A DNA stretch of 64,000 nucleotides from Candidatus Rokuibacteriota bacterium (GTDB lineage: Bacteria; Methylomirabilota; Methylomirabilia; Rokubacteriales; CSP1-6): assembly GCA_003220495.1 (NCBI GenBank), contig QHSP01000027.1:1-64000 (forward strand), given 5' to 3'. Below the pieces are notes generated by a model. It saw nothing but the letters and a program-made list of their open reading frames with translations. It did not search any database and had not been told where the DNA came from. Made by a program: the position numbers and the translations under genes. Below, one piece after another: positions 1 through 64,000 of the stretch. The stretch's first letter is position 1; each line of letters opens with the position of its first letter.

Positions 1-144
1 CGGGCTGACAACCGGTCCTCCCCGAAATTGCTTGACTCGGACGTCATGGCTGATCCCACCGACGCGAGACAGACTGCGGCTTGACACGGGGCCGCGGCTG
101 GAGCAGCCTCGCGTGAGGCACGAGGACAGACGGGAGACCTTGCG

Positions 145-1128
145 ATGACGACCCGGACGATCGAACCGCGGATGGAGCTGGAGCAGAACCTCCACATGTA
201 CCGCCAGATGGCGAAGATTCGCGCCTTCGAGGAGCAGGTCAACGAGCTCTACAAGAGCGCGAAGATGCCGGGCCTGGCGCATCTCTACGTCGGCGAGGAA
301 GCCGTGGCGGTCGGGGTGTGCGAGGCGCTGCGCCGCGACGATTTCATCACGAGCACGCACCGCGGCCACGGCCACTGCCTGGCCAAGGGCGCCTCGGTGA
401 ACCGGATGTTCGCCGAGCTCCTCGGCAAGGAGCCGGGTTACTGCCGCGGCAAGGGGGGCTCGATGCACATCGCCGATCCCGAGACCGGCAACCTCGGCGC
501 CAACGCGATCGTCGGTGGCTCCGCCGGAATCGCGACCGGCGCCGCGCTCTCGGCCAAGATGCGCGGCAGTCAGCAGGTCGCCGTCTGCTTCTTCGGCGAC
601 GGCGCGCTCGGCCAGGGCCTGCTCTACGAGACGATGAACATGGCCTCGCTCTGGAAGCTACCGGTCATCTACGTCTGCGAGAACAATCTCTACGGCGAGT
701 ACACGCCGTGCGGCGAGACCATCGCCGGCGATATCCTGGCGCGCCCCAAGGCGCTGGGCATCCACGCCGAGAGCGTCGACGGCCAGGACGTCCAGGCCGT
801 CAACGCGACGATGCGGCGGCTCGTCGAGCGCGCCCGCCGCGGAGAGGGGCCGGCGTTCCTCGAGTGCAAGACCTATCGCTACTACGGCCACCACGTCGGC
901 GACGTCAACCGCGAGTACCGGACGCGGGACGAAGAGAAGGAGTGGATGAGCCAGCACGATCCGCTTCGGACGCTGTCCGGGCGGCTCGAGGGGCAGGGGC
1001 TCGCGGACGCGAGCGTGTTCGAGCGTATCCAGACCGATGTGAAAGCGGAGGTCGACAACGGCGTGCAGTACGCGCTGGCGGCGCCGTATCCGGACGCCAG
1101 CCAGGTCGACGAAGACGTCTACGCGTAG
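145..1128 (+). CDS. pdhA: Pyruvate/acetoin dehydrogenase E1 component, alpha subunit
   Basis: Thiamine-diphosphate-dependent E1 alpha subunit that decarboxylates pyruvate (or acetoin) and passes the acyl group to E2 lipoamide. The TPP motif runs from GDGALGQG (about residue 151) to ENN (about 179-181), with the usual spacing, and the 327 aa length is normal for the family. The ATG at 145 has only a weak upstream GGGAG. The partner E1 beta and E2 genes lie 18 kb away at 19251 and 21285, which is unusual because these are normally adjacent. Pyruvate versus acetoin as substrate cannot be decided from sequence. Confidence 0.93.
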   Translation: MTTRTIEPRMELEQNLHMYRQMAKIRAFEEQVNELYKSAKMPGLAHLYVGEEAVAVGVCEALRRDDFITSTHRGHGHCLAKGASVNRMFAELLGKEPGYCRGKGGSMHIADPETGNLGANAIVGGSAGIATGAALSAKMRGSQQVAVCFFGDGALGQGLLYETMNMASLWKLPVIYVCENNLYGEYTPCGETIAGDILARPKALGIHAESVDGQDVQAVNATMRRLVERARRGEGPAFLECKTYRYYGHHVGDVNREYRTRDEEKEWMSQHDPLRTLSGRLEGQGLADASVFERIQTDVKAEVDNGVQYALAAPYPDASQVDEDVYA

Positions 1129-1158
1129 CGAGGACGAGGATCCCAGGGTGCGCCGCAC

Positions 1159-2085
1159 GTGAGCCTGAGCCCCGAGGAGTTCCGCGAGCACCTGCGACTA
1201 TCGTCGGCCACCGCCGGACTGAAGCTTCCCGACCTGACCTTACCGGACGCGCATCACGTCATCCTGCGCGGGATGCGCTTCCACTATCTCGACTGGGGCA
1301 CCCGCGGCCTCCCTCCGGTGCTGTTCCTGCATGGGGGCGGGCTCAACGTCCACACCTGGGACCTCGTCTGCGCCGCGCTGAAGACCGAGCGTCACTGTCT
1401 GGCCCTCGACCAGCGAGGCCACGGCGACAGCGAATGGTCGCCGGTGATGGACTACGCGACCGAGAGCCATGCCGCCGACCTCGACGCGTTCGTCGACCAC
1501 CTCGGGCTCGAGCGCTTCGTCCTCGTCGGCATGTCGCTGGGCGGGGCCAACGCGCTGGCCTGGGCCGGCAGCCACAGCCGGCGTCTCGCGGCGCTCGTGC
1601 TCGTCGACGTCGGCCCTGAGGTGCGCCAGGCCGGCGTGCGGAAGATCGCCGCGTTCACCTCGGAGGCCACGCCGCTCGACTCGGTGGAGGAGTTCGTCAC
1701 GCGGGCGCTGGCGTTCAACCCGCGGCGTGACGCGACCCTGCTGCGCCGGAGCCTGCTGCACAATCTCCGGCGCATGCCGGACGGCAAGTGGATCTGGAAG
1801 TACGACCAGCGGCACCGTGGCCGCGCTCTCGATCCCGCGGCGGCCGATCGGCGGCGCCAGCTGCTGTGGTCGGCGGTGGCCAAGGTGTCGTGTCCCACGC
1901 TCGTCGTGCGCGGCGCGGAGAGCGACGTCTTCCACGACGAGGACGCCGCGCGCCTGTCCAGCGCTCTGCCCGACGGGCGCTGGGTGCAGGTCGCGAACGC
2001 CGGACATACCGTCCAGGGCGACAATCCGGCCGGGCTGCTCGCGGCGCTGGGCGAGTTCCTGAGCGAGGTCGCCGCGAAGCGCTGA
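1159..2085 (+). CDS. Alpha/beta hydrolase
   Basis: Alpha/beta-fold hydrolase of 308 aa starting at GTG 1159, 30 nt after E1 alpha and so probably in the same transcript. It shows the oxyanion-hole HGGG motif, the nucleophile elbow GMSLGG and a C-terminal catalytic His in NAGHTVQGDNP. The substrate is unknown. In acetoin dehydrogenase systems an alpha/beta hydrolase domain is often fused to E2, so its position next to E1 alpha may reflect such a functional link. That is inference only. Confidence 0.88.
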   Translation: MSLSPEEFREHLRLSSATAGLKLPDLTLPDAHHVILRGMRFHYLDWGTRGLPPVLFLHGGGLNVHTWDLVCAALKTERHCLALDQRGHGDSEWSPVMDYATESHAADLDAFVDHLGLERFVLVGMSLGGANALAWAGSHSRRLAALVLVDVGPEVRQAGVRKIAAFTSEATPLDSVEEFVTRALAFNPRRDATLLRRSLLHNLRRMPDGKWIWKYDQRHRGRALDPAAADRRRQLLWSAVAKVSCPTLVVRGAESDVFHDEDAARLSSALPDGRWVQVANAGHTVQGDNPAGLLAALGEFLSEVAAKR

Positions 2086-2112
2086 CGCACTACAATCGGG
2101 ATACACGTGGGT

Positions 2113-2164
2113 GTGCGCGCCGCAGGCCGTCGCGGGGCTGGGGCCCCGCCGGCCGAGGCGCGCC
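2113..2164. repeat. REP-like element copy R1
   Basis: A 52-bp GC-rich unit closely matching the copies at 19112 and 19172. Its centre is a perfect hairpin at 2132-2149, GCGGGGC-TGGG-GCCCCGC. It sits in the 5' untranslated region of the TauD gene, ending 10 nt before the ribosome-binding site AAGGAGG. An apparent GTG-initiated extension of the TauD frame across the repeat is an artefact of the repeat being open in that frame. Confidence 0.85.
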
Positions 2165-2188
2165 GACGAACTCAAGGAGGCGCCGCCA

Positions 2189-3073
2189 ATGCCCGTCGTC
2201 ACTCGCCAGATCGGCCCGTGCTTCGCCGCGGAGGTGGAAGGCATCGACATGACCCGGCCGCTCTCACCGGACGAGGTCAAGGCGATCCACGCTGCGATGG
2301 ACCGGTACGCCGTGCTGGTCTTCCACGGCCAGGCGATCGACGACGCGCAGCAGCTGGCCTTCACCCGTAGCCTCGGCGAGATCGAGCTCGCGGTCGGCAC
2401 GAGCCTGCGGGCTCCGAACGAGTATCGGCTGCCCACCACCTTCGCCGACGTGTCGAATCTCGATCAGAACCACAGGGTGTTCGCGCGAGACGACCGGCGG
2501 CGCCTGTTCGCCATCGGCAACCGGCTCTGGCACTCCGACAGCTCGTTCAAGGCGATTCCGGCGAAGTACTCGCTCCTGCACGCTCGCGCGATTCCGTCCA
2601 GGGGCGGCAACACCGAGTTTGCGTACATGCCCGCGGCCTACGACGCCCTCGAGGCCGAGACCAAAACCGAGGTCGAGGACCTGATCTGCGAGCACTCGCA
2701 GATCTTCTCGCGCCAGCAGCTCGGGTTCACCGACTTCACCGACGAGGAGCGGGCGCGCTTCAAGCCGGTGCTCCAGCGTCTCGTGCGCGTTCACCCCGGC
2801 TCCGGCCGGAAGTCGCTCTACCTATCGTCACACGCGGGGACGATCGTGGGCTGGCCCATGCCCGAGGCGCGCTTCTTCCTGCGCGACCTCTGCGAGCACG
2901 CGACCCAGCGCGAGTTCGTGTACTCGCACAAGTGGCGGATCGGCGACCTCGTGATGTGGGACAACCGCCAGACGATGCACCGCGCCCGGCCGTTCCCGGC
3001 CCACGAGCCGCGCGACATGCGCCGCACGACGCTCAAGGGCGACGGACCGACGGTCGCCCAGGCGGTGGCCTAG
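2189..3073 (+). CDS. TauD/TfdA-family 2-oxoglutarate dioxygenase
   Basis: Fe(II)/2-oxoglutarate-dependent dioxygenase of 294 aa. The iron facial triad is H115-x-D117 (WHSDSS) and H264 (TMHRARPFP), and R279 in DMRRTT is placed to bind 2-oxoglutarate. The start at ATG 2189 is set by AAGGAGG at 2174-2180, 8 nt upstream. An earlier in-frame GTG at 2111 lies within the REP-like repeat and is unlikely. The family hydroxylates sulfonates, aryloxyalkanoates and similar compounds. TfdA-type members lack a fixed neighbourhood, and the substrate here is unknown. It converges on the ABC permease genes. Confidence 0.93.
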   Translation: MPVVTRQIGPCFAAEVEGIDMTRPLSPDEVKAIHAAMDRYAVLVFHGQAIDDAQQLAFTRSLGEIELAVGTSLRAPNEYRLPTTFADVSNLDQNHRVFARDDRRRLFAIGNRLWHSDSSFKAIPAKYSLLHARAIPSRGGNTEFAYMPAAYDALEAETKTEVEDLICEHSQIFSRQQLGFTDFTDEERARFKPVLQRLVRVHPGSGRKSLYLSSHAGTIVGWPMPEARFFLRDLCEHATQREFVYSHKWRIGDLVMWDNRQTMHRARPFPAHEPRDMRRTTLKGDGPTVAQAVA

Positions 3074-3108
3074 CCGCGGTATGGGGGGCCATTTCGGGGC
3101 CCCCATGT

Positions 3109-4017
3109 TCATAATTTCAGGTGCGGATCCAGCCAGTCGCGGAGCGCGTTGCCCATCAAGTTGATCACGAGCGTGGTGAGAAAGATCGCCAGGCCGGGAA
3201 AGGTGGCGATCCACCACGAGTTGAGCATGTAGACGCGGCCTTCGCCGAGCATGTTGCCCCAGGCCGGCGTGGGCGGCTGGATGCCCAAGCCCAGGAATGA
3301 CAGGAAGGACTCGAAGATGATCACCTGGGCCACCTGCAGAGTTGCGATCACGACGATCACCGAGACAAGGTTCGGAGCGATCTGTCGGAACACGATCCGC
3401 GCATGGCTCATGCCCAGGGCGCGCCCGGCGAGCACGAACTCCCGCTCGCGGATCGCCATCGTCTCGGCACGGATGACCCGCGCGTAGATCGGCCAGCCGG
3501 CGACCCCGAGCACCAGGATCATGTTCGGCAGGCTTGGTCCGAGGACCGCGATGACCGCCAGCGCCAGCAGCACGAAGGGAAAGGTCAGCATCACGTTGAT
3601 CAGCGTCATGATCGTCCAGTCGGTGCGGCCGCCAAAGTAGCCGGCGCCGAGCCCGAGCAGCACGCCGATGGTCGCCGCGATCAGCACCGCGCCGGCTCCC
3701 ACCACCAGGGAGACGCGGCCGCCGTAGATGATGCGCGACAGGAGATCGCGCCCCACCTGATCGGTACCAAGGAGGTGCCGTGCGGCACCGCCTTCCATCC
3801 AGGCCGGGGGCGCCAGGCGGTGACGGATGTTCACGGACAGCGGATCGTGGGGCGAGATCTGCGGAGCGAAGATGGCACTCGCGACGACGAGCAGGAGGAC
3901 GGCGCAGGCGGCCAGGCCCCAGCGCAGCCGGCGAAGGCGGGTCGCCAGCCCAGCCCTGGGCGCGCCGGCGCGCGAGGGGCCGAGCTCGGCCAGCTCCACC
4001 TCGGTCTGAGCGCTCAT
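3109..4017 (-). CDS. ABC transporter permease, OppC/DppC type
   Basis: Inner-membrane permease of a peptide/nickel-type ABC importer, 302 aa. An N-terminal cytoplasmic stretch precedes the first membrane helix (about residues 33-52), and a BPD_transp_1 core carries the EAA loop for ATPase contact (RALGMSHARIVFRQIAPN). It begins 7 nt after the stop of the OppB-type permease and is co-transcribed with it and the binding protein. No ATPase gene follows in this window, so the transporter must borrow one or have it encoded elsewhere. Confidence 0.94.
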   Translation of the reverse strand: MSAQTEVELAELGPSRAGAPRAGLATRLRRLRWGLAACAVLLLVVASAIFAPQISPHDPLSVNIRHRLAPPAWMEGGAARHLLGTDQVGRDLLSRIIYGGRVSLVVGAGAVLIAATIGVLLGLGAGYFGGRTDWTIMTLINVMLTFPFVLLALAVIAVLGPSLPNMILVLGVAGWPIYARVIRAETMAIREREFVLAGRALGMSHARIVFRQIAPNLVSVIVVIATLQVAQVIIFESFLSFLGLGIQPPTPAWGNMLGEGRVYMLNSWWIATFPGLAIFLTTLVINLMGNALRDWLDPHLKL

Positions 4018-4024
4018 CGTCTTT

Positions 4025-4945
4025 TCACGTGCGGGCCCGGATTCGCGGGTCGATCAGGCCCACGATGAGGTCGACGATCAGATTGACGCCGACGATGAGG
4101 AGGGCCAGCAGGATGACTGCGCACTGGACGACCGGGAAATCCTGATTGCGGATCGATTCCACGGTGAGCGTCGCGACTCCGGGCCAGGCGAACACCGTCT
4201 CGGTGATGATCGCGCCGCCCAGCAGCTGACCGAACTGTAGACCGAGCACCGTGATCACGGGAATGCAGGCGTTGCGGAACGCGTGCTTGACCACGACCGC
4301 GGGCTCGGCGAGGCCCTTGGCGCGCGCCGTCTTGATGAACTCCATGTTCATCACTTCGATGACGCCGGAGCGCACGAGACGCATCGTGATGGGGGCCAGC
4401 GTGGCGCCCAGACAGAAGGCGGGCAGCAGGAAGTTCTGCCAGGTGCCGTAGCCGGACGCGGGCAGGAGCTTGAGGCGGACCGCGAATACGATGATCAGCA
4501 TGATGCCGAGCCAGAACAGCGGCGTCGCCTGGCCGGCGACGGCCAGACCGGTACAGAGCGTGTCGATCCACGAGTGGCGCTTGAGGGCCGCCAGGATGCC
4601 CAGGGGCAGCGAGATCAGAAGGGCGACCAGCAGGCCGGCGAGGGTGAGGTAGATCGTGGGCGGCATGCGCTCGAGCACGAGCTTGAACGCCGGCGTATCG
4701 GCATACCACGACTTGCCGAAATCTCCCCGCACGGCGCCCGACACGAATTTCCAGTACTGCACGTAGAGCGGCCGGTCGAGGCCCAGGAGATGGCGGTAGC
4801 GTTCGAACTCCTGGATGCCGGCGTTCTGCGGCAAGAGCAGGAGGACGGGGTCTCCGAGGACGTGCAGGATGCCGAACGCGAGGAGAGAGATCCCGAAGAC
4901 CACCACCACGAGCTGGACGAGCTGACGGGCCAGGTAAGGTCGCAT
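4025..4945 (-). CDS. ABC transporter permease, OppB/DppB type
   Basis: First permease of the same importer, 306 aa. It begins with the characteristic membrane-entry segment MRPYLARQLVQLVVVVFGIS and contains six predicted membrane spans and the EAA loop (FIKTARAKGLAEPAVVVKHA). It lies between the substrate-binding protein gene (58 nt upstream) and the OppC-type permease. The family imports di/oligopeptides, nickel or related solutes, and the specificity cannot be read from the permease. Confidence 0.94.
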   Translation of the reverse strand: MRPYLARQLVQLVVVVFGISLLAFGILHVLGDPVLLLLPQNAGIQEFERYRHLLGLDRPLYVQYWKFVSGAVRGDFGKSWYADTPAFKLVLERMPPTIYLTLAGLLVALLISLPLGILAALKRHSWIDTLCTGLAVAGQATPLFWLGIMLIIVFAVRLKLLPASGYGTWQNFLLPAFCLGATLAPITMRLVRSGVIEVMNMEFIKTARAKGLAEPAVVVKHAFRNACIPVITVLGLQFGQLLGGAIITETVFAWPGVATLTVESIRNQDFPVVQCAVILLALLIVGVNLIVDLIVGLIDPRIRART

Positions 4946-5003
4946 CGGTGTCGCGCGACCCGGCGCCCCTCGCGCGGGCGAGGCGCGTCCGGTCGCGCCG
5001 ACG

Positions 5004-6542
5004 CTACTTCTTTCGCGGAGTCACGATGAACATGCGGTCGATCTCGTCCTTGGGAGCCTCGTAGTCGATCCGGTTGCTGACGCCCCACACCCCGCGCAGC
5101 CCCCACTTGAACAGGTACGCAGCGTCGTCGTGGATCAGCTTCTGCACCTTGGCGTAGATCTCGGCCCGCTTCTTGGCGTCGAGCGTGGAGCGGCCCTGGA
5201 TGACCAGGTCGTCCAGCGCCTTGTTGCAGTAGTAGCTGTACGGCTGGTCGCACGTCATCACGTCGTACAGGATGGCGTCGGCGTCGAAGACCGAGTAGTA
5301 GCCCCATGACCATGTGAACATCGGGTCGGCCTTGTTGTCGCGGACGAGATTCGTGAACGGGCCGACCTCACCGACGAACCGCTGCTTGGTGCGGATACCT
5401 GCCTTGGCGAGGTCCGCCACGATCGCCTCGGTGGTCTGGATCAGCCCCGGCTCGACGGTCGGTCCCGTGTTCAGGAGTCCCACCTCGAGCCCATTCGGGA
5501 AGCCGGCGTCGGCCAGGAGTTTCTTGGCCTGGCCCAGGTCCTGCTTGTACGGCTTGACGCTCGGATCGTAGCCGAACGCCATCGGATTGATGGTGGTCGC
5601 CGTGCGGTCGCCGAGGCCGTTGATGACGTGCTTGATGATCGAGTCGACGTCGACTGCCATGTTGGCGGCCACCCGCACCCGCCGGTCCTGGAACGGGTTC
5701 TTGCCCGAGCGGCCCGCCTGATCGAGCTGGATGAAGGCCGTGCGGAGGATCGGCGAGGTCGAGGTCCGCGCCTGGCCCGACTTGTTGATCACGTCCATCT
5801 GGTCGGGCGGGACCGCCTTGATGATGTCGACGCCCCCGGAGATCAGCTCGGCGATCTGCGTGGCTTGTTCCGGGATGATCCGGATGCGCACGTATTTGAA
5901 GGCGGGCTTGGGACCCCAGTAGTCGTCGTTGCGCGTCAGCAGGTGCTCCTGCTTCTTGGCCCACTTCGCGAGCTTGTAGGGGCCGGTGCCGACCGGATTC
6001 TCCTGCATCCACTCGTGGCCCTTCTCCCGGATCACCTTCTCGGACTGCATCACCTGGGCCGTGAGGCGCTCGACGAACAGCGGGTAGGGTCCGTCCGTCT
6101 TGAAGCGAACGGTGAGGTCGTCGACCACGTCGACGCTCTTGATCTTGGCGTGGTTGCCGCGCGCGGTGAGCTTGTTCTCCGGATTCAGCACGCGGTCGAA
6201 GGTGGCCTTGACGTCGCGCGCGCTGAAGGGAGTGCCGTCGTGGAACTTCACCCCGCTGCGGAGCTTGACCTCCCAGGTGGTGTCGTCGAGGCTCTTCCAC
6301 GACACGGCGAGGCTCGGGCCGACCTTCCCGGTCTTGAGGTCGCGCGCGGCGAGGTGATCGAAGACGTTGTAGCCGAGAATGATGCTCTCGCGTAGGACCG
6401 AGTTGGGCGGATCCCAGTTCTGGACGTCGCTCTGGAGCGCGTACACGATCGTGTCTTCCCTGGTCTGGGCGGAGAGGCTCGCCGGAGACAGAAGCGTGAG
6501 CACCAGCAGCATCGATCCCAGCAGCGCGGCGGCGCAGGTCAT
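5004..6542 (-). CDS. ABC transporter extracellular solute-binding protein, family 5
   Basis: SBP_bac_5 family binding protein of 512 aa. The start at ATG 6542 is chosen because AGGAGG lies just upstream and because it exposes a clean Sec signal peptide (MTCAAALLGSMLLVLTLLSP, cleavage after SLSA). An upstream in-frame start would add 20 non-signal residues. Family hallmarks include GVKFHDGTPFSARDVKATFDR (residues about 95-115). It is first in a three-gene importer operon with two permeases downstream. Family members bind peptides, nickel chelates or glutathione, and the ligand here is unknown. Confidence 0.93.
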   Translation of the reverse strand: MTCAAALLGSMLLVLTLLSPASLSAQTREDTIVYALQSDVQNWDPPNSVLRESIILGYNVFDHLAARDLKTGKVGPSLAVSWKSLDDTTWEVKLRSGVKFHDGTPFSARDVKATFDRVLNPENKLTARGNHAKIKSVDVVDDLTVRFKTDGPYPLFVERLTAQVMQSEKVIREKGHEWMQENPVGTGPYKLAKWAKKQEHLLTRNDDYWGPKPAFKYVRIRIIPEQATQIAELISGGVDIIKAVPPDQMDVINKSGQARTSTSPILRTAFIQLDQAGRSGKNPFQDRRVRVAANMAVDVDSIIKHVINGLGDRTATTINPMAFGYDPSVKPYKQDLGQAKKLLADAGFPNGLEVGLLNTGPTVEPGLIQTTEAIVADLAKAGIRTKQRFVGEVGPFTNLVRDNKADPMFTWSWGYYSVFDADAILYDVMTCDQPYSYYCNKALDDLVIQGRSTLDAKKRAEIYAKVQKLIHDDAAYLFKWGLRGVWGVSNRIDYEAPKDEIDRMFIVTPRKK

Positions 6543-6648
6543 GACACCCTCCTCATACGGAGTGCCGGATTTCGCGTTCAGCGGCGGTGACGAACGGCGC
6601 ACATCCTATCCGCCGACCGACTTCGCGTCAAACGCCCACCCGGCCGTC

Positions 6649-6654
6649 TATAAT
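6649..6654 (+). promoter_or_regulatory. Perfect -10 box (TATAAT) upstream of the leader ORF and ABC-F gene
   Basis: TATAAT at 6649-6654 in an otherwise GC-rich divergent intergenic region. There is no good -35 at 17 nt. A transcript would begin near 6661, inside a pair of 12-bp direct repeats, and run about 60 nt to the 19-codon ORF. Confidence 0.5.
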
Positions 6655-6658
6655 CTAA

Positions 6659-6684
6659 TCTCGGCAGAGCAGTCTCGGCAGAGC
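6659..6684. repeat. 12-bp direct repeat pair at the predicted transcription start
   Basis: TCTCGGCAGAGC occurs at 6659-6670 and again at 6673-6684, a 14-bp period. The pair sits immediately downstream of the TATAAT box, where a repressor or an initially transcribed regulatory element would act. It could also be a chance duplication. Confidence 0.5.
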
Positions 6685-6720
6685 CGATCGCGACAGTGTC
6701 CGAGGAGAGGGGGTGAGCCC

Positions 6721-6780
6721 ATGGCGAAAGGTACGGGCATGCGGAAGGAAAAGAAGAAGCCGAAGAAGAAGAAGAAGTGA
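6721..6780 (+). CDS. 19-residue lysine-rich small ORF (possible leader peptide)
   Basis: ATG 6721 to TGA 6780 encodes 19 residues, MAKGTGMRKEKKKPKKKKK. A purine-rich ribosome-binding region (GAGGAGAGGGGGTGA) lies upstream and the ABC-F start codon only 6 nt downstream, so translation is likely coupled. Eleven of 19 residues are Lys and there is one Pro within the Lys run. Consecutive basic residues and Pro can slow ribosomes. It could be a short functional protein or an attenuator-like leader for the translation factor that follows. The function is unknown. Confidence 0.6.
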   Translation: MAKGTGMRKEKKKPKKKKK

Positions 6781-6786
6781 GGGCGG

Positions 6787-8580
6787 ATGACCCGGTCGCT
6801 GCTGCTCAGTTGTGAGGACGTCAGCAAGGCCTACGGGACCCGGTCGCTCTTCGACAGTCTGACCCTTGGATTGTTCGAAGGCGACCAGGCCGGGCTGGTC
6901 GGGCCCAACGGCTCGGGCAAATCGACCCTCCTGAAGATCCTCGCAGGCGACACGACGCCCGACCGCGGCTCTCGCTCGCTCCGCAACGGCGTGCGTGTCG
7001 GCTATGTGCCCCAGGATCCGGTGTTCCGCGCCGGTCGAACGGTCGACGACGTGTTGATCGCCTCGCTGGCCGATGTCGAGGAGGAGGACCGGCCCGGACG
7101 CCTCGCCCACGCGCTGAGTCGCGCCGGGTTCGCGGACGGCCGCGCGCCCGTCGACACGTTGTCGGGAGGGTGGAGAAAGCGGCTCGCGATCGCGCGCGAG
7201 CTGGCGGCCGCGCCCGACATTCTCTTGATGGACGAGCCGACCAACCACCTCGACGTGGAAGGGATCCTCTGGCTCGAAGATCTCTTGACCGAGCGATCGC
7301 GGGCGTTCCTGGTGGTGAGCCACGATCGCTACTTCCTCGAGCACGTCGCGACGCGCATGCTCGAGCTCAATCGCGTCTATCCCGACGGTCTGTTCGAGGC
7401 CGAGGGGCGCTACAGCGAGTTCCTCGCGCGCCGAGACGAGTTCCTGCGCGGCCAGGCGGCCTATCAGGACGCGCTTGCCAACACCGTGCGGCGCGAGATC
7501 GAGTGGCTCCGCCGCGGCGCCAAGGCGCGCTCGACGAAGGCCAAGGGCCGCATCAAGCAGGCCGGACGCCTCATCGAAGAGCTGCAGGACGCTCGCGCGC
7601 GCGGTCTCGCGGCCACGGCGCGGATCGACTTCACGTCGTCGCAGCGCCGCACGCGCCGGCTGCTGGTCGTGCGCGGGCTCACCACGTCACGGGAGGGCCG
7701 GCGGCTCGTCACCGATCTCGATCTCGTCGTCACGCCGGGCACGCGCGTCGGCCTGATCGGTCCCAACGGCAGCGGCAAGACGACGCTGCTCGAGGTGCTC
7801 GCGGGCGTCGTGCCGCCCGACGCGGGCGAGATCGAGCGGGCGGAGGATCTGCGGGTCGTGCGGTTCGAGCAGGAGCGCGGCGGCCTCGATCCCGCGCAGA
7901 GCCTGCGTCGGGCGCTGGCGCCCGACGGCGACGCCGTCACGTGGCAGGGCCGCAGCGTTCACGTCGCCGCCTGGGCCAAGCGGTTCCTGTTCCGTCCCGA
8001 GCAGCTCGAGGTGCCCGTCGGCCATCTGTCGGGCGGCGAGCAGGCGCGCATTCTGATCGCGCGGCTGATGCGCGAGCCGGCCGACGTGCTGATCCTCGAC
8101 GAGCCCACCAACGACCTCGACATCCCGACGCTCGAGGTGCTCGAGGACAGCCTCGAGGAATTCGACGGCGCGCTCGTCCTGGTCACGCACGACCGGTTCA
8201 TGCTCGAGCGCGTCTCGACGGTGATCGTCGCCCTCGATGGTCGGGGCGGGACGGCGACGTTCGCCGACTACGCGCAGTGGGAGGCCGCCCGCGCCACCGT
8301 CGAGCCGGCTTTGCGCAAGGCGCCGGAGCGCGTCGCCGAGGCGCCGCGCCCGCGTCCGAAGCGACTGGGCTATCGCGAGCAGCGCGAGTGGGAGGGCATG
8401 GAGCAAGCGATTCTCGACGCCGAGCGCGCCCTCGAGGCGTGCCAGCGCGAGGTCGACGATCCGGCGATCGTGTCCGATCCGACGGCCCTTCAGCAGCGGT
8501 ACGCGGCCCTCGAGGCCGCGCGCGCCGACGTGGACCGGCTGTACGCGCGCTGGGCGGAGCTGGAAGCCAAGCAGGCCTGA
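6787..8580 (+). CDS. uup: ABC-F family ATPase (Uup-type translation factor)
   Basis: Soluble ABC-F protein of 597 aa with no membrane domain. It has two nucleotide-binding domains: Walker A GPNGSGKST (residues 39-47) and a second GPNGSGKTT near residue 325, signature LSGGWRKR and LSGGEQAR, and Walker B ILLMDEPTNHLD and VLILDEPTNDLD. A linker rich in basic residues separates the domains, and a C-terminal coiled coil (about 535-597) is typical of Uup. ABC-F proteins bind the ribosomal E site and relieve stalled or drug-bound ribosomes. The gene is preceded, 6 nt away, by a polylysine ORF. Confidence 0.94.
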   Translation: MTRSLLLSCEDVSKAYGTRSLFDSLTLGLFEGDQAGLVGPNGSGKSTLLKILAGDTTPDRGSRSLRNGVRVGYVPQDPVFRAGRTVDDVLIASLADVEEEDRPGRLAHALSRAGFADGRAPVDTLSGGWRKRLAIARELAAAPDILLMDEPTNHLDVEGILWLEDLLTERSRAFLVVSHDRYFLEHVATRMLELNRVYPDGLFEAEGRYSEFLARRDEFLRGQAAYQDALANTVRREIEWLRRGAKARSTKAKGRIKQAGRLIEELQDARARGLAATARIDFTSSQRRTRRLLVVRGLTTSREGRRLVTDLDLVVTPGTRVGLIGPNGSGKTTLLEVLAGVVPPDAGEIERAEDLRVVRFEQERGGLDPAQSLRRALAPDGDAVTWQGRSVHVAAWAKRFLFRPEQLEVPVGHLSGGEQARILIARLMREPADVLILDEPTNDLDIPTLEVLEDSLEEFDGALVLVTHDRFMLERVSTVIVALDGRGGTATFADYAQWEAARATVEPALRKAPERVAEAPRPRPKRLGYREQREWEGMEQAILDAERALEACQREVDDPAIVSDPTALQQRYAALEAARADVDRLYARWAELEAKQA

Positions 8581-8619
8581 CGCGAGGGCGTCTTCTTCAG
8601 GCCCGTGGTAGCGTGATTC

Positions 8620-10113
8620 ATGGGACCGTTACGCACCGGCTCGCTGCGGTGGGCGGTCCTGGCCGGCCTAGTCGCGCTCGGGTCTACCGCACCGCTCGCC
8701 GCATTCGCGCAAGCGCCCGAGAGCGCCACGCAAGAGCCCGCGAGCTCCAAGAAACTGTCGTGGGAGACCGGCGAGGGGCATAGCTACTTCATTCCCGCCT
8801 TCGAGATCGGCGCCTTCGTCGGCGCGCTGAACGCGTTCAACCGACTCTTCGTCGATCCGGATACGTACGGCACCGACTGGCAGTCGATCAAGAAGAACTT
8901 CACGACTCACGAGGTGATCGACGACGACCCGTTCAGCATCAACCAGATCGGGCATCCGTATCAGGGCAGCATCTACTACGGATTCGCCCGATCGGCCGGC
9001 CTCAACTACTGGCAATCGCTGGCCTACAGCCTCGCCGGCAGCCTTCTGTGGGAGACGGTCGGGGAAACCGTGCCACCTTCCCTGAACGACAACATCGCGA
9101 GCGGCATCGCCGGGTCGTTCGTCGGCGAGGCGCTCTTCCGGATGGCGAGCCTTCTGCTCGAGGGCGGCGGCGAGAAGCCGGGCTTCTGGCGAGAGCTCGG
9201 AGCCGCCGCGATCTCGCCCCCGCTGGGCTTCAACCGCCTGGTCTTCGGCGACCGGTTCGACGCGGTGTTTCCCAGCCGTAATCCCGAGATCTTCATCCGG
9301 CTCCGGCTCGGCGCCACGCTCACGACGGACATCGACACCGACGGACTCACCGAGGGCACCCGGAAGTACGAGGGCAGTCTCGACTACTCGATCATCTACG
9401 GGCTCCCCGGCAAGCCCGGTTACAAGTACACGCGACCCTTCGACTTTTTCCAGTTCGACATCAACGTGGTCCCCGATGCGAATCCGATCTCGAACCTCAT
9501 CGAGAACGCCGCGATTCGCGGCATGCTCCTGGGCACGAGCTACGAGCTCGGTGACGACTATCGGGGGATCTGGGGCCTCTTCGGCATCTTCGACTACCTC
9601 TCGCCGCAGGTCTTTCGGCTCTCGACGACGGCGCTCGGGCTCGGCACTGTCGGGCAGTGGTGGCTCTCCCGCGCCGTCGCGCTCCAGGGGACGGTCCTCG
9701 GCGGCGTCGGCTTCGGCGCGGCTGGCACGGTCGGCGACCAGGCGGAGCGCGACTATCACTACGGAATCATTCCCGAGGTGCTCCTGGGCCTCCGCGCGAT
9801 CTTCGGCGAGCGCGTCATGATCGACGCGACGGGGCGCCAGTACTACGTAGCCGGCAAAGGCGCGGGAGGCGGGATCAGCACCAGCGACATCGGCGGCGAG
9901 ATCATCAGCCGCGTGAATCTCGGGTTCACCGTGCGCGTCTGGGGCCCTCACGGGATCGGTGTCCAGTATCTCCGCTCGACCCGCGACACCAGCGTTCAAG
10001 GCCTGGGCGATCGTCACCAGCGGGTCGAGACCGTCAACCTCACCTACAACTTCCTCGGCCACACGCGGTTCGGCGCCGTCGAGTGGCGTCCCGAGCAGCT
10101 CGCCAGCCGCTGA
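8620..10113 (+). CDS. DUF3943 domain-containing outer-membrane-associated protein
   Basis: 497 aa with an N-terminal signal peptide (about 1-31, cleavage near AAFAQA). Residues about 95-190 match the DUF3943 pattern as I know it: NQIGHPYQGS, ARSAGLNYWQS, SLLWETVGETVPPS and GSFVGEALFR. The C-terminal half alternates short hydrophobic and polar stretches ending in an aromatic-rich segment, consistent with a beta barrel in the outer membrane, which is inference. No biochemical function is known for the family. It starts 39 nt after the ABC-F gene. Confidence 0.8.
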   Translation: MGPLRTGSLRWAVLAGLVALGSTAPLAAFAQAPESATQEPASSKKLSWETGEGHSYFIPAFEIGAFVGALNAFNRLFVDPDTYGTDWQSIKKNFTTHEVIDDDPFSINQIGHPYQGSIYYGFARSAGLNYWQSLAYSLAGSLLWETVGETVPPSLNDNIASGIAGSFVGEALFRMASLLLEGGGEKPGFWRELGAAAISPPLGFNRLVFGDRFDAVFPSRNPEIFIRLRLGATLTTDIDTDGLTEGTRKYEGSLDYSIIYGLPGKPGYKYTRPFDFFQFDINVVPDANPISNLIENAAIRGMLLGTSYELGDDYRGIWGLFGIFDYLSPQVFRLSTTALGLGTVGQWWLSRAVALQGTVLGGVGFGAAGTVGDQAERDYHYGIIPEVLLGLRAIFGERVMIDATGRQYYVAGKGAGGGISTSDIGGEIISRVNLGFTVRVWGPHGIGVQYLRSTRDTSVQGLGDRHQRVETVNLTYNFLGHTRFGAVEWRPEQLASR

Positions 10114-10126
10114 GCGGCCGGCCCCA

Positions 10127-11740
10127 TCACGCGACGCCTTCCTCCGCCACGCGCGAGGCCTCGCGCTCGGTCGCCGGCGCGGTGGCCGCGGTCGACGGCT
10201 CCATCCGGATGCGCCGCATCAGCGGAAGAAACAGCGGGACCACGGCGAACATCGTCGCGAGCAGCCAGAAGTCGTCCGCGTACGCGAGGAGCTGCGCCTG
10301 CGTCACCGTCTCGCGATAGAGCATCACGATCGCCTGACGCTCGGCCGTGAAGGCGTCGCTGCCGCGGGTCACGAAATGGCTCGCCCACTGCGCCAGACGC
10401 TCACGCGTCGCCGGGTCCCACACGGTGACGTGGCTCACGAGCGTGGTCTGGTGGATCTGACTCCGCTGGGCGAGCAGGGTCGTGACGACGGCGATGCCGA
10501 CGCTGCCGCCGACGTTGCGCGACATGCCGTAGACGGCGGTGGCGTTGACGAGCTTCTCGCGCCGGATCGTGGCCAGGGTGAGCGTCGAGAGCGGCACGAA
10601 GACGAAGCCGAGCGCGAAGCCCTGGATGAAGCGCGGCAGCGCCAGGGCCCAGTAGTCCATCCCGAGTGTGAGCGAGGTCATCATGTAGAGGCTGACGGCG
10701 TTGAGCAGGCAGCCGAAGCCCAGCATCAGGCGCTGGTCGACGCGCGTCACGATCCCCGAGGCGAACAGCGAGAAGACGTTGCCGAGCCCGCCCGGCGCCA
10801 GCACGAGGCCGGACGTCCACGCGTCGTAGCCGAGGAGCTTCTGCGTGAAGACCGCCACCAGCAGCATGCCCGAGAACGTGCCGAAACCGACGATCATGCT
10901 CACGATCGCGCCGGTCGCGAAGTTGCGGTCGGCGAACACGGTGAGGTCGAGGATCGGCTCGCGGGTCGTCAGCTCGCGGATCAGGAAGGCGACGAGCGCG
11001 CAGACGGCGACGACGCTGAGCGCGCCGATCGTGCGCGACGCGAACCAGTCCTCGCGCTCGCCCCGGTCGAGGACGAGCTGCAGGCAGCCGAAGCCCGCCA
11101 CCATCAGTCCCAGGCCCCACCAGTCGATCCGCGAAGCGCGGCGCAGATACGGCGGGTCGAAGAGGAAGACGCTTGCCAGGAAGAAGCCGACGATCCCGAC
11201 GGGCAGGTTGATGTAGAAAATCCAGCGCCACGACCACTCGTCGGCCAGGTAGCCGCCGACCGTCGGCCCGAGGATCGGGCCGAAGATGAAGCCGAGCCCC
11301 CAGACCGCCATCGCCAGGCCGCGCTGGTGGAAGGGGAAGATCTCCCAGAGGATCGCCTGCGAGAGCGGAATGATCGGCCCGCCGCCGAGCCCCTGGCAGA
11401 TGCGCGCCGCGATCAACGTGGTCAGGTCGGGGGCCGCGCCCGAGACGAACGAGCTGACGACGAACAGGGTCGCGCAGATCAGGAAGAATCGCCGGCGCCC
11501 GAAGAGGCCGGTCAGCCAGCCGGTGGCCGGGATGACCACGGCGTTCGCGGCGAGATACGAGGTGATCACCCACGAGACCTCGTCGAGCCCCGCCGACAGC
11601 GATCCCTGCAGGTGCGGAAGGATCACGTTGGTCACGCTGGTGTCGAGGATCTGCATGAAGGCCACCACCATGACCGTCAAGGTGATGGCCCACTTCCGGG
11701 CGGAGGAGATCGGGGGCGCTTCCGTTGCCGGGGACGTCAT
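10127..11740 (-). CDS. MFS exporter, DHA2 family (EmrB/QacA)
   Basis: Drug:proton antiporter with 14 predicted membrane helices, 537 aa from ATG 11740. That start is chosen because GGAG lies 5 nt upstream, and an earlier in-frame ATG at 11767 would add 9 residues. Motif C is GPILGPTVGGYL, motif A-like is GWLTGLFGRRRFF, and the DHA2 start region reads MQILDTSVTNVILPHL. EmrB homologues export hydrophobic toxic compounds, usually with an EmrA membrane-fusion partner. None is present next to this gene. It lies downstream of the amidohydrolase on the same strand, overlapping a possible longer N-terminus. Confidence 0.92.
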   Translation of the reverse strand: MTSPATEAPPISSARKWAITLTVMVVAFMQILDTSVTNVILPHLQGSLSAGLDEVSWVITSYLAANAVVIPATGWLTGLFGRRRFFLICATLFVVSSFVSGAAPDLTTLIAARICQGLGGGPIIPLSQAILWEIFPFHQRGLAMAVWGLGFIFGPILGPTVGGYLADEWSWRWIFYINLPVGIVGFFLASVFLFDPPYLRRASRIDWWGLGLMVAGFGCLQLVLDRGEREDWFASRTIGALSVVAVCALVAFLIRELTTREPILDLTVFADRNFATGAIVSMIVGFGTFSGMLLVAVFTQKLLGYDAWTSGLVLAPGGLGNVFSLFASGIVTRVDQRLMLGFGCLLNAVSLYMMTSLTLGMDYWALALPRFIQGFALGFVFVPLSTLTLATIRREKLVNATAVYGMSRNVGGSVGIAVVTTLLAQRSQIHQTTLVSHVTVWDPATRERLAQWASHFVTRGSDAFTAERQAIVMLYRETVTQAQLLAYADDFWLLATMFAVVPLFLPLMRRIRMEPSTAATAPATEREASRVAEEGVA

Positions 11741-11777
11741 TGGCTCCAGCCGCATCGCTCGGCGCACCGAGCGCGGA

Positions 11778-12824
11778 TCAGGCTAGTCGATAGGCTCGTC
11801 TCGCGGTCCCGCTGAAGAGCGCCAGCTTCTCGTCGGCTGACGCGCGGGCGGCGATGCGCTTGAATGCGTTCCAGAGCGCGGCGTACCCGATCCCCATCTT
11901 CTCGACGGGGAAGTTGCTCTCGAACATGCAGCGCGCCGCCCCGAATTGCTCGATGCAGGGCTCGATGTACGGGCGCCAGTAGTCCGCCAGCTCGCTCGAC
12001 GAGGGAGGCGCCGGCCGCGTGCCGTAGTCGTACGCGGCCAGCCGCATCATCATCCCGCCGAGCTTCATGACCACGTTCGGGCATCGGGCGAGCTCGGTGA
12101 TTCCCGCCCTCCACGCGGCGAACACCTCGTCGCGCTTGCCGGCGTAGGGGCCGTAGCCGAGCGGGCCGCCCACGTGCCCCACGATGATGTTGGCCGCCGG
12201 AAAGGCGCGCGCGAGGTCGATCGCATCGGCGAGCTGCGGATGGAACACCCACGCGTCGAGGGACAGGCCGAGCGCGGTCAGGCGGGCCAGGCCCGCGCGA
12301 AACTCCGCCTGCTTCAGCAGGTGCGGGCCCCTGGCGACGGCGCTGTTGCCGATCACCTCGCTCGCGTCCCAGGCCGCCGAGTGACGCACGCCGCGGAACC
12401 GGCCGCCGCCGGCGCGGATCAGCGCCTCGAGCACGGGCTCGACCCGATCGCCCAGCGTGAGGTCGGCGAAGCCCACGATGCCCGCGGCGACGCGCGTCGA
12501 GCCGTACTGGCCGCTCTCGCTCATCGCCGCGATCCCGGCGACGAACTCGGTCTCGCCCACCGGCCGCATCTCGATAGGACCGCCGGCACGATACATCGCG
12601 TGGCACTCCAGAAACACCGTCGCGACGACGTGGTGGCCGGTGCCGAGATCGGCGAGGAGCTCGTGCAGCAAGTAGCGGTGGTCGGGCCGCTCCCACAGGT
12701 GATGGTGCGTGTCGATGATCGGCAGCTCGGGCTCGAGGATCGGCTCGCGCGGCGCCTTGGCGAGCCATGCCTCGTCCGGCGGGCGGATCCTTCCGTACCG
12801 TGTTGGCGATCCGGCCTGGCCCAT
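11778..12824 (-). CDS. Amidohydrolase family protein (PDC-hydrolase-like)
   Basis: Metal-dependent TIM-barrel hydrolase of 348 aa, related to the 2-pyrone-4,6-dicarboxylate lactonase group (COG3618). The metal-binding HxH is in IIDTHHHLWERPDHRYL (about residues 41-57), with further barrel-end residues in NIIVGHVGGPLGYGP and MFESNFPVEK. The start ATG 12824 directly follows the stop of the zinc-ribbon ORF (1 nt gap), implying an operon of three genes: unknown 241-aa protein, zinc ribbon and hydrolase. The substrate is unknown; the family opens lactones and hydrolyses cyclic esters or amides. Confidence 0.9.
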   Translation of the reverse strand: MGQAGSPTRYGRIRPPDEAWLAKAPREPILEPELPIIDTHHHLWERPDHRYLLHELLADLGTGHHVVATVFLECHAMYRAGGPIEMRPVGETEFVAGIAAMSESGQYGSTRVAAGIVGFADLTLGDRVEPVLEALIRAGGGRFRGVRHSAAWDASEVIGNSAVARGPHLLKQAEFRAGLARLTALGLSLDAWVFHPQLADAIDLARAFPAANIIVGHVGGPLGYGPYAGKRDEVFAAWRAGITELARCPNVVMKLGGMMMRLAAYDYGTRPAPPSSSELADYWRPYIEPCIEQFGAARCMFESNFPVEKMGIGYAALWNAFKRIAARASADEKLALFSGTARRAYRLA

Positions 12825-12825
12825 G

Positions 12826-12954
12826 CTAGTGCGAGTGGTGTCCGGTGGCCGCGGCGCCATCCGTCGGGCACGACGCCTCCGCCGCCGAATCGCGCGCGGG
12901 ACGGGACACTTCGAACTCGAGGCCGCAGGCGGCGCAGCGGAACGGGTAGCGCAC
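12826..12954 (-). CDS. Small FmdB-like zinc-ribbon protein
   Basis: A 42-residue ORF from GTG 12954 to TAG 12826. It begins RYPFRCAACGLEFEVSRPA, matching the FmdB zinc-ribbon pattern (YxFxCxxCGxxFE). The first knuckle C7-x2-C10 is intact and the second keeps C29-P30, but the expected second Cys is Asp (SCPTDG). The C-terminus ends GHHSH, so histidines could complete the site. It starts 6 nt after the 241-aa gene's stop and ends 1 nt before the amidohydrolase ATG, so it belongs to that operon. The role is unknown; FmdB proteins are putative regulators. Confidence 0.75.
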   Translation of the reverse strand: MRYPFRCAACGLEFEVSRPARDSAAEASCPTDGAAATGHHSH

Positions 12955-12960
12955 TCCCGG

Positions 12961-13686
12961 TCAGCCCCGAGCGCCATCGCGCGCGACGCGTCCGGTGTCG
13001 GCCACGTGCGCTTGCCAGTAGTGATGCGTCTTCGCCACGACCGTGATGATGCTCTTCACTTCGTCCATCAGCCGGTAGTCGGGCCCGGCCGGAAGCAGGA
13101 GTCGATCGTCGTCCAGGCGCGCCCCGACGTTCTCGAGAATGATGGCCGCGCACATCCACGCGGCCATCGCCGGCGAGTCACACGTGACCGCGAGCCAGCC
13201 GGGCTCGGCCGTCTCCGTGTAGAGGCCGGTCGTCTCCCAGATGCCCCGGCGCATCTCCGCGAGCATCTCGCCGTCAGAATCCGCGACCGCGCCTCGCGTG
13301 GCTCGCAGCGGGCGCTCCGGGCCACGCTGCGGCGGGCCGCCGTAGAGCGCGAGCTCGCAGAACGTGGTCCACATGCCGCCCCAGTCCGGTCGGCCGTCCG
13401 TCCGCCACCGGAAAGGCGCGGAGGTCATCGGCGCCGCCGGGTCGAGACGAGCCGCCGGCGAGTGCTCGCGCCGCTGCGCGTCGTCGTCGCGGCGGAGCGA
13501 ATCCTCGAGCGCGTCGAGATATCGGACGGGAACCGCGGCGACGGTGACCGGCATCCCGGCCCGGGTGGCGAGCGCGGCGGCGAAGTCGGCGCACGCCTGT
13601 CGCACCGCCGCGGGAAGGTCGACGTCGGTCACGAGCACGAGACGGCCGGCCATGCCCTCATCGAGCGGCCGCTGATCGTCGGTCAC
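12961..13686 (-). CDS. Conserved protein of unknown function, 241 aa
   Basis: I do not recognise a named family. The start is GTG 13686. The N-terminus is hydrophobic and compact (MAGRLVLVTDVDLP), the middle is rich in Arg and Asp, and the C-terminal third looks most conserved: AAWMCAAIILENVGAR, then LLPAGPDYRLMDEVKSI and VVAKTHHYWQAH. No signal peptide or membrane span is visible. It heads a tight operon with the FmdB-like zinc ribbon and the amidohydrolase, and is divergent from aroA across about 110 bp. Confidence 0.75.
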   Translation of the reverse strand: MTDDQRPLDEGMAGRLVLVTDVDLPAAVRQACADFAAALATRAGMPVTVAAVPVRYLDALEDSLRRDDDAQRREHSPAARLDPAAPMTSAPFRWRTDGRPDWGGMWTTFCELALYGGPPQRGPERPLRATRGAVADSDGEMLAEMRRGIWETTGLYTETAEPGWLAVTCDSPAMAAWMCAAIILENVGARLDDDRLLLPAGPDYRLMDEVKSIITVVAKTHHYWQAHVADTGRVARDGARG

Positions 13687-13796
13687 AGCGCGCGATCATA
13701 GCATCTCCGTCGTTCACCGGCGCGCCTCGGCCGGCGAACCCGGGCGCGAGCCGGCGCGACGCGCTCGTGTACACTGGCCGGACGGAGGACCCCCAC

Positions 13797-15077
13797 GTGG
13801 CGCTGGCCATCGAGCCGATCACGCGGCCGTTCGACGCCGTCGTCGAGCTGCCCGGATCGAAGAGCTACTCGAATCGAGCGCTGCTCGTCGCGGCGCTCGC
13901 GCGCGGGCGCTCCGAGATCACGCGCGCGCTGTTCTCGGACGACACGCGCTCCATGCACCGGGCGCTCGAGGCGCTCGGCGTGCGCGTGCAGGCCGACGAG
14001 AGCGCGCAGTCGTTCGCCGTTGACGGCGCCGACGGCCGGTTCCCGGCTTCGCAAGCGACCCTGGAGATCGGCAACGCCGGAACCGCCGCGCGCTTCCTGA
14101 CGGCGGCGGTGGCGCTCGGACGCGGCACGTTCGTGGTCGACGGCTCGCCGGCGATGCGCAAGCGGCCGATCCAGCCGCTGCTCGACGGCCTCCAGGCACT
14201 CGGCGTCGACGCCGTGAGCCGCGAGGGCACCGGCTGCCCTCCGGTGGTCGTGCGCGCCCGGGGCATCGCGGGCGGCCGCGCGCGCGTGCGCGGCGACATC
14301 TCGAGCCAGTACCTGAGCGCCCTGCTGATGGCGGCGCCGTACGCCGCCCGCGACGTGGAGCTCGAGATCGAGGGTGATCTGGTCTCGGCGCCGTACGTCA
14401 CCATGACGCTCTCCACGATGGCGGAATTCGGCGTGCGCGCCGAGCGCGCCGGCGATCGGCGCTTCAGCGTGGCGGCGGGCCAGCGCTACGCGGCGCGCCG
14501 CTACGCGGTCGAGCCCGACGCCTCGGGCGCGTCGTACTTCTTCGCGGCGGCGGCCGTGACCGGCGGCCACGTGGTGGTGCCGCGGCTCGGCTCCCGCTCG
14601 GCCCAGGGCGACCTCGGACTGCTCGACGTGCTCGCGCGCATGGGCTGCGAGGTGACGATCGAGCCCGACGCGATCGCGGTGCAGGGGCCCACGCGCCTTC
14701 GCGCCGTCGACGCGGACTTCACGCGCATGGGCGACGTCGCGACCACCTTGATGGCGATCGCGCCGTTCGCCGATGGACCGGTGACCGTCCGCGGCGTCGC
14801 GCAGACGCACTACGAGGAGAGCGACCGCCCGGTCGCCGCCGCGACGGAGCTCCGGCGCATGGGGCTCTCGGTCGAGAGCACGTGGGATTCGGTGACGATC
14901 CACCCGGGCGCGCCGCAGCCGTGCGAGGTGCAGACGTACGACGATCACCGAATCGCGATGAGCTTCGCGGTGACTGGCCTGCGCGCGCCGGGGATCGCCA
15001 TCGCCAATCCCGAATGCGTGTCGAAGACGTTCCCGGAATTCTTCGAGGTGTTGCGAGGCCTGACCAAGCCGAGGTGA
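13797..15077 (+). CDS. aroA: 3-phosphoshikimate 1-carboxyvinyltransferase (EPSP synthase)
   Basis: Transfers the enolpyruvyl group from PEP to shikimate-3-phosphate in the chorismate pathway. Signature motifs are PGSKSYSNRALL near the N-terminus, GNAGTAARFLTAA (PEP/S3P site), SPAMRKRPIQPLLDGL and YDDHRIAMSFAV near the C-terminus. The 426 aa length is normal. GTG 13797 is chosen because GGAGG at 13784-13788 sits 8 nt upstream; an upstream in-frame GTG at 13767 has no such support. The stop overlaps the next gene's GTG start. Unlike many bacteria, no other shikimate or pyrimidine-synthesis gene is adjacent. Confidence 0.96.
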   Translation: MALAIEPITRPFDAVVELPGSKSYSNRALLVAALARGRSEITRALFSDDTRSMHRALEALGVRVQADESAQSFAVDGADGRFPASQATLEIGNAGTAARFLTAAVALGRGTFVVDGSPAMRKRPIQPLLDGLQALGVDAVSREGTGCPPVVVRARGIAGGRARVRGDISSQYLSALLMAAPYAARDVELEIEGDLVSAPYVTMTLSTMAEFGVRAERAGDRRFSVAAGQRYAARRYAVEPDASGASYFFAAAAVTGGHVVVPRLGSRSAQGDLGLLDVLARMGCEVTIEPDAIAVQGPTRLRAVDADFTRMGDVATTLMAIAPFADGPVTVRGVAQTHYEESDRPVAAATELRRMGLSVESTWDSVTIHPGAPQPCEVQTYDDHRIAMSFAVTGLRAPGIAIANPECVSKTFPEFFEVLRGLTKPR

Positions 15078-15853
15078 CCGTGATCAACGTCTACGCGCTC
15101 TGCACCGGCTCCATCGAGCTCGACCGCGCCAGCATGGTGTCCGACCTCACGCCGGGCCAGCCCTGGACCGTGCCGGTGGTGAGCTTCCTGGTGAGCCATC
15201 CGCGCGGCAAGCTCCTGTTCGACACCGGCGTGCACTGCCAGGCGCGCCTCGATCCGCTGGCCCGGCTCGGCCCCGAGCGGATCAAGCGTCTCACGGTCAA
15301 GTCGCGGGAAGGCGAGGACGTGGTGCCGCAGCTCGCCCGGCTCGGCCTCACGCCGGACGACGTCCGCTTCGTGGCGAATTCGCACCTGCACTTCGACCAC
15401 TGCGGCGGTAACCAGTTCTTCCCGCGCTCGACCTTCCTGGTGCAGCGCGCCGAGCTCGAGGCGGCGCGCCGCCCGGGATTCGTGCCGAGCTACAGCCCGA
15501 GCCCCATCGACTTCGACCACCCGCTCGACTATCGGATGCTCGACGGCGAGCACGACGTGTTCGGCGACGGCCGCGTGGTGCTGCTGCCGACGTACGGGCA
15601 CACGCCGGGCCACCAGTCGCTGCTGGTCCGCGCCGGCAAGCAGTCCCAGATCGTCTGCGCGTCCGACGCGTGCTACACGCGGGAGAACATGGACCGCGAC
15701 GTGCTGCCGAAGATCCTCTGGAACCCGTCGGTCATGTTCGAATCGCTGGCGACACTGCGGAAGCTGCGCGATCAGGCCGGCGCGACGATGTTCTACGGTC
15801 ACGACCCGGCGCAGTGGGAGACGACTCCACGGGCGCCGTCGCCGGTGGTCTGA
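15074..15853 (+). CDS. MBL-fold metallo-hydrolase (N-acyl homoserine lactonase-like)
   Basis: Metallo-beta-lactamase-fold hydrolase of 259 aa. The zinc motif HxHxDH is in ANSHLHFDHCGG, with further ligands in TYGHTPGHQSLL and the C-terminal His of YGHDPAQWE. The N-terminal YALCTGSIELDRASM resembles AHL-lactonase-type members, but quorum-quenching activity is not proven by this. The GTG start at 15074 overlaps the aroA stop as GTGA, indicating translational coupling; a second in-frame GTG lies at 15080. Confidence 0.88.
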   Translation: MTVINVYALCTGSIELDRASMVSDLTPGQPWTVPVVSFLVSHPRGKLLFDTGVHCQARLDPLARLGPERIKRLTVKSREGEDVVPQLARLGLTPDDVRFVANSHLHFDHCGGNQFFPRSTFLVQRAELEAARRPGFVPSYSPSPIDFDHPLDYRMLDGEHDVFGDGRVVLLPTYGHTPGHQSLLVRAGKQSQIVCASDACYTRENMDRDVLPKILWNPSVMFESLATLRKLRDQAGATMFYGHDPAQWETTPRAPSPVV

Positions 15854-15865
15854 GGCTCGACCGCC

Positions 15866-16915
15866 ATGCGATTCGGGCTCTTCTATCAAGCGTCGGAGGC
15901 GGACGGGCAGACGCACGCCGAGCGCTACGCCGAGATGCTCGACCTGATCGCGCTCGGCGACACGCTCGGGTTCGACGTGGCGTGGCTGGCGGAGCTGCAC
16001 TTCGGCGGCGCGTTCTCTTTGCTGGCGAGCCCGCTGATGGTCGTGCCGGTGATCGCCCAGCGCACGCGGACGATCCGCATCGGGACGGCCGTCACCTTGC
16101 TGCCGCTCCACAACCCGCTGAGCTGCGCGGAGCAAGCGGCGACGGCCGACCTGCTCTCCGGCGGGCGGCTCGAATTCGGCGTCGGCCGCGGCTCGATCCC
16201 GAGCCAGTTCCACGGCTTTGGCGTGCCCGTGTCGGAGAACCGCGCGCGCTTCGACGAAGCGCTCGAGATCATCCGCCGCGCGTGGACCCAGGAGCGCTTC
16301 AGCTTTCGCGGCCGGTTCTATCAGGTCGAGGACGTCGCGGTGGTGCCGCGCCCGCTGCAGCGGCCGCACCCCCCGATCCGCGTCGCCGTGCACACGGCCG
16401 AGAGCTTCGCCCACATCGGCGACCTCGGCCTCTCGATCTACTCGGGGACGACCACCACGCCCTTGCCGCAGCTGCGCGAGTACATGGCGCTCTATCGCGA
16501 ACACCTCGCCGCCGCGGGGCACGCCTGGCGGCCCGATCAGATGGCGCTCATGCTCCCGGTTCACGTCGGGCCTACGTCCGCGGCGGCGCGCGATGCCATG
16601 CGTCCGGGCGTACTCAAGTACTACAAGAACCTCGAAGTGATCTTCTCGCAGCTCCCGGACTCGTACGCCGACCATCTCCCGCGCCTGAAGATGATCCGCG
16701 AGACGATCGCCGATCCCCCGTACGAGCGGTTCTTCCGCGACCAGGCCGTGTTCGGCGACGCCGCCGAAGTCGTCGATCGGCTCCAGGCGGTGCGCGACGA
16801 GTTCGGGCTCTCGCAGATCATCTGCTGGTTCGATCAAGGCGCGATGCTGGAGCGCGCCGAGGTGGAGCGCGCGATGCGCCGCTTCGCCGACGCGGTCATG
16901 CCAAAGCTTCGCTAG
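15866..16915 (+). CDS. LLM-class flavin-dependent oxidoreductase
   Basis: Bacterial luciferase-like monooxygenase (TIM barrel, FMN or F420), 349 aa. It starts 12 nt after the MBL-fold gene. Recognisable segments are MRFGLFYQASEADG at the N-terminus, AELHFGGAFSLLASPLMV, RIGTAVTLLPLHNPL and GRLEFGVGRGSIPSQF. It is one of several LLM proteins in this window. The substrate is unknown. FMN versus F420 cannot be told from these motifs, and no F420 biosynthesis gene is present here. Confidence 0.92.
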   Translation: MRFGLFYQASEADGQTHAERYAEMLDLIALGDTLGFDVAWLAELHFGGAFSLLASPLMVVPVIAQRTRTIRIGTAVTLLPLHNPLSCAEQAATADLLSGGRLEFGVGRGSIPSQFHGFGVPVSENRARFDEALEIIRRAWTQERFSFRGRFYQVEDVAVVPRPLQRPHPPIRVAVHTAESFAHIGDLGLSIYSGTTTTPLPQLREYMALYREHLAAAGHAWRPDQMALMLPVHVGPTSAAARDAMRPGVLKYYKNLEVIFSQLPDSYADHLPRLKMIRETIADPPYERFFRDQAVFGDAAEVVDRLQAVRDEFGLSQIICWFDQGAMLERAEVERAMRRFADAVMPKLR

Positions 16916-16957
16916 CCCGCGCGCCGCGGCAGGCGCGTCGACAGACAGGAGGACAGC

Positions 16958-17689
16958 ATGGCCAAGAGCGTCGTCACGCCCGAGCGGTTCGCCAGAGGGA
17001 TGACGTTCGATCAGTACGTGAAATACACAGGGAGCCCGGAGAATCTCGCCCGCGAGGCGTTCGCCAGCTATTACCCCGACGGCGGCTCGATCGGCACCAC
17101 CCGCCGGGACAACAGCGCGGTGTTCCGCGAGCGCTACGCGCGCGCCCGCCTCACCGACCAGCAGGTCGCCGCCATCGAGTGGCTCGCCGCGCAGCCCGAT
17201 GGGCCGGCGAAAATCCTCGTCGTCTCCGAGGACTGGTCGTCCGACTGCCGGCGCGACGTGCCGATGCTGGCGCGGCTGGCCGAGGCGGGTGGACTGGAGC
17301 TCCGGATCTTCAACCGCGACGGCAAGAAGATCCTCGGGACTCGGCGTCCGGATCCGGCCGCCCATCCCGACGGCAACCACGACATCATGCTCGAGTTCCT
17401 CAACGCGAAGAACGGCGGCGAGTGGGCCTCGGTGCCGGTCGTGGTGATCTACACGGGGGACTTCCGCGAGCTGCACCGGTACATCGAGTACCCGGCCATC
17501 TATCGCAAGGACTACATCCGCGGATACATGCAGACCGCCCGGGCCGGCGAGAGCGAGGCGCAGACGAAGGAGCGCGGCCAGCGCGAGTTCGTCGCGCTGC
17601 AGGGGTCGCCGTTCTTCGACGTATGGGCCTCGGCCGGGATCGACGAGATCCTCGCCGCGCTCTACGAGAAGCTGACGGTCAAAGCCTAG
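16958..17689 (+). CDS. Thioredoxin-family protein with SxxC active-site motif
   Basis: 243 aa with an ideal AGGAGG upstream. The thioredoxin-like fold is seen as ILVVSEDWSSDCRRDVPML, where the usual CxxC is S94-S-D-C97. The later cis-Pro loop is ASVPVVVIYTG. Similar proteins belong to the Thioredoxin_9 group, whose function is not settled. A single remaining Cys excludes classical dithiol exchange but allows peroxidase-like or monothiol chemistry. The TAG stop shares the palindrome CTAG with the stop of the convergent TPR-methyltransferase gene. Confidence 0.82.
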   Translation: MAKSVVTPERFARGMTFDQYVKYTGSPENLAREAFASYYPDGGSIGTTRRDNSAVFRERYARARLTDQQVAAIEWLAAQPDGPAKILVVSEDWSSDCRRDVPMLARLAEAGGLELRIFNRDGKKILGTRRPDPAAHPDGNHDIMLEFLNAKNGGEWASVPVVVIYTGDFRELHRYIEYPAIYRKDYIRGYMQTARAGESEAQTKERGQREFVALQGSPFFDVWASAGIDEILAALYEKLTVKA

Positions 17690-19026
17690 GCCGGTCTCGA
17701 GGCGACGACCAGGAGCCCGTCAACCGGCTTCTTCAGCTCGAGCCGAAGGTGAACGTGCGTGACCTTTCGGGGCTCGAGCCGCGCGCCGGCCAGGACCTGC
17801 CGCACGTACGCCTCGGTGTGGCTGTAGCGGCCGTGAGGGTTGATCTTGTAGCCCTGCGGCGCCTCATCCTCGCTCGCGCGCTCGAGCGTGAACACCAGGT
17901 GCCCGCCCGTCCGCAGCCCGCGCTGCGCCGCCGCCATCGCGACCGTCAGATCGCCGAAGTAGACCAGGGTGTCGGCCGACACCACGAGGTCCCAGGCCGC
18001 CGGCACCGCCCCGACGAACGCCGTCAGCTCGCCGAGGATCAGCTCGTCGTAGAGCTTTCGGAGGCCGGCTCGCTTGAGCATCTCGAGCGAGAGATCGACG
18101 CCGACCAGGCGCCGGGCGAACGGCTTGAAGTGCTCGCCGCAGAGTCCGGTGCCGCAGCCGGCGTCGAGAATGTCGAGGCGGGCCGGGGAGCCCATCACGT
18201 CGGCCGCCGCCTGCGCCACCAGCGCCGGCGCGCGATACTGGAGCTTCTCGAGGACCTGGTCGAAGCTGTCGGCGAAGCTCTCGAAGATGGTCCGTACGGC
18301 CGCATCCGAGGCGCGCGCCGGGACCTCGCGTCCCGTGCACGCCGCCAGCAGGTGCGCCGCGACTGGATTGTCCGGCTCGAGGGACAGCCACTTCCGGTAT
18401 ACGTCCGCCGCTTCGTCGATGCGGCCCCACCCGTAGAGCGCAGCCCCGAGTCGTCGATACGAGTCGAAGTGAAACGGCCGCAGCAGCACCGCCTGCCGGT
18501 ACGCGGTGAGCGCCTCCGACATGCGGTCGAGCGCCTCGAGAGCCTTGCCGAGATTGAGGTGGGCGTCGGCCATCTCGGGCCGGAGCGCGATGGCCCGCTC
18601 GTAGAACGCCACCGCGTGCTCGGGACGCATCTGGTGCTGGAGCACGTTGCCGAGGTTATTGTGCGCGTCGGCCATGTCGGGCTGCAGCTCGATCGCCCGC
18701 TCGTAACACTTCGCGGCCTCCTCGGCGCGCTTCTGCTGCTGGAGCACGTTGCCGAGGTTGTTGTGCGCATCGGCGTACTCCGGCGCGAGCTCGACCGCCC
18801 GGCGAATCGAAGTCTCCGCCTCCGCCGGACGCCCGAGCCGGAACGCGACCACTCCACGGAAGTTCCACGCATCGGGATAGTCGGGTACCAGCGCGAGGAT
18901 GCGGCGATAGAGCTCCTCGGCGGCCTCCAGGCGATCCTCCTCCTCCAGATCGCGCGCGTACGCCATCGCCTCCGCGAGCCCGAGCTCCCCCTTCGCCGTC
19001 GCGCCCGCGTCGTCACCCGTCGCCAC
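17686..19026 (-). CDS. TPR-repeat SAM-dependent methyltransferase
   Basis: 446 aa from GTG 19026; a GTG at 19098 would add 24 residues of doubtful value, and neither has a clear ribosome-binding site. The N-terminal half has about six tetratricopeptide repeats (several read ADAHNNLGNVLQ). The C-terminal half is a class I methyltransferase with motif I LDILDAGCGTGLCG, acidic loop VGVDLSLEM and motif post-II DLVVSADTLVYFGDL. TPRs probably recruit a protein or carrier substrate. The stop overlaps the convergent thioredoxin gene's stop by 4 bp. Confidence 0.88.
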   Translation of the reverse strand: MATGDDAGATAKGELGLAEAMAYARDLEEEDRLEAAEELYRRILALVPDYPDAWNFRGVVAFRLGRPAEAETSIRRAVELAPEYADAHNNLGNVLQQQKRAEEAAKCYERAIELQPDMADAHNNLGNVLQHQMRPEHAVAFYERAIALRPEMADAHLNLGKALEALDRMSEALTAYRQAVLLRPFHFDSYRRLGAALYGWGRIDEAADVYRKWLSLEPDNPVAAHLLAACTGREVPARASDAAVRTIFESFADSFDQVLEKLQYRAPALVAQAAADVMGSPARLDILDAGCGTGLCGEHFKPFARRLVGVDLSLEMLKRAGLRKLYDELILGELTAFVGAVPAAWDLVVSADTLVYFGDLTVAMAAAQRGLRTGGHLVFTLERASEDEAPQGYKINPHGRYSHTEAYVRQVLAGARLEPRKVTHVHLRLELKKPVDGLLVVASRPA

Positions 19027-19111
19027 GGAGGAGATTCTAGTCCATCCTCTTGACTCCGCGGCCCGATCGGGCGAGCCTCGCGTGGGGCCGGGGGTCACCG
19101 GGCTACCAGTC

Positions 19112-19222
19112 GTGCGCGCTGCAGGCCGTCGCGGGGCTGGGGCCCCGCCGGCCGAGGCGCGCCTATAAGTCGTGCGCGCTGCAGGCCGTCGCGGGGCTGG
19201 GGCCCCGCCGCCGAGGCGCGCC
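19112..19222. repeat. Tandem REP-like element copies R2a and R2b
   Basis: Two copies of the same GC-rich unit in direct orientation, 19112-19163 and 19172-19222, with a 60-bp period. The second lacks one G within CCGGCC. A third partial trace, GCGCCTATAAA, follows at about 19229-19239. Both full copies carry the GCGGGGC-TGGG-GCCCCGC hairpin. The array lies in the 5' region of E1 beta, whose GGAGGG ribosome-binding site follows 20 nt later. Confidence 0.9.
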
Positions 19223-19250
19223 TATAACGCGCCTATAAACGGAGGGCGTC

Positions 19251-20237
19251 ATGAGCGAGCGGGAGCTGACGTACGGCGAGGCGGTCAAGGAAGCGATCGC
19301 AGAGGAAATGCGACGCGATCCGCGCGTGTTCCTCATCGGCGAAGACGTGGCCGAGGCCGGCCACCCGTTCAAGACGCTCACCGGGCTCGTGCAGGAGTTC
19401 GGCACCCAGCGGATCATCGACACGCCCATCTCGGAGCCCGGCTACGCCGGCATCGGCGTCGGCGCGGCGATGACGGGCATGCGGCCGGTCGTCGACGTGA
19501 TGTTCGGTGACTTCATCACCTTGACCATGGATCAGATGGTCAACCAGGCCGCCAAGGCGCACTACATGTCGGGCGGCAAGATCAAGGTGCCGATCGTCTT
19601 TCGCACGACCCTCGGCGCGACGCGCCGCTCGGCCGCCCAGCACTCGCAGTCGCTTCACGCGTGGGTGAGCCACATCCCCGGCCTCAAGGTCGCGCTGCCC
19701 TCCGGCCCGTACGAGGCCAAGGGCTTGATGAAGACGGCCATCCGCGACGACAGCCCGGTCGTCATCTTCGAGGACAAGATGATGTACCGGGTCAAGGGTC
19801 CGGTCCCGGCCGAGGACTACACGATCCCGTTCGGCGTCGCCGAGGTGAAGCGGGTCGGGACGGACATCACGATCGTCGCGACCAGCAGCATGGTCGCGGT
19901 CGCCCTCGGCGCCGCCAAGCTGCTCGAGGAAGCAGGGATCAGCGCCGAGGTGATCGACCCGCGCACGACGTGGCCGCTCGACAAGAAGACCTTGATCGAG
20001 TCAGCTCAAAAAACCTCGCGCGCGATCGTGGTCGACGAGGGCTACGAGCGCTACGGCGTCACCGCCGAGATCGCCTCGGTGATCGCCGAAGGCGCCTTCT
20101 ATCATCTCGACGCGCCGGTGAAGCGCATCGGCGCCATGGACGTGCCGGTGCCGTTCTCCCCGGTGCTCGAGGACCTCACGGTGCCGACGGAGAAGGCGGT
20201 CGCCGACGCGGCGAAAGCGCTGTGCCGGAAAGCATAA
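19251..20237 (+). CDS. pdhB: Pyruvate/acetoin dehydrogenase E1 component, beta subunit
   Basis: Transketolase-like beta subunit of 328 aa that pairs with E1 alpha. Typical segments are GEDVAEAGHPFKTLTGL, DTPISEPGYAGIGVGAAMTG and IDPRTTWPLDKKTL. The ATG at 19251 has GGAGGG upstream. Its stop TAA shares one base with the start ATG of the threonine aldolase gene (TAATG), so the two are coupled. The cognate E1 alpha is at 145, about 18 kb upstream, with other genes between. Confidence 0.94.
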   Translation: MSERELTYGEAVKEAIAEEMRRDPRVFLIGEDVAEAGHPFKTLTGLVQEFGTQRIIDTPISEPGYAGIGVGAAMTGMRPVVDVMFGDFITLTMDQMVNQAAKAHYMSGGKIKVPIVFRTTLGATRRSAAQHSQSLHAWVSHIPGLKVALPSGPYEAKGLMKTAIRDDSPVVIFEDKMMYRVKGPVPAEDYTIPFGVAEVKRVGTDITIVATSSMVAVALGAAKLLEEAGISAEVIDPRTTWPLDKKTLIESAQKTSRAIVVDEGYERYGVTAEIASVIAEGAFYHLDAPVKRIGAMDVPVPFSPVLEDLTVPTEKAVADAAKALCRKA

Positions 20238-21271
20238 TGCGCATCGACGTCGATCTCTTCAGCGACACGGTCACGCGACCCACCGCCGAGATGCGCCGCT
20301 TCATGTGCGACGCCGAGGTGGGCGACGAGCAGAAGCTCGAGGACCCGACGGTCAATCTACTCTGTGAGATGGTCGCCGAGCTTCTCGGCAAGGACGCCGC
20401 GGTGTTCCTCCCGTCGGGCACCATGTGCAACGAGATCGCGCTGCGCGTGCACGCGCGGGCCGGCGAAGAGGTGATCGCCCATCACACCGCGCATCCGATC
20501 CACTTCGAGACGGGCGGGCCGGCGGCGCTCGCCGGTGTCAACGTGCGATCCGTCGACGGCGCGCGCGGTCAGTTCGACGCGGCCGCGGTCGAGGCCGCGG
20601 TGCGCCCTTCTTCACGGTACGCGCCCCGCAGCCGCCTGGTCTGGGTGGAGCAGACCAGTAATCTCGGCGGCGGCTCCGTGTGGCCGCTCGAGCGCATCGA
20701 GGCGGTGACGGCGGTCGCGCGACGTCACGGCCTGGCGACGCACATGGACGGCGCGCGCCTTATGAACGCCGTCGTCGCGAGCGGTGTGTCCGCGCGGGAC
20801 TACGCGGCGACGTTCGACTCGGTGTGGATCGACTTCACCAAGGGCCTCGGCGCTCCCGTCGGCGCGGCGCTCGCGGGCTCGCGCGCGTTCATCGACGAGG
20901 CGTGGCGATGCAAGCAGCAAATGGGCGGCGCCATGCGCCAGGCCGGAATCATCGCGGCCGGCGGCGTGTGGGCGCTGCGCCACCACGTCAAGCGCCTGGC
21001 CGAGGATCACGCGAACGCGCGCCGTCTGGCCGAAGGCCTGGCCGGCCTCCCGGGTGTGAGCGTCGATCCGAAGACGATCGACACGAACATCGTCTTCTTC
21101 GATCTGACCGGCGCGCTGGCGGCGGGCGTTGCGGTCGAGCGCATGCTCGCTCGCGGCGTGCGCATGGGTGCCTCGGGGGCGCGCACGATTCGCGCCGTCA
21201 CCCATCTGGACGTCGATGCCGCCGCGATCGAGCGGGCGCTCTCGGTAGCTCGCGAAGTGTTCACCGCGTGA
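20237..21271 (+). CDS. ltaE: Low-specificity L-threonine aldolase
   Basis: PLP-dependent fold-type I lyase of 344 aa that cleaves threonine or allo-threonine to glycine and acetaldehyde. The N-terminal LFSDTVTRPTAEMRRFM and GDEQKLEDPTVNLL are characteristic. The Schiff-base Lys lies in DFTKGLGAPVGA and the PLP-binding Asp in THMDGARL. It overlaps the E1 beta stop by 1 nt and precedes E2 by 13 nt, an unusual insertion of an aldolase inside a dehydrogenase-complex operon. Acetaldehyde released here is a two-carbon unit, but a direct metabolic link is speculation. Confidence 0.92.
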   Translation: MRIDVDLFSDTVTRPTAEMRRFMCDAEVGDEQKLEDPTVNLLCEMVAELLGKDAAVFLPSGTMCNEIALRVHARAGEEVIAHHTAHPIHFETGGPAALAGVNVRSVDGARGQFDAAAVEAAVRPSSRYAPRSRLVWVEQTSNLGGGSVWPLERIEAVTAVARRHGLATHMDGARLMNAVVASGVSARDYAATFDSVWIDFTKGLGAPVGAALAGSRAFIDEAWRCKQQMGGAMRQAGIIAAGGVWALRHHVKRLAEDHANARRLAEGLAGLPGVSVDPKTIDTNIVFFDLTGALAAGVAVERMLARGVRMGASGARTIRAVTHLDVDAAAIERALSVAREVFTA

Positions 21272-21284
21272 GCGCGGAGCCCTG

Positions 21285-22622
21285 ATGCCGACCAACGTCA
21301 TCATGCCCGCCCTCGAGTTGGCGCAGGAGACCGGCAAGGTCGTCCACTGGCTCAAGCGCCCGGGTGACGCCGTCCACAAGGGCGAACCGATCGTCGAGAT
21401 CGAGACCGACAAGGTCACGGTCGAGATCGAGGCGCCGGCCTCCGGCGTGTTGCGCGACGTGACCGCGGCCGAGGGCGACGTGGTGCCGGTGGGACGGACG
21501 ATCGCCCTCATCGTCGCGGCCGGCGAGGCCGGCGGCGCGACCGCCGCGGCGCCTGTCATGGCACCCGCCAGCGCGGCCGCGACCGGCGCCATCCCGGCGC
21601 CGCCGGCGATGAGCGGCGTGTCGGCCGGGGCGGTGAAGGCGTCGCCACTCGCGCGCAAGATCGCCGAGCAGCATGGTGTCGATCTCGGACGCGTCAGGAC
21701 GGCGAGCGGTCGGATCGAGAAGGCCGACGTCTTGGCCTACGTCGAGAGCCAGAAGTCGTCCGCGGCCGGTAACGGGCGAGCCGGGCGGTTGGTCACGGCG
21801 TCACCCAAGGCGCGTCGTCTCGCTAACGAGCGCGGGCTCGACATCGCCGCGCTTCACGGCTCGGGGCCGGGCGGGGCCGTCCTGGCCGACGACGTGCCGA
21901 CGGCGGCTCGCCCGGCGGTGACCCCCCCGGTCCCCGCCGCGCCGCGCGAGGCCGCCCCGGGCGTCGGCACCGTCTGGCGGATCATGGCCGAGCGCATGAC
22001 GACGAGCTGGACGACCGCGCCTCACTTCTATCTCGTGCGCGAGGTCAACGTGACCCGTCTGGCCTCGTGGCTCGACCAGGCGCGCAAGCAGAGGGGCGCG
22101 CACGTCACCTACACCGATCTGCTGGTCAAGCTCGTCGCGGCGGCGCTCTCGCGGCATCCGCGCGTGAACGCGTCGTGGAGAGACGGCGCGATCGCGCAGA
22201 ACACCGACATCAACATCGGACTCGCGGTCGCCATCGACGACGGCCTCGTCGTCCCCGTCATCCATCGCGCCGATACCTTGCCCCTGCCCGAGCTCGCGGC
22301 CCGGCGCGCGGACGTGGTGAGCCGCGCCCAGGCCGGCAAGCTGCGCCCGGCCGACATCCAGGGCGGGGGATTCACGATCAGTAATCTCGGGATGTTCGGT
22401 GTCGACGCGTTCAACGCGATCGTCAATCCGCCGCAGGCCGCGATCCTCGCCGTCGGGCGTATCGCCGACCGCGTGGTCGCGCTCAACGGCCAGCCGGTCG
22501 TCCAGCCGACGATGGTGTTGACCTTGTCCTGCGACCATCGCGCGCTCGACGGCGCGCGCGCCGCCCAGTTCCTCGGGACGCTCGCCGACCTCACGGAGGA
22601 GCCCCTGGCATTGCTCGTTTGA
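21285..22622 (+). CDS. pdhC: Dihydrolipoamide acyltransferase (E2) with two subunit-binding domains
   Basis: E2 core of the 2-oxoacid/acetoin dehydrogenase complex, 445 aa. There is one lipoyl domain (1-77) with acceptor Lys43 in ETDKVTVEIEA. An Ala/Pro-rich linker follows, then two peripheral subunit-binding domains, about 117-155 (KASPLARKIAEQHGVDL) and 170-207 (TASPKARRLANERGLDI). The catalytic domain ends with H418-R-A-L-D422 in CDHRALDG. Most E2 proteins have one binding domain, so the pair is notable. It is the last gene of the E1 beta-aldolase-E2 operon. Confidence 0.94.
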   Translation: MPTNVIMPALELAQETGKVVHWLKRPGDAVHKGEPIVEIETDKVTVEIEAPASGVLRDVTAAEGDVVPVGRTIALIVAAGEAGGATAAAPVMAPASAAATGAIPAPPAMSGVSAGAVKASPLARKIAEQHGVDLGRVRTASGRIEKADVLAYVESQKSSAAGNGRAGRLVTASPKARRLANERGLDIAALHGSGPGGAVLADDVPTAARPAVTPPVPAAPREAAPGVGTVWRIMAERMTTSWTTAPHFYLVREVNVTRLASWLDQARKQRGAHVTYTDLLVKLVAAALSRHPRVNASWRDGAIAQNTDINIGLAVAIDDGLVVPVIHRADTLPLPELAARRADVVSRAQAGKLRPADIQGGGFTISNLGMFGVDAFNAIVNPPQAAILAVGRIADRVVALNGQPVVQPTMVLTLSCDHRALDGARAAQFLGTLADLTEEPLALLV

Positions 22623-22637
22623 GGGGTGGGATCGGGA

Positions 22638-22643
22638 TATACT
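22638..22643 (+). promoter_or_regulatory. Candidate -10 box (TATACT) for dsbA-like gene
   Basis: TATACT followed by an A/T-rich run (TTTAAAA) 14 nt before the ATG at 22657, in a GC-rich genome. No good -35 at the ideal distance (TTGCTC at 22612 is 20 nt away). It suggests independent transcription of the DsbA gene with a very short leader. Confidence 0.4.
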
Positions 22644-22656
22644 TTTAAAACGACCC

Positions 22657-23409
22657 ATGCATAGCGTCCGACGCTTCGCTGTCGCCGGTCTCGTCGGTCT
22701 CGTCATGGCGGTGTTCGTCGCCGGCCTCGCGGTCGGCGCGGATGAGCCGAAGCTCTCCCAGCAAGAGATCGAGAAGATCGTCCGCGACTATCTCCTGCGG
22801 GAGCCCGAGGTGCTCGCGGAGGCCTTCCGGCGCCTGCAGCAACGGCAGTCGGCGTCGGCCGCGACGAAGTCGAAGCAGGCCATCCACGATCACCGGCAGG
22901 GCCTCTTCGCGGATCAGGGCTCGCCCGTCGAGGGGAACGCGCAGGGGAAGGTCACCATCGTCGAGTTCTTCGACTATCGGTGCGTCCACTGCCGCAACGT
23001 CGCGTCCACGATCGATCAGATCGTGAGCTCGAACGCGTCCGTGCGCGTCGTCTACAAGAACTTCCCGGTGCTCGGCGAGCCTTCGGTCCTCGCGGCCCGA
23101 GCTGCCGTCGCCGCCCAGCAGCAGGGAGGATGGCCGAAGCTCCATCGGGCCCTGCTCGCGTTCGACGGTGACTTCACGCTCGAGGCGATCCTGGCCCTTG
23201 GCGCGTCGGTCGGACTCGACTCCACGAAGCTCAAGACCGACATGGTGTCGCCGGAGACCGACCGGGCCCTGCAGGCCAACCTGACTCTCGCGGCCGCGCT
23301 CGGGCTCGATGCGACTCCGAGCTTCGTGATCGGCGATCGCGTCATTCGGGGAGCCCTGTCCCCTGAGGCCTTTCAAGCGCTCGTCAACGAAGAAACCGCC
23401 AAGCGGTAA
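22657..23409 (+). CDS. DsbA-family thiol:disulfide oxidoreductase
   Basis: 250 aa periplasmic thioredoxin-fold protein. The signal peptide is 1-27 (cleavage near AVGA). A helical region with KLSQQEIEKIVRDYLLREPEV follows, then the DsbA core with active site C109-V-H-C112 in FFDYRCVHC and the cis-Pro loop TPSFVIGDRVIRG. This layout resembles the BdbD/ScsC-like group. It directly precedes the formate dehydrogenase locus, whose periplasmic subunit could be a client, though it has its own promoter-like sequence. Confidence 0.9.
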   Translation: MHSVRRFAVAGLVGLVMAVFVAGLAVGADEPKLSQQEIEKIVRDYLLREPEVLAEAFRRLQQRQSASAATKSKQAIHDHRQGLFADQGSPVEGNAQGKVTIVEFFDYRCVHCRNVASTIDQIVSSNASVRVVYKNFPVLGEPSVLAARAAVAAQQQGGWPKLHRALLAFDGDFTLEAILALGASVGLDSTKLKTDMVSPETDRALQANLTLAAALGLDATPSFVIGDRVIRGALSPEAFQALVNEETAKR

Positions 23410-23449
23410 GCACGCGCGACCCCCGTCTGGAACCTTTAGCGCCTCGCGA

Positions 23450-23465
23450 GCGGCCGCGGGGCCGC
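23450..23465 (+). terminator. Hairpin after dsbA-like gene
   Basis: GCGGCC-GCGG-GGCCGC forms a 6-bp GC stem with a 4-nt loop, 41 nt after the DsbA stop and before the fdhD promoter. There is no T-run, so it is at most a factor-assisted terminator. Confidence 0.3.
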
Positions 23466-23477
23466 CCGCAATAGCGC

Positions 23478-23507
23478 TTGACTGGGCGTTCCATAAACGT
23501 CTAGAAT
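23478..23507 (+). promoter_or_regulatory. Sigma-70-type promoter of the formate dehydrogenase locus
   Basis: TTGACT at 23478-23483, an 18-nt spacer and TAGAAT at 23502-23507, each differing from consensus by one base. The surrounding 100 bp are AT-richer than the genome. Transcription would start near 23514 and run about 85 nt to fdhD. This is the clearest sigma-70 promoter in the window. Confidence 0.65.
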
Positions 23508-23598
23508 CATGTCCGAAATAGCATATGGCGCGTACGCCGTAGGCTAATTCGAGCGACAAGAATCCCAAAAGATAGACTCTGGTTCTATGGGAGAGCCG

Positions 23599-24462
23599 AT
23601 GAGTCTAGATCCTGATCTAGAAGTTCCACGGGGCGTTCCCGTCGTTCGTCATCGCGTTGTCAAGGTGCGTGATCGGGGCGCCTCGGAATGCCAGGATCAC
23701 CTCGCCGTCGAGGAGCCACTCGAGATCCGCCTCGGCGGCATCAGCCTCAGCGTCACGATGCGAACCCCAGGCGAGGACGAGGAGCTCGTCGCGGGCTTTC
23801 TCTTCTCCGAGGGTGTGATTGCTGGCGCCGACGATCTCGACGTCATCGCCCGGTACCGCGGCCCCGACGGAGATCCTGACGACGGGAACGTGATGAACGT
23901 GCTGCTGAAGGGCGACGTGCGGGTCGCGAAAGACCGGCTGCGTCGCAACTTCGTCGCCTCCTCGTCCTGCGGCCTCTGTGGCAAGGCGACGATCGAGGCG
24001 ATCCGGGCGGCGCTTCCCCCGGTGCGATCCGACCTCGTGATCCCCATCGATCGGCTCAACCGGCTCGCGGCGGCGATGCACGACGCCCAGTCGACGTTCG
24101 AGAAGACCGGAGGGCTACACGCCGCCGGTCTCTTCGGCGCCGACGGGCGGTTGATCGTGCTGCGGGAGGACATCGGTCGCCACAACGCCGTCGACAAGGT
24201 CATCGGTCACATGGTGCTGGCCCGCTCCGTGCCGCTCGACCGGCACGTGCTCATGATCAGCGGGCGCGTGAGCTTTGAGATCATGCAGAAAGCCCTGACC
24301 GCCCGGATTCCCGTGATCGCCGCGGTGTCGGCGCCGTCCAGTATGGCGGTGCAGATGGCGCTCGCCGCCGACATGACCCTGATCGGGTTCGTGCGAAACG
24401 GCGGGTTCAATCTCTACGCCGGCGCCCATCGGGTGACGCCGAGCGTTGCGGAACACGCGTGA
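23599..24462 (+). CDS. fdhD: Formate dehydrogenase accessory sulfurtransferase FdhD
   Basis: 287 aa from ATG 23599, chosen for GGGAG 5 nt upstream; ATG 23587 is an alternative. FdhD accepts sulfur from a desulfurase and transfers it to the molybdenum/tungsten bis-MGD cofactor of formate dehydrogenase. The essential CxxC pair is in SSCGLCG (about C124 and C127). Other family segments are EEPLEIRLGG, RTPGEDEELVAGFLFSEGV and REDIGRHNAVDKVIG. It opens the fdh locus behind a good promoter and precedes the Sec-containing catalytic subunit. Confidence 0.96.
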   Translation: MSLDPDLEVPRGVPVVRHRVVKVRDRGASECQDHLAVEEPLEIRLGGISLSVTMRTPGEDEELVAGFLFSEGVIAGADDLDVIARYRGPDGDPDDGNVMNVLLKGDVRVAKDRLRRNFVASSSCGLCGKATIEAIRAALPPVRSDLVIPIDRLNRLAAAMHDAQSTFEKTGGLHAAGLFGADGRLIVLREDIGRHNAVDKVIGHMVLARSVPLDRHVLMISGRVSFEIMQKALTARIPVIAAVSAPSSMAVQMALAADMTLIGFVRNGGFNLYAGAHRVTPSVAEHA

Positions 24463-24525
24463 GGATTCGGATGTTATGGCTCGACGATACCAACGCTGCT
24501 CTCGCTTCGTAGGAGGGACGCGACC

Positions 24526-27500
24526 ATGCCCCAGATATCACGAAGGGACTTCGTCAAGCTCGGCGCCGTCGGTGCGGGCGCGCTGGGCACCACCCCCCTG
24601 GGCTTCGACCTCGCCGAGGCGGTCCAGGTCAAGCAGGACCTCCGGATCGAGGGCGCGAAGGAAGTGCACTCGCTGTGCCCGTACTGCGCGGTCGGGTGCT
24701 CGATCATCGCCTTCACCAAGGACGACGGCAAGGGCCACGCGAAGCTCCTGCAGATCGAGGGCGATCCCGATAGCCCGGTCAACGAGGGCCGGCTTTGCCC
24801 GAAGGGCGCCACGGCGATGCAGCTCGCCGTGTCGACCCGCCGGGTCGAGAAGCCCCTCTACCGCGCGCCCGGCAGCGACAAATGGCAGGAGATCTCCTGG
24901 GACGAGATGCTCGACAAGCTCGCCCAGCGCATCAAGGAGTCGCGCGACGCGACCTTCGTGACCCAGGATGCCAAGGGCAACACCGTCAACCGTTGCGAAG
25001 GCGTCGCGTTCGCCGGTGGCGCCACCTTCAGCAGTGAGGAAGGCTATTTCGCCGCCAAGCTCATGCGCACCCTGGGGGTGGTGCACCTAGAACAGCAGGC
25101 CCGAGTCTGACACGGCCCCACGGTCGTCAGTCTGGCGGCCACATTCGGAAGGGGCGCGATGACGAATCACTGGCGTGACATTCAGCACGCCGACGTGATC
25201 ATGATCAACGGTGCGAATCCGGCCGAGGCTCACCCGGTCGGGTTCCAGTGGTTCCTGAAGGCGAAGCTCGATCCGCGACGCGGGATCGGCCGCGGCGGCG
25301 GCGCCAAGATGATCCACATTGATCCGCGGTTCACCCGGACCTCGGCGGTGTCGGACGTGTATGCGCGGATTCGGACCGGCACGGACGTCGCCTTCTTCGG
25401 CGGCCTGATCAACTACGTGCTCGAAAAGAACCTGATCCACCACGAGTACGTCCGGAACTACACGAACGCCTCGTTCATCGTGAAGCAGGGGTTCGGCTTC
25501 AACGAGGGCCTGTTCAGCGGGTACGATCCGGCCAAGCGCCTCTACGACACCTCGACGTGGGCCTACGAGGGCGACGTGCCCGCCCAGGCGGCATTCGAGC
25601 GGGCCCAGAAGGAGATCGTCGCCGGTGGTCACGCGCCGGCGGGCGCGGGCGCCGGCGTGGCGCTCGCCAAGCGGGACATGCACCTCGAGCACCCGCGCTC
25701 GGTGTTCCAGCTCATGCGCAAGCACTACTCGCGGTTCACGCCCGCGATGGTCGCGTCGATCACCGGCATTCCCGAGGAGCAGTTCCTCGAGATCGCCAAG
25801 ATCGTCGGCGAGACCGGCCGGCCCGACAAGGTGATGACGATCGTTTACGCGGTCGGGCTGACGCAACACACGACCGGTGGCCAGCTCATTCGCTCGGCCG
25901 CGCTGCTCCAGCTCCTGCTCGGCAACATGGGGCGGCCGGGCGGCGGCATGAACGCCGAGCGCGGTCACGCCAACATCCAGGGCAATACCGACAACGCGAT
26001 CTCGTGGGAGATCTTGCCCGGCTACCTGCGCATCCCGGCGCCGGGCCAGAAGAACCTCGACGACTACGTCACCCAGAGCGCACCCAAGAAGTTCGACGCG
26101 AACTCGTGGAACTTCTTCGGCACGAACTATCGGAAGTTCATGGTCAGTCTCCTCAAGACCTGGTACGGCGACGCGGCGACGGACAAGAACGAGTACGCGT
26201 TCGACTTCGTCCCCAAGCCGGCCACGAACTCGTCGTGGATCTCGATCTACGACCAGGCGCTCAAGAAGAAGATGGAAGGCGTCATCCTGTCGGGTATGAC
26301 GGCGACCAGCATCGGTCCCGACGCCAACCAGGTGATGACGGCGCTCGGCAACCTCAAGTGGCTCGCGGTGATGGACCCGTTGCCGACGACCAGCTCGGAG
26401 TTCTGGCGCAGGCCGGGCGCGGATCCGAAGGCCATTCAGACCGAAGTCTTCATGGTTCCGAGCACGCACTGGATCGAGAAGGACGGCTCGTTCGTGAACA
26501 GCGGCCGGTGGATGCAGTGGAAGGAAGCCGCGATTCCGCCCGAGGGCGCCCGCCACGACCATTGGGTTCTGGCCGACGTGTTCCAGCGCGTGAAGAAGCT
26601 CTACGCGCAGCAGGGCGGCAAGTTCCCGACCCCGCTGATGGCGATGACCTTGAACTACAAGGACCCGGCGAAGCCGGAGCTCGACGAGCTCTGTCAGGAG
26701 ATCAACGGCTTCGATCTGACGACGGGCAAGCGGCTCGATAGCTTCGGGAAGCTGAAGGACGACGGCACCACCACCGCCGGCGACTGGATCTATACCGGCT
26801 CGTATCCCGAAGCCGGCAACCTGTCCAAGCGCCGCGCGGGCATCCAGGATCCGAAGAAGAACGACCCCACCGGCATGGGCTTCTATCACGGGTGGGCGTG
26901 GAGCTGGCCCCTCAACCGCCGCGTCATGTACAACCGAGCCTCCGCCGATCTCAAAGGCAAGCCGTGGGATCCGTCGCGTCCCGGCATTGAGTGGGACATG
27001 ACGGACAAGAAGTGGAAGGGCGACGTGCCCGACTATCCCCCCACGATGGACCCAAAGGATCCCAAGGCGTGGGGGCCGTTCATCATGAACGGCGAGGGGG
27101 TCGGCCGGCTCTTCTCGAGCTCCATGCTCGACGGACCGTTCCCCGAGCACTACGAGCCGGTCGAGTCGCCCGTGGAGAACCCGCTGCATCCCAAGCAGTC
27201 GGAGTCACCGGTCGTGTTTCTGTACGACAAGCAAGGCGGACGCGAGAACCGCTTCGGCACCGCCAAGGACTATCCGTACATCGCGACCAGCTACCGGCTG
27301 ACCGAGCACGAGCACTACGTCACGCAGCACGTGCCCGCTCTGGTCGGGCTGCAGCCGAAACCGTTCGTCGAGATCCCGGAAGAGGTGGCCAAGGAGAGGG
27401 GCATCAAGACCGGCGATCGCGTCCGCGTCAGCTCCAAGCGCGGCAAGCTCGAGGTGCTGGCGGTCGTGACCAAGCGTCTGGGCGGCCTCGAGGTGAACGG

Positions 27501-27681
27501 CAAGACGGTCTATCACATCGGGATCCCGATCCACTGGGGCTACGTCGGCATCGCCGCCGACCGAGACCCGACCAAGGGCGCCAACTGGCTCGCCAACGCG
27601 CTGACGCCGTTCGTGGGCGACGCCAACTCGCGGACGCCGGAGTTCAAGGCGTTCCTGGTGAACATCGAGAAGATCGGATGA
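24526..27681 (+). CDS. fdnG: Formate dehydrogenase catalytic subunit, selenocysteine-containing
   Basis: One gene of 1052 codons with an in-frame TGA (25108-25110) decoded as Sec195. The context QARV-U-HGPTV, followed by FGRGAMTNHW, is that of E. coli FdnG/FdoG. A SECIS hairpin follows at 25122-25140. The N-terminal SRRDFVKLGAVG is a twin-arginine signal, so the enzyme faces the periplasm. A [4Fe-4S] site is formed by C51, C54, C58 and C91, then molybdopterin-binding domains. The start has GGAGGG upstream. It oxidises formate to CO2 and feeds electrons to the ferredoxin-like subunit encoded downstream. It overlaps fdhE by ATGA. Without Sec decoding only a 194-aa fragment would form. Confidence 0.95.
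25108..25140 (+). promoter_or_regulatory. Selenocysteine codon and SECIS hairpin
   Basis: UGA at 25108-25110. Eleven nucleotides later comes a perfect 7-bp stem GGUCGUC (25122-25128), loop AGUCU (25129-25133) and GGCGGCC (25134-25140), with two G-U pairs. The spacing of about 11 nt and a GU-containing apical loop match what SelB needs in bacterial SECIS elements. The hairpin lies entirely in coding sequence. Confidence 0.88.
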
Positions 27682-28484
27682 ACGACGTCACCGTCGCATC
27701 GCTCGCCACGGAGGCCTGGGCCCGGCGCCGTCGCCGGGCTCGGCAGCTCGGCGAGCGCCATGCGTTCGCACGAGACCTGCTGCAGCTCTACCAGGCGCTA
27801 CTGGACGTTCAGGAGCCCGCGTTCCTGAGGGCCCGGGACGATCGACCCGAGCCGGCGAGCCTCGCCACTTATGCGGTGGACCGCGTCATGGGCGGAGTCG
27901 CCGAGGCGACGATCAGCGCGGGGCCCCCGTCGCTGGCGGCGGCCGTGCGCGACCGGCTTCGCGATGGTGAGCCGACCGCGTTCGTCACCCGCTGGCTTGC
28001 GGGGGAGCCGCAGGCGGCGGTCGACGAATATCTGGGGCGCGCCGCGGCCGCGCCCGTGCTCGAAGCGCTGGGGCCGGCGGCCGCGGGTGCCTGCTCGGGG
28101 CCGGCGGCCGACGGAGGCTGTCCCCGCTGCGGCGGCCTGCCGCAGCTCTCGTATCTGACCGAAGCGGGCGAATCCCTGGTCAGCGGACCGCGAATGCTCC
28201 TGTGCTGCCGCTGTGGCGATAGCTGGGTCCACCAGCGCATGACGTGCGCCGTGTGCGGCGAGCAATCCACGAGTAAGCTGCCGATCTTCGCCGACGCCGA
28301 GCGCTTCCCGCACCTGCGGGCCGACGCCTGCGAGACGTGTCGCCGTTACCTGATCACGATCGATCTCCGCAAGGACCCGAATGCGGTGCCGGTCGTCGAC
28401 GAGCTCGTGGCGCTCCCGCTCGACCTCTACGTCAAGGAGCGCGGCTTCACCAAGATCGTGCCCAATCTGATGGCGATCGGATAG
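27678..28484 (+). CDS. fdhE: Formate dehydrogenase accessory protein FdhE
   Basis: 268 aa, ATG 27678 overlapping the fdnG stop (ATGA). FdhE is a cytoplasmic factor needed to assemble active respiratory formate dehydrogenase. The rubredoxin-like metal site is visible as paired motifs CPRCGG, CCRCGDSW, CAVCG and CETCRRYL. The first about 110 residues are helical and less conserved, as usual. Its position between the catalytic and iron-sulfur subunit genes fits the assembly role. Confidence 0.93.
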   Translation: MNDVTVASLATEAWARRRRRARQLGERHAFARDLLQLYQALLDVQEPAFLRARDDRPEPASLATYAVDRVMGGVAEATISAGPPSLAAAVRDRLRDGEPTAFVTRWLAGEPQAAVDEYLGRAAAAPVLEALGPAAAGACSGPAADGGCPRCGGLPQLSYLTEAGESLVSGPRMLLCCRCGDSWVHQRMTCAVCGEQSTSKLPIFADAERFPHLRADACETCRRYLITIDLRKDPNAVPVVDELVALPLDLYVKERGFTKIVPNLMAIG

Positions 28485-28494
28485 GAGAACCACA

Positions 28495-29259
28495 ATGGCG
28501 CGAACGGTCGGCTTCTTCACCGACACGACGCTCTGTATCGGCTGCAAGGCCTGCGAGGTGGCGTGCAAGGAGTGGAACCAGCTCCCCGGCCACGCGCCCC
28601 AGTTCGGCGACGGCTACGACAACACCTCGCAGCTCGACGAGCAGAACTGGCGCCACGTCCAGTTCCACGAGCGGACCACCGCCAAGGGCGGCGTCGCCTG
28701 GAACATGATGAGCGACGTCTGCAAGCACTGCGCGCTGGCGAGCTGCATGGAGGTGTGCCCGACCAACGCCATCATCCGGACGGAGTTCGACACCGTCTAC
28801 ATCCAGCCGAGCGTCTGCAACGGCTGCCGCGACTGCATCGCGGCCTGTCCGTATCACGTCATCGGCTTCGACGAGGCGAGCGGCCTGGCCCGCAAGTGCA
28901 CGTTCTGCTACGACCGGTTGCAGGCCAACCTGACGCCCGCTTGCGCCAAGGCGTGCCCAACCGAGTCCATCAAGTTCGGTGACCTGGACACGATGCGCGA
29001 GGTCGCCGGCGCCCGCCTGAACCAGCTGCGCGGGCAGGGGATGTCGGAGGCACGCCTGTACGGCGACAAGGAATATGGCGGCTTGCACGCGCTGTTCTTG
29101 CTGACCGACAAGCCGGAGATCTACGGGCTGCCCCCGACCGAGAGCGCCGTGCTGCCGAGCCGGAACAACGTTCGCGGCTACCTCGGGACGCTGGTCACGG
29201 CCGCGCTGGGCGTCGCCGGCGCCGTCTTCGCGTTCCGCGAGCGGGGCGGGAAGGAGTAG
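28495..29259 (+). CDS. fdnH: Formate dehydrogenase iron-sulfur subunit
   Basis: 254 aa with four [4Fe-4S] ferredoxin motifs: CIGCKACEVACK, CKHCALASCMEVCP, CNGCRDCIAACPY and CTFCYDRL with ACAKACP. A single C-terminal membrane helix (about 228-246) anchors it, as in FdnH. AGGAGAACCACA precedes the ATG. It passes electrons from the Sec subunit to the NrfD-type membrane subunit encoded 4 nt downstream. Confidence 0.95.
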   Translation: MARTVGFFTDTTLCIGCKACEVACKEWNQLPGHAPQFGDGYDNTSQLDEQNWRHVQFHERTTAKGGVAWNMMSDVCKHCALASCMEVCPTNAIIRTEFDTVYIQPSVCNGCRDCIAACPYHVIGFDEASGLARKCTFCYDRLQANLTPACAKACPTESIKFGDLDTMREVAGARLNQLRGQGMSEARLYGDKEYGGLHALFLLTDKPEIYGLPPTESAVLPSRNNVRGYLGTLVTAALGVAGAVFAFRERGGKE

Positions 29260-29263
29260 CGCG

Positions 29264-30127
29264 ATGGTGGAGCACTTCGTCACCCCGCCGCAGTGGGAGT
29301 GGTACATCGTCTGGTATTTCTTCCTCGGAGGCATCGCGGGCGGCGTCTACGCGCTCGGCGCGATCCTGCGCCTCTTGGGCGACGACCGTGACGCGCCGGT
29401 CGCGCGGCTGGCCTTCCTGCTGAGCCTGCCGGTCCTGGCGGTCTGCCCGATCCTGTTGACGCTCGATCTGGGGCGGCCGCTCAGGTTCTGGCACATGATG
29501 ATCGACAGCCGCACCTTCGGCCTGAACTTCAAGTACTGGTCGCCGATGTCCGTCGGTGTCTGGGTGCTCTTGATCTTCAGCGTGTTCGCGTTCGTCTCCT
29601 TCCTCGAAGCGCTGGCGAGCCTGCGGGGCTCGCGGGCTCCGTTCCTGGCCGGCGGTCTCGGCCGCGTGTTCGTGATCGTCGGCGCCGTCTTCGGGCTGTT
29701 CCTGGCGGGCTACACCGGCATCTTGTTATCCGTCAGCAACCAGCCGATCTGGAGTGACACGTGGGCGCTCGGCGCGTTGTTCCTGGCATCGGGTCTCAGC
29801 GTGGCGGCCGCCACCTTGAGCCTCGTGACGCGTCTCGGGCGCCACGAGCAGAGTGCCGAAGCGAAGCTCACGCGGGCGGATCGCTACTTCACGATTCTGG
29901 AGCTGGTTCTCCTCGTCGTGTTCTTCCTGAGCCTGGGCGCGGTGGGCTCGCGGTTTCTCGCGCCCCGCTGGATGGCCCTCTGGGTGGTCGTGCTGATCGG
30001 CACGCTCGTGCCGCTCGCGCTCCATTTCTCGACTGAACGCCGCGTGCCCGCCATGTTCGCGGCCGTCCTGACCCTCGTGGGCGGGCTGGCCCTGCGGATC
30101 GTCGTGGTCTTCGGCGCGCAGATGTAA
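29264..30127 (+). CDS. nrfD: NrfD/PsrC-type membrane subunit (quinone-reactive)
   Basis: 287 aa integral membrane protein with about eight predicted helices. The N-terminal segment WEWYIVWYFFLGGIAGGVYA and the LDLGRPLRFWHM motif are typical of the NrfD/PsrC family. It replaces the cytochrome b subunit FdnI of the enterobacterial complex. Members exchange electrons with the quinone pool without heme. It closes the structural part of the formate dehydrogenase operon. Confidence 0.92.
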   Translation: MVEHFVTPPQWEWYIVWYFFLGGIAGGVYALGAILRLLGDDRDAPVARLAFLLSLPVLAVCPILLTLDLGRPLRFWHMMIDSRTFGLNFKYWSPMSVGVWVLLIFSVFAFVSFLEALASLRGSRAPFLAGGLGRVFVIVGAVFGLFLAGYTGILLSVSNQPIWSDTWALGALFLASGLSVAAATLSLVTRLGRHEQSAEAKLTRADRYFTILELVLLVVFFLSLGAVGSRFLAPRWMALWVVVLIGTLVPLALHFSTERRVPAMFAAVLTLVGGLALRIVVVFGAQM

Positions 30128-30159
30128 AGGGTGCTGAGTCCCCTGTCGCAGGTGTCCTC

Positions 30160-30825
30160 ATGCTGAAGATCGGAGTGCGGCTCCCCCGGCAGTTCGAGGA
30201 CTCCGGGGACTATCTGGCCGACGCGAGAGCGATAGAGTCGGCCGGCGCCGACTCGTTGTGGCTCGACGCCGAGGGCTACGATCCCTGGCTGCTCCTCGCG
30301 GGCATGGCCACCATCACCGGCCGCATTCGTCTCGTCGTGCCCGTCTCGAGCGCCGAGGCTCTCGCGCCCCAGGCGCTCGGCGCCAGGGTCGCGACCCTGA
30401 GCCGTCTCTCGCGTGGGCGCACGGCGCTCGCCGTGACCGGGCTCGCCGAGGGCTCGGCCGGCGTCGACGCGGTCATCGAGCTGGCGCGGCGCGCGCAATG
30501 CTGCGTGATCCTCGAGACCGCGAGCGATCGTCGCGCGGGGCTGGCCGACGGCGTGGTCGGCTTCAGCGAGTCGCCGGAGCAGTTCCGCGCCGCCGTCGAG
30601 CCGGTTACCCGATTGCGCCAGCGCGAAAAGCTCACCGGCTCGTTCGAGCTGTGGGCCACGATCAAGATGCCAGACGACCGCGAGACCTGGCGGCGACTGC
30701 GCCAGGCGTACGAGGAGGCGGGCGCCACCGGTATCATCGTTCCCTCCGATCCACGCCTGCTCGATCTGCTGCGGAACGGCGACGAGGAGGAAGATCGATC
30801 CGACCTCGGCCTGGCGCAGGGCTAG
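30160..30825 (+). CDS. Short LLM-type (luciferase-like) protein
   Basis: 221 aa, about two-thirds of a normal LLM protein. The N-terminus MLKIGVRLPRQFEDSGDYL and the segment GADSLWLDAEGYDPWLLLAGMA match the barrel's first strands. The central and C-terminal barrel is shortened yet open, and ends in an acidic tail (GDEEEDRSDLG). It lies 32 nt after nrfD and may be in the fdh transcript. Cofactor binding is uncertain because phosphate-binding segments are missing or altered. The function is unknown. Confidence 0.75.
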   Translation: MLKIGVRLPRQFEDSGDYLADARAIESAGADSLWLDAEGYDPWLLLAGMATITGRIRLVVPVSSAEALAPQALGARVATLSRLSRGRTALAVTGLAEGSAGVDAVIELARRAQCCVILETASDRRAGLADGVVGFSESPEQFRAAVEPVTRLRQREKLTGSFELWATIKMPDDRETWRRLRQAYEEAGATGIIVPSDPRLLDLLRNGDEEEDRSDLGLAQG

Positions 30826-30831
30826 CCTGGG

Positions 30832-32181
30832 TCAGACGCCGACCAGGATCCGGGCGAGACCGCTCATGTCGGTCGCGTGCTCGAGTCCGGCGACCGCGCC
30901 GACGATCCCCTCGACCTGCCGCGCGTCGAGGATCGAGGCGGTGTAGCGCCGAAACTTCTCGCCGGCCTCCTCCCACGTGAAGGGATTCGCCGGCGAGCCC
31001 TTGTGGGGGCGCGTCGGCAACGTGTGGCGCTGCCCCCCGCACTCGATGACGATCTCCGCCGGCCAGAATCCGGGCGAGTCGTGCGCGGCCGCGTGCTCGG
31101 CAACCAGCTCGATGCGGCGCGCCAGGTCGCGGACGATCGGATCATTGACGGCGCTGAGGTCGTAGACCAGCGGATTGGACATGTCGCGCGTCAGCGCAAC
31201 GGCCGTGGTGAAGGGGAGGCTGTACTGGCCACCCAGCACGTCTCCGGGCTCGCGCGCCGCGTGCCGCTCTTCCATGATTCGCTCCGCCCCGCGGACCACG
31301 ACGCGCGTGATCGCTCGGGGGTCGAGCGGATGCTCGCGCTTGAGCTCCTGGATCGCCTGGACGACCGCCTGCTGCGTGACGTGGGTCGCGTACGACTTGA
31401 GCGACGGCGGCTCGATGGCCCACTCCGTCCCGAGGCCGCCCACGAGCTTCTCCATCCTGGGCGGGGTCGAGAACGCGTTGAAATAGCCGTAGCGGCCCTC
31501 GAGGACCGTCGCGGGCCCGCGCACGCCTTGACGGGCGAGGAGCGCGCTCTCGAGCCCGAGCTGGGCAGCGCGGCCGAGGTGCAGGCGCTTGGTGTCCCCG
31601 CCGCTCCACGCGAACTCGAGGAGCCCCGCGCACGACGAGCCCGCGATGCCGAGCGCGTCGGTCAGCCGCGCCTCGTCGAATCCGTAGAGCTTGCCCACGG
31701 CCGCGGCCGCGCCGAACGGCCCCTGCGTGCCGGGATTGTGAAAGCCGCGCACGGTCTCGAGGCCGACGGCCGTGCGCGCGATGCGCGCCGAGACCTCGAA
31801 GCCGAGGGCCAGCGCGGTGAGAAACGCGACGCCGTCGAGCCGCCGGCACTCGCACACCGCGAGCGCCGCCGGCAGCACGGTGCCGCTCGCGTGCGAGCCG
31901 GTCAGCGGCTCGCACTCGAACGCGCCGATGAGCACGCCGTTGGCGCAGGCCGCGCGCGAGACGTCCGTGCGCCAGCCCTGGTGGATGACCGACGCCTCCG
32001 GGGCACCGCCGAGCGCCTTGACCACCGCCACGATGCGCTGAGCCCACGGCTGCCGGGTGCCGACGAGCGCGGCGCCGACCGTGTCGAGCACGGTAATCTT
32101 GAGGTTCTCGACGAGTCGGCGAGGCAGGTCGGTAAACGTGGTCTCGGCGACGAAGCGGGCGAGCGTCCGTGTCTCGTTCAT
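30832..32181 (-). CDS. MmgE/PrpD family protein
   Basis: 449 aa, full length for the 2-methylcitrate dehydratase-like family. The N-terminus ARFVAETTFTDLPRRLVENLKI is typical, with GVLIGAFECEPLTGSHASGTVLPAALA and the FHNPGTQGPFGAAAAVGKLYG segment in the helical domain. No methylcitrate synthase or isocitrate-lyase gene is nearby, so a methylcitrate role is not supported. It is divergent from an amidase gene across about 70 bp. Confidence 0.9.
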   Translation of the reverse strand: MNETRTLARFVAETTFTDLPRRLVENLKITVLDTVGAALVGTRQPWAQRIVAVVKALGGAPEASVIHQGWRTDVSRAACANGVLIGAFECEPLTGSHASGTVLPAALAVCECRRLDGVAFLTALALGFEVSARIARTAVGLETVRGFHNPGTQGPFGAAAAVGKLYGFDEARLTDALGIAGSSCAGLLEFAWSGGDTKRLHLGRAAQLGLESALLARQGVRGPATVLEGRYGYFNAFSTPPRMEKLVGGLGTEWAIEPPSLKSYATHVTQQAVVQAIQELKREHPLDPRAITRVVVRGAERIMEERHAAREPGDVLGGQYSLPFTTAVALTRDMSNPLVYDLSAVNDPIVRDLARRIELVAEHAAAHDSPGFWPAEIVIECGGQRHTLPTRPHKGSPANPFTWEEAGEKFRRYTASILDARQVEGIVGAVAGLEHATDMSGLARILVGV

Positions 32182-32250
32182 GCGTAGATGATGCTAAGCT
32201 GCCTCCCCGGCGCGCAAGACCGAAAGGGTCTGCGAGCCCGAAAGGCACCC

Positions 32251-33666
32251 ATGAGCACCGATCTCTGCTTCTCCACCGCGGTGGAGCTGGCGCGGCGAAT
32301 CCGCACGCGCGAGGTTTCCGTCACCGAAGTCGTCCAGGCTCACCTGGCGCAGATCGAGCGGGTCAACCCGAAGGTGAACGCGGTCGTCACCCTCACCGCC
32401 GACCGCGCCCTCGCCGAGGCGCGCGAGAAGGACGCGGCGCTCGCGCGCGGAGAGGCCGCGGGCCCGCTCTTCGGGCTGCCAGTTGCGCACAAGGACCTCG
32501 TGCCCACGCGCGGTATCCGCACGACCTACGGGTCGCCGATCTACCGCGACAACGTCCCCGAGCAGGATGCGCTCCTGGTCGAGCGCCTGCGGGCCGGCGG
32601 CGCGATCACCTTCGGGAAGACGAACACACCCGAGTTCGGTGCGGGCTCGCAGACGTTCAACGAGGTCTTCGGCCGCACGCTCAACCCCTACGACCTGACG
32701 AAGACGTGCGGCGGCTCGAGCGGAGGCGCCGCCGTGGCGCTGGCGTGCGGGATGGTGCCGATCGCCGACGGCAGCGACACCGGCGGCTCGCTGCGCAATC
32801 CGGCGAGCTTTTGCAACGTGGTCGGCCTGCGCGGCGCGGTCGGCCGCGTGCCGCCCTGGCCGACGGACGCGCCGTGGGGGACCTTGCACGTCCCCGGACC
32901 GATGGCCCGCACGGTGTCGGACGTGGCGCTGATGCTGAGCGTGATGGCCGGACCCGACCCCCGCTCGCCGGTCGCGATCGCCCAGTCCGGTGACTGTTTC
33001 CGGGGCGAGCTCGGCCGCGACTTCAAGGGCGTGCGCATCGGCTGGAGCCGCGACCTCGGAGGGCTGCCGGTCGACCGTCGCGTCACGAAAGTGCTCGACG
33101 CGCACCGCGGGACGTTCGCGGCGCTCGGCTGCCGGGTCGAAGACGGGGAGCCTGACTTCGCCGATGCCCGGCAGGTCTTCCAGGTGCAGCGCGCGTTGAG
33201 CTTCGCGGCCCGGTACGGACCGCTCCTCGCCCGGCATCGCCACCAGATGAAGGACACGGTCATCTGGAACACCGAGGAGGGGCTGAAGCTTACCGCGCGT
33301 GAGATCGGCGAGGCCGAGGTGCAGCGCGCGCGGCTCTACCATCGCGTGCGCGAGTTCATGGAGCGCCACGAGTTCCTGCTGATCCCGGCCGCTCAGGTGC
33401 CGCCCTTCGACGTCACCACGCCCTATCCCACCGAGATCAACGGCGCTCAGCTGCCGACGTACATCGACTGGATGCGCGTCTGCTCGGACATCACGGTGAC
33501 GGGACTACCGGCCATCTCGGTCCCGGCGGGCTTCACCGAGGACGGTTTGCCGGTTGGGCTACAGATCGTCGGGCGTCACCAGGACGAGTGGGGTGTGCTC
33601 CAGATCGCGCACGCGTTCGAGGAGGCCACCGGATTCCACCGGCGGCGGCCCACGGTCGCCGGCTGA
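32251..33666 (+). CDS. Amidase (amidase-signature family)
   Basis: 471 aa from ATG 32251 (GAAAGG upstream; an earlier in-frame start has no support). The Ser-cisSer-Lys triad is visible: Lys in PVAHKDLVPTRG, the cis-Ser in CGGSSGGAAVAL, and the nucleophile Ser in DTGGSLRNPAS. The family hydrolyses diverse amides, and the substrate is unknown. It is divergent from the PrpD-family gene and convergent with the phasin-like gene, separated by a strong hairpin. Confidence 0.93.
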   Translation: MSTDLCFSTAVELARRIRTREVSVTEVVQAHLAQIERVNPKVNAVVTLTADRALAEAREKDAALARGEAAGPLFGLPVAHKDLVPTRGIRTTYGSPIYRDNVPEQDALLVERLRAGGAITFGKTNTPEFGAGSQTFNEVFGRTLNPYDLTKTCGGSSGGAAVALACGMVPIADGSDTGGSLRNPASFCNVVGLRGAVGRVPPWPTDAPWGTLHVPGPMARTVSDVALMLSVMAGPDPRSPVAIAQSGDCFRGELGRDFKGVRIGWSRDLGGLPVDRRVTKVLDAHRGTFAALGCRVEDGEPDFADARQVFQVQRALSFAARYGPLLARHRHQMKDTVIWNTEEGLKLTAREIGEAEVQRARLYHRVREFMERHEFLLIPAAQVPPFDVTTPYPTEINGAQLPTYIDWMRVCSDITVTGLPAISVPAGFTEDGLPVGLQIVGRHQDEWGVLQIAHAFEEATGFHRRRPTVAG

Positions 33667-33683
33667 GCCGAGGACGACAGCCG

Positions 33684-33708
33684 GGGCCCGGCCGGCGAGG
33701 CCGGGCCC
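33684..33708. terminator. Bidirectional hairpin between amidase and phasin-like gene
   Basis: Perfect 10-bp stem GGGCCCGGCC, loop GGCGA, then GGCCGGGCCC, 17 nt after the amidase stop and 9 nt from the convergent gene's stop. There is no T-run on either side. Its position between two convergent stops supports a shared terminator. Confidence 0.55.
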
Positions 33709-33717
33709 GCAAGCTGA

Positions 33718-34167
33718 TTACCGCCGTGTGCTCTCACGCGTGCCGGAGTTGCCGTCCACCGTTTCGCGGATGCGCCGTCCGGCATCATTCGCCGCCGTCT
33801 GCAGGCGGTCGGCCGCCTGCGTGACGAGCCGGGCGCTCATTCCCATGAAGGTGAGCGTGCGCTGAGCGGAGTCGAGGGTCTCCAGGAACCCTCTGTGGTA
33901 GAGGTGCATCGGATCCGTCAGCATGTCGGGCCACACCGACAGCCGCCGCAGCACCGTCGCCTGCGACTCGTGCAGCGCGTCGAGCGCGACGGCCTGGAGC
34001 TCGGCCGCGAGCCGCGCGTTTTCCTTGGCGGCAACGATCGCGAGGTCCGTCAGCGGGCCGATCACCCCCTGGGTGACGCCGATCGAGAACGCGGCGGCGT
34101 CACCGTTCGGTTTCGCGGTGGTCTGTTCGAAGGCCCGGGACGTTCGTTCCTGGGTCGCGGTCTCCAC
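33718..34167 (-). CDS. Phasin-like protein
   Basis: 149 aa from GTG 34167, with AAGGAGG 7 nt upstream; longer readings are not supported. It is almost entirely amphipathic helix, rich in Ala, Leu, Gln and Arg, with segments AAELQAVALDALHESQATVLR and FLETLDSAQRTLTFMGMSAR. This pattern fits phasins, which coat polyhydroxyalkanoate granules, but no PHA synthase is in the window. It lies 46 nt downstream of a 102-aa gene behind a sigma-54 promoter and may share its transcript. Confidence 0.6.
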   Translation of the reverse strand: METATQERTSRAFEQTTAKPNGDAAAFSIGVTQGVIGPLTDLAIVAAKENARLAAELQAVALDALHESQATVLRRLSVWPDMLTDPMHLYHRGFLETLDSAQRTLTFMGMSARLVTQAADRLQTAANDAGRRIRETVDGNSGTRESTRR

Positions 34168-34181
34168 GAGAATCCTCCTTG

Positions 34182-34217
34182 TACGCTTGGTCACTTTATT
34201 CTTATACGCTTGGTCAC
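34182..34217. repeat. 13-bp direct repeat TACGCTTGGTCAC
   Basis: Exact copies at 34182-34194 and 34205-34217 with 23-bp periodicity. One overlaps the stop codon of the 102-aa gene and the other lies just upstream of the phasin-like gene's ribosome-binding site. It may be a protein-binding pair or a local duplication. The sequence between is AT-rich (CTTTATTCTTA). Confidence 0.6.
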
Positions 34218-34522
34218 CGGATCGTCCCGTCGATGAGCTCGCCATCGATGTCGATGAAGACGATCGACTCGGCGTCTGGAGCGCGTTGCACCCAGATCGC
34301 CGACGCCACGGCGCCCGTCTGGAGATTGAGCCCCTGCCATACGCCGCCCGTCGGCGGACGATCCCGTCGACTGCGGGTGACGGCGAGCTTGTATTCCGCG
34401 AAGCCTTCGTGCGCGAGCGCCTCGACGACGTCTCGAGGCTGTGCCGCCCACGCGTGCTCGTTTTCGGACCAATGCATCTTGCCGCTCTGCCGGAGCTCGT
34501 TCAGCCCTTGGAGCACTTCCAT
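34214..34522 (-). CDS. Hypothetical protein, 102 aa, behind a sigma-54 promoter
   Basis: Start ATG 34522 is set by AAGGAGGT 7 nt upstream. The protein begins MEVLQGLNELRQSGKMHW and ends with an acidic beta-like stretch (AESIVFIDIDGELIDGTI). No signal peptide, membrane span or metal motif is seen, and I do not recognise the family. It is preceded by a GG-N10-GC sigma-54 promoter at 34646-34662, near a divergently transcribed sigma-54 activator gene, and followed by a phasin-like gene. Condition-specific expression is therefore inferred. Confidence 0.7.
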   Translation of the reverse strand: MEVLQGLNELRQSGKMHWSENEHAWAAQPRDVVEALAHEGFAEYKLAVTRSRRDRPPTGGVWQGLNLQTGAVASAIWVQRAPDAESIVFIDIDGELIDGTIR

Positions 34523-34645
34523 GCCCACCTCCTTTCGGCTCGTTTGGCCTACCCCAGTGGTAGCTCGGGCGGCATTGCCCTGTTGTGACGAGTCGATGAC
34601 CACTTCGTGAATTTTCGATTGTTTCGCGGATCGGACGGGACATGA

Positions 34646-34662
34646 CGCAAGGCGCTTGCCAA
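34646..34662 (-). promoter_or_regulatory. Sigma-54 (RpoN) promoter
   Basis: Minus-strand TTGGCAAGCGCCTTGCG: GG at -24 and GC at -12 are exactly 10 nt apart, close to the consensus TGGCAC-N5-TTGC. It points to the 102-aa gene (ATG 34522, leader about 110 nt) and lies about 580 bp from the start of a sigma-54 activator gene. Confidence 0.7.
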
Positions 34663-34895
34663 ATGGATCGAAGGGGACCGCGGCGGCGGTCACGTGGGGC
34701 AAGTGGCCGCAAACGCGAAACTGTCATTCGGGGGGTCGAGTGCACGCTCAGGATCCGAGCATCGAGGTCGCCGAAAGAATGGCCACACGCGCTCGATGGG
34801 TGCTCGGACCAGACGCAGCAAGATCGGGACATTGGCGTGTGTGGCCGCTGAACGCGTGAGTGAGCGCTTTCGCCACACCCGGGCGCGACCATTCC

Positions 34896-34924
34896 TTGAC
34901 ATCGCTCCGGAGCGCCAATACCCT
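34896..34924 (+). promoter_or_regulatory. Candidate promoter with palindromic spacer
   Basis: Perfect -35 TTGACA (34896-34901), 17-nt spacer and a weak -10 TACCCT (34919-34924). The spacer contains the 12-bp palindrome CGCTCCGGAGCG (34903-34914), a possible operator. It would transcribe towards the activator gene with a leader of more than 300 nt. Confidence 0.35.
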
Positions 34925-35149
34925 GACGTGGGTCATTCATGCGACACGCAGTGCTTCGAGTTCTCTCCCAGCTCGCCTCGGCCTTCCGCCTCCCCGGCCG
35001 AGGCGTCTTCTGATCGCCTAGTCGACTCCGCGCCGCGCGGCACGCTGCGATTGTGCTGCGCGCCGCACACGATCATCCGGTCGCCCTGGTTTACAGACCG
35101 CGGCAGTCTGCGCTGAGCCCGGGGGCCCGCGATCGTGAACACAGTAAAC

Positions 35150-35171
35150 GAGTCCGATTCGAGTCCGATTC
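35150..35171. repeat. Tandem 11-bp repeat GAGTCCGATTC x2
   Basis: Two exact head-to-tail copies, followed by GAATGGAGTC. The array lies 75 bp before the sigma-54 activator start. It could be an upstream activator sequence or a simple slippage duplication. Confidence 0.5.
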
Positions 35172-35245
35172 GAATGGAGTCGCTTCGATCCGGGAGCTGA
35201 GCGGGAGATACGAATGCGCCGATGTGACGTGAGCCGAAATCCAGG

Positions 35246-36292
35246 ATGGCTGGCATGAAGGGCCCGGTGCTGCCGACCCGCGGAGGCTGGTTCCGCCCGC
35301 GCGACGAGCGCCAGCGCGCGCCCGTTCGTCCGAGTTGCCGCGCGCCGCAGATCGTCGGCTCGTCACGGCCGATGCGCGACGTGTTCGAGATGATCGCGCG
35401 CGTCGCCACGACCCGGAGCACCGTGCTCATCCAGGGAGAAACGGGTACCGGCAAGGAGCTCATCGCGCGAGCCATCCACGCCGCGAGCCCGCGCGCCGAT
35501 CGGCCGTTCGTGACGGTCGATTGCAGCGCGCTCGCCGAGGGCGTGCTGGAATCCGAGCTCTTCGGCCACGTGAAGGGCGCGTTTACCGGGGCGGTGATGG
35601 ACAAGCGCGGTCTGTTCGAGACGGCGCACGACGGGACGTGCTTTCTCGACGAGGTCGGCGAGATCAGCCCGTGCGTCCAGGCCAAGCTCTTGAGGGTCCT
35701 CCAGGAGCACGAGATCAAGCGGGTGGGCGGCACCGACAGCTTCGGCGTCGACGTCCGGGTCATCGCGGCGACCAACCGGGATCTGAGCTCGCTGATCGCT
35801 GGCGGGCGGTTTCGTGAAGACCTCTTCTATCGCCTGAGCGTGGTGACGCTCCAGGTCCCGCCGCTCCGCGAGCGGCGCGAGGATATCCCGTTGCTCGCGG
35901 CCCACTTTCTGGGCCGGTACGCGGCGGCAAGCGCCAGAGCCGTGTCCGACATCACTCCCGAGGCCATGGCGCGACTGGTCGCGTATGACTGGCCCGGGAA
36001 CATCCGGGAGCTCGAGCACGCCGTCGAGCGCGCCATCGCCCTGACCACGAGCTCGGTCGTGCGCCCCGAGGATCTCCCGCCCAAGTGTGTCGAGACGGCG
36101 TCAGAGCCCGACACGCCCGGATCGGCGCTGAGCCTGCGCGGCGTCGTGACCCGTCACGTCCGTCGTGTGCTGCGCGAGGCGCGCTGGAACAAGAAGCTCG
36201 CCGCCCAGCTTCTCGGAATCCACCGCCGCACGCTCTATCGCCTGACGAAGCGGTACGGGATCAGCCTGAGCGAGCACGACGGGCGCGAGTGA
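35246..36292 (+). CDS. Sigma-54-dependent transcriptional activator without sensory domain
   Basis: 348 aa AAA+ enhancer-binding protein. Walker A is GETGTGKE (64-71), the sigma-54-contacting loop GAFTGA is at 111-116, Walker B is FLDEVGEI, and the R-finger region is FREDLFYRLSV. The C-terminal Fis-type helix-turn-helix ends NKKLAAQLLGIHRRTLYRL. The first about 35 residues are too short for a receiver, GAF or PAS domain, so activity must be controlled otherwise, as in PspF. A sigma-54 promoter lies in its divergent upstream region, suggesting the 102-aa/phasin-like genes as targets. Confidence 0.93.
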   Translation: MAGMKGPVLPTRGGWFRPRDERQRAPVRPSCRAPQIVGSSRPMRDVFEMIARVATTRSTVLIQGETGTGKELIARAIHAASPRADRPFVTVDCSALAEGVLESELFGHVKGAFTGAVMDKRGLFETAHDGTCFLDEVGEISPCVQAKLLRVLQEHEIKRVGGTDSFGVDVRVIAATNRDLSSLIAGGRFREDLFYRLSVVTLQVPPLRERREDIPLLAAHFLGRYAAASARAVSDITPEAMARLVAYDWPGNIRELEHAVERAIALTTSSVVRPEDLPPKCVETASEPDTPGSALSLRGVVTRHVRRVLREARWNKKLAAQLLGIHRRTLYRLTKRYGISLSEHDGRE

Positions 36293-36347
36293 GATCAGAC
36301 CGTAATCCAGCGCGGGTTCGGCCATGGCTCACCCTCCTGAAACGATT

Positions 36348-37802
36348 TTACGCGTAGCCGCGCGGGGGAACGAAGGCCTGAAACTCGCGCTCGAGCTGCT
36401 TCGCGAACGCGAGACACGTCAGATCGCCGTACTGCGGCCCGACGATCTGGACTCCGACCGGGAGCCCGCCGCGTGTGAACCCGCAGGGCGCGGCGGTCGA
36501 CGGCAGGTAGAACGCGCCGCTGTAGCCGGCCCAGAACAGATGATCGGTGACGGGGACGCGCGTGCCGTTGACGACCAGCGTGCGCTCATAGCGCTCGCCT
36601 TTGTGGTCGTGGGAGAAGGCGGCGGTGCCGGCGACGGGGCAGAGGAGCAGATCGTATTCCGTGAAGAACTGGGCCCACGCGCGCCGCATGCGGTGGCGCG
36701 TCTCGTTCGCGGCGAGCCAGTCGCGGTGCGAGAGGACCGCCGCGCGGGTCGCGCGGGCATAGTAGCTCTGATCGCTGACCGCGAGCCCGCGCGCGATCGC
36801 CACGTTCTGCTCGAAGTCGGCGTCGCTCTGGCGGTCCGAGGTCGCGGCGCGCAGGAGCCGGGTGTAGACGCCGAAGGCCTCGCCCGTGTCGATGGCCGGG
36901 CGCGCGCGGTCGTCGACCTTCGCCTTCTGCCGGCCGAGGAAGTCGCCGAGCGCCTGGAGCCGATCCTGCACCTCGCGATCCACCGCCAGGCCCGGCGCGT
37001 CGAGCATCAGCGCCACCCTGAAGTCGCGGAGCCGCTTCTGGCGCGGCGGCGCGAGGCGGAGCTGCCACCCGGCCGCCTCGATCTCTTCGGGGCCGGCCAT
37101 CACCGATAGCGCCAGCGCGAGATCGTCGGTGCTCCGCGCGAGGGGACCCACGACGTCGATGTCGACGGCGGCCGTTTGCCAGGGGAGCGCCTGACCGGTG
37201 CGCGGCACGATGCCCCAGGTCGGCTTGTGGCCGTAGATTCCGCAGAAGTGCGCCGGGTTCCGGATCGACGAGCCGATGTCGCTCCCGGCCTCGAGCCCGG
37301 TGAGCCCGGCGGCGAGCGCCGCCGCGGAACCGCCCGAGGATCCACCGGGCGCGCGCGCGACGTCCCACGGATTGTTGGTCGTCCCGTAGATCGCGTTGTA
37401 GCTCTGCCAGTCGGCAAGGAAGAGCGGCACGTTCGTCTTGCCGAAGAGCACGACGCCGGCGCCGAGCAGGCGGTCGACGGCGACCGCGTTCTTCGTCGCG
37501 ACGTTCTTGGCGTATGCCGGCACGCCCCACGTGGTCGGCAGGCCCGCGACGTCGTAGGACTCCTTGATCGTCATGGGCACGCCGTGGAACGGCCCCCACA
37601 CCTGACGCCGCGCCAGCGCGCGGTCAGCCGCGCGGGCGCGTGTGCGCGCGCGGTCGAAGTCGCGCACGACGACGGCATTCAGCGTGCCGTCGTACTTCTC
37701 GACCCGCGCCAGGTACAGGTCGAGCAGCTCGAGGCAGCCGATCTTCTTCTTTCGGATGTCGGCCGCGAGCTGCTTGGCGGAGCGGAAGGGGGTATCGAGC
37801 AT
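36348..37802 (-). CDS. Amidase (amidase-signature family)
   Basis: 484 aa from ATG 37802, fixed by AGGAGG 6 nt upstream; the frame stays open further upstream by chance. The triad is visible as Lys in PMTIKESYDVAG, cis-Ser in GGSSGGSAAALAAG and nucleophile Ser in SDIGSSIRNPAHFCG. It differs enough from the amidase at 32251 to be a separate subfamily. It is divergent from a methyltransferase gene through a short region with a palindromic -10 box. Confidence 0.93.
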   Translation of the reverse strand: MLDTPFRSAKQLAADIRKKKIGCLELLDLYLARVEKYDGTLNAVVVRDFDRARTRARAADRALARRQVWGPFHGVPMTIKESYDVAGLPTTWGVPAYAKNVATKNAVAVDRLLGAGVVLFGKTNVPLFLADWQSYNAIYGTTNNPWDVARAPGGSSGGSAAALAAGLTGLEAGSDIGSSIRNPAHFCGIYGHKPTWGIVPRTGQALPWQTAAVDIDVVGPLARSTDDLALALSVMAGPEEIEAAGWQLRLAPPRQKRLRDFRVALMLDAPGLAVDREVQDRLQALGDFLGRQKAKVDDRARPAIDTGEAFGVYTRLLRAATSDRQSDADFEQNVAIARGLAVSDQSYYARATRAAVLSHRDWLAANETRHRMRRAWAQFFTEYDLLLCPVAGTAAFSHDHKGERYERTLVVNGTRVPVTDHLFWAGYSGAFYLPSTAAPCGFTRGGLPVGVQIVGPQYGDLTCLAFAKQLEREFQAFVPPRGYA

Positions 37803-37847
37803 GGCCGGCCTCCTGCGCGGTCGAGAGACCTCCGAAGCGCGATCGAA

Positions 37848-37854
37848 GTATACT
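37848..37854. promoter_or_regulatory. Palindromic -10 element serving divergent genes
   Basis: AAGTATACTT reads TATACT on both strands (plus 37849-37854, minus 37853-37848). It lies 17 nt before the methyltransferase ATG and 45 nt before the amidase ATG. The plus-strand transcript would be nearly leaderless. No matching -35 is obvious on either side. Confidence 0.5.
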
Positions 37855-37871
37855 TCCTGTCCTATGCGCCC

Positions 37872-38705
37872 ATGGGAACGTCCGTGACCGAATCGATCCC
37901 GCCGCATCCCGTCCTGGAGGAGTACTACCCGGTCCAGGCCGCCCGGCAGTCGTTCGTCGGTGAGCTGTTCGACGGCGCCGCCCGGTATTACAACCACATC
38001 GGCCGGATGCTGGACCTGGGCTCCGGGCCCATGTACCGCCGCCAGGCGCTCCAGCGGGCCGGTCTCAAGCGCGGGATGCGTCTGCTGGACGTCGCGACCG
38101 GCACCGGCCTGGTCGCGCGTGGGGCGGCGGAGGTTCTCGGCGATCCCCGCCGGGTTGTCGGCGTTGATCCAAGTAGCGGCATGCTGCGCGAGGCGCGGAT
38201 GGCCCTCACCGGCCCCCTGGTGCGGGGAAGGGCCGAAATCCTCCCGTTCCGGTCGGACAGCTTCGACATGCTCAGCATGGGCTTCGCCCTGCGCCACGTG
38301 GAAGATCTCGAGATCGCATTCGACGAATACCGACGCGTCCTCAAGCCCGGCGGGCGCCTTCTCCTGCTCGAGGTGTCGCGCCCGTCGTCGCGGATCTTGC
38401 GGTGGCTGATCCGGACCCACTTCCAGCGCATCTTGCCGCTGCTGACCCGCATCAGCACCGGAAGCGAATGGGCGGAGCTCCTCATGAAGTACTACTGGGA
38501 CACGATCGACCGGTGCGTCCCGCCCGAGACGATTCTCGACGTGCTGCGGCGCAACGGATTCGTGGACGTGAAGCGGCGGGTGTACTGCGGCTTCCTCAGC
38601 GAATACGTCGCGGCTCGCGGGGCTGGGGCCCCACCGGCCGAGGCGCGCCTACAAATGAATCACCGGATCGCGAGCTCCGCCGGGTCGATGCCGCGCAATC
38701 CGTAG
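37872..38705 (+). CDS. Class I SAM-dependent methyltransferase (UbiE-like)
   Basis: 277 aa from ATG 37872, with no clear ribosome-binding site and a putative -10 just upstream. Motif I is LLDVATGTGLVARGA, then VGVDPSSGMLREA, FDMLSMGFALRHVED and LKPGGRLLLLEVSRP, which is the ubiquinone/menaquinone methyltransferase-like pattern. The true quinone role is unproven. The last about 30 residues (AARGAGAPPAEARLQ and on) are encoded by a REP-like element and beyond, and the stop overlaps the convergent flavoprotein gene by 46 bp. Confidence 0.88.
   Translation: MGTSVTESIPPHPVLEEYYPVQAARQSFVGELFDGAARYYNHIGRMLDLGSGPMYRRQALQRAGLKRGMRLLDVATGTGLVARGAAEVLGDPRRVVGVDPSSGMLREARMALTGPLVRGRAEILPFRSDSFDMLSMGFALRHVEDLEIAFDEYRRVLKPGGRLLLLEVSRPSSRILRWLIRTHFQRILPLLTRISTGSEWAELLMKYYWDTIDRCVPPETILDVLRRNGFVDVKRRVYCGFLSEYVAARGAGAPPAEARLQMNHRIASSAGSMPRNP
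38610..38654. repeat. REP-like element copy R3 inside a coding 3' end
   Basis: A copy of the same element (GCGGGGCTGGGGCCCC, then ACCGGCCGAGGCGCGCCTA) within the 3' end of the methyltransferase ORF. One base differs in the hairpin's 3' arm. It supplies the protein's C-terminal tail. Confidence 0.8.
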
Positions 38706-39988
38706 CGGCCCAGGAAACGCAGGAGGCCTCGGCTATAGCGTGACGTCGTCGCCGCGCCGCTGGCCAGAAGCCCCACGTGTCGCGCGATATGCGTCTGGAT
38801 CGCTCGCTTGGCGAACCCCGGATTCTCCGGCATCCAGGACCGCCCGGCCTGGATCAACGCGGCCAGCCTTCCGTCGTACAGATAGGCGACCAGCTCGAGC
38901 CACGCCGTGAGCATCTCGCTCTGCGTCGCGGCGTACGAGCTCAACACGGAGTGGAGCTCCGCCGGTGACGGGATCGCGCGGCGACGCAGCCACGGCGTGA
39001 GAGCGTCCGCGAGCTGCTCGGACGAGCGGAGCGCCAGGAAGACTCCCGGCGACAGCATCGGGTCGACGAAGCCGAACGCGTCGCCGATCATCACCCAGCC
39101 GGGCCCATAGCCGCGCTCGGAGATCAGCTGGTAGTTGGCGTAGGTGGCGACGTCCGTGACTCGCCGCCCGCGGCCGACGATGGACGTGAGCCCGGGATCG
39201 ATCGCGATCGCGCGCTCGAGCCGCTCCTCGGGCGTGCGTCCGAGCCGAGCCGCATCGTCCTGGCCCAGGACGATGCCGATCGAGAGTCGCTCCTGGAGCG
39301 GGATGCACCAGCTCCAGCCCGCCTCACCGCGCGCGATCCGCACCTGTCCCGGCGTCTCGTCCCAGCTGACGCCCTCGAAGTGGGCGAAGTGCGCGACGTC
39401 CTTCCGGGGCCCGAGGCGCGGCGGAATTCCGAGCGCGCGGGCCGCGAGGCGCGCGCGCCCGGTGGCGTCGACGACGAGATCGGGCGGCTGTCCGCCGAGC
39501 CCAGGCGCCGCGGCGACGGTCTCGGGACCGAGCTGCAGCTCTGCGCCCGTACCGGCCGCGGGATTCGGCACGAGCTGCGCGCGCGCGGTCACGTAGTCGA
39601 CGCCCGAGGCGATCGCCTTGGCGAGCAACGTGTCGTCGAACTGCGGTCGCGGAACGTTGTAGGCGTACGGAAACACGGCGGGCGCGAAGCGGTCGAAGGT
39701 GACGCTCACGCGGTCCGTCGAAGACCAGATGAACGAGACGCCGGGCTTGATGCGGCTGAAGCTCGCCGTTTCCTTTTCCAGGTCGAGCCGTCGGAGGATC
39801 GGGACCACCGCCGGAACCAGCGACTCACCGACGAGCAGCTCGGGACGGCGCCCGTCGTCGACGAGCGTCACGGCGGCGCCCTCACGGGCCAGCAGGATCG
39901 CCAGGGTCGATCCGGAGGGCCCGGCCCCGATGATCGCGACCCGCAGGCGCCGCGCCGGCCCGACGCTCTCGTTCACACCGCGCTCCAT
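38660..39988 (-). CDS. Flavin-dependent halogenase/monooxygenase-like protein
   Basis: 442 aa from ATG 39988; GTG 39976, coupled as GTGA to the upstream stop with GGAG 6 nt before it, is equally likely. The FAD motif is GAGPSGS (21-27) and the GD motif is VMIGDAFGFVDP. The halogenase hallmark WxWxIP is present as W215-S-W-C-I-P220. K81 in RIKPGVSFIW lies where flavin halogenases keep their catalytic Lys. It could halogenate, epoxidise or reduce a substrate. It is encoded together with a condensation-like acyltransferase and overlaps the convergent methyltransferase ORF. Confidence 0.85.
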   Translation of the reverse strand: MERGVNESVGPARRLRVAIIGAGPSGSTLAILLAREGAAVTLVDDGRRPELLVGESLVPAVVPILRRLDLEKETASFSRIKPGVSFIWSSTDRVSVTFDRFAPAVFPYAYNVPRPQFDDTLLAKAIASGVDYVTARAQLVPNPAAGTGAELQLGPETVAAAPGLGGQPPDLVVDATGRARLAARALGIPPRLGPRKDVAHFAHFEGVSWDETPGQVRIARGEAGWSWCIPLQERLSIGIVLGQDDAARLGRTPEERLERAIAIDPGLTSIVGRGRRVTDVATYANYQLISERGYGPGWVMIGDAFGFVDPMLSPGVFLALRSSEQLADALTPWLRRRAIPSPAELHSVLSSYAATQSEMLTAWLELVAYLYDGRLAALIQAGRSWMPENPGFAKRAIQTHIARHVGLLASGAATTSRYSRGLLRFLGRYGLRGIDPAELAIR

Positions 39989-41295
39989 CCCATTCCTTCG
40001 CGAATGACCTCGATGATCCTCGCCGACTCGGGCTCGGTCACGACGCCCTCGATCCACGACACGACGAGGTTGTTCCGCCCTCCGCACCGATTGAAGAATA
40101 CGCCGATTCCCGGCCGCGGGGGAACGACCGGCACGTGGTAGGCGTTCACGACCTTGCGTCCGAAGCACTCCGCGAGCGCGTTCGGCCAGTCCCCGAGGTC
40201 GGCGCAGTTGAAGGAGAAGAGCTCTCCGCCGGTCGTCCACGGCAGGACGCGGAGCATCCGGGAGAGCGGCTGATACTGCAGGAACTCCAGGGCGACGTGG
40301 TTGGCCTCGATCTGTCCGTCGCGGACGGCGTCGGCCATTTGACGACGCAGCGCCCGCGCCAGCGCGGGCACGTCCGCGGTATCGGACGACCGGAATCGCG
40401 CGAAGTGGAACGCGAGGTGGTTCCCGAAGGTCGCGCCGAGCTCTCCCTTGGGGCGCATGTCGACTGAGATCGGCAGCAGGCACGGCACGTCGGCGAGGTC
40501 TCGGCGGCGCCAGAGCTCGGTCATCGCCTTGCCGACCAGCGCGACCCGCCAGCAGATCTCGCGGGTGGTGCGCTGATCGCTCGAGTCCGGCGCGATGAAG
40601 CCTTGCCGCTTGAAGCACGCGCGGCCCGGCGGCACCGGCTGATGACCGGCCGAGACCGGCGGCACGGGCGCGAGCGTCCGCAAATACTTCAGGCTGCCGC
40701 CGGCGATCCGGCTTCGCTGGACGAGCGAGCGCCGGTCCCGATCGGACACGAACGCGGGTGGAGTGTCGCCCCAGGGCATCGTGCCCTCGTGGCGGTCGAG
40801 GTCGTTGAGGTGCGTCAGGAGATTCTCTCCGCCCCGAGCGTCCATCAGCGGGTGGAACCACGTCAGCACCAGGACGCTCGACGGGGTCGGCCGCGTGGAC
40901 GCGTCGTGGACGACGAGCATGCGCAGCGGCGCCTCGCGACGCGGCTCGACGGCGCGATTCAGCTCGGTCGCGAGCTCTCGCTGAAGCTGCTCGCGCGCCG
41001 TGATGGTCACCCGGCGCGCCGTCGGGCGCGCCAGACTCTCGCGTGCTCCGGCGGCCCAGTGCAGCTTGCCCCACGGGAACGGACGCCTGAGCCGGGCCGC
41101 GGGCCAGGGACACACGTCGAGAAACCGATCCCACGCGCGCGCGATGCGGTCCGACTCGATCGGCCCGTCGCACTCGACGACGAGCAGGGTGTTGTGTCCG
41201 AGCCCGACGCCCTTCCATCGAGGATGGTGCGCGAGCAGCACGAGATCCGCCCCGCGCAGGGGCAGTCGGCGCACGTCTCGCTTCAGCGCGGGCAC
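39973..41295 (-). CDS. Condensation-domain-like acyltransferase
   Basis: 440 aa from GTG 41295 (GGAAGAA upstream). The protein resembles the chloramphenicol-acetyltransferase/condensation/wax-ester-synthase superfamily. The N-half core reads LTWFHPLMDARGGENLL, with H138-x3-D142 matching the second half of the HHxxxDG motif. The C-half has PISVDMRPKGELGATFGNH, analogous to the DFGWG-region floor loop. The first His is replaced by Phe, as in some members. It overlaps the halogenase-like gene by up to 16 nt. The substrate is unknown; ester or amide formation is inferred. Confidence 0.75.
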   Translation of the reverse strand: MPALKRDVRRLPLRGADLVLLAHHPRWKGVGLGHNTLLVVECDGPIESDRIARAWDRFLDVCPWPAARLRRPFPWGKLHWAAGARESLARPTARRVTITAREQLQRELATELNRAVEPRREAPLRMLVVHDASTRPTPSSVLVLTWFHPLMDARGGENLLTHLNDLDRHEGTMPWGDTPPAFVSDRDRRSLVQRSRIAGGSLKYLRTLAPVPPVSAGHQPVPPGRACFKRQGFIAPDSSDQRTTREICWRVALVGKAMTELWRRRDLADVPCLLPISVDMRPKGELGATFGNHLAFHFARFRSSDTADVPALARALRRQMADAVRDGQIEANHVALEFLQYQPLSRMLRVLPWTTGGELFSFNCADLGDWPNALAECFGRKVVNAYHVPVVPPRPGIGVFFNRCGGRNNLVVSWIEGVVTEPESARIIEVIREGMGWSAV

Positions 41296-41429
41296 GAGAA
41301 TTCTTCCAGCTGACGGTCTCCGATTTCGAGGTGCGCCTCGGCCAGGACTCTGACCCGCCTTGCAGATCATGTCAAGGGATCCGGCCTGGCTGGTACACTC
41401 ACGGCGATCCGTCCAACAAGGAGCGGGCG

Positions 41430-42428
41430 ATGGGGGACGTGGGTCTCATGGGCATGCACGTGCCGGGCATGTCGTGGCGTGAGATGCGCGAGGCGGCCGT
41501 GCTGGCCGAGGAGCTCGGCTACAGCTGCATCACGATGGGGGAGTCGTGGGGCGAAGACGCGCTGACGTCGCTGGCGCAGCTCGCGGCGGTGACCTCGCGC
41601 ATCCGCATCGGGACCAGCATCGTGCCGGTCTTCGCGCGCTCGCCCGCGAATCTCGCGATGTCGGCATTGAACATGGACCGCATGAGCGGCGGGCGGTTCT
41701 TCCTGGGCCTTGGCACCAGCGGCCGCCTGGTGATCGAGGACTTCCACGGCGAGAAGTTCGCCAAGCCGCTGACGCGCATGCGCGAATACATCGACATCGT
41801 CCGGAAGGCCGCGCGAGGCGAGCGACTCGATCACGACGGCGAGTTCTTCCACACCAAGCGCTTCCAGCTGCGGTTCACGCCGCAGCGGGCGAGCCTGCCG
41901 ATCTACATCGCCGCGCTCAGCCCGCCGAGTCTCAGGCTCACCGGCGAGCTCGCCGACGGATGGCTGCCGATCTTTCTGGCGCCGTCGCGCATGGCGGCGG
42001 CCAGGGTCGAGCTCGAGGCCGGCGCCGCCGCGGCCGGCCGGACCCTTCGAGACATCGCGATCTCGCCGCAGGTGTCGATCTATGTGACCGACGACGTCGC
42101 GGCGGCCCGCGATCGCGAGCGGCCGCACATCGCCTTCTACATCGGCGGCATGGGTGTGTTCTATCACCAGTACATGCGCCGCATCGGCTTCGGCGCCGAG
42201 GCCGACCGCGTGCGCGAAGCCTTCCAGGCGCGGGAGCGCGACCGGGCCGCGAAGCTGGTCAGCGACGAGATGGTCGACGCGATGACGATCGTCGGCTCGC
42301 CTAAGCAGTGTCGGGATCAGATCCAGCGGTTCTTCGACGCGGGCGTCCAGGAAGTCAGGCTCGTCTTCAACGAGCCGAACAAAGACGCGTACGTGAAGGC
42401 GCTGCGGGCGGTCGCTCCCCGGGGGTAG
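41430..42428 (+). CDS. LLM-class flavin-dependent oxidoreductase (F420-like group)
   Basis: 332 aa from ATG 41430 (AAGGAG 6 nt upstream). Barrel segments are RIRIGTSIVPVFARSPANLAM, SGGRFFLGLGTSG and LPIYIAALSPPSLRLTGELA. This resembles the F420-dependent Mer/methylene-tetrahydromethanopterin-reductase-like branch more than the FMN luciferases, but cofactor choice is uncertain. It is divergent from the acyltransferase/halogenase-like pair across about 130 bp. Confidence 0.91.
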   Translation: MGDVGLMGMHVPGMSWREMREAAVLAEELGYSCITMGESWGEDALTSLAQLAAVTSRIRIGTSIVPVFARSPANLAMSALNMDRMSGGRFFLGLGTSGRLVIEDFHGEKFAKPLTRMREYIDIVRKAARGERLDHDGEFFHTKRFQLRFTPQRASLPIYIAALSPPSLRLTGELADGWLPIFLAPSRMAAARVELEAGAAAAGRTLRDIAISPQVSIYVTDDVAAARDRERPHIAFYIGGMGVFYHQYMRRIGFGAEADRVREAFQARERDRAAKLVSDEMVDAMTIVGSPKQCRDQIQRFFDAGVQEVRLVFNEPNKDAYVKALRAVAPRG

Positions 42429-42493
42429 CCCTCAGGGAATTGCCTGGCCGTTGCCTCGGGGCCTCCCCGATTGGCCGGCGCCTCGAGCCTCGT

Positions 42494-42512
42494 TAGCATT
42501 TGTTTAATGCTA
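42494..42512. promoter_or_regulatory. Inverted repeat over the start codon of the GNAT-like gene
   Basis: TAGCATT-TGTTT-AATGCTA, a perfect 7-bp stem with a 5-nt loop in an AT-rich patch. The chosen ATG (42507) lies in the right arm, so an RNA hairpin would occlude the start. At DNA level it could be an operator. Confidence 0.45.
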
Positions 42513-43301
42513 GCGTCCACGCGGAACGATGACTCGGGTTCATCGGGTCCCGCGCCACTCGACGACGAGGCCAGAGAGCTGTCGAGCGACCAGGGGTTTC
42601 TTCGATCCGAAGAAATGCGCCCGATCGCCGAGCGTCTGCGCCGAGCGCTCGAGCAGGGCGGGGTGCCTCAGGTCCTGAGGCTGAGCTTGAACCACGTGGC
42701 CTCGCCGTGGATCGAGTTCGGCAGCGTGACGTTCTTCCGCCGCCGGCTGGACCGGGGACCGGAAGTTCCCCGGCCCCGCCACGGGCTTTCGGTGCTCCAG
42801 GCCTCGCTCGACGACATCTCGCTGGTGCTCCAGGTGTCCGATCCGCGCCGGACGGCCGAGATCGTGAGAGAGAGACTTGGCCGTGGAGATCTCTGCTTTC
42901 TGGCCCTCGATGCGGCCGGTCTCCCGATCCACTCGGGCTGGGCGACGATGCTGGGCGCGCACGTCCCGGAGCTCGCGCGCGACGTCGTCTTGAGGAGGCG
43001 CGAGGCGTACCTGTACGATGCCTTCACGCCTCCCTCGCGACGCGGTCACGGAGCCTTCGGTTTCGTCCTCGATCATCTCTTCGCCAAGCTCCAGGCGCTC
43101 CGCGCGCGGGTGGTGTATTCGTACGTTCGCAGCGACGACCCGAAGGGCCAGCGATCCGCCTGTGTGCGACTTCGCCCGGTGGGGACGCTGGCTCACGTCC
43201 GGCTGAACGGTCGAGCGCCGCTGATCTTCGGCAGGCGGGGCAACGAGCTGCCGACCTTCGTCAGGCACCTCGTCGACGACGACGGCCGATCACTCCGGTG
43301 A
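42507..43301 (+). CDS. GNAT-like acetyltransferase (tentative)
   Basis: 264 aa from ATG 42507; a later ATG at 42615 is possible. The C-terminal half resembles a GNAT fold: ALDAAGLPIHSGWATML, then YDAFTPPSRRGHGAFGFVLDHLFAKLQ, where RRGHGAFGF fits the acetyl-CoA P-loop (R/QxxGxG/A). The N-terminal half is not recognised. No transfer substrate can be proposed. It stands alone between an LLM gene and a convergent hydrolase gene, overlapping the latter's 3' end by 12 bp. Confidence 0.7.
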   Translation: MLASTRNDDSGSSGPAPLDDEARELSSDQGFLRSEEMRPIAERLRRALEQGGVPQVLRLSLNHVASPWIEFGSVTFFRRRLDRGPEVPRPRHGLSVLQASLDDISLVLQVSDPRRTAEIVRERLGRGDLCFLALDAAGLPIHSGWATMLGAHVPELARDVVLRRREAYLYDAFTPPSRRGHGAFGFVLDHLFAKLQALRARVVYSYVRSDDPKGQRSACVRLRPVGTLAHVRLNGRAPLIFGRRGNELPTFVRHLVDDDGRSLR

Positions 43302-44102
43302 GTGCTCTCGGCGACGGGCCCGCGCTCCCGACACGCTGACGGCGAGGAAGCTCCGGATCAGCTCGGCGATCTGCGGCGCGGCCTCGTCGAGAGCGAAGTG
43401 GCCCGCGTCGAGCAGATGAACCTCCGCCTCCGGCAGGTCTTCGCCATAGGCGACGGCTCCGGCCACGGTGAACGACGGGTCGTGTTTGCCCCACACCACG
43501 AGCGTCGGCGGTTGGACGTCGCGCAGGTACGCCTGCCACTTCGGATACGACGCGACATTGGTTCGATAGTCGTGAAAGAGATCGAGCTGGATGTCGATCA
43601 TGCCGGGGCGGGTCAGCAGCGCGTACTCGCCCTCCCACGTTTCGGGATCGATTCGCTCGGGGTGCGGGCTGCGACCGACGTGTCGTTGCCGTGTGGCCTC
43701 GAGCGACAATAGATTCGCGCGCACGGCGGCCTCGTGCGCCGCCCGGTCGGCCCAGAAAGCCTTGCGCGAGACCCACAGATCCGAGAGCCCCTGCTCGTGC
43801 GCGACGGCGTTCTGGATGACCAGCGCCTGCACCCGCTCGGGGTGGGCGAGCGCCAGGCGGAACCCGATCGGGCCGCCGTAGTCTTGCAGGTACAGGCTGT
43901 AGTCGACGACCCGCTGCAGCTCCAGGAATCGATCGACGATCTCGGTGAGGTGATCGAACGTGTATCGGAACGCCTGCGGCGCGGGCGCGTCGCTGCGTCC
44001 GAAGCCCGGGTAATCGGGTGCGATCAGACGGAATCGGTCCGCCAGGCGCGGGATGAGGTCGCGGAACATGACCGATGACGACGGGAACCCGTGCAGTAGC
44101 AC
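43290..44102 (-). CDS. Alpha/beta hydrolase, apparently missing its N-terminus
   Basis: 270 aa of an epoxide-hydrolase/haloalkane-dehalogenase-like protein. Its only possible start, GTG 44102, encodes the V of VLLHGFPSSS, which is normally about residue 30 of the fold. The frame continues upstream for 7 sensible residues (CQRNPTL) and then meets a TGA. The oxyanion HGFPSS, YLQDYGGPIGFR nucleophile elbow (Asp) and DAGHFALDE histidine are intact. Loss of strands beta1-beta2 should impair folding. A degenerate REP-like copy lies about 100 bp upstream. Confidence 0.75.
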   Translation of the reverse strand: MLLHGFPSSSVMFRDLIPRLADRFRLIAPDYPGFGRSDAPAPQAFRYTFDHLTEIVDRFLELQRVVDYSLYLQDYGGPIGFRLALAHPERVQALVIQNAVAHEQGLSDLWVSRKAFWADRAAHEAAVRANLLSLEATRQRHVGRSPHPERIDPETWEGEYALLTRPGMIDIQLDLFHDYRTNVASYPKWQAYLRDVQPPTLVVWGKHDPSFTVAGAVAYGEDLPEAEVHLLDAGHFALDEAAPQIAELIRSFLAVSVSGARARRREHSPE

Positions 44103-44147
44103 GAGGGTCGGGTTGCGCTGGCATGCGGGTCATCGCCGATCGGTCCT

Positions 44148-44167
44148 CCGGCCGTTACGACGGCCGG
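44148..44167. terminator. Perfect 8-bp hairpin upstream of truncated hydrolase
   Basis: CCGGCCGT-TACG-ACGGCCGG, an 8-bp stem with a 4-nt loop, in the divergent region between the truncated hydrolase and an LLM gene. It is not followed by a T-run. It may be a relic of the rearranged 5' region or an operator. Confidence 0.35.
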
Positions 44168-44200
44168 ACGCGAACGCGAGATTCCGGGCATCCCGCCGGG

Positions 44201-44220
44201 CGTCGCGGGGCGGGGCCCCT
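44201..44220. repeat. Degenerate REP-like element trace R5
   Basis: CGTCGCGGGGCGGGGCCCCT differs from the core GTCGCGGGGCTGGGGCCCC by loss of one or two bases. It has no flanking GGCCGAGGCGCGCC. It lies between the truncated hydrolase and the LLM gene at 44269. Confidence 0.4.
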
Positions 44221-44268
44221 GATGCTACAGTGTGGCGCCTGAAGGCCCCATCGCGGGCGAGGTGACCC

Positions 44269-45276
44269 ATGAAGTTCGGCCTCTACAGCTCGATCGCGAA
44301 CCCGCCACGCGGCGAGCATCTCGATCGCTGCATCGACGAAACCATCGCCGAGGCCCAGCTCGCCGAGGCGAGCGGTTTCGACTCGTGCTTCTTCGGCGAG
44401 CACCATCAAGACAAGGACGGGTTTCTGCCCTCGCCGCTCATCGTCGCCACCGCCGTCGCGGCGCGCACCGAGCGTCTTCGCGTTGGGACCTCGGTGATCC
44501 TGCTGCCGCTCCACCATCCCGTGCACGTGGCCGAGGCCGCGATCACGTTGGACCTGGTGTCGAAGGGCCGCGTCATCCTCGGCGTCGGCATCGGCTACCA
44601 GCCGGCCGACTTTCGCGCGTTCTCAGTGCCGATGGCGCACCGCGTGGGGTTGTTCGAGGAGAGCATCGAGATCCTGCGCCTGTGCTGGGCAGGTGAGAGG
44701 TTTTCGTATCGGGGCAAGCACTACACGCTCGAGGATGTGGGGATTCGCCCGCGGCCCTACCAGAGGCCGGGGCCACCGCTATGGTTCGGCGCCAGCGTGC
44801 CGGCGGCCGCGCGCCGGGCCGGCCGGCTCGCCGACGGGTTCGTGGGCACGCCGAGCACCGGCCTCGCGAACGCGACGGAGCTGGCCGACATCTACAAGGA
44901 CGCGGCGCGCAAGGCCGGACGCGCGGCCGAGGTCGTGCAGATGCGCGACGCGTGGGTGGCCCGCACGCGCGCGGAGGCCGACGCGGTCTACGGCCCGCAC
45001 GTCATGGCAGCGTATCGATACTACTGGGAGGCGCGGCTGGCGGAGTTCCAGAACATGCCGGCAGACATGGAGTTCACCCTGGACAACCTGGCGCCCGACC
45101 GGTTGATCCTCGGTGACCCGGAGTCGTGCGTGCGCGAGTTCCAACGCTGGCAGAAGGCTACCGGTGCCAGCACCTTCCTGCTCCGGCTTCGCCACGCCCA
45201 CTCGGGCGGGCCGCCGCACGAGAAGATCATGGAAGCGATCAGGCTCTTCGGCGAGCGCGTTCTGCCGTATTGTTAG
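44269..45276 (+). CDS. LLM-class flavin-dependent oxidoreductase
   Basis: 335 aa. Barrel motifs are MKFGLYSSIANPPRGEHLDR, GFDSCFFGEHHQDKDG, RVGTSVILLPLHHPVHVAE and GRVILGVGIGYQPADF. The EHH motif and the LPLHHP segment place it in the luciferase-like FMN group. The substrate is unknown. It is followed by a promoter and riboswitch-like leader of the lipid operon and is transcriptionally separate from it. Confidence 0.92.
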   Translation: MKFGLYSSIANPPRGEHLDRCIDETIAEAQLAEASGFDSCFFGEHHQDKDGFLPSPLIVATAVAARTERLRVGTSVILLPLHHPVHVAEAAITLDLVSKGRVILGVGIGYQPADFRAFSVPMAHRVGLFEESIEILRLCWAGERFSYRGKHYTLEDVGIRPRPYQRPGPPLWFGASVPAAARRAGRLADGFVGTPSTGLANATELADIYKDAARKAGRAAEVVQMRDAWVARTRAEADAVYGPHVMAAYRYYWEARLAEFQNMPADMEFTLDNLAPDRLILGDPESCVREFQRWQKATGASTFLLRLRHAHSGGPPHEKIMEAIRLFGERVLPYC

Positions 45277-45302
45277 GCACTTTCGGTCGCTTTCATTCGA
45301 GA

Positions 45303-45332
45303 TTGACGGCTATCCACGCGCTTTGCTAAGGT
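45303..45332 (+). promoter_or_regulatory. Promoter of the lipid-modification operon
   Basis: TTGACG (45303-45308), 18-nt spacer and an extended -10 TGC-TAAGGT (45324-45332). The predicted start near 45339 places the riboswitch-like element at the very beginning of the transcript, which fits its architecture. Confidence 0.45.
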
Positions 45333-45347
45333 TTTTGCGTTGCGCAC

Positions 45348-45419
45348 ATCCGGGTGCCCGTCCGGGCCCAGGGAAGGCGGTGCGAATCCGCCGCGACCCC
45401 GTCACTGTAACCGGGGGAC
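45348..45419 (+). promoter_or_regulatory. Cobalamin-riboswitch-like leader, 3' part missing
   Basis: The 5' core of a B12 riboswitch is recognisable. GGGTGCC is at 45352-45358 and AGGGAA at 45370-45375. The hairpin GGCGG-TGCGAAT-CCGCC (45376-45392) matches P5/L5, GCGACCCC follows, and the most conserved segment GTCACTGTAACCGGG lies at 45401-45415 within a CCCCG...CGGGG stem (P6). The usual 3' half, with a second CACTG region and the terminal B12 box AGCCAGGAGACC, is absent before the ATG at 45448. It may be a compact variant or a truncated remnant. Confidence 0.7.
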
Positions 45420-45447
45420 GACGCACGTCACTCCTTCACTCACACAC

Positions 45448-45789
45448 ATGATTTTTCCCCAGAACGTCAGCCCGCGGCGCGCCGCGGAAGTCCTCCGTCG
45501 CATCTTCGACCGTGTGCCGGGCGGCTTTGCCTTCCGTCTTTGGGACGGCTCCGTCGTGACTCTCGGCGCCGGCACGCCGGTGTGTACCGCCGTCGTGCAC
45601 CAGCCGCAGACCTTCCTCAGGCTCATTCGCGATCCGACGCCGCTCAACTTCGCCGAGGCCTATGTCGACGGCTCCATCGACCTCGAAGGCGATCTGTTCG
45701 AAGCCATGAGCGTCGCGAACTCGATCGAAGAGATCCGCGTGCCCTTCGTGGAGCGGCTGCGCGTCCTCTGGACTCTCTGGCGAGGCTGA
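45448..45789 (+). CDS. Stand-alone N-terminal domain of cyclopropane-fatty-acid synthase (DUF7884-like)
   Basis: 113 aa from ATG 45448. The sequence matches the N-terminal domain normally fused to CFA synthases: FAFRLWDGSVVTLG, then FLRLIRDPTPLNFAEAYVDG and SIDLEGDLFEAM. In typical enzymes the methyltransferase follows in the same chain. Here the ORF ends with a stop and the methyltransferase is encoded separately after a flavoprotein gene. In E. coli Cfa this domain helps bring the enzyme to lipid bilayers, so the free domain may act in trans. It is preceded by a riboswitch-like leader. Confidence 0.85.
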   Translation: MIFPQNVSPRRAAEVLRRIFDRVPGGFAFRLWDGSVVTLGAGTPVCTAVVHQPQTFLRLIRDPTPLNFAEAYVDGSIDLEGDLFEAMSVANSIEEIRVPFVERLRVLWTLWRG

Positions 45790-45790
45790 C

Positions 45791-46918
45791 GTGGCCCAGC
45801 ACGACGTGATCGTGGTCGGCGGCGGTCCGGGCGGAAGCACCGCGGCGTGGCGGCTCGCGCGGGCGGGCCTTCGGCCGCTCCTGCTCGACGCTGCGGTCTT
45901 TCCGCGGGTGAAAATCTGTGCCGGCTGGGTCACTCCCGAGGCGCTGGCTGACGCCCAGGTCGATCCTCAGAAATATCCACTGACGATCCAGGCCTTCTCG
46001 GCGTGCCGGTTCGAGTTCGACGGCGCGCGCACCGAGACGCGCTGGCGACGACCCGCCAGCTACGGCATCCTCCGACGGGAATTCGACCACTATCTGCTCG
46101 ACCGCGCGCGCGCCGCCGGCGCGGATGTTCGCGAAGGTGCGCGGGTGACCGCGGTGACGCACGAAGCGGACGGGATCCGTGTCGTGAGCCCGCGCGGCAC
46201 GTTCACGGCCCCCGTCGTCATCGGCGCCGGCGGCCACCGATGCCCGGTGGCCCAGGCGCTCGGCGAGGTCTCCGGGCGGGAAGAGGTCGTGATCGCGCAG
46301 GAGAGCGAGACGCGACTTGCGCCGGAGTGGGTCGAGGCGCTCGGCAAGTGGTGGGAGGCCCCGGAGCTCTACGTCGAGCCGGACCTCAAGGGTTACGGGT
46401 GGTACTTCCCCAAGGGCGACGTCCTCAACGTCGGAGTCGGCTGCGTCTCGGGGCCCGGTGCCGACCTGCCGCGCCGGCGAGACGCGCTCGTGAGCGCGCT
46501 GCGCGCCGCGGGTCGGCTGCCGGCCGCGCTCCCCATCGAGCCCTTCCGCGGCCACGCCTACGTCGTGCGCCGCCGGGCGCCGCGGAAGCTCGCCGGTGAT
46601 CGGTTCTGCCTCGTCGGCGACGCGGCCGGGCTCGCGCGCGACCTCAGCGGCGAAGGAATCGGGCCGGCCATCAAGAGCGGGATCCTCGCCGCCGAGGCGG
46701 TCGAGGCGCGCCTGCGCCGGGGCGCTGGCCTCGAGGGGTACGCGGCCGCGATCGTGCGCCGGTACGGATCGGGCGAGACCGGCTGGCTCGGCCGGCAGCT
46801 CGCACGAATCCCCGATGCGTGGGCGCGCGTCTTCGTGCGCGCCATCCTGAACACGGAAGCCACGAGGCGGCACGTGGTATTCGGGCGCATCTTCGGCATG
46901 CGGGAGGTGGCGTCGTGA
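45791..46918 (+). CDS. Geranylgeranyl-reductase-family FAD-dependent oxidoreductase
   Basis: 375 aa from GTG 45791, 1 nt after the preceding stop. The FAD Rossmann motif is VVGGGPGGSTAAWRLARAG, followed by the family's PRVKICAGW (normally PRxKxCGG) and RREFDHYLLDRA. The GD motif is FCLVGDAAGLARDLSGEGIG. GGR-family enzymes reduce C=C bonds of isoprenoids or lipids. Between the two halves of a CFA synthase, it may reduce a methylene-fatty-acid intermediate to a methyl branch, which is inference. The next gene starts as GTGA overlap. Confidence 0.88.
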   Translation: MAQHDVIVVGGGPGGSTAAWRLARAGLRPLLLDAAVFPRVKICAGWVTPEALADAQVDPQKYPLTIQAFSACRFEFDGARTETRWRRPASYGILRREFDHYLLDRARAAGADVREGARVTAVTHEADGIRVVSPRGTFTAPVVIGAGGHRCPVAQALGEVSGREEVVIAQESETRLAPEWVEALGKWWEAPELYVEPDLKGYGWYFPKGDVLNVGVGCVSGPGADLPRRRDALVSALRAAGRLPAALPIEPFRGHAYVVRRRAPRKLAGDRFCLVGDAAGLARDLSGEGIGPAIKSGILAAEAVEARLRRGAGLEGYAAAIVRRYGSGETGWLGRQLARIPDAWARVFVRAILNTEATRRHVVFGRIFGMREVAS

Positions 46919-47820
46919 GGCCACGCAGCAAGGAGGCGGACGCGAAGGCCATCGCCCATCATTACGACGTGTCCAACGAGTTCTACGCGCTGTTCCTCGA
47001 CCCGCTGATGGTCTACACCTGCGCGTACTATCGCGACCCCGACGGCAAGCTCGAGCAGGCCCAGCGGGACAAGCTCGATCTGGTCTGCCGCAAGCTCGAG
47101 CTCGAGGCCGGCGAGACCTTGCTCGACATCGGGTGCGGCTGGGGCAGCCTGTCGATCTGGGCGGCGCAGCACTACGGCGTGCGCGCCCACGGCGTGACCT
47201 TGTCGAAGGCGCAGGCCGACTACGCGACCGAGCGCATCCGCCGGGAAGGGCTCGAGGGGCGCTGCACGGTCGAGTACCGCGACTATCGTGACCTGCCCCC
47301 GGACGCCCGCTTCGACAAGATCGCCGCGGTCGGCGTGATCGAGCACGTCGGGATTCCGAACTATCCGGCGTTCTTCGGCGGCGTGCGCCGGAGGCTGAGG
47401 GACGGCGGCCTCTATCTGAACCACGGGATCGTCCACGAGTTCCACTGGAAGGCGACGAGCCAGATCGAGTTCCTCTATCGACACGTGTTTCCGAACGGCG
47501 ACCTTGCGGGGCTCAGCGAGACGCTGACCGAGATCGAGCGCGCGGGCTTCGAGATCATGGACGTCGAGGGGCTCCGGCTGCACTACGCGCGGACCTGCCG
47601 TCACTGGGTCGAGCGCCTGCGCGAGCGGGCCGACGAGGCCCGCGCGCTGGCCGGCGAGCGCACGTATCGGACCTGGCTCCTCTACCTGACGTGCTCCGCC
47701 GTCGCGTTCACCGAGAGCTCGATCGGGCTCTACCAGGTCCTGACGCGCAAGCAGCACGATCCCGTCGCGAGCCGTGCGCCTCACACGCGCGAGCACCTGT
47801 ACGGTAAGGCATTCCTGTGA
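46915..47820 (+). CDS. Cyclopropane-fatty-acid-synthase-type methyltransferase (catalytic domain only)
   Basis: 301 aa from GTG 46915, overlapping the flavoprotein stop. It begins directly at the catalytic domain: IAHHYDVSNEFYALFLDP, the classic CFA-synthase YDVSN motif. SAM motif I is LLDIGCGWGSLSIWAA, followed by GVTLSKAQADYA and VGVIEHVG. The usual N-terminal about 100 residues are missing and are supplied by the ORF at 45448. Such enzymes transfer a methyl group from SAM to an olefinic phospholipid acyl chain, giving cyclopropane, methyl-branched or methylene products. Confidence 0.9.
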   Translation: MRPRSKEADAKAIAHHYDVSNEFYALFLDPLMVYTCAYYRDPDGKLEQAQRDKLDLVCRKLELEAGETLLDIGCGWGSLSIWAAQHYGVRAHGVTLSKAQADYATERIRREGLEGRCTVEYRDYRDLPPDARFDKIAAVGVIEHVGIPNYPAFFGGVRRRLRDGGLYLNHGIVHEFHWKATSQIEFLYRHVFPNGDLAGLSETLTEIERAGFEIMDVEGLRLHYARTCRHWVERLRERADEARALAGERTYRTWLLYLTCSAVAFTESSIGLYQVLTRKQHDPVASRAPHTREHLYGKAFL

Positions 47821-47845
47821 CACCGAGACCTGAAAGGGACACGCG

Positions 47846-48586
47846 TTGACTCGTCAGATCGTGGTCATTGCGATCGCTTCGTTCATCCTGGCGCAGACCG
47901 CCACCTTCGCGACGTCGATCTATCTGCATCGCGCGCTCGCGCACCGGTCGCTGTCCCTGCACCCGTTCGCGGCCGTCCTGTTCCGCGCGGCGCTCTGGCT
48001 CTTGACCGGCCAGAGCCGGCAGCAATGGGTGGCGGTGCACAGGAAGCACCACACCTTTGCCGACCGCGACGGCGATCCACACAGTCCGCTGCTGCTGGGC
48101 TTCTGGAAGGTGCAGCTGTGGAACGTGTACTACTACATCCGTGAGGCCCGGCAGCCCATGACCGTGGAAACCTTCGCGCCCGATCTCGGTCCCGACTGGT
48201 GGGAGCGGCGCGTCTTCTCCCTGGGCTGGACGGGGCTCGTCGTCGGCACCGCGCTCGTCTCGGTCGCCATCGGCTGGTGGCAGGGCATCCTCGCCATGCT
48301 CGGCCACGGGATCATCTACATGTTCGTGCTGGCGCCGCTGATCAACGGCCTCGGCCACTGGTGGGGCGGCCAGAACTTCGAGAACACGGCCTACAATTCG
48401 CGCGTGCTCGCGTGGCTCACGGGCGGCGAGAGCCTGCACAACAACCACCACGCGTTCCCGCGCTCGCCGAAGTTCAGCCTGCGGCGCTCCGAGCTCGATC
48501 CCTCGTGGATCGCGATCCGCCTGCTGGCCGCGCTGCGCCTGGCGGCCATCGTCGGCGCGCCGCTCAGAGCGCGGCCGACGCGTTAG
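47846..48586 (+). CDS. Membrane fatty-acid desaturase
   Basis: 246 aa from TTG 47846, with AAAGGGA upstream. The three histidine boxes of acyl-CoA/acyl-lipid delta-9-type desaturases are present: HRALAH (H28-H33), HRKHH and HNNHH. Four hydrophobic segments flank them, and the NGLGHWWGGQNFENTAYNS segment lies before the third box. The di-iron enzyme would create the cis double bond used by the downstream-acting methyltransferase. It lies in the same operon, 25 nt after the methyltransferase gene. Confidence 0.92.
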   Translation: MTRQIVVIAIASFILAQTATFATSIYLHRALAHRSLSLHPFAAVLFRAALWLLTGQSRQQWVAVHRKHHTFADRDGDPHSPLLLGFWKVQLWNVYYYIREARQPMTVETFAPDLGPDWWERRVFSLGWTGLVVGTALVSVAIGWWQGILAMLGHGIIYMFVLAPLINGLGHWWGGQNFENTAYNSRVLAWLTGGESLHNNHHAFPRSPKFSLRRSELDPSWIAIRLLAALRLAAIVGAPLRARPTR

Positions 48587-48593
48587 AGCCGCG

Positions 48594-49652
48594 ATGGCGT
48601 CCCCGCCGCTCGAGCTGACCCTGGAGCTGTCGGCGCGCGAGCGCTTCGAGATGGTCGAGCTGCGGTCGCGGTTTTCGAGCGAGCACGACGAATCCCTCGC
48701 GTCGTATCCGCGCTGCCTCTACTGGTCGGCCCACACGACGGCCGGATTCCTGGATCGCAGCCTGATCGCGCGCCTCGGTCTCGGGGGCGTGTCGACCTAC
48801 ATCGAGACGCTTCGCCGCATCTTCCCGGAGGGCGCCGGCTACGCGCACGACCGGCTGGAGCGGCGGCAGGACCTCGACGCCGCCCAGCGCGCGATCGAGC
48901 CGCGCAATGGTGACTCGCACCTGGCCTTCATCGCCGGCGGTCTGCAGCCCTGCGTGACGCACCCGAACCGGGCCGGCGAGAGCGTGTGCTTCGTCGACCT
49001 CGACGGGGTCTACCACGGGCGGCCGCGCCGCCGCCAGACCCGCGTGATCGGCTTCCATCGCGAGGTGGTGGCGGGGCAGATGCAGCTGCGGGTGCCGCTC
49101 TCCGGGCATGCGGTCGACTCGATCAATCTCAAGGCCCCGTCGCTCGGCCTCTACGAGCAGCTCGCGGAGTTCGTGGCGCGGGCCGACGTCGGCAAGGGGC
49201 GGCTCCACATCGCGCTCGGGCGCAGCGAGCGCGACGCCGCGCTGACGATCAACGAGTTCGAGACGCTCCTGATGAAGTACGACCTCGCCGCGGTGCTGAG
49301 GAACCCGTTCCGGTTCATGGCCGAGGAGTACCGGCACGCGCTGGCCAACCCGCGCGCCGTCCCCGGCAAGGCGCTCGGCTACGCGCAATACGATCTGGTC
49401 CGCGTGCTCAACATCGGCCTCAAGACGCTCGGCCTGCAGGGCTCGCTGCTCGAGCGGCTGCTCGCCCGCACGCTGGCGGTCCCGGCGGCCCGCCTGTTTC
49501 GCGTGAGACGATCGATCAGCGTGCTGGTCGCGGGCGAGGGCGGCCGGCCGGGGCCGGTCGAGGGTGTCTACCAGAGCCCGATCCTGATCCAGTGGCAGCG
49601 CGCCACTCGAGACGTGCGCGAGCTCGACGTCACGCTGTACCGGCTGGAATAG
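48594..49652 (+). CDS. YjbQ-like N-terminal domain protein of unknown function
   Basis: 352 aa, starting 7 nt after the desaturase stop. Residues about 10-155 resemble the UPF0047/YjbQ beta-barrel family: CLYWSAHTTAGFLD with the conserved HTT, EGAGYAHDRLERRQD, DSHLAFIAGGLQ and QTRVIGFHRE. The C-terminal 200 residues are not recognised and contain no membrane span. YjbQ homologues can have weak thiamine-phosphate-synthase activity, but a role in a lipid operon would be new. The reading as YjbQ-like is moderate in confidence. Confidence 0.6.
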   Translation: MASPPLELTLELSARERFEMVELRSRFSSEHDESLASYPRCLYWSAHTTAGFLDRSLIARLGLGGVSTYIETLRRIFPEGAGYAHDRLERRQDLDAAQRAIEPRNGDSHLAFIAGGLQPCVTHPNRAGESVCFVDLDGVYHGRPRRRQTRVIGFHREVVAGQMQLRVPLSGHAVDSINLKAPSLGLYEQLAEFVARADVGKGRLHIALGRSERDAALTINEFETLLMKYDLAAVLRNPFRFMAEEYRHALANPRAVPGKALGYAQYDLVRVLNIGLKTLGLQGSLLERLLARTLAVPAARLFRVRRSISVLVAGEGGRPGPVEGVYQSPILIQWQRATRDVRELDVTLYRLE

Positions 49653-49667
49653 CCGCGCGCGCCGCGC

Positions 49668-50276
49668 TCAGACGCCGGTGCCGAAGCCTCCGGCGGTGCG
49701 GACGGTCGCGGCCTCGCCGATGTGACCGGCCGAATGGAAGAGCGCGATGCCGCTCAGCATCGCCGAGCGCGGCCGACCCGGAAATGCCTTCACGATCTGC
49801 TCGGTCCGCACGCCGAAGGCGCCCTGTCCCGCGGCGCGCTGGACGGCGTCGACCGCCACCGTGCCCTCCCAGTCCTGGGGCTTGAAGCCGCCGATCACGT
49901 CGCGCGTGCGGCGGCCCACCCCGTCGCGATATTCGCGAAGCGCGCCGAGGTCGATCTGCCGCGTCAGCTCCGTGACCTCGGCGCTGGTCATGCCGATGCC
50001 GAAGTCCCGCCGCGTCACGGCCAGGCGCTTGGCCCAGCTCTCGTCGTCGAAGAGCTGCGTGCGCGCGCCCAGGATCGTGTTGATGAAGATGTCCTCGGCG
50101 CGGGCGATGTGCCACATGAGCCACGCGAGCGAGTTGAGGTCCTCGCGCGGGCGGACGCGCATCTGCTCGTCGGACAGGCCGGTGAATGCGCGCTCCGAGG
50201 CTGACATCGTGTTGCCGCCGACGGCGGCCGAGTGCATCGCGGCGTGCTGATCCAGGAACAGGTCACGGACGTCCAT
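49668..50276 (-). CDS. DinB-family protein
   Basis: 202 aa four-helix-bundle protein of the DinB/YfiT superfamily. The likely metal-binding His residues are in LAWLMWHIARAED and FHSAGHIGEAA, with a third near the N-terminus (DQHAAMH). Relatives are thiol- or metal-dependent hydrolases or transferases (bacillithiol/mycothiol enzymes), but most members are uncharacterised. It starts 7 nt after the stop of the 2OG-oxygenase gene, so the two are co-transcribed. Confidence 0.88.
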   Translation of the reverse strand: MDVRDLFLDQHAAMHSAAVGGNTMSASERAFTGLSDEQMRVRPREDLNSLAWLMWHIARAEDIFINTILGARTQLFDDESWAKRLAVTRRDFGIGMTSAEVTELTRQIDLGALREYRDGVGRRTRDVIGGFKPQDWEGTVAVDAVQRAAGQGAFGVRTEQIVKAFPGRPRSAMLSGIALFHSAGHIGEAATVRTAGGFGTGV

Positions 50277-50283
50277 GGTGTCC

Positions 50284-51249
50284 TCAGGCCACGTCGCGCT
50301 GGCGCGCGGCGTTGTAGTTGGCGTCGTACCACCAGTCGAGGTACGCCGCGTACGTGATCGGCGGATAGCGGGGCGGATCGCCCGGTCCCTGGCAGGTGGG
50401 CAGGCACGCGATCTCCGTGTCGAGATGCGGACCCATGAAGTAGGGAATCGCGTAGCGCGGCCGGCCCACCGGGGGCAGCGCGCGATGCGGCGTCGACTTG
50501 AATCGGTGGTTCGTCCACCGCTGCATCATGTCGCCCGAGTTGACCGCGAACGAGCCGGGCTCGTACGGCACGTCGACCCACGTCCCGTCGGGCATCCGCA
50601 CCTGGAGCCCGGCCACCTCGCTCTGGGCGAGGAAGGTCATGAAGTTCGCGTCCGTGTGCGGCGCGATCCCGTACTGGTTGGCCTCGGCGGCCACCGGCGG
50701 GTAGTGCGTCAACCGGAAGCTGAACTGGCTCTCGGCGAACGCGCCGTCGAAGGTGCCCACCGGCAAGTCGAGCGCGGTCGCGCAGAGCGGCAGGAGCTTC
50801 TTGCCGAGCGCGTCGACGGCGTCGGTGTAGGCGAGCACCCTGTCGCGAAAGCCCGGCAGATCCGCGGGCCAGCGGTTGGGTCCGGCGAAGCGGCGACCCG
50901 CCCGCACGAGCGGGTCGTCCGGGCCGCGCTCGCGCTTCACGAAGAAGGCCTCGTTCAGATCGGGCTTGTCGTTGGCGTTCACGTCCGAGGTCCACACCGC
51001 GTAGCGCCCGAGCATCATGTAGCCGTTGTTGTGCTCGTTCATCCGCAGCGCGAGCTTGTCGGCCATGGGCTGGCCGTGGAAGCGCCGGGCCTCGGCGAAC
51101 GTGTCGTCGATCAAGCGCTGCGAGATCCCGTGGCCCACGACGACGAAGAAGCCGACGGTCTCGAGCGCGCTGCCGAGCTCGGCCGCGGTCGCCGCGAAGG
51201 CGCCCGGTCGTCCCGCGAGGTACGGGCCCAGATCGATCACCGGGATCAT
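50284..51249 (-). CDS. Isopenicillin N synthase-like 2-oxoglutarate/Fe(II) oxygenase
   Basis: 321 aa. The N-terminal DIOX_N-like domain starts MIPVIDLGPYLAGRPG, and the jelly-roll core has the facial triad HxD in APHTDANFMTF and a distal His in STPHRALPP. Arg in GRPRYAIPYFMG takes the 2-oxoglutarate-binding position (usually RxS). The family hydroxylates or desaturates small molecules. It is divergent from an amidohydrolase gene and followed by a DinB gene. Confidence 0.92.
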   Translation of the reverse strand: MIPVIDLGPYLAGRPGAFAATAAELGSALETVGFFVVVGHGISQRLIDDTFAEARRFHGQPMADKLALRMNEHNNGYMMLGRYAVWTSDVNANDKPDLNEAFFVKRERGPDDPLVRAGRRFAGPNRWPADLPGFRDRVLAYTDAVDALGKKLLPLCATALDLPVGTFDGAFAESQFSFRLTHYPPVAAEANQYGIAPHTDANFMTFLAQSEVAGLQVRMPDGTWVDVPYEPGSFAVNSGDMMQRWTNHRFKSTPHRALPPVGRPRYAIPYFMGPHLDTEIACLPTCQGPGDPPRYPPITYAAYLDWWYDANYNAARQRDVA

Positions 51250-51327
51250 GACGATGAGATAGCATCCTCCGGCGCCTTTGACAACGAGCCGGGACGAGGT
51301 TAGGGTCCCCCGCAACGGGGGTGAGCC

Positions 51328-52452
51328 ATGGTCCAGGGGAAATTCAAGGTCCTCGATAGCGACATTCACATCATCGAGCCGCCTGACCTCTGGCCGCGGT
51401 ACATCGATCCGGCCTTCCGCGCCCAGGCGCCGATCGGGCTCACGGAGGACGAGGGCGACTTGCGGCTGGCCCACAACGGCAAGGGCTGGGGGCGGGTCGC
51501 GATGGACGCCGACCGGAGCCGGCGCCGGCAGGGGCGCAACTACGCGCTGAACCAGGAGCGCTGGAAGCCGTACGCCGAGCGGGGCTGGACGTCGAAGGTC
51601 CAGCTCGAGGCGATGGACATCGAGGGCATCGACGTCGCGGTGGTCTATCCATCCCGCGGACTCTTCGCCCTCACGATCCCCGACATGGACCCGCGGCTCG
51701 CCGCGGCCATGGCGCGCGCGTACAACGACTGGCTCCATGAGTTCTGCCAGGAGAATCCGGAGCGCTTGCTCGGCGCCGGCATGATCTCGCCCTTCGACGT
51801 CAACGACGCCGTCGCCGAGGCCCGGCGCTGCGTCCGCGAGTACGGCTTCCGCGCGATGTTCCTGCGACCGAACGAGGTGAACGGGCGGAACTGGCACGAT
51901 CCGTACTACGAGCCGCTCTGGGCCGCCCTCGAGGAGCTCGAGGTCCCGCTCGGATTCCACGAGGGGTCGGGCTCGCAGCTTCGCCAGGTCGGCGAGCAGT
52001 TCGGCGCCAACACGATGCTCAAGCACATCTATTCCCATCCGGTCGAGCAGATGCTCACCGCCGGCGCCTTCTGCGCGGGCGGCATCCTCGCGCGCCATCC
52101 GCGGCTGCGCGTGGCGTTCCTCGAAGGCAACTGCGGCTGGGTGCCGTTCCTGCTCTGGCGCATGGACGAGCACTGGGAGTGGCTCGGCGATATCTACGCG
52201 CGCGAGCTGACGATGGCCCCGAGCGCCTACTTCAAGCGGCAGTGCTTCGTGTCGGTCGAGTGTGACGAGGAGCCGGTCAAGCACGTGATCGACGCGATCG
52301 GTGATGACCGGATCGTCTTCTCGACGGACTTCCCGCACGGCGACTCGAAGTTCCCGCGGGCGGTGGAATCGTTCCTCCGGTTGCCGATCTCCGACGAGAG
52401 CAAGCGCAAGATTCTCTGGGACAACTGCGCGGCGTACTACGGGCTCGTGTAG
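51328..52452 (+). CDS. Amidohydrolase family protein (ACMSD-like)
   Basis: 374 aa metal-dependent hydrolase of the amidohydrolase_2 family. The N-terminal VLDSDIHIIEPPDLWPRY carries the D-x-H metal motif (here DIH). A barrel His is in PLGFHEGSGSQL and the late Asp in IVFSTDFPHGDSKFP. The family includes decarboxylases and hydrolases of aromatic-acid pathways. The next gene is a related amidohydrolase, separated by a REP-like element, suggesting a duplicated functional unit. Confidence 0.9.
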   Translation: MVQGKFKVLDSDIHIIEPPDLWPRYIDPAFRAQAPIGLTEDEGDLRLAHNGKGWGRVAMDADRSRRRQGRNYALNQERWKPYAERGWTSKVQLEAMDIEGIDVAVVYPSRGLFALTIPDMDPRLAAAMARAYNDWLHEFCQENPERLLGAGMISPFDVNDAVAEARRCVREYGFRAMFLRPNEVNGRNWHDPYYEPLWAALEELEVPLGFHEGSGSQLRQVGEQFGANTMLKHIYSHPVEQMLTAGAFCAGGILARHPRLRVAFLEGNCGWVPFLLWRMDEHWEWLGDIYARELTMAPSAYFKRQCFVSVECDEEPVKHVIDAIGDDRIVFSTDFPHGDSKFPRAVESFLRLPISDESKRKILWDNCAAYYGLV

Positions 52453-52455
52453 CCA

Positions 52456-52504
52456 CGCGCGGCCGGCCGTCGCGGGGCTGGGGCCCCCGCTGGCCGAGGC
52501 GCGC
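52456..52504. repeat. REP-like element copy R4
   Basis: GGCCGTCGCGGGGCTGGGGC, then CCCCGCTGGCCGAGGCGCGC, in the same orientation as R1-R3 and with one extra C and one C-to-T change. It lies between two amidohydrolase genes, ending about 20 nt before the ribosome-binding site GAGGAGGG of the second. Confidence 0.85.
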
Positions 52505-52536
52505 GGATGAATTCGCGATGAATTGAGGAGGGTGCG

Positions 52537-53682
52537 ATGACCTCGTACAAGCTCATCTCGGCCGATTCACACATCGTCGAGCCGCCCGATCTCTACACGA
52601 ACCGAATCGAGTCGAGGTTCAAGGACCGCGCTCCGCGTCTGGAGCGGCTGGAAACGCCCAAGGGCCGTAAGTTCGACGCGTGGGTCATCGACGGACAGCA
52701 GGTCGGCACGCTCGGCGCCGTGATGCAGGCCGGGCAGCGGTTCGAGGACCCGTCGCAGATCGATTTTCTCGGGATGTGGGAGGACGTTCGCCTCGGCGCC
52801 TACGATCCTCAGGCGATGATCAAGGAGAACGAGATGGACGGCGTGTGGGGCTCGTGCCTGCAGCCGAGCCAGGGTCTCTTCTGGTACCGCATCCCCGACA
52901 GCGAGCTGCTCACCGCGATCTGCCGCGTCTACAACGACTGGATCGCCGACTTCTGCAAGCCGTTTCCCGACCGCCTCAAGGGCATCGCCATGCTCAACGT
53001 GGACGACGTCGAGGAGGCGTCGCAGGAGCTCGAGCGCTGCGCCCGGCTCGGCCTGGTCGGCGCGTTCATCCCGGTCTCGCCGCTGGCCGACCGGCCGTAC
53101 CGTCACGCGATCTACGACCGCCTCTGGTGGACGGCGCAGGACGTCGGGATGCCGCTGCTCCTGCACATCGGCACCCCCCGCGGCGGCATTCCAGGCTGCG
53201 AGTTCACGATGAACCTCGGCGAGCTCACCGGCGCGGGTCGATCGACCACCGACTACTGGGTGCGCTACTCGCTCTCGGCGATGATCTTCGCGGGTGTCTT
53301 CGACCGCTACCCGCGGCTCAGGGTCGGCTCGGTCGAGCACGAAGCCGCGTGGATTCCTCACTGGCTCAAGCAGATGGACTTCACGTATCGGGAGCGCCCG
53401 GTATTCACGCGCGGCTGGCGCTCGAAGGAAGGCCTGATGCCGAGCGACTACTGGCACCGCAACATGTTCGTGGAGTTCATGGAGGACGACCTCGGCATCC
53501 AGATGCGCGACACGATCGGCGTCGACAACATGCTCTGGGGGAGCGACTTCCCCCACGCCGAGTCGACCTGGCCGAAGTCGCGTGATTTTCTGACTCGCAT
53601 CTTCGCGGGCGTTCCCGAGCCAGACCTGAAGAAGGTCACCTCGGAGAACGCGGCGCGCCTGTTCGGCTTCAAGCTGAACTAG
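52537..53682 (+). CDS. Amidohydrolase family protein
   Basis: 381 aa, GAGGAGGG upstream. The N-terminal LISADSHIVEPPDLYTNRI has the DSH metal motif, PLLLHIGTPRGG follows, and the late Asp is in NMLWGSDFPHAESTWP. It is clearly related to the amidohydrolase at 51328 (same VEPPDL and SDFPHxxS motifs) but diverged. It probably shares a transcript with the Rieske ferredoxin 23 nt downstream. The substrate is unknown. Confidence 0.9.
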   Translation: MTSYKLISADSHIVEPPDLYTNRIESRFKDRAPRLERLETPKGRKFDAWVIDGQQVGTLGAVMQAGQRFEDPSQIDFLGMWEDVRLGAYDPQAMIKENEMDGVWGSCLQPSQGLFWYRIPDSELLTAICRVYNDWIADFCKPFPDRLKGIAMLNVDDVEEASQELERCARLGLVGAFIPVSPLADRPYRHAIYDRLWWTAQDVGMPLLLHIGTPRGGIPGCEFTMNLGELTGAGRSTTDYWVRYSLSAMIFAGVFDRYPRLRVGSVEHEAAWIPHWLKQMDFTYRERPVFTRGWRSKEGLMPSDYWHRNMFVEFMEDDLGIQMRDTIGVDNMLWGSDFPHAESTWPKSRDFLTRIFAGVPEPDLKKVTSENAARLFGFKLN

Positions 53683-53705
53683 CCCGCCGGCCCGAGCCCG
53701 ACGGC

Positions 53706-54017
53706 ATGCTCGAAGGCTTCGTTCCGGTGACCGCGGCCTCCGAGCTGCCGCCGGGCTCGATGAAGTGGGTCGTGATCGATCGCGAGCGGGTGCTGATCGC
53801 GAACGTCGCCGGCTCCTACTACGCGCTCCGCGACGTCTGCGGCCACGCGGGGGCGCCGCTCTCGACCGGTGAGCTCGTGGGCTACGCGATCGAGTGTCCG
53901 CTGCACTACGCCTGCTTCGACGTGCGCACCGGCAAGCTCCTCAGCGGGCCCGTCTCCGGCGACGTGCCAACCTACGAGGTTCGCGTCGAAGAAGACACCG
54001 TGTACGTGAAGCGGTAA
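53706..54017 (+). CDS. Rieske [2Fe-2S] ferredoxin
   Basis: 103 aa. The cluster ligands are C45-x-H47 (VCGHAGAPL) and C64-x2-H67 (ECPLHYACFD), so a complete Rieske site. The short length and lack of a signal or membrane anchor indicate a soluble electron carrier, like those serving ring-hydroxylating or small oxygenase systems. No oxygenase alpha subunit is adjacent; the 2OG oxygenase nearby would not need it. It is co-oriented with two amidohydrolases. Confidence 0.93.
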   Translation: MLEGFVPVTAASELPPGSMKWVVIDRERVLIANVAGSYYALRDVCGHAGAPLSTGELVGYAIECPLHYACFDVRTGKLLSGPVSGDVPTYEVRVEEDTVYVKR

Positions 54018-54059
54018 GCTAGCCCAGACGCCGCAACTGCCCCGCAAAGGACGCTCTCG

Positions 54060-55055
54060 ATGCGAAGACTTCTCCCGATCGTACCGGGTCTGCTGGTGGC
54101 GCTCGGCGCCACCAGCCTCGGAGCCGACGCCGCCGGCGACGCGCTCGACCGCGGGCGGCGCGCCGTTCAGGGTATGGCGGGCTGCTATCTCGTGGACTAC
54201 AGCTACGTCGAGGTCGAGAGCCTCAAGGCCGGGTACGCGCGAGACGCGCGCGTCTATGACGTGAACCGGGACAAGTCCGCGAAGGAGTGGATCACGGCCG
54301 AAAGCCTGTCGCCGCACCGGATTCGCCTGCAGCGCGTCCTGTTCCTCACCGACCTCGGCGGTGCCATCCGTGACGGGAGCCTGATCAAGCACCAGTCCGA
54401 GGACTGGGAGTACGACGCGCCGTTCCTCTACGAGTTCGTCGGGCCGCGGAGCTGGCAGGTGCGCGATTTGAAAGCGACGCCGGGACTGTGGACACGCCGG
54501 GTCACGAACCTCGACGACGGGCCGCGCTACCAGTGCGCGGCGCGCTGGAGCGAGGACACGGCTTACCCGGAATGGTCCTGCTCGAGCTACGCGCCGATCC
54601 CCGGCCGCGAGACCCGCGACATGCGGCGCTCCGATTACGACACGCTCGACCGGACCACGCGCATCGTCGCGTACGGCCAGAGCTGGCTCGAGCGCCAGGA
54701 CAACGTCAAGACCATCCACCGCGACGGCGTGCGGTCATTGCTGGCGCGTGAGGTCGGCAAGAACTGGTCGATCCGGCTGCCGGAATCGGAGTGCGCGGCC
54801 GCGCGGGCCTTCGCCGGCCCGCGCCAGGCGTTCTGGGACCTCGTGCGCGAGGTCTGGGACGGCGTGCTGGCCGGGACCGCGCCCTTCGTCGAGACGGCGC
54901 CGCCGGGCCAGCCACCGCGCTTCGTGAAGATGCACGAGGTCGAGGAGGGCTACGTCGGCCGCGATCTCTCCGATCCGGCGCTCCGGACGGCGGCCCGCGA
55001 CCGCATCCGGAAGGTGATCGAGGCGTATCGCGAGCCGGCGCCGGCCGGACGATGA
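54060..55055 (+). CDS. DUF6607 family exported protein
   Basis: 331 aa with a signal peptide (1-24, cleavage near SLGADA). It matches the DUF6607 pattern as I know it: GCYLVDYSYVE near the N-terminus, LQRVLFL, IKHQSEDWEYDAP, GLWTRRVTNLDDGPRYQC, YAPIPGRETRDMRRSDYD and SWLERQDNVKTI. The family is of unknown function and predicted periplasmic. Three Cys after the signal peptide may form a disulfide. It follows the Rieske gene by 42 nt. Confidence 0.75.
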   Translation: MRRLLPIVPGLLVALGATSLGADAAGDALDRGRRAVQGMAGCYLVDYSYVEVESLKAGYARDARVYDVNRDKSAKEWITAESLSPHRIRLQRVLFLTDLGGAIRDGSLIKHQSEDWEYDAPFLYEFVGPRSWQVRDLKATPGLWTRRVTNLDDGPRYQCAARWSEDTAYPEWSCSSYAPIPGRETRDMRRSDYDTLDRTTRIVAYGQSWLERQDNVKTIHRDGVRSLLAREVGKNWSIRLPESECAAARAFAGPRQAFWDLVREVWDGVLAGTAPFVETAPPGQPPRFVKMHEVEEGYVGRDLSDPALRTAARDRIRKVIEAYREPAPAGR

Positions 55056-55056
55056 G

Positions 55057-55235
55057 CTATGCGGCGGCATCCTCCGGCACGTAGCGATAGCTGGGGACGG
55101 CGTCCACGCCCGTCGCTTTGAGCTTGGCGACGAATTCGCCTTCGAGCGTACGGCGAATACTCGGTTGCTCGCTGACGCCGACCCGCACCCGGTCGCGAAG
55201 AGCGCCACGGCCAGGATAGGGATGCCCGTGGTCCT
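55057..55235 (-). pseudogene. Remnant of a lipoprotein gene
   Basis: On the minus strand one frame encodes a lipoprotein signal end, PILAVALFATGCGS, with a lipobox (ATGC). A different frame, overlapping it, encodes VGVSEQPSIRRTLEGEF, then VAKLKATGVDAVPSYRYVPE, ending at TAG 55059-55057. This looks like the core of a small conserved lipoprotein. The signal peptide and the core are out of frame, and the linker and C-terminus are missing, so this is a frameshifted and internally deleted gene. No start codon with a ribosome-binding site remains. Confidence 0.5.
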
Positions 55236-55284
55236 TGTACTCGCCGGCCCGGCGCGGAGGGCGCCGGGCTCGGGGGAACGACGT

Positions 55285-56139
55285 CTAGCGAATCTGCTTG
55301 TGCGTGAACTCCATGATCATCTCGAGGGCGCGGTTGGACGCCGGTGAGCCGACCTTGCGCATGATGAAGCCCTGGCCCTCACCCTCGAACAGCTCGAGAT
55401 CGATGACGCCACCCGCCTTGCGGTAGGCAGCCACGAAGCGATCGAGGTGCGGCCGCGGATGCGCGTGATCGTCGGTGCCCTGCAGGTAGAGCACCGGCGG
55501 CAGCTGAACCTTCTCGCCGCGCTCGAGCGCGCCGGCCGGCGCGCCCTCGGCCATCGCCTCCTCGGTCTTCCAGTACGCGTCGTGGCACGGCAGGAGCTCG
55601 TCGGCCGCCACCGGGTACGGCTTGCCCTTGGCGATGACGTCCTTCGCATAGCGATACCGGCCGAGCGGATCGATGACGGGCGACGTCATGATCACGCAGC
55701 GCACGGTCGCGTCGACCGCCGGCGCGCTCGCCAGCGGAAGCGCGCTGTAGCGTGGGTCGAACGGCCGCATCGCCAGCAGCATCGCCTGGTGGCCGCCGCT
55801 CGAGTTGCCCATCGAGCCCACCAGGTCGGGCCGGCCGCCGAGCTCCGTCGCGCGCGCCTTGAGCCAGCGAATCCCGTAGTGGATGTCCTGGAACGACGCG
55901 GGATAGGACGCCGTCGGCGGCTGCCGCCAATCGAGCGTGGCCACGATCACGCCGCTCTTGGCCAGCGCCTCGTGGATCACCTTGTCGCCGTGGCGATCCG
56001 AGCGGCACCAGGCGCCGCCGTGGAGCTCGACCATGATGGGGAAGGGCCCCGTGCCCTGCGGCCGGTAGAGGGTCGCAAGATACGGCGTGTTCCCGTGACG
56101 GAGGTACTCGATGTCCTCGACCTTGACGTCGTAGCTCAT
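55285..56139 (-). CDS. Alpha/beta hydrolase (HSL/carboxylesterase-like)
   Basis: 284 aa from ATG 56139 (AAGGAG 6 nt upstream). The oxyanion HGGAW is in MVELHGGAWCRSDR, the nucleophile elbow in SMGNSSGGHQA (Ser), the Asp in YLQGTDDHAHPRPH and the His in the C-terminal region. It resembles the BD-FAE/esterase group acting on short acyl or peptide esters. It is divergent from the molybdenum-hydroxylase large-subunit gene, sharing a short 54-bp region. Confidence 0.88.
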   Translation of the reverse strand: MSYDVKVEDIEYLRHGNTPYLATLYRPQGTGPFPIMVELHGGAWCRSDRHGDKVIHEALAKSGVIVATLDWRQPPTASYPASFQDIHYGIRWLKARATELGGRPDLVGSMGNSSGGHQAMLLAMRPFDPRYSALPLASAPAVDATVRCVIMTSPVIDPLGRYRYAKDVIAKGKPYPVAADELLPCHDAYWKTEEAMAEGAPAGALERGEKVQLPPVLYLQGTDDHAHPRPHLDRFVAAYRKAGGVIDLELFEGEGQGFIMRKVGSPASNRALEMIMEFTHKQIR

Positions 56140-56193
56140 GATGGTCTCCTTAGGGATCAAGGGTCCGCTGCCGGGTAGAGTATCCTGCCCGGT

Positions 56194-58596
56194 ATGGCGA
56201 AGCCAAGACGGATCGATGGGATCGGCGCGCCGGTCAAGCGGCGCGAAGATTTTCGCCTGCTGACCGGTCAGGGGCGCTACGCCGAAGACTGGAACGCGCC
56301 GGAACAGGCGCACGCGGCGTTCGTCCGCTCGCCGCACGCCCACGCCGACGTGGTGTCCATCGATGCGAAGCCCGCGCTGGCCCTCGAAGACGTGCTCGGC
56401 GTGTTCACCGGGCGCGATCTCGTCGCCGACGGGGTCGGCCCCATTCCGACCCTGATCGCCGAGCGCGGCGGCGGCATCCGGAGCCGTGACGGGTCGGCGT
56501 TCGCCGAGCCGCCGTGGTACCCGCTCGCGACGGACACCGTGCGCCACGCCGGCGAGCCCCTCGCGATCGTCATCGCGGCCTCGCCAGCCGCGGCGCGCGA
56601 TGCCGCCGACGCCGTGCGGGTGCGCTACGCCGAGCGGCCGTCGGTGATCGACGCCGTCGCGGCGCTCGCCGAGGGCGCCCCGCGCCTGCACGCCGGCGTC
56701 GAGCAGAACCGCGCCTACGACTGGGAATGCGGCGACCCGGAGGCCACCGCGCGCGCGATCGCGGCCGCCGCGCACGTCACGCGCCTGACTCTGGTCGACA
56801 ACCGGCTCGTCACCTGCTTTCTCGAGCCGCGCGCCGCGCTCGCTGAGTGGGACGCCGGCGCCGGGCGCTACACGCTGTACGCCGGGCTTCAGAGCGTCCA
56901 CCAGCTGGCGGCGAACCTCGCGCGGGTCCTGGGCGTCACGGTCGAGCGCGTGCGCTGTGTCACGGCGGACGTCGGCGGCGGCTTCGGCTCGAAGATCCAG
57001 GTGTATCCGGAGTACGTGGCGCTCGCGTGGGCGGCGAGGCGGCTCGGTCGCGCCGTGAAGTGGGCGTCGACCCGGTCCGAAGGGTTCGTCAGCGACGTCC
57101 AGTCGCGGGATCACCTGCTGCGGGGCGAGCTGGCGCTCGACGCCGCCGGGCGCGTCACCGCGCTCCGCGTGCACTCGACGCCGAACCTCGGCGCCTACGT
57201 CGCGCCGAGCATCCCGATCTCGACGCTCTCCAACATGGAGCGGATGATCTCCGGGCTCTACGCGATCCCAGCCATCCATCTTCGCGTCGACGGCGCCCTC
57301 ACCAACACGGTGCCGATCAACGTCTATCGAGGTGTCGGCCGCATCGAGTGCGTCTACACCGTGGAGCGGCTGATCGAGCGCGCCGCGCGCGAGACCGGGC
57401 GCGATCGCGTGGCGATCCGGCGGGCCAACATGGTCCGGGTCTTCCCCTATCGCACGGCCACCGGCGCCGTGTACGACTCCGGCGACTACGTGGCGCGCCT
57501 CGACGAGGCGATCGAGCTCGCCGATACGGGCGGGTTCGCGTCGCGGCGCGCCGAGGCCGCGCGGCGTGGCAAGCTGCGCGGTCTGGGCGTCGGCCCCTAC
57601 ATCGAGGGCACCGGCGGCGTGCCGCAGGAATTCGCCGAGGTGCGGGTGCTGCCCGAAGGCGTGGTCGAGGTGCCGATCGGCGCCGTGTCGCAGGGCCAGG
57701 GCCACGAGACGGTCTTCGCTCAGGTCGTCGCCGAGCGGCTCGGCCTGCCGTTCGACGCGGTGAGGATCGTCATGGGCGACACCGATCGCGTGGCGAAGGG
57801 CGTCGGCACGTTCGCCTCGCGGTCGATGGTGAGGGCGGGGAGCGCCGCGGTCGAGGCCTCGGACGGCGTCGTCGCCGCCGGCCGCACCATGGCGGCGCAT
57901 CTCCTCGAAGCAACCCCGGGCGACATCGAGTACGGCGACGGCGCGTTCCGCGTCGTCGGAACGGACCGGTCGGTCGGGATCTTCGAGCTCGCGCGCGCGG
58001 CCGCCGCGGGCAAGCTGCCGCCGGTGCTCGGCACCACGCTCGCCGCGGCGAAGATGCACGAGAACCCGGCGTTCGCGTTCGCCAACGGCTGCGAGGTGTG
58101 CGAGCTGGAGGTCGACCCCGAGACCGGCGCGGTCGAGATCGTCGCCCTGACCATCGTCGACGATTCCGGCCGCTCGGTGAATCCGATGATCGTGCACGGC
58201 CAGATGCACGGCGCGGCGGCGCAGGGGATCGGGCAGGCGCTGACGGAGCGCTGCGTCTACGATCCGGCGAGCGGCCAGCTCCTCTCGGGCTCGTTTCTCG
58301 ACTACGCGATCCCGCGCGCCGACGATCTGCCGTCGATCTCGGTCACCAGCCGCGACGTGCCGAGCCCGACGAACCCGCTCGGCGTCAAGGGCGCGGGCGA
58401 AGGCGCCACGGTCGGCGCGCCGGGCGCGGTGATCCACGCGATCCTCGATGCGCTGGCGCCGCTCGGGGTGGCTCACATCGACATGCCGGCGACCCCAGAG
58501 CGGGTGTGGCGGGCGATCCACCAGGCGCGCCAGGCTGCCGAAAAGGGCCGATCTGCTTCGTGGCCGCCCTCGACCGCGCGCTCGACGTACAGCTAG
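56194..58596 (+). CDS. Xanthine-dehydrogenase-family molybdopterin-binding subunit (orphan)
   Basis: 800 aa, full length for the large subunit (a/b hammerhead plus Mo-binding domains). Motifs are VKRREDFRLLTGQGRYAED, DVGGGFGSKIQVYPE, NVYRGVGRIECVYTVERLI, QGQGHETVFAQVVAERLG and GVKGAGEGATVGAPGAV, which carries the catalytic Glu. The CO-dehydrogenase active-site loop VAYxCSFR is absent, so it is not a form I CODH. The FAD and [2Fe-2S] subunits normally encoded beside it are missing from the window. It may hydroxylate aldehydes or heterocycles with distant partners. Confidence 0.93.
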   Translation: MAKPRRIDGIGAPVKRREDFRLLTGQGRYAEDWNAPEQAHAAFVRSPHAHADVVSIDAKPALALEDVLGVFTGRDLVADGVGPIPTLIAERGGGIRSRDGSAFAEPPWYPLATDTVRHAGEPLAIVIAASPAAARDAADAVRVRYAERPSVIDAVAALAEGAPRLHAGVEQNRAYDWECGDPEATARAIAAAAHVTRLTLVDNRLVTCFLEPRAALAEWDAGAGRYTLYAGLQSVHQLAANLARVLGVTVERVRCVTADVGGGFGSKIQVYPEYVALAWAARRLGRAVKWASTRSEGFVSDVQSRDHLLRGELALDAAGRVTALRVHSTPNLGAYVAPSIPISTLSNMERMISGLYAIPAIHLRVDGALTNTVPINVYRGVGRIECVYTVERLIERAARETGRDRVAIRRANMVRVFPYRTATGAVYDSGDYVARLDEAIELADTGGFASRRAEAARRGKLRGLGVGPYIEGTGGVPQEFAEVRVLPEGVVEVPIGAVSQGQGHETVFAQVVAERLGLPFDAVRIVMGDTDRVAKGVGTFASRSMVRAGSAAVEASDGVVAAGRTMAAHLLEATPGDIEYGDGAFRVVGTDRSVGIFELARAAAAGKLPPVLGTTLAAAKMHENPAFAFANGCEVCELEVDPETGAVEIVALTIVDDSGRSVNPMIVHGQMHGAAAQGIGQALTERCVYDPASGQLLSGSFLDYAIPRADDLPSISVTSRDVPSPTNPLGVKGAGEGATVGAPGAVIHAILDALAPLGVAHIDMPATPERVWRAIHQARQAAEKGRSASWPPSTARSTYS

Positions 58597-58681
58597 TACG
58601 CCTCGAGCGCGGCTCTCGGGCGGCGCCTCGCATCTCGACCCTTTTTGGCAACGTGGACTTCTTCATACGCATCGGCTCCGG

Positions 58682-59740
58682 CTAGGGTGCGGCGCGAAAA
58701 TCGCGGAGGCGACGCCACACCACGCGAAGGCCGGCGATCACCGGCACCGAGAGGAACATCCCGGCCACGCCGGCCAGCTCGCCGCCGGCGAGCACGCCGA
58801 AAATCACCAGCCCGGGATGTAGCTCGACGCCGCGGCCCATGATCAGCGGGCTCGAGACGTAATCCTGTACGAGCCGCCAGATCAGGATGAAGAGCGCGAG
58901 GAGCCAGGGGTGCGCGAAGCCGCTGAACAGCGCGACCGAGACGATGGTGAGGCCGGCGGCGATCGGGCCGACCACGGGAAGAAACTCGAGCGTCCCGCCG
59001 ATCGCCGCGAGCACCAGGGCGTACGGCACCCCAGCGATCAGGAACAGCACCATCCAGACGACGAACGTCAGCGCGCAAAGAAGGACCTGGGCACGGACGT
59101 ACTCTCCGAAAACACTGTGCAGATCGCGGGCGATCGTTTTCGAGAGCCCGCGCCACCCTCCCTGGTCATCGATCGCGCCGGTCACCGTGTCCGCGACGCG
59201 CTCGGCATCACGCAAGAAGAAGAACGCGAAGATCGGAACCATGATGACGACCCAGGCGCCCGACAGCCAGCCCAGGGCACCGGCGAGGCCGTGCTGCGCG
59301 TATTCCACGACCTGGGGCAGATGCGCACGGATCACGTCGTCCAGAATCTCGGCGCCGCCCCAGCCCGGGAAGATCTGGCCGATCACCCGACCGCTCTTGA
59401 TCTGCTCCGAGATCTCCGGGAATTTCTGGCCGAGCGCCGCCAGCTCGCGCCCGAGCCGAGGGCCGACCAGCGCGACGAGCGTGCTCAGCGCGGCCACGAG
59501 CACGACGTAGACCGCGCCGATCGCGACCGGGCGTCGCCCCGAGCGCGGGAGGCCGCGCTCGACGACCTTCACGAGCGGAAAGATCAGGTACGCGAATACC
59601 ACGGCGAAGGCCAGCACGAGCAGGACCGTTCTCAGGAGGTAGAGGAGCACCAGCGCGCCGATGACGACGAGGACGGTCCACACCACTCGCAGAGTTTTGC
59701 GATCGAGGAACCAGAACGTCGACGGCGACGGCATGGCCAC
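58682..59740 (-). CDS. AI-2E family transporter (PerM-like permease)
   Basis: 352 aa with eight predicted membrane helices in the AI-2E/PerM arrangement: three N-terminal helices, a long extracytoplasmic stretch (about 80-150) and five C-terminal helices. Conserved pieces are FAVVFAYLIFPLVKVVERGL, LPVVGPIAAGLTIV and PLIMGRGVELHPGLVIFGVLAGGE. Members include TqsA and Na+/H+ antiporter-like proteins. The substrate is unknown. It starts just downstream of the MFS gene on the same strand. Confidence 0.93.
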   Translation of the reverse strand: MAMPSPSTFWFLDRKTLRVVWTVLVVIGALVLLYLLRTVLLVLAFAVVFAYLIFPLVKVVERGLPRSGRRPVAIGAVYVVLVAALSTLVALVGPRLGRELAALGQKFPEISEQIKSGRVIGQIFPGWGGAEILDDVIRAHLPQVVEYAQHGLAGALGWLSGAWVVIMVPIFAFFFLRDAERVADTVTGAIDDQGGWRGLSKTIARDLHSVFGEYVRAQVLLCALTFVVWMVLFLIAGVPYALVLAAIGGTLEFLPVVGPIAAGLTIVSVALFSGFAHPWLLALFILIWRLVQDYVSSPLIMGRGVELHPGLVIFGVLAGGELAGVAGMFLSVPVIAGLRVVWRRLRDFRAAP

Positions 59741-59751
59741 GCGATTCTAGA

Positions 59752-60969
59752 TCAACCCGGGGTCAGCCGCGCCGCGGCAGGGCGGTCACGGTCGGCCGGC
59801 GCCCGCCGCTGCCACAGGCTCGCCCGCCATCTGACGCCGATGAGCAGGGTGAACACCAGCCCGACCGTCGAGAAGACGCTGATCGTCAACGGATAGCCGA
59901 TGCGCTCGATGAGAACGCCCGAGGCCAGCAGACCGAGCGGCATGCCGTAGATCGCGAGCGTCCGCACGCCCATCACGCGGGCCCGGAAGCGCTCGTCCGA
60001 AGCGTTGAGGATGTTGGCGGTCATCGCGATCATCGCGATGCTCTGGACGAAGCCCGCGACGACCAGCGCCACGAGGCCCGGGCCCAGGCTCGGCAGGTGA
60101 CCGAAGGCGAGCAGGATCGCGTACCAGACCGCCGTGTAGACGAGCATCGAGCGCGCGAGCCGGCGTGGGCCGCCCGTCGCGACGGTGGCGATCGAGCCCA
60201 TGAGGCTGCCGAGCGCGAAGCTGGCGGCGAGCCACCCGAGCCCTGTCGCGTCGACGAAAAAGATGCGCTGGGCGACGTAGGGCAGAAGGCCGCTCGAGAT
60301 CGGGTAGGCCGTCAGATTGATCAGAAACGCGAGCCACATCATCGCGTGGAGCTCCGGCGTCCTCAGCACGTAGAGGAGACCGTCCTTGAGCTCGCGGCGG
60401 CGCGACGGGACGAGCGCGGCGCCGGTGGCGCCCACGGAGCTCTCGCCGATCGATCCGCCGGGGTCCGGCACCGGACGGCGTCGCGCCACTTCCCAGGTGA
60501 GCACGACGCTCGCCGCGTAGAGGGTGGTCACCAGGACGTAGGTTCTCTCGATGCCGAGCACGGTGGAGAGCTCGGCCCCGGCGAGCGCGCCGACCACGCG
60601 CGCCGAGTCCATCGTGGCGCGCGAGAGACCGACCGCTCCCATCAGATGCTGCGGCGGAATCGTCTCGCCGATGAGCGCGTTGCGGAGCACCTGGTCGTTG
60701 GGGCGCACGAGGCCGGCGAGCGTCGCGATCACGAACACCCAGCCCGGCGTCAGCCTTCCGGTCAGGGTCAGGAGCAGGACGAAGCCCGCGAGAACGGCGT
60801 AGACCACGCGCATCGCCATGAGCACCGCACGGCCGCCGAGCCGATCGCCCAGCACGCCGAACATCGGCGAGGCGAGGGTGCCCAGGAGCAGCAAAGAGCC
60901 GAAGGCGGTGAGCAAGAGCACCGAGCCGGTCTGCACCATCACGTACCAGCCGAGGATGACCGTCTCCAT
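59752..60969 (-). CDS. MFS transporter; N-terminus lacks a canonical start codon
   Basis: 405 aa from ATG 60969, with about 11-12 helices. The frame upstream of that ATG is open for 31 more codons and encodes LIPAAFRVRSFRFQWPADLL and then TSLAFE, the expected beginning of helix 1. No ATG, GTG or TTG occurs there before a TGA (61065-61063), which is the aldo/keto reductase stop. A CTG at 61047 is the only near-start. The gene may use CTG, initiate at 60969 with a shortened helix, or be damaged. Motif A is FGVLGDRLGGRAVL. The substrate is unknown. Confidence 0.85.
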   Translation of the reverse strand: METVILGWYVMVQTGSVLLLTAFGSLLLLGTLASPMFGVLGDRLGGRAVLMAMRVVYAVLAGFVLLLTLTGRLTPGWVFVIATLAGLVRPNDQVLRNALIGETIPPQHLMGAVGLSRATMDSARVVGALAGAELSTVLGIERTYVLVTTLYAASVVLTWEVARRRPVPDPGGSIGESSVGATGAALVPSRRRELKDGLLYVLRTPELHAMMWLAFLINLTAYPISSGLLPYVAQRIFFVDATGLGWLAASFALGSLMGSIATVATGGPRRLARSMLVYTAVWYAILLAFGHLPSLGPGLVALVVAGFVQSIAMIAMTANILNASDERFRARVMGVRTLAIYGMPLGLLASGVLIERIGYPLTISVFSTVGLVFTLLIGVRWRASLWQRRAPADRDRPAAARLTPG

Positions 60970-61062
60970 CTCGAACGCCAGCGACGTGAGCAGGTCGGCG
61001 GGCCACTGGAAGCGGAAGCTACGGACGCGGAACGCGGCGGGGATCAGGGCCGAGAGGTACCG

Positions 61063-61899
61063 TCAGCCGGCCAGCCGCTCGATGGCCGACACGTCGTCGG
61101 CCGAGAGCGACAGGTCGCGGCTCGCGAGGTCCTGCTTCATGTGCGCGGCATCGGAGGTCCCGGTCAGCGGCAGCATGCCCACCGCGAGCGCGAACCGGAA
61201 GACGACCTGGGGCGGTGTCGCGTGCAGGCGCGCGGCGATCTCGGCGACCCGGCGGCTCTGCAGCACCTCGAGGTTGGCGGTGAGCAGCGAGAAGCCCTGG
61301 TAGACGATCTTGCGCTCGCGGCAGAACGCGCGGACGTCGCGGTCCCAGCCCAGGCGCGCGAAGCAGCGATTCTGTACGAACGCCGGAGCCTCGGCCCCGG
61401 TCGCGACCATCTGATGCAGGTGGCGCAAGGAGACATTGCTGACGCCGAGGAGCCGCGTGCGCCCGCCGTCACGCTCCTTGATCATCGCGGCCCACGCCTC
61501 GGCGTCGTGCTCGGTCCAGCCATAGCCGGACGCAGGGCCATGCAGCACGTAGCTGTCGACGTGGTCGGTCCCGAGGTGCTCGAGCGAGCTCGCCATCGAC
61601 TGCGCGACCTGCGTGGAAAGGTCGGCCGCGGGATCGTAGGGGAGCCGGTGGTCCTGGCCGCCCTCGTACGTGAACTTCGTCTGCAGGAAGAGATCGGCGC
61701 GGGTGACGATCCCGGCGCGGTACGCGGCGGCGAGCCCCTGGCCGACTCCCGCCTCGAAGTAGTGCCGCCGCTGATTCGCGGTGTCGATGCCCCGAAAGCC
61801 CGCTCGGAGCGCGAGCTCGGTCAGGGCCGTCGTCCGGTCCTCCTTCCAGGCCGTCCCATAAAGGAAGTCGGGGACTCGTGCGGGCTCCGTTGCCGGCAT
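61063..61899 (-). CDS. Aldo/keto reductase
   Basis: 278 aa NADPH-dependent (beta/alpha)8 reductase. The catalytic set is visible: Asp in RGIDTANQRRHY with the Tyr following, Lys in LFLQTKFTYEGG and His in SYVLHGPASG. The cofactor loop near the C-terminus is PLTGTSDAAHMKQDLA. The start is ATG 61899. Substrates are carbonyl compounds, unspecified. It is divergent from an LLM gene and its stop is the upstream limit of the MFS frame. Confidence 0.92.
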   Translation of the reverse strand: MPATEPARVPDFLYGTAWKEDRTTALTELALRAGFRGIDTANQRRHYFEAGVGQGLAAAYRAGIVTRADLFLQTKFTYEGGQDHRLPYDPAADLSTQVAQSMASSLEHLGTDHVDSYVLHGPASGYGWTEHDAEAWAAMIKERDGGRTRLLGVSNVSLRHLHQMVATGAEAPAFVQNRCFARLGWDRDVRAFCRERKIVYQGFSLLTANLEVLQSRRVAEIAARLHATPPQVVFRFALAVGMLPLTGTSDAAHMKQDLASRDLSLSADDVSAIERLAG

Positions 61900-61983
61900 G
61901 GCGTCATTCTGCCACGAGAAGGCGCGCGTCTCGTAGCCTTCGCGCCCCACCCGTGCTAACGTCCAGCGCGAGGAGCGACCGCC

Positions 61984-63060
61984 ATGAAGGTCTCGTTCTT
62001 CGAAACCGCCCGTTACCAGGCGTCGAAGCCCCTGCCGTCGGAGTGGCCGGTGCCGTCCGGAGTCTACGATCCCGACGCGGGCGCGCGGGCCTATCGCGGG
62101 ATGATCGAGCGGCTCGAGTTCGTCGAGGAGCTCGGCTTCGATTGGGTCAGCGTCTCGGAGCACCACTACTCGCCGCGGATCCTGACGCCGTCGCCGATCG
62201 TCTCGGCGGCGTTCCTCGCCGCGCACCTGAAGAAGATCAAGATCGCGCTGCTCGGCCCGATCGTGCCGCAGAGCAATCCGGTGCGCGTGGCCGAAGAGAT
62301 CGCGATGCTCGACACGATGGCCCAGGGACGCCTGGTCGTGGGGCTCCTGCGCGGGACCTCGAACGAATCGCTGACGTACGATCTGAACCCGGCCGAAGCG
62401 CGCGAGCGGACCGACGAGGGGATGGAGCTCGTGCTCAAGGCGTGGACGGAGCCGCAGCCGTTCGGCTGGCAGGGCCGGCACTACCGCTATCGGACGATCT
62501 CGATCTGGCCGCGTCCGCTGCAGCAGCCTCATCCGCCGACGTACGCCCTCGGCACCAGCCGCGAGTCGTGCGACTTCGCGGCGCGCCATCACCTCGGCTG
62601 CGGCGTGTCCTACGGCTCGTTCGAGGGCGTGGGCAAAGCCACGAAGTATTACCGGGAGCAGTGCGCGCGCTACGGCTGGCAGCCCGCGCCGGAGCAGATC
62701 ATCTACCGGGCGAACATGCTCCTGGCCGACACCGACGAGGAAGCCCAGGAGATGCTGCGCACGCTGCCGGGGCAGGCGCCGTTCTCGATGCGGCCGGGTG
62801 TCCGCGACGCCATGATGACACTCGATTCACGCAACATCGCCGGCGAGGCGCGCGCTCCGGTCGTGAGCGGCGCCCTGCCCACGACGTTCGTCGGCAGCCC
62901 CGACACCGTCGTCGAGCAGGTTCGCCGCTGTCGCGACGTGGTGGGCGCCGGCGTCCTCGACCTGTCGCTGCACCCCCCCGGGTCGAGCGACCTCGAGCCG
63001 CTCATGCGGGCACTCGAGCTCTTCGGCAAGAAAGTGCTCCCGCGGATCCGCGACATCTAG
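61984..63060 (+). CDS. LLM-class flavin-dependent oxidoreductase
   Basis: 358 aa, GAGGAG upstream. Motifs are FDWVSVSEHHYSPRIL (EHH as in FMN luciferase-like enzymes), IALLGPIVPQSNPVRVAEEIAMLD and GRLVVGLLRGTSNESLTY. It lies 12 nt before an alpha/beta hydrolase gene with which it is probably co-transcribed, a pairing common in degradative operons. The substrate is unknown. Confidence 0.92.
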   Translation: MKVSFFETARYQASKPLPSEWPVPSGVYDPDAGARAYRGMIERLEFVEELGFDWVSVSEHHYSPRILTPSPIVSAAFLAAHLKKIKIALLGPIVPQSNPVRVAEEIAMLDTMAQGRLVVGLLRGTSNESLTYDLNPAEARERTDEGMELVLKAWTEPQPFGWQGRHYRYRTISIWPRPLQQPHPPTYALGTSRESCDFAARHHLGCGVSYGSFEGVGKATKYYREQCARYGWQPAPEQIIYRANMLLADTDEEAQEMLRTLPGQAPFSMRPGVRDAMMTLDSRNIAGEARAPVVSGALPTTFVGSPDTVVEQVRRCRDVVGAGVLDLSLHPPGSSDLEPLMRALELFGKKVLPRIRDI

Positions 63061-63072
63061 GGCTCTCCGAGA

Positions 63073-63864
63073 ATGGCCGAGACCGCGTTCCGCGAAGGTC
63101 ACGTCGACGCCGACGGGTTCAGGATCCGCTACCTGGAAGCCGGCGACGGTGTTCCGCTCGTGCACCTGCACGGCGCGGGCGGGCTGCGCCTCACCCCCGC
63201 GCACGAGCTGCTGGCCCGACGCTTCCGCGTCGTGGCCTTCGAGATGCCGGGCTTCGGCAATTCGCCGGTGAACACGCGCACCGAGAGCATGCCGGAGCTC
63301 GCGTCGACGATGGCTCGCGCGGTCGACAAGCTGGGCCTCGACACGTTCAACCTGATGGGCACCTCGTTCGGCGGAAAGACCGCGCTGTGGCTCGCGCTCC
63401 AGGCAACCGGTCGCGTGCCGGCACTCGTGCTCGAAGCGCCGGCCGCGATCCGCCAGGAAGGCGCCGCGCCGCCGTCGGGCACACCAGACGAGATCGCGCG
63501 GCGCCTGTATGCCCATCCGGAGCGGGTGTCAGCGCCTCCGATCGATCCGGCGCTCCGCGCCAAGGCTCAGCCCCTGGTCCAGCGGCTGCTCGGTCCTCAC
63601 CGCGATGCGGATCTGGAGAGTCGCCTCCAAGAGCTCTCGACGCCGACGCTCGTGCTCTTCGGCACGCTGGACGGCGTCATCGCGCCGGCGATGGGTCGGA
63701 TCTACAAAGACCTGATGCCCAATTGCCACCTGGTCTTCGTGTACGACGCGGGGCACGCGATCAGCACCGATCGGCCGGAGGCGTTCACCGAAGTCGTGAC
63801 CGACTTTCTGGAGCGCCACGAGGCGTTCGTCATCAGCCGCGCCGAGACGGTGATCCACCCCTAG
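63073..63864 (+). CDS. Alpha/beta hydrolase
   Basis: 263 aa. The oxyanion HGAGG is in VHLHGAGGLR, the nucleophile elbow in MGTSFGGKTALW (Ser), the Asp in FGTLDGVIAP and the His in YDAGHAISTDRP. The fold is complete. It resembles meta-cleavage-product or lactone hydrolases, but the substrate is not assigned. Its TAG stop lies in CTAG, which also provides a stop for an open minus-strand frame at the window edge. Confidence 0.9.
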   Translation: MAETAFREGHVDADGFRIRYLEAGDGVPLVHLHGAGGLRLTPAHELLARRFRVVAFEMPGFGNSPVNTRTESMPELASTMARAVDKLGLDTFNLMGTSFGGKTALWLALQATGRVPALVLEAPAAIRQEGAAPPSGTPDEIARRLYAHPERVSAPPIDPALRAKAQPLVQRLLGPHRDADLESRLQELSTPTLVLFGTLDGVIAPAMGRIYKDLMPNCHLVFVYDAGHAISTDRPEAFTEVVTDFLERHEAFVISRAETVIHP

Positions 63865-63998
63865 AACGCCGCCTCAGAGCTCGGCGACAACCGGCTCCAT
63901 CCGTCTCGCTGCATGCGCTTGATCGTCCGCGCCAGGAGCTGGGCGCGGCGATCGCGCGAACGGCGTACAATCGGCCCGGTAACGCCGCGACTCCCCAC
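63861..63998 (-). other. Open minus-strand frame running to the window edge
   Basis: A frame of 45 codons ends at TAG 63863-63861, sharing CTAG with the convergent hydrolase. Its end reads RAQLLARTIKRMQRDGWSRL. It could be the 3' end of a gene lying beyond the window or chance. On the plus strand, TACAAT at about 63967 resembles a -10 box. Nothing else is seen here. Confidence 0.25.
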
Positions 63999-64000
63999 AC

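Follow-up and report, generated by a model that had tools for sequence, protein, structure and literature searches.

The window, by which we mean the whole 64,000-nucleotide stretch of DNA that was analysed, contains a gene for a halogenase-type flavoprotein (FP) that overlaps a gene for an acyltransferase-like protein (AT). The question raised by this locus is whether FP and AT form a self-sufficient module of two enzymes, as the original prediction had it, or belong to a larger pathway. The analysis covered MAG assemblies, and the structure models used were of moderate quality.

Layout and protein families of the gene pair

As shown in Table 1, both overlapping genes were present where they had been predicted, and a UbiE-type methyltransferase (MT) gene was located convergent to FP. 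The FP and AT genes overlapped by 16 nt, and MT overlapped the 3' end of FP by 46 nt. The open frame of AT reaches 41370, beyond the predicted limit of 41295; position 41295 is an internal GTG in the AT frame and a possible alternative start. The conserved sequence of AT begins near residue 34 in the AT family alignment of 17 orthologues (A2). K81 of FP was found as numbered in the context SRIKPGVSF and the HPLMD motif of AT was confirmed, while the WxWxIP motif, which had been placed at residues 215-220, was present at 225-230 instead. Whole-genome searches placed no PP-binding, Condensation or AMP-binding domains on contig C38, which holds the window, in agreement with the prediction that no carrier protein or NRPS domain lies near the pair.

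Table 1. Features of the FP/AT locus, in positions of the window.
Feature	Position	Strand	Description	Basis
FP	38660..39988	-	442 aa, halogenase-type FAD flavoprotein	PF04820, FasV match, alignment A1
AT	39973..41370	-	465 aa open frame, condensation-superfamily acyltransferase-like	Fold, alignment A2, profile
MT	37872..38705	+	UbiE-type methyltransferase, convergent to FP	Pfam Ubie_methyltran 3e-28
K81 codon of FP	39746..39748	-	Aligned with catalytic Lys of flavin halogenases	Invariant in A1 and A3
WSWCIP, FP residues 225-230	39299..39316	-	W-W-IP invariant in A1 and A3	
FVDPMLSPG, FP residues 307-315	39044..39070	-	FxxPxxSxG type; Pro314 at halide-binding NH position	
HPLMD, AT residues 173-177	40840..40854	-	HxxxD of HHxxxDG motif; invariant in A2	

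FP matched Pfam Trp_halogenase PF04820 (9e-23). Its nearest solved relatives by sequence were FasV, CmlS, Bmp2, CndH, RadH, Mpy16, PltA and ChlB4, and Foldseek on the FP model agreed with this set. The best PDB match was FasV (8zop), at 3e-40 by sequence and with a fold E of 2e-24 at 29% identity. The GxGxxG FAD motif was present as GAGPSG at residues 21-26, and the WxWxIP and FxxPxxSxG motifs of flavin-dependent halogenases were found as WSWCIP and FVDPMLSPG. K81, GES, W.W.IP and FxDPxLSPG were invariant in all 18 members of the Rokuibacteriota FP family alignment (A1). By sequence and fold, FP is a halogenase-type flavoprotein. K81 aligned with the lysine of CmlS, Bmp2 and FasV, in a part of the AF2 model (residues 75-114, pLDDT <50) too poor for tunnel placement. 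K81 was rejected as proof of halogenation, because a lysine in the same region is also kept by the other halogenase-like relatives that were inspected, a widespread group; the residue is thus non-discriminating. The top NCBIfam model for FP was the monooxygenase QhpG, at 125 bits with a cut-off of 240. A geranylgeranyl reductase identity was also rejected, since FP reached 77 bits with TIGR02032, below the cut-off of 158.8, and its nearest solved structures (FasV, CmlS, Bmp2, CndH and PltA) are of the halogenase type; FP therefore stays outside that family, as the original prediction required. A second flavoprotein in the window, at 45791-46918, does pass TIGR02032 (182 bits). No literature on Rokubacteria with a halogenase was found.

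AT gave no matches among Pfam, NCBIfam or PDB sequences, and sequence profiles of the Rokuibacteriota and Methylobacter-side AT groups alike gave no significant match in the PDB. PF00668 (Condensation) matched neither the window AT nor any other protein of the genome, and one Methylobacter-side AT orthologue matched it weakly (6e-4), below the curated cut-off. The AlphaFold (AF2) model of AT (pLDDT 67, pTM 0.75) matched AzeD with a Foldseek E of 4e-15 and a TM of 0.63-0.67, values that are to be read with the moderate pLDDT of the model, and also matched NRPS heterocyclisation (Cy) and condensation (C) domains and PapA5. On the modelled fold, AT is a condensation-superfamily protein outside Pfam Condensation. 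HPLMD was invariant in 17/17 AT orthologues; at HHxxxDG the window AT carries FHPLMDA, in which the second His and the Asp are retained, the first His is Phe and the Gly is also replaced. Because of the Trp_halogenase match and the invariance of the FP motifs in 18 and of HPLMD in 17 orthologues, the motifs of both proteins are not due to chance. A pattern-based AT profile scan of 84,980 species genomes, which missed more divergent relatives found later, yielded 15 loci in Rokuibacteriota and a single distant one in Methylobacter.

A paralogous five-gene cassette and its complementary split

A search of related genomes revealed a cassette of an ACP, AT, an FAD oxidoreductase (FADox, PF12831), an AMP ligase and FP, in this order. 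Among the 99 relatives searched, the window's own genome held two AT/FP copies, the second of them within the cassette at G000:C60 (L041). The window and C60 copies were 60% identical for AT and about 70% identical for FP. The cassette was conserved in 13 Rokuibacteriota genomes, with some loci cut by contig ends, and FADox was absent from four cassettes (G002, G004, G006 and G048). The window type consisted of AT-FP-MT only, and seven genomes in the genus of the window had it (G000, G001, G002, G003, G006, G007 and G008). MT was convergent to FP at all seven of these loci and at most cassette loci. Window-type copies formed one clade in the FP (100/100), MT (100/99) and AT (73/100) trees. When the tree was given the Methylobacter-side FPs as outgroup, the window-type (95/89) and the cassette-type (82/83) FPs were sister groups, and the duplication of AT and FP therefore appears old. 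The nearest solved relatives of the cassette ligase were mixed, being of malonyl-, feruloyl-, fatty acyl-, coumaroyl- and salicylate-type, and a substrate call from the ligase sequence was dropped for this reason. For FADox, only the FAD-binding stretch matched solved structures. Adjoining LLM oxidoreductases, an alpha/beta hydrolase and an amidase were rejected as pathway members, as the core of the cassette does not include them in genomes beyond the genus.

The cassette ACP was present in 9/9 genomes of the genus and thus in all seven with the window-type pair, where it was at least 74% identical to the G006 copy. In G001, G005 and G008 the ACP runs directly into FADox, with no AT between them. 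The ligase of G008 is followed within 26 nt by MT and that of G005 by another gene, with no FP at either place; the G001 contig stops inside FADox, so that the FP position beyond is not readable, and a search of this genome found no second FP. The only AT and FP copies found in G001 and G008 were those of the window type. The cassette thus lacks two genes that do not adjoin each other, while the sole copies of both lie together elsewhere, and the halves are complementary. That the window pair works in trans with the ACP is argued mainly from this complementary split. In G005 the genome search found neither AT nor FP, and ACP-FADox-ligase was retained; because of this, the activation half may serve another use in that genome, or the assembly may be incomplete.

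A search of 200 Methylobacter-related genomes gave eleven FP matches, with 37-43% identity over most of the protein. At the 10 loci examined, for which simple gene calling was used, FP was located beside ACP-AT-FADox-ligase, and the cassette was complete where contigs and gene calls allowed (L117, L119, L120, L121 and L124). The AT families of both groups matched by profile (hhalign E 3e-36), the FPs of Rokuibacteriota and the Methylobacter side formed a 100/100 clade, and HHxLMDA was present in most Methylobacter-side AT orthologues. Several of these cassettes were located inside clusters with ketosynthases, an ApeP-like dehydratase, a reductase and an MMPL exporter. A tundrenone link for the Methylobacter-side cassette was dropped, as the context looks aryl-polyene-like instead. 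A different AT was found in Methylobacter and two related genomes, in the order AT-A domain-acyl-CoA dehydrogenase (L076, L127 and L128), and an ACP preceded this order wherever one was called. The L076 dehydrogenase stayed below the cut-offs of its best-scoring models, those of prodigiosin PigA and L-prolyl-carrier dehydrogenase. The distant Methylobacter AT matched the window AT family at E 5e-14. Because of the ACP-AT-A domain-dehydrogenase order in Methylobacter, this AT class recurs beside systems predicted to build an acyl group on a free-standing carrier.

These results changed the original reading of the locus. The coupling of a halogenase-type flavoprotein to a condensation-superfamily acyltransferase was supported, whereas the carrier-free part was not, since the window's own genome has an ACP/ligase cassette with paralogues of both FP and AT, and the split is complementary. 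A self-sufficient pair acting on free or CoA substrates would fit a window that holds no carrier, ligase or NRPS domain, and there are enzymes of the condensation fold, PapA5 and WES among them, that take non-carrier substrates. However, the paralogy and the split speak against it, as do the ACP and AT genes that adjoin each other in both phyla, and we regard it as improbable. That the window pair is a decaying paralogue with no present function we regard as very improbable. The FP copy of G008 is interrupted in the MAG and one TGA occurs within the AT reading of G002, but six FP copies of the well-supported clade have intact frames and conserved active-site motifs, and the sole AT found in G001 and G008 is of the window type.

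The halide site and the reaction of FP

In flavin halogenases, the canonical halide site is built from the backbone NH groups of two residues, x and G in SxG, and the relevance of this NH pair is disputed (PMC7336383). In all 18 Rokuibacteriota FPs, and in both paralogues, x was Pro314 (A1). The Methylobacter-side cassette orthologues have SSG (A3), and Pro occurs at this position in 0/24 other relatives, which carry S, T, A or G there. The known halogenases CmlS (SQG), PltA and CndH (SSG) and FasV (STG) also differ from the SPG of FP. By this sequence comparison FP departs from the canonical two-NH site, since Pro would remove one NH, and for this reason we did not assign FP as a halogenase; that function is unproven.

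FP may nevertheless be a genuine chlorinase or brominase of the variant B type that acts on a carrier-bound acyl group and gives a halogenated product, and we give this reading a little less than an even chance. FP has GxGxxG, WxWxIP, FxxPxxSxG and the Lys, each of them invariant, the closest solved relatives are halogenases, and the Methylobacter-side orthologues retain the canonical SSG. Pro314, fixed throughout Rokuibacteriota and seen in none of the other relatives, argues against it, the Lys is non-discriminating, and the best NCBIfam match, although below cut-off, is a monooxygenase. A change in Rokuibacteriota from halogenase to monooxygenase (hydroxylase or epoxidase) acting on acyl-S-ACP is conceivable, and we hold it tentatively, at somewhat less than an even chance. 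The SSG versus SPG difference is lineage-specific and fixed in both paralogues, and QhpG, that best NCBIfam match, shows that a hydroxylase is possible in a halogenase-type fold (PMC7876137). However, WxWxIP, a motif proposed to block monooxygenation (PMC8407142), is intact in FP, the NH pair has a disputed role, and the HMM scores are far under their cut-offs.

Proposed pathway and comparison with known systems

The reading that we favour, with moderate confidence, is that AT and FP, together with MT, are a duplicated and split-off part of an ACP pathway and use the C60 ACP in trans. Because FP and AT are spare copies of two cassette parts, their probable role is to modify a small molecule while it is bound to a carrier protein and to pass it on. 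We infer the chemical steps, the substrate and the use of the ACP in trans as follows. The cassette AMP ligase would load a carboxylic acid onto the dedicated small ACP, and FADox would oxidise the acyl group on it. FP, with reduced flavin and oxygen, would then oxidise the acyl group on the carrier, either halogenating or hydroxylating it. AT would take the acyl-S-ACP as donor, with H173 as putative general base and an alcohol or amine as acceptor, to give an ester or amide, and MT may finish the product by methylation. Lacking its own ACP, the window pair would draw on that of G000:C60.

Some observations count against the ACP model: the ACP lies on another contig than the window pair, G005 retains the activation half although neither AT nor FP was found there, four cassettes have no FADox, and AT has no first His of HHxxxDG and scores below all sequence models. 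A route through acyl-CoA instead of ACP is possible, because the nearest solved relatives of the ligase are CoA ligases. A more specific version of the ACP model describes an undescribed Rokuibacteriota pathway in which the oxidising and transferring enzymes were duplicated and separated from carrier and ligase, and in which FP, with its invariant halide-site Pro, came to catalyse a different oxygen-transfer reaction on the acyl group held by the carrier; taken as a whole, this version is rather unlikely.

The features of most interest are the AT/FP split and the invariant Pro314. With the ACP model, an orphan-looking FP/AT pair gains a testable biosynthetic logic, and carrier-dependent tailoring enzymes could be encoded at separate places in a genome and so escape cluster-based mining. 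The SSG and SPG orthologues are a natural experiment on the contribution of the halide site in flavin halogenases. The cassette, apparently undescribed, is common to uncultured soil Rokuibacteriota and Methylobacter-related bacteria.

Compared with known systems, FP and AT most likely represent carrier-dependent halogenase-type tailoring with an unusual split. Bmp2, PltA and Mpy16, which are among the nearest relatives of FP, are carrier-dependent halogenases (PMC8407142). PltA, Mpy16, Bmp2 and CndH, the variant B enzymes that work with a ligase or A domain, a carrier and a dehydrogenase, have motifs and fold in common with FP, and the parent cassette likewise has an acid-activating ligase, a free-standing ACP, a flavin oxidoreductase and a halogenase-type flavoprotein. 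Unlike these systems, the cassette has no proline-type A domain or acyl-CoA dehydrogenase and adds a condensation-type enzyme, the Rokuibacteriota FP has SPG at the halide site, and the window pair lies apart from ligase and ACP. FasV, a halogenase according to the PDB description of 8zop, has STG where FP has SPG. QhpG, a peptidyl-Trp dihydroxylase, has a halogenase-like fold, as FP does, but acts on a crosslinked protein substrate (PMC7876137), and FP scores under its cut-off. AT has the fold and HxxxD in common with the superfamily of NRPS condensation domains, PapA5 and AzeD, but differs in having no Pfam Condensation match and Phe in place of the first His, and the parent-cassette AT stands alone beside a free ACP. 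Some aryl-polyene type clusters of methanotroph-related bacteria hold the orthologous five-gene cassette, which there adjoins an ApeP-like dehydratase, ketosynthases and an MMPL exporter, whereas the surroundings of the window pair and of the C60 cassette showed none of these.

Genes around the acyltransferase in the window

Coordinates are listed in the table below. An LLM-class oxidoreductase gene lies beside the gene for the condensation-superfamily acyltransferase-like protein (AT), and its protein cluster adjoins AT in four further loci of the window type (AT, the halogenase-type flavoprotein FP and a methyltransferase only): L054, L055, L056 and L058. The alpha/beta hydrolase gene is separated from AT by about 2 kb; its top NCBIfam matches were haloalkane dehalogenases, but the score of 94 bits fell far short of the cut-off of 265. 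Three further genes on the plus strand encode, in order, DUF7884 (a CFA-synthase N-terminal-type domain) as a separate ORF, a geranylgeranyl-reductase family flavoprotein with a TIGR02032 score exceeding the cut-off, and a cyclopropane synthase (CMAS). They look like a split fatty-acid-modifying set with the reductase between the parts.

Features at the window-type, cassette and Methylobacter-side loci
Feature	Location	Strand	Basis or remark
LLM-class (luciferase-like) oxidoreductase	window 41430-42428	+	divergent from AT
Alpha/beta hydrolase	window 43290-44102	-	NCBIfam matches
CFA-synthase N-terminal-type domain, geranylgeranyl-reductase family flavoprotein, CMAS	window 45421-47820	+	domain and family matches
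Window-type FP of G008 (same genus), interrupted	L059 9843-11100		MAG sequence
Rieske oxygenase, acyl-CoA-dehydrogenase-like protein, TauD-family dioxygenase	L041 8349-11725 and sister loci		
ACP/AT/A domain/acyl-CoA dehydrogenase sets	L076 7495-11620; L127 7162-11586; L128 4311-8247		

Related loci within the genus

The G008 FP was split over two frames in the MAG, reflecting either a sequencing error or real decay. The three genes at L041, a cassette locus in the genome of the window, and at its sister loci adjoin the cassette ACP, with conservation limited to the genus.

Methylobacter-side loci

The aryl-polyene-type clusters of L117, L118, L120, L124 and L127 encode a second halogenase-like flavoprotein with 26-28% identity to FP. 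It gave no match to the FxxPxxSxG pattern as used, and retained GES, a Lys and W.W.IP. Aryl-polyene-type genes were also found near the three ACP/AT/A domain/acyl-CoA dehydrogenase sets of Methylobacter and its relatives, whose product is possibly a carrier-bound pyrrole-2-carboxyl unit.
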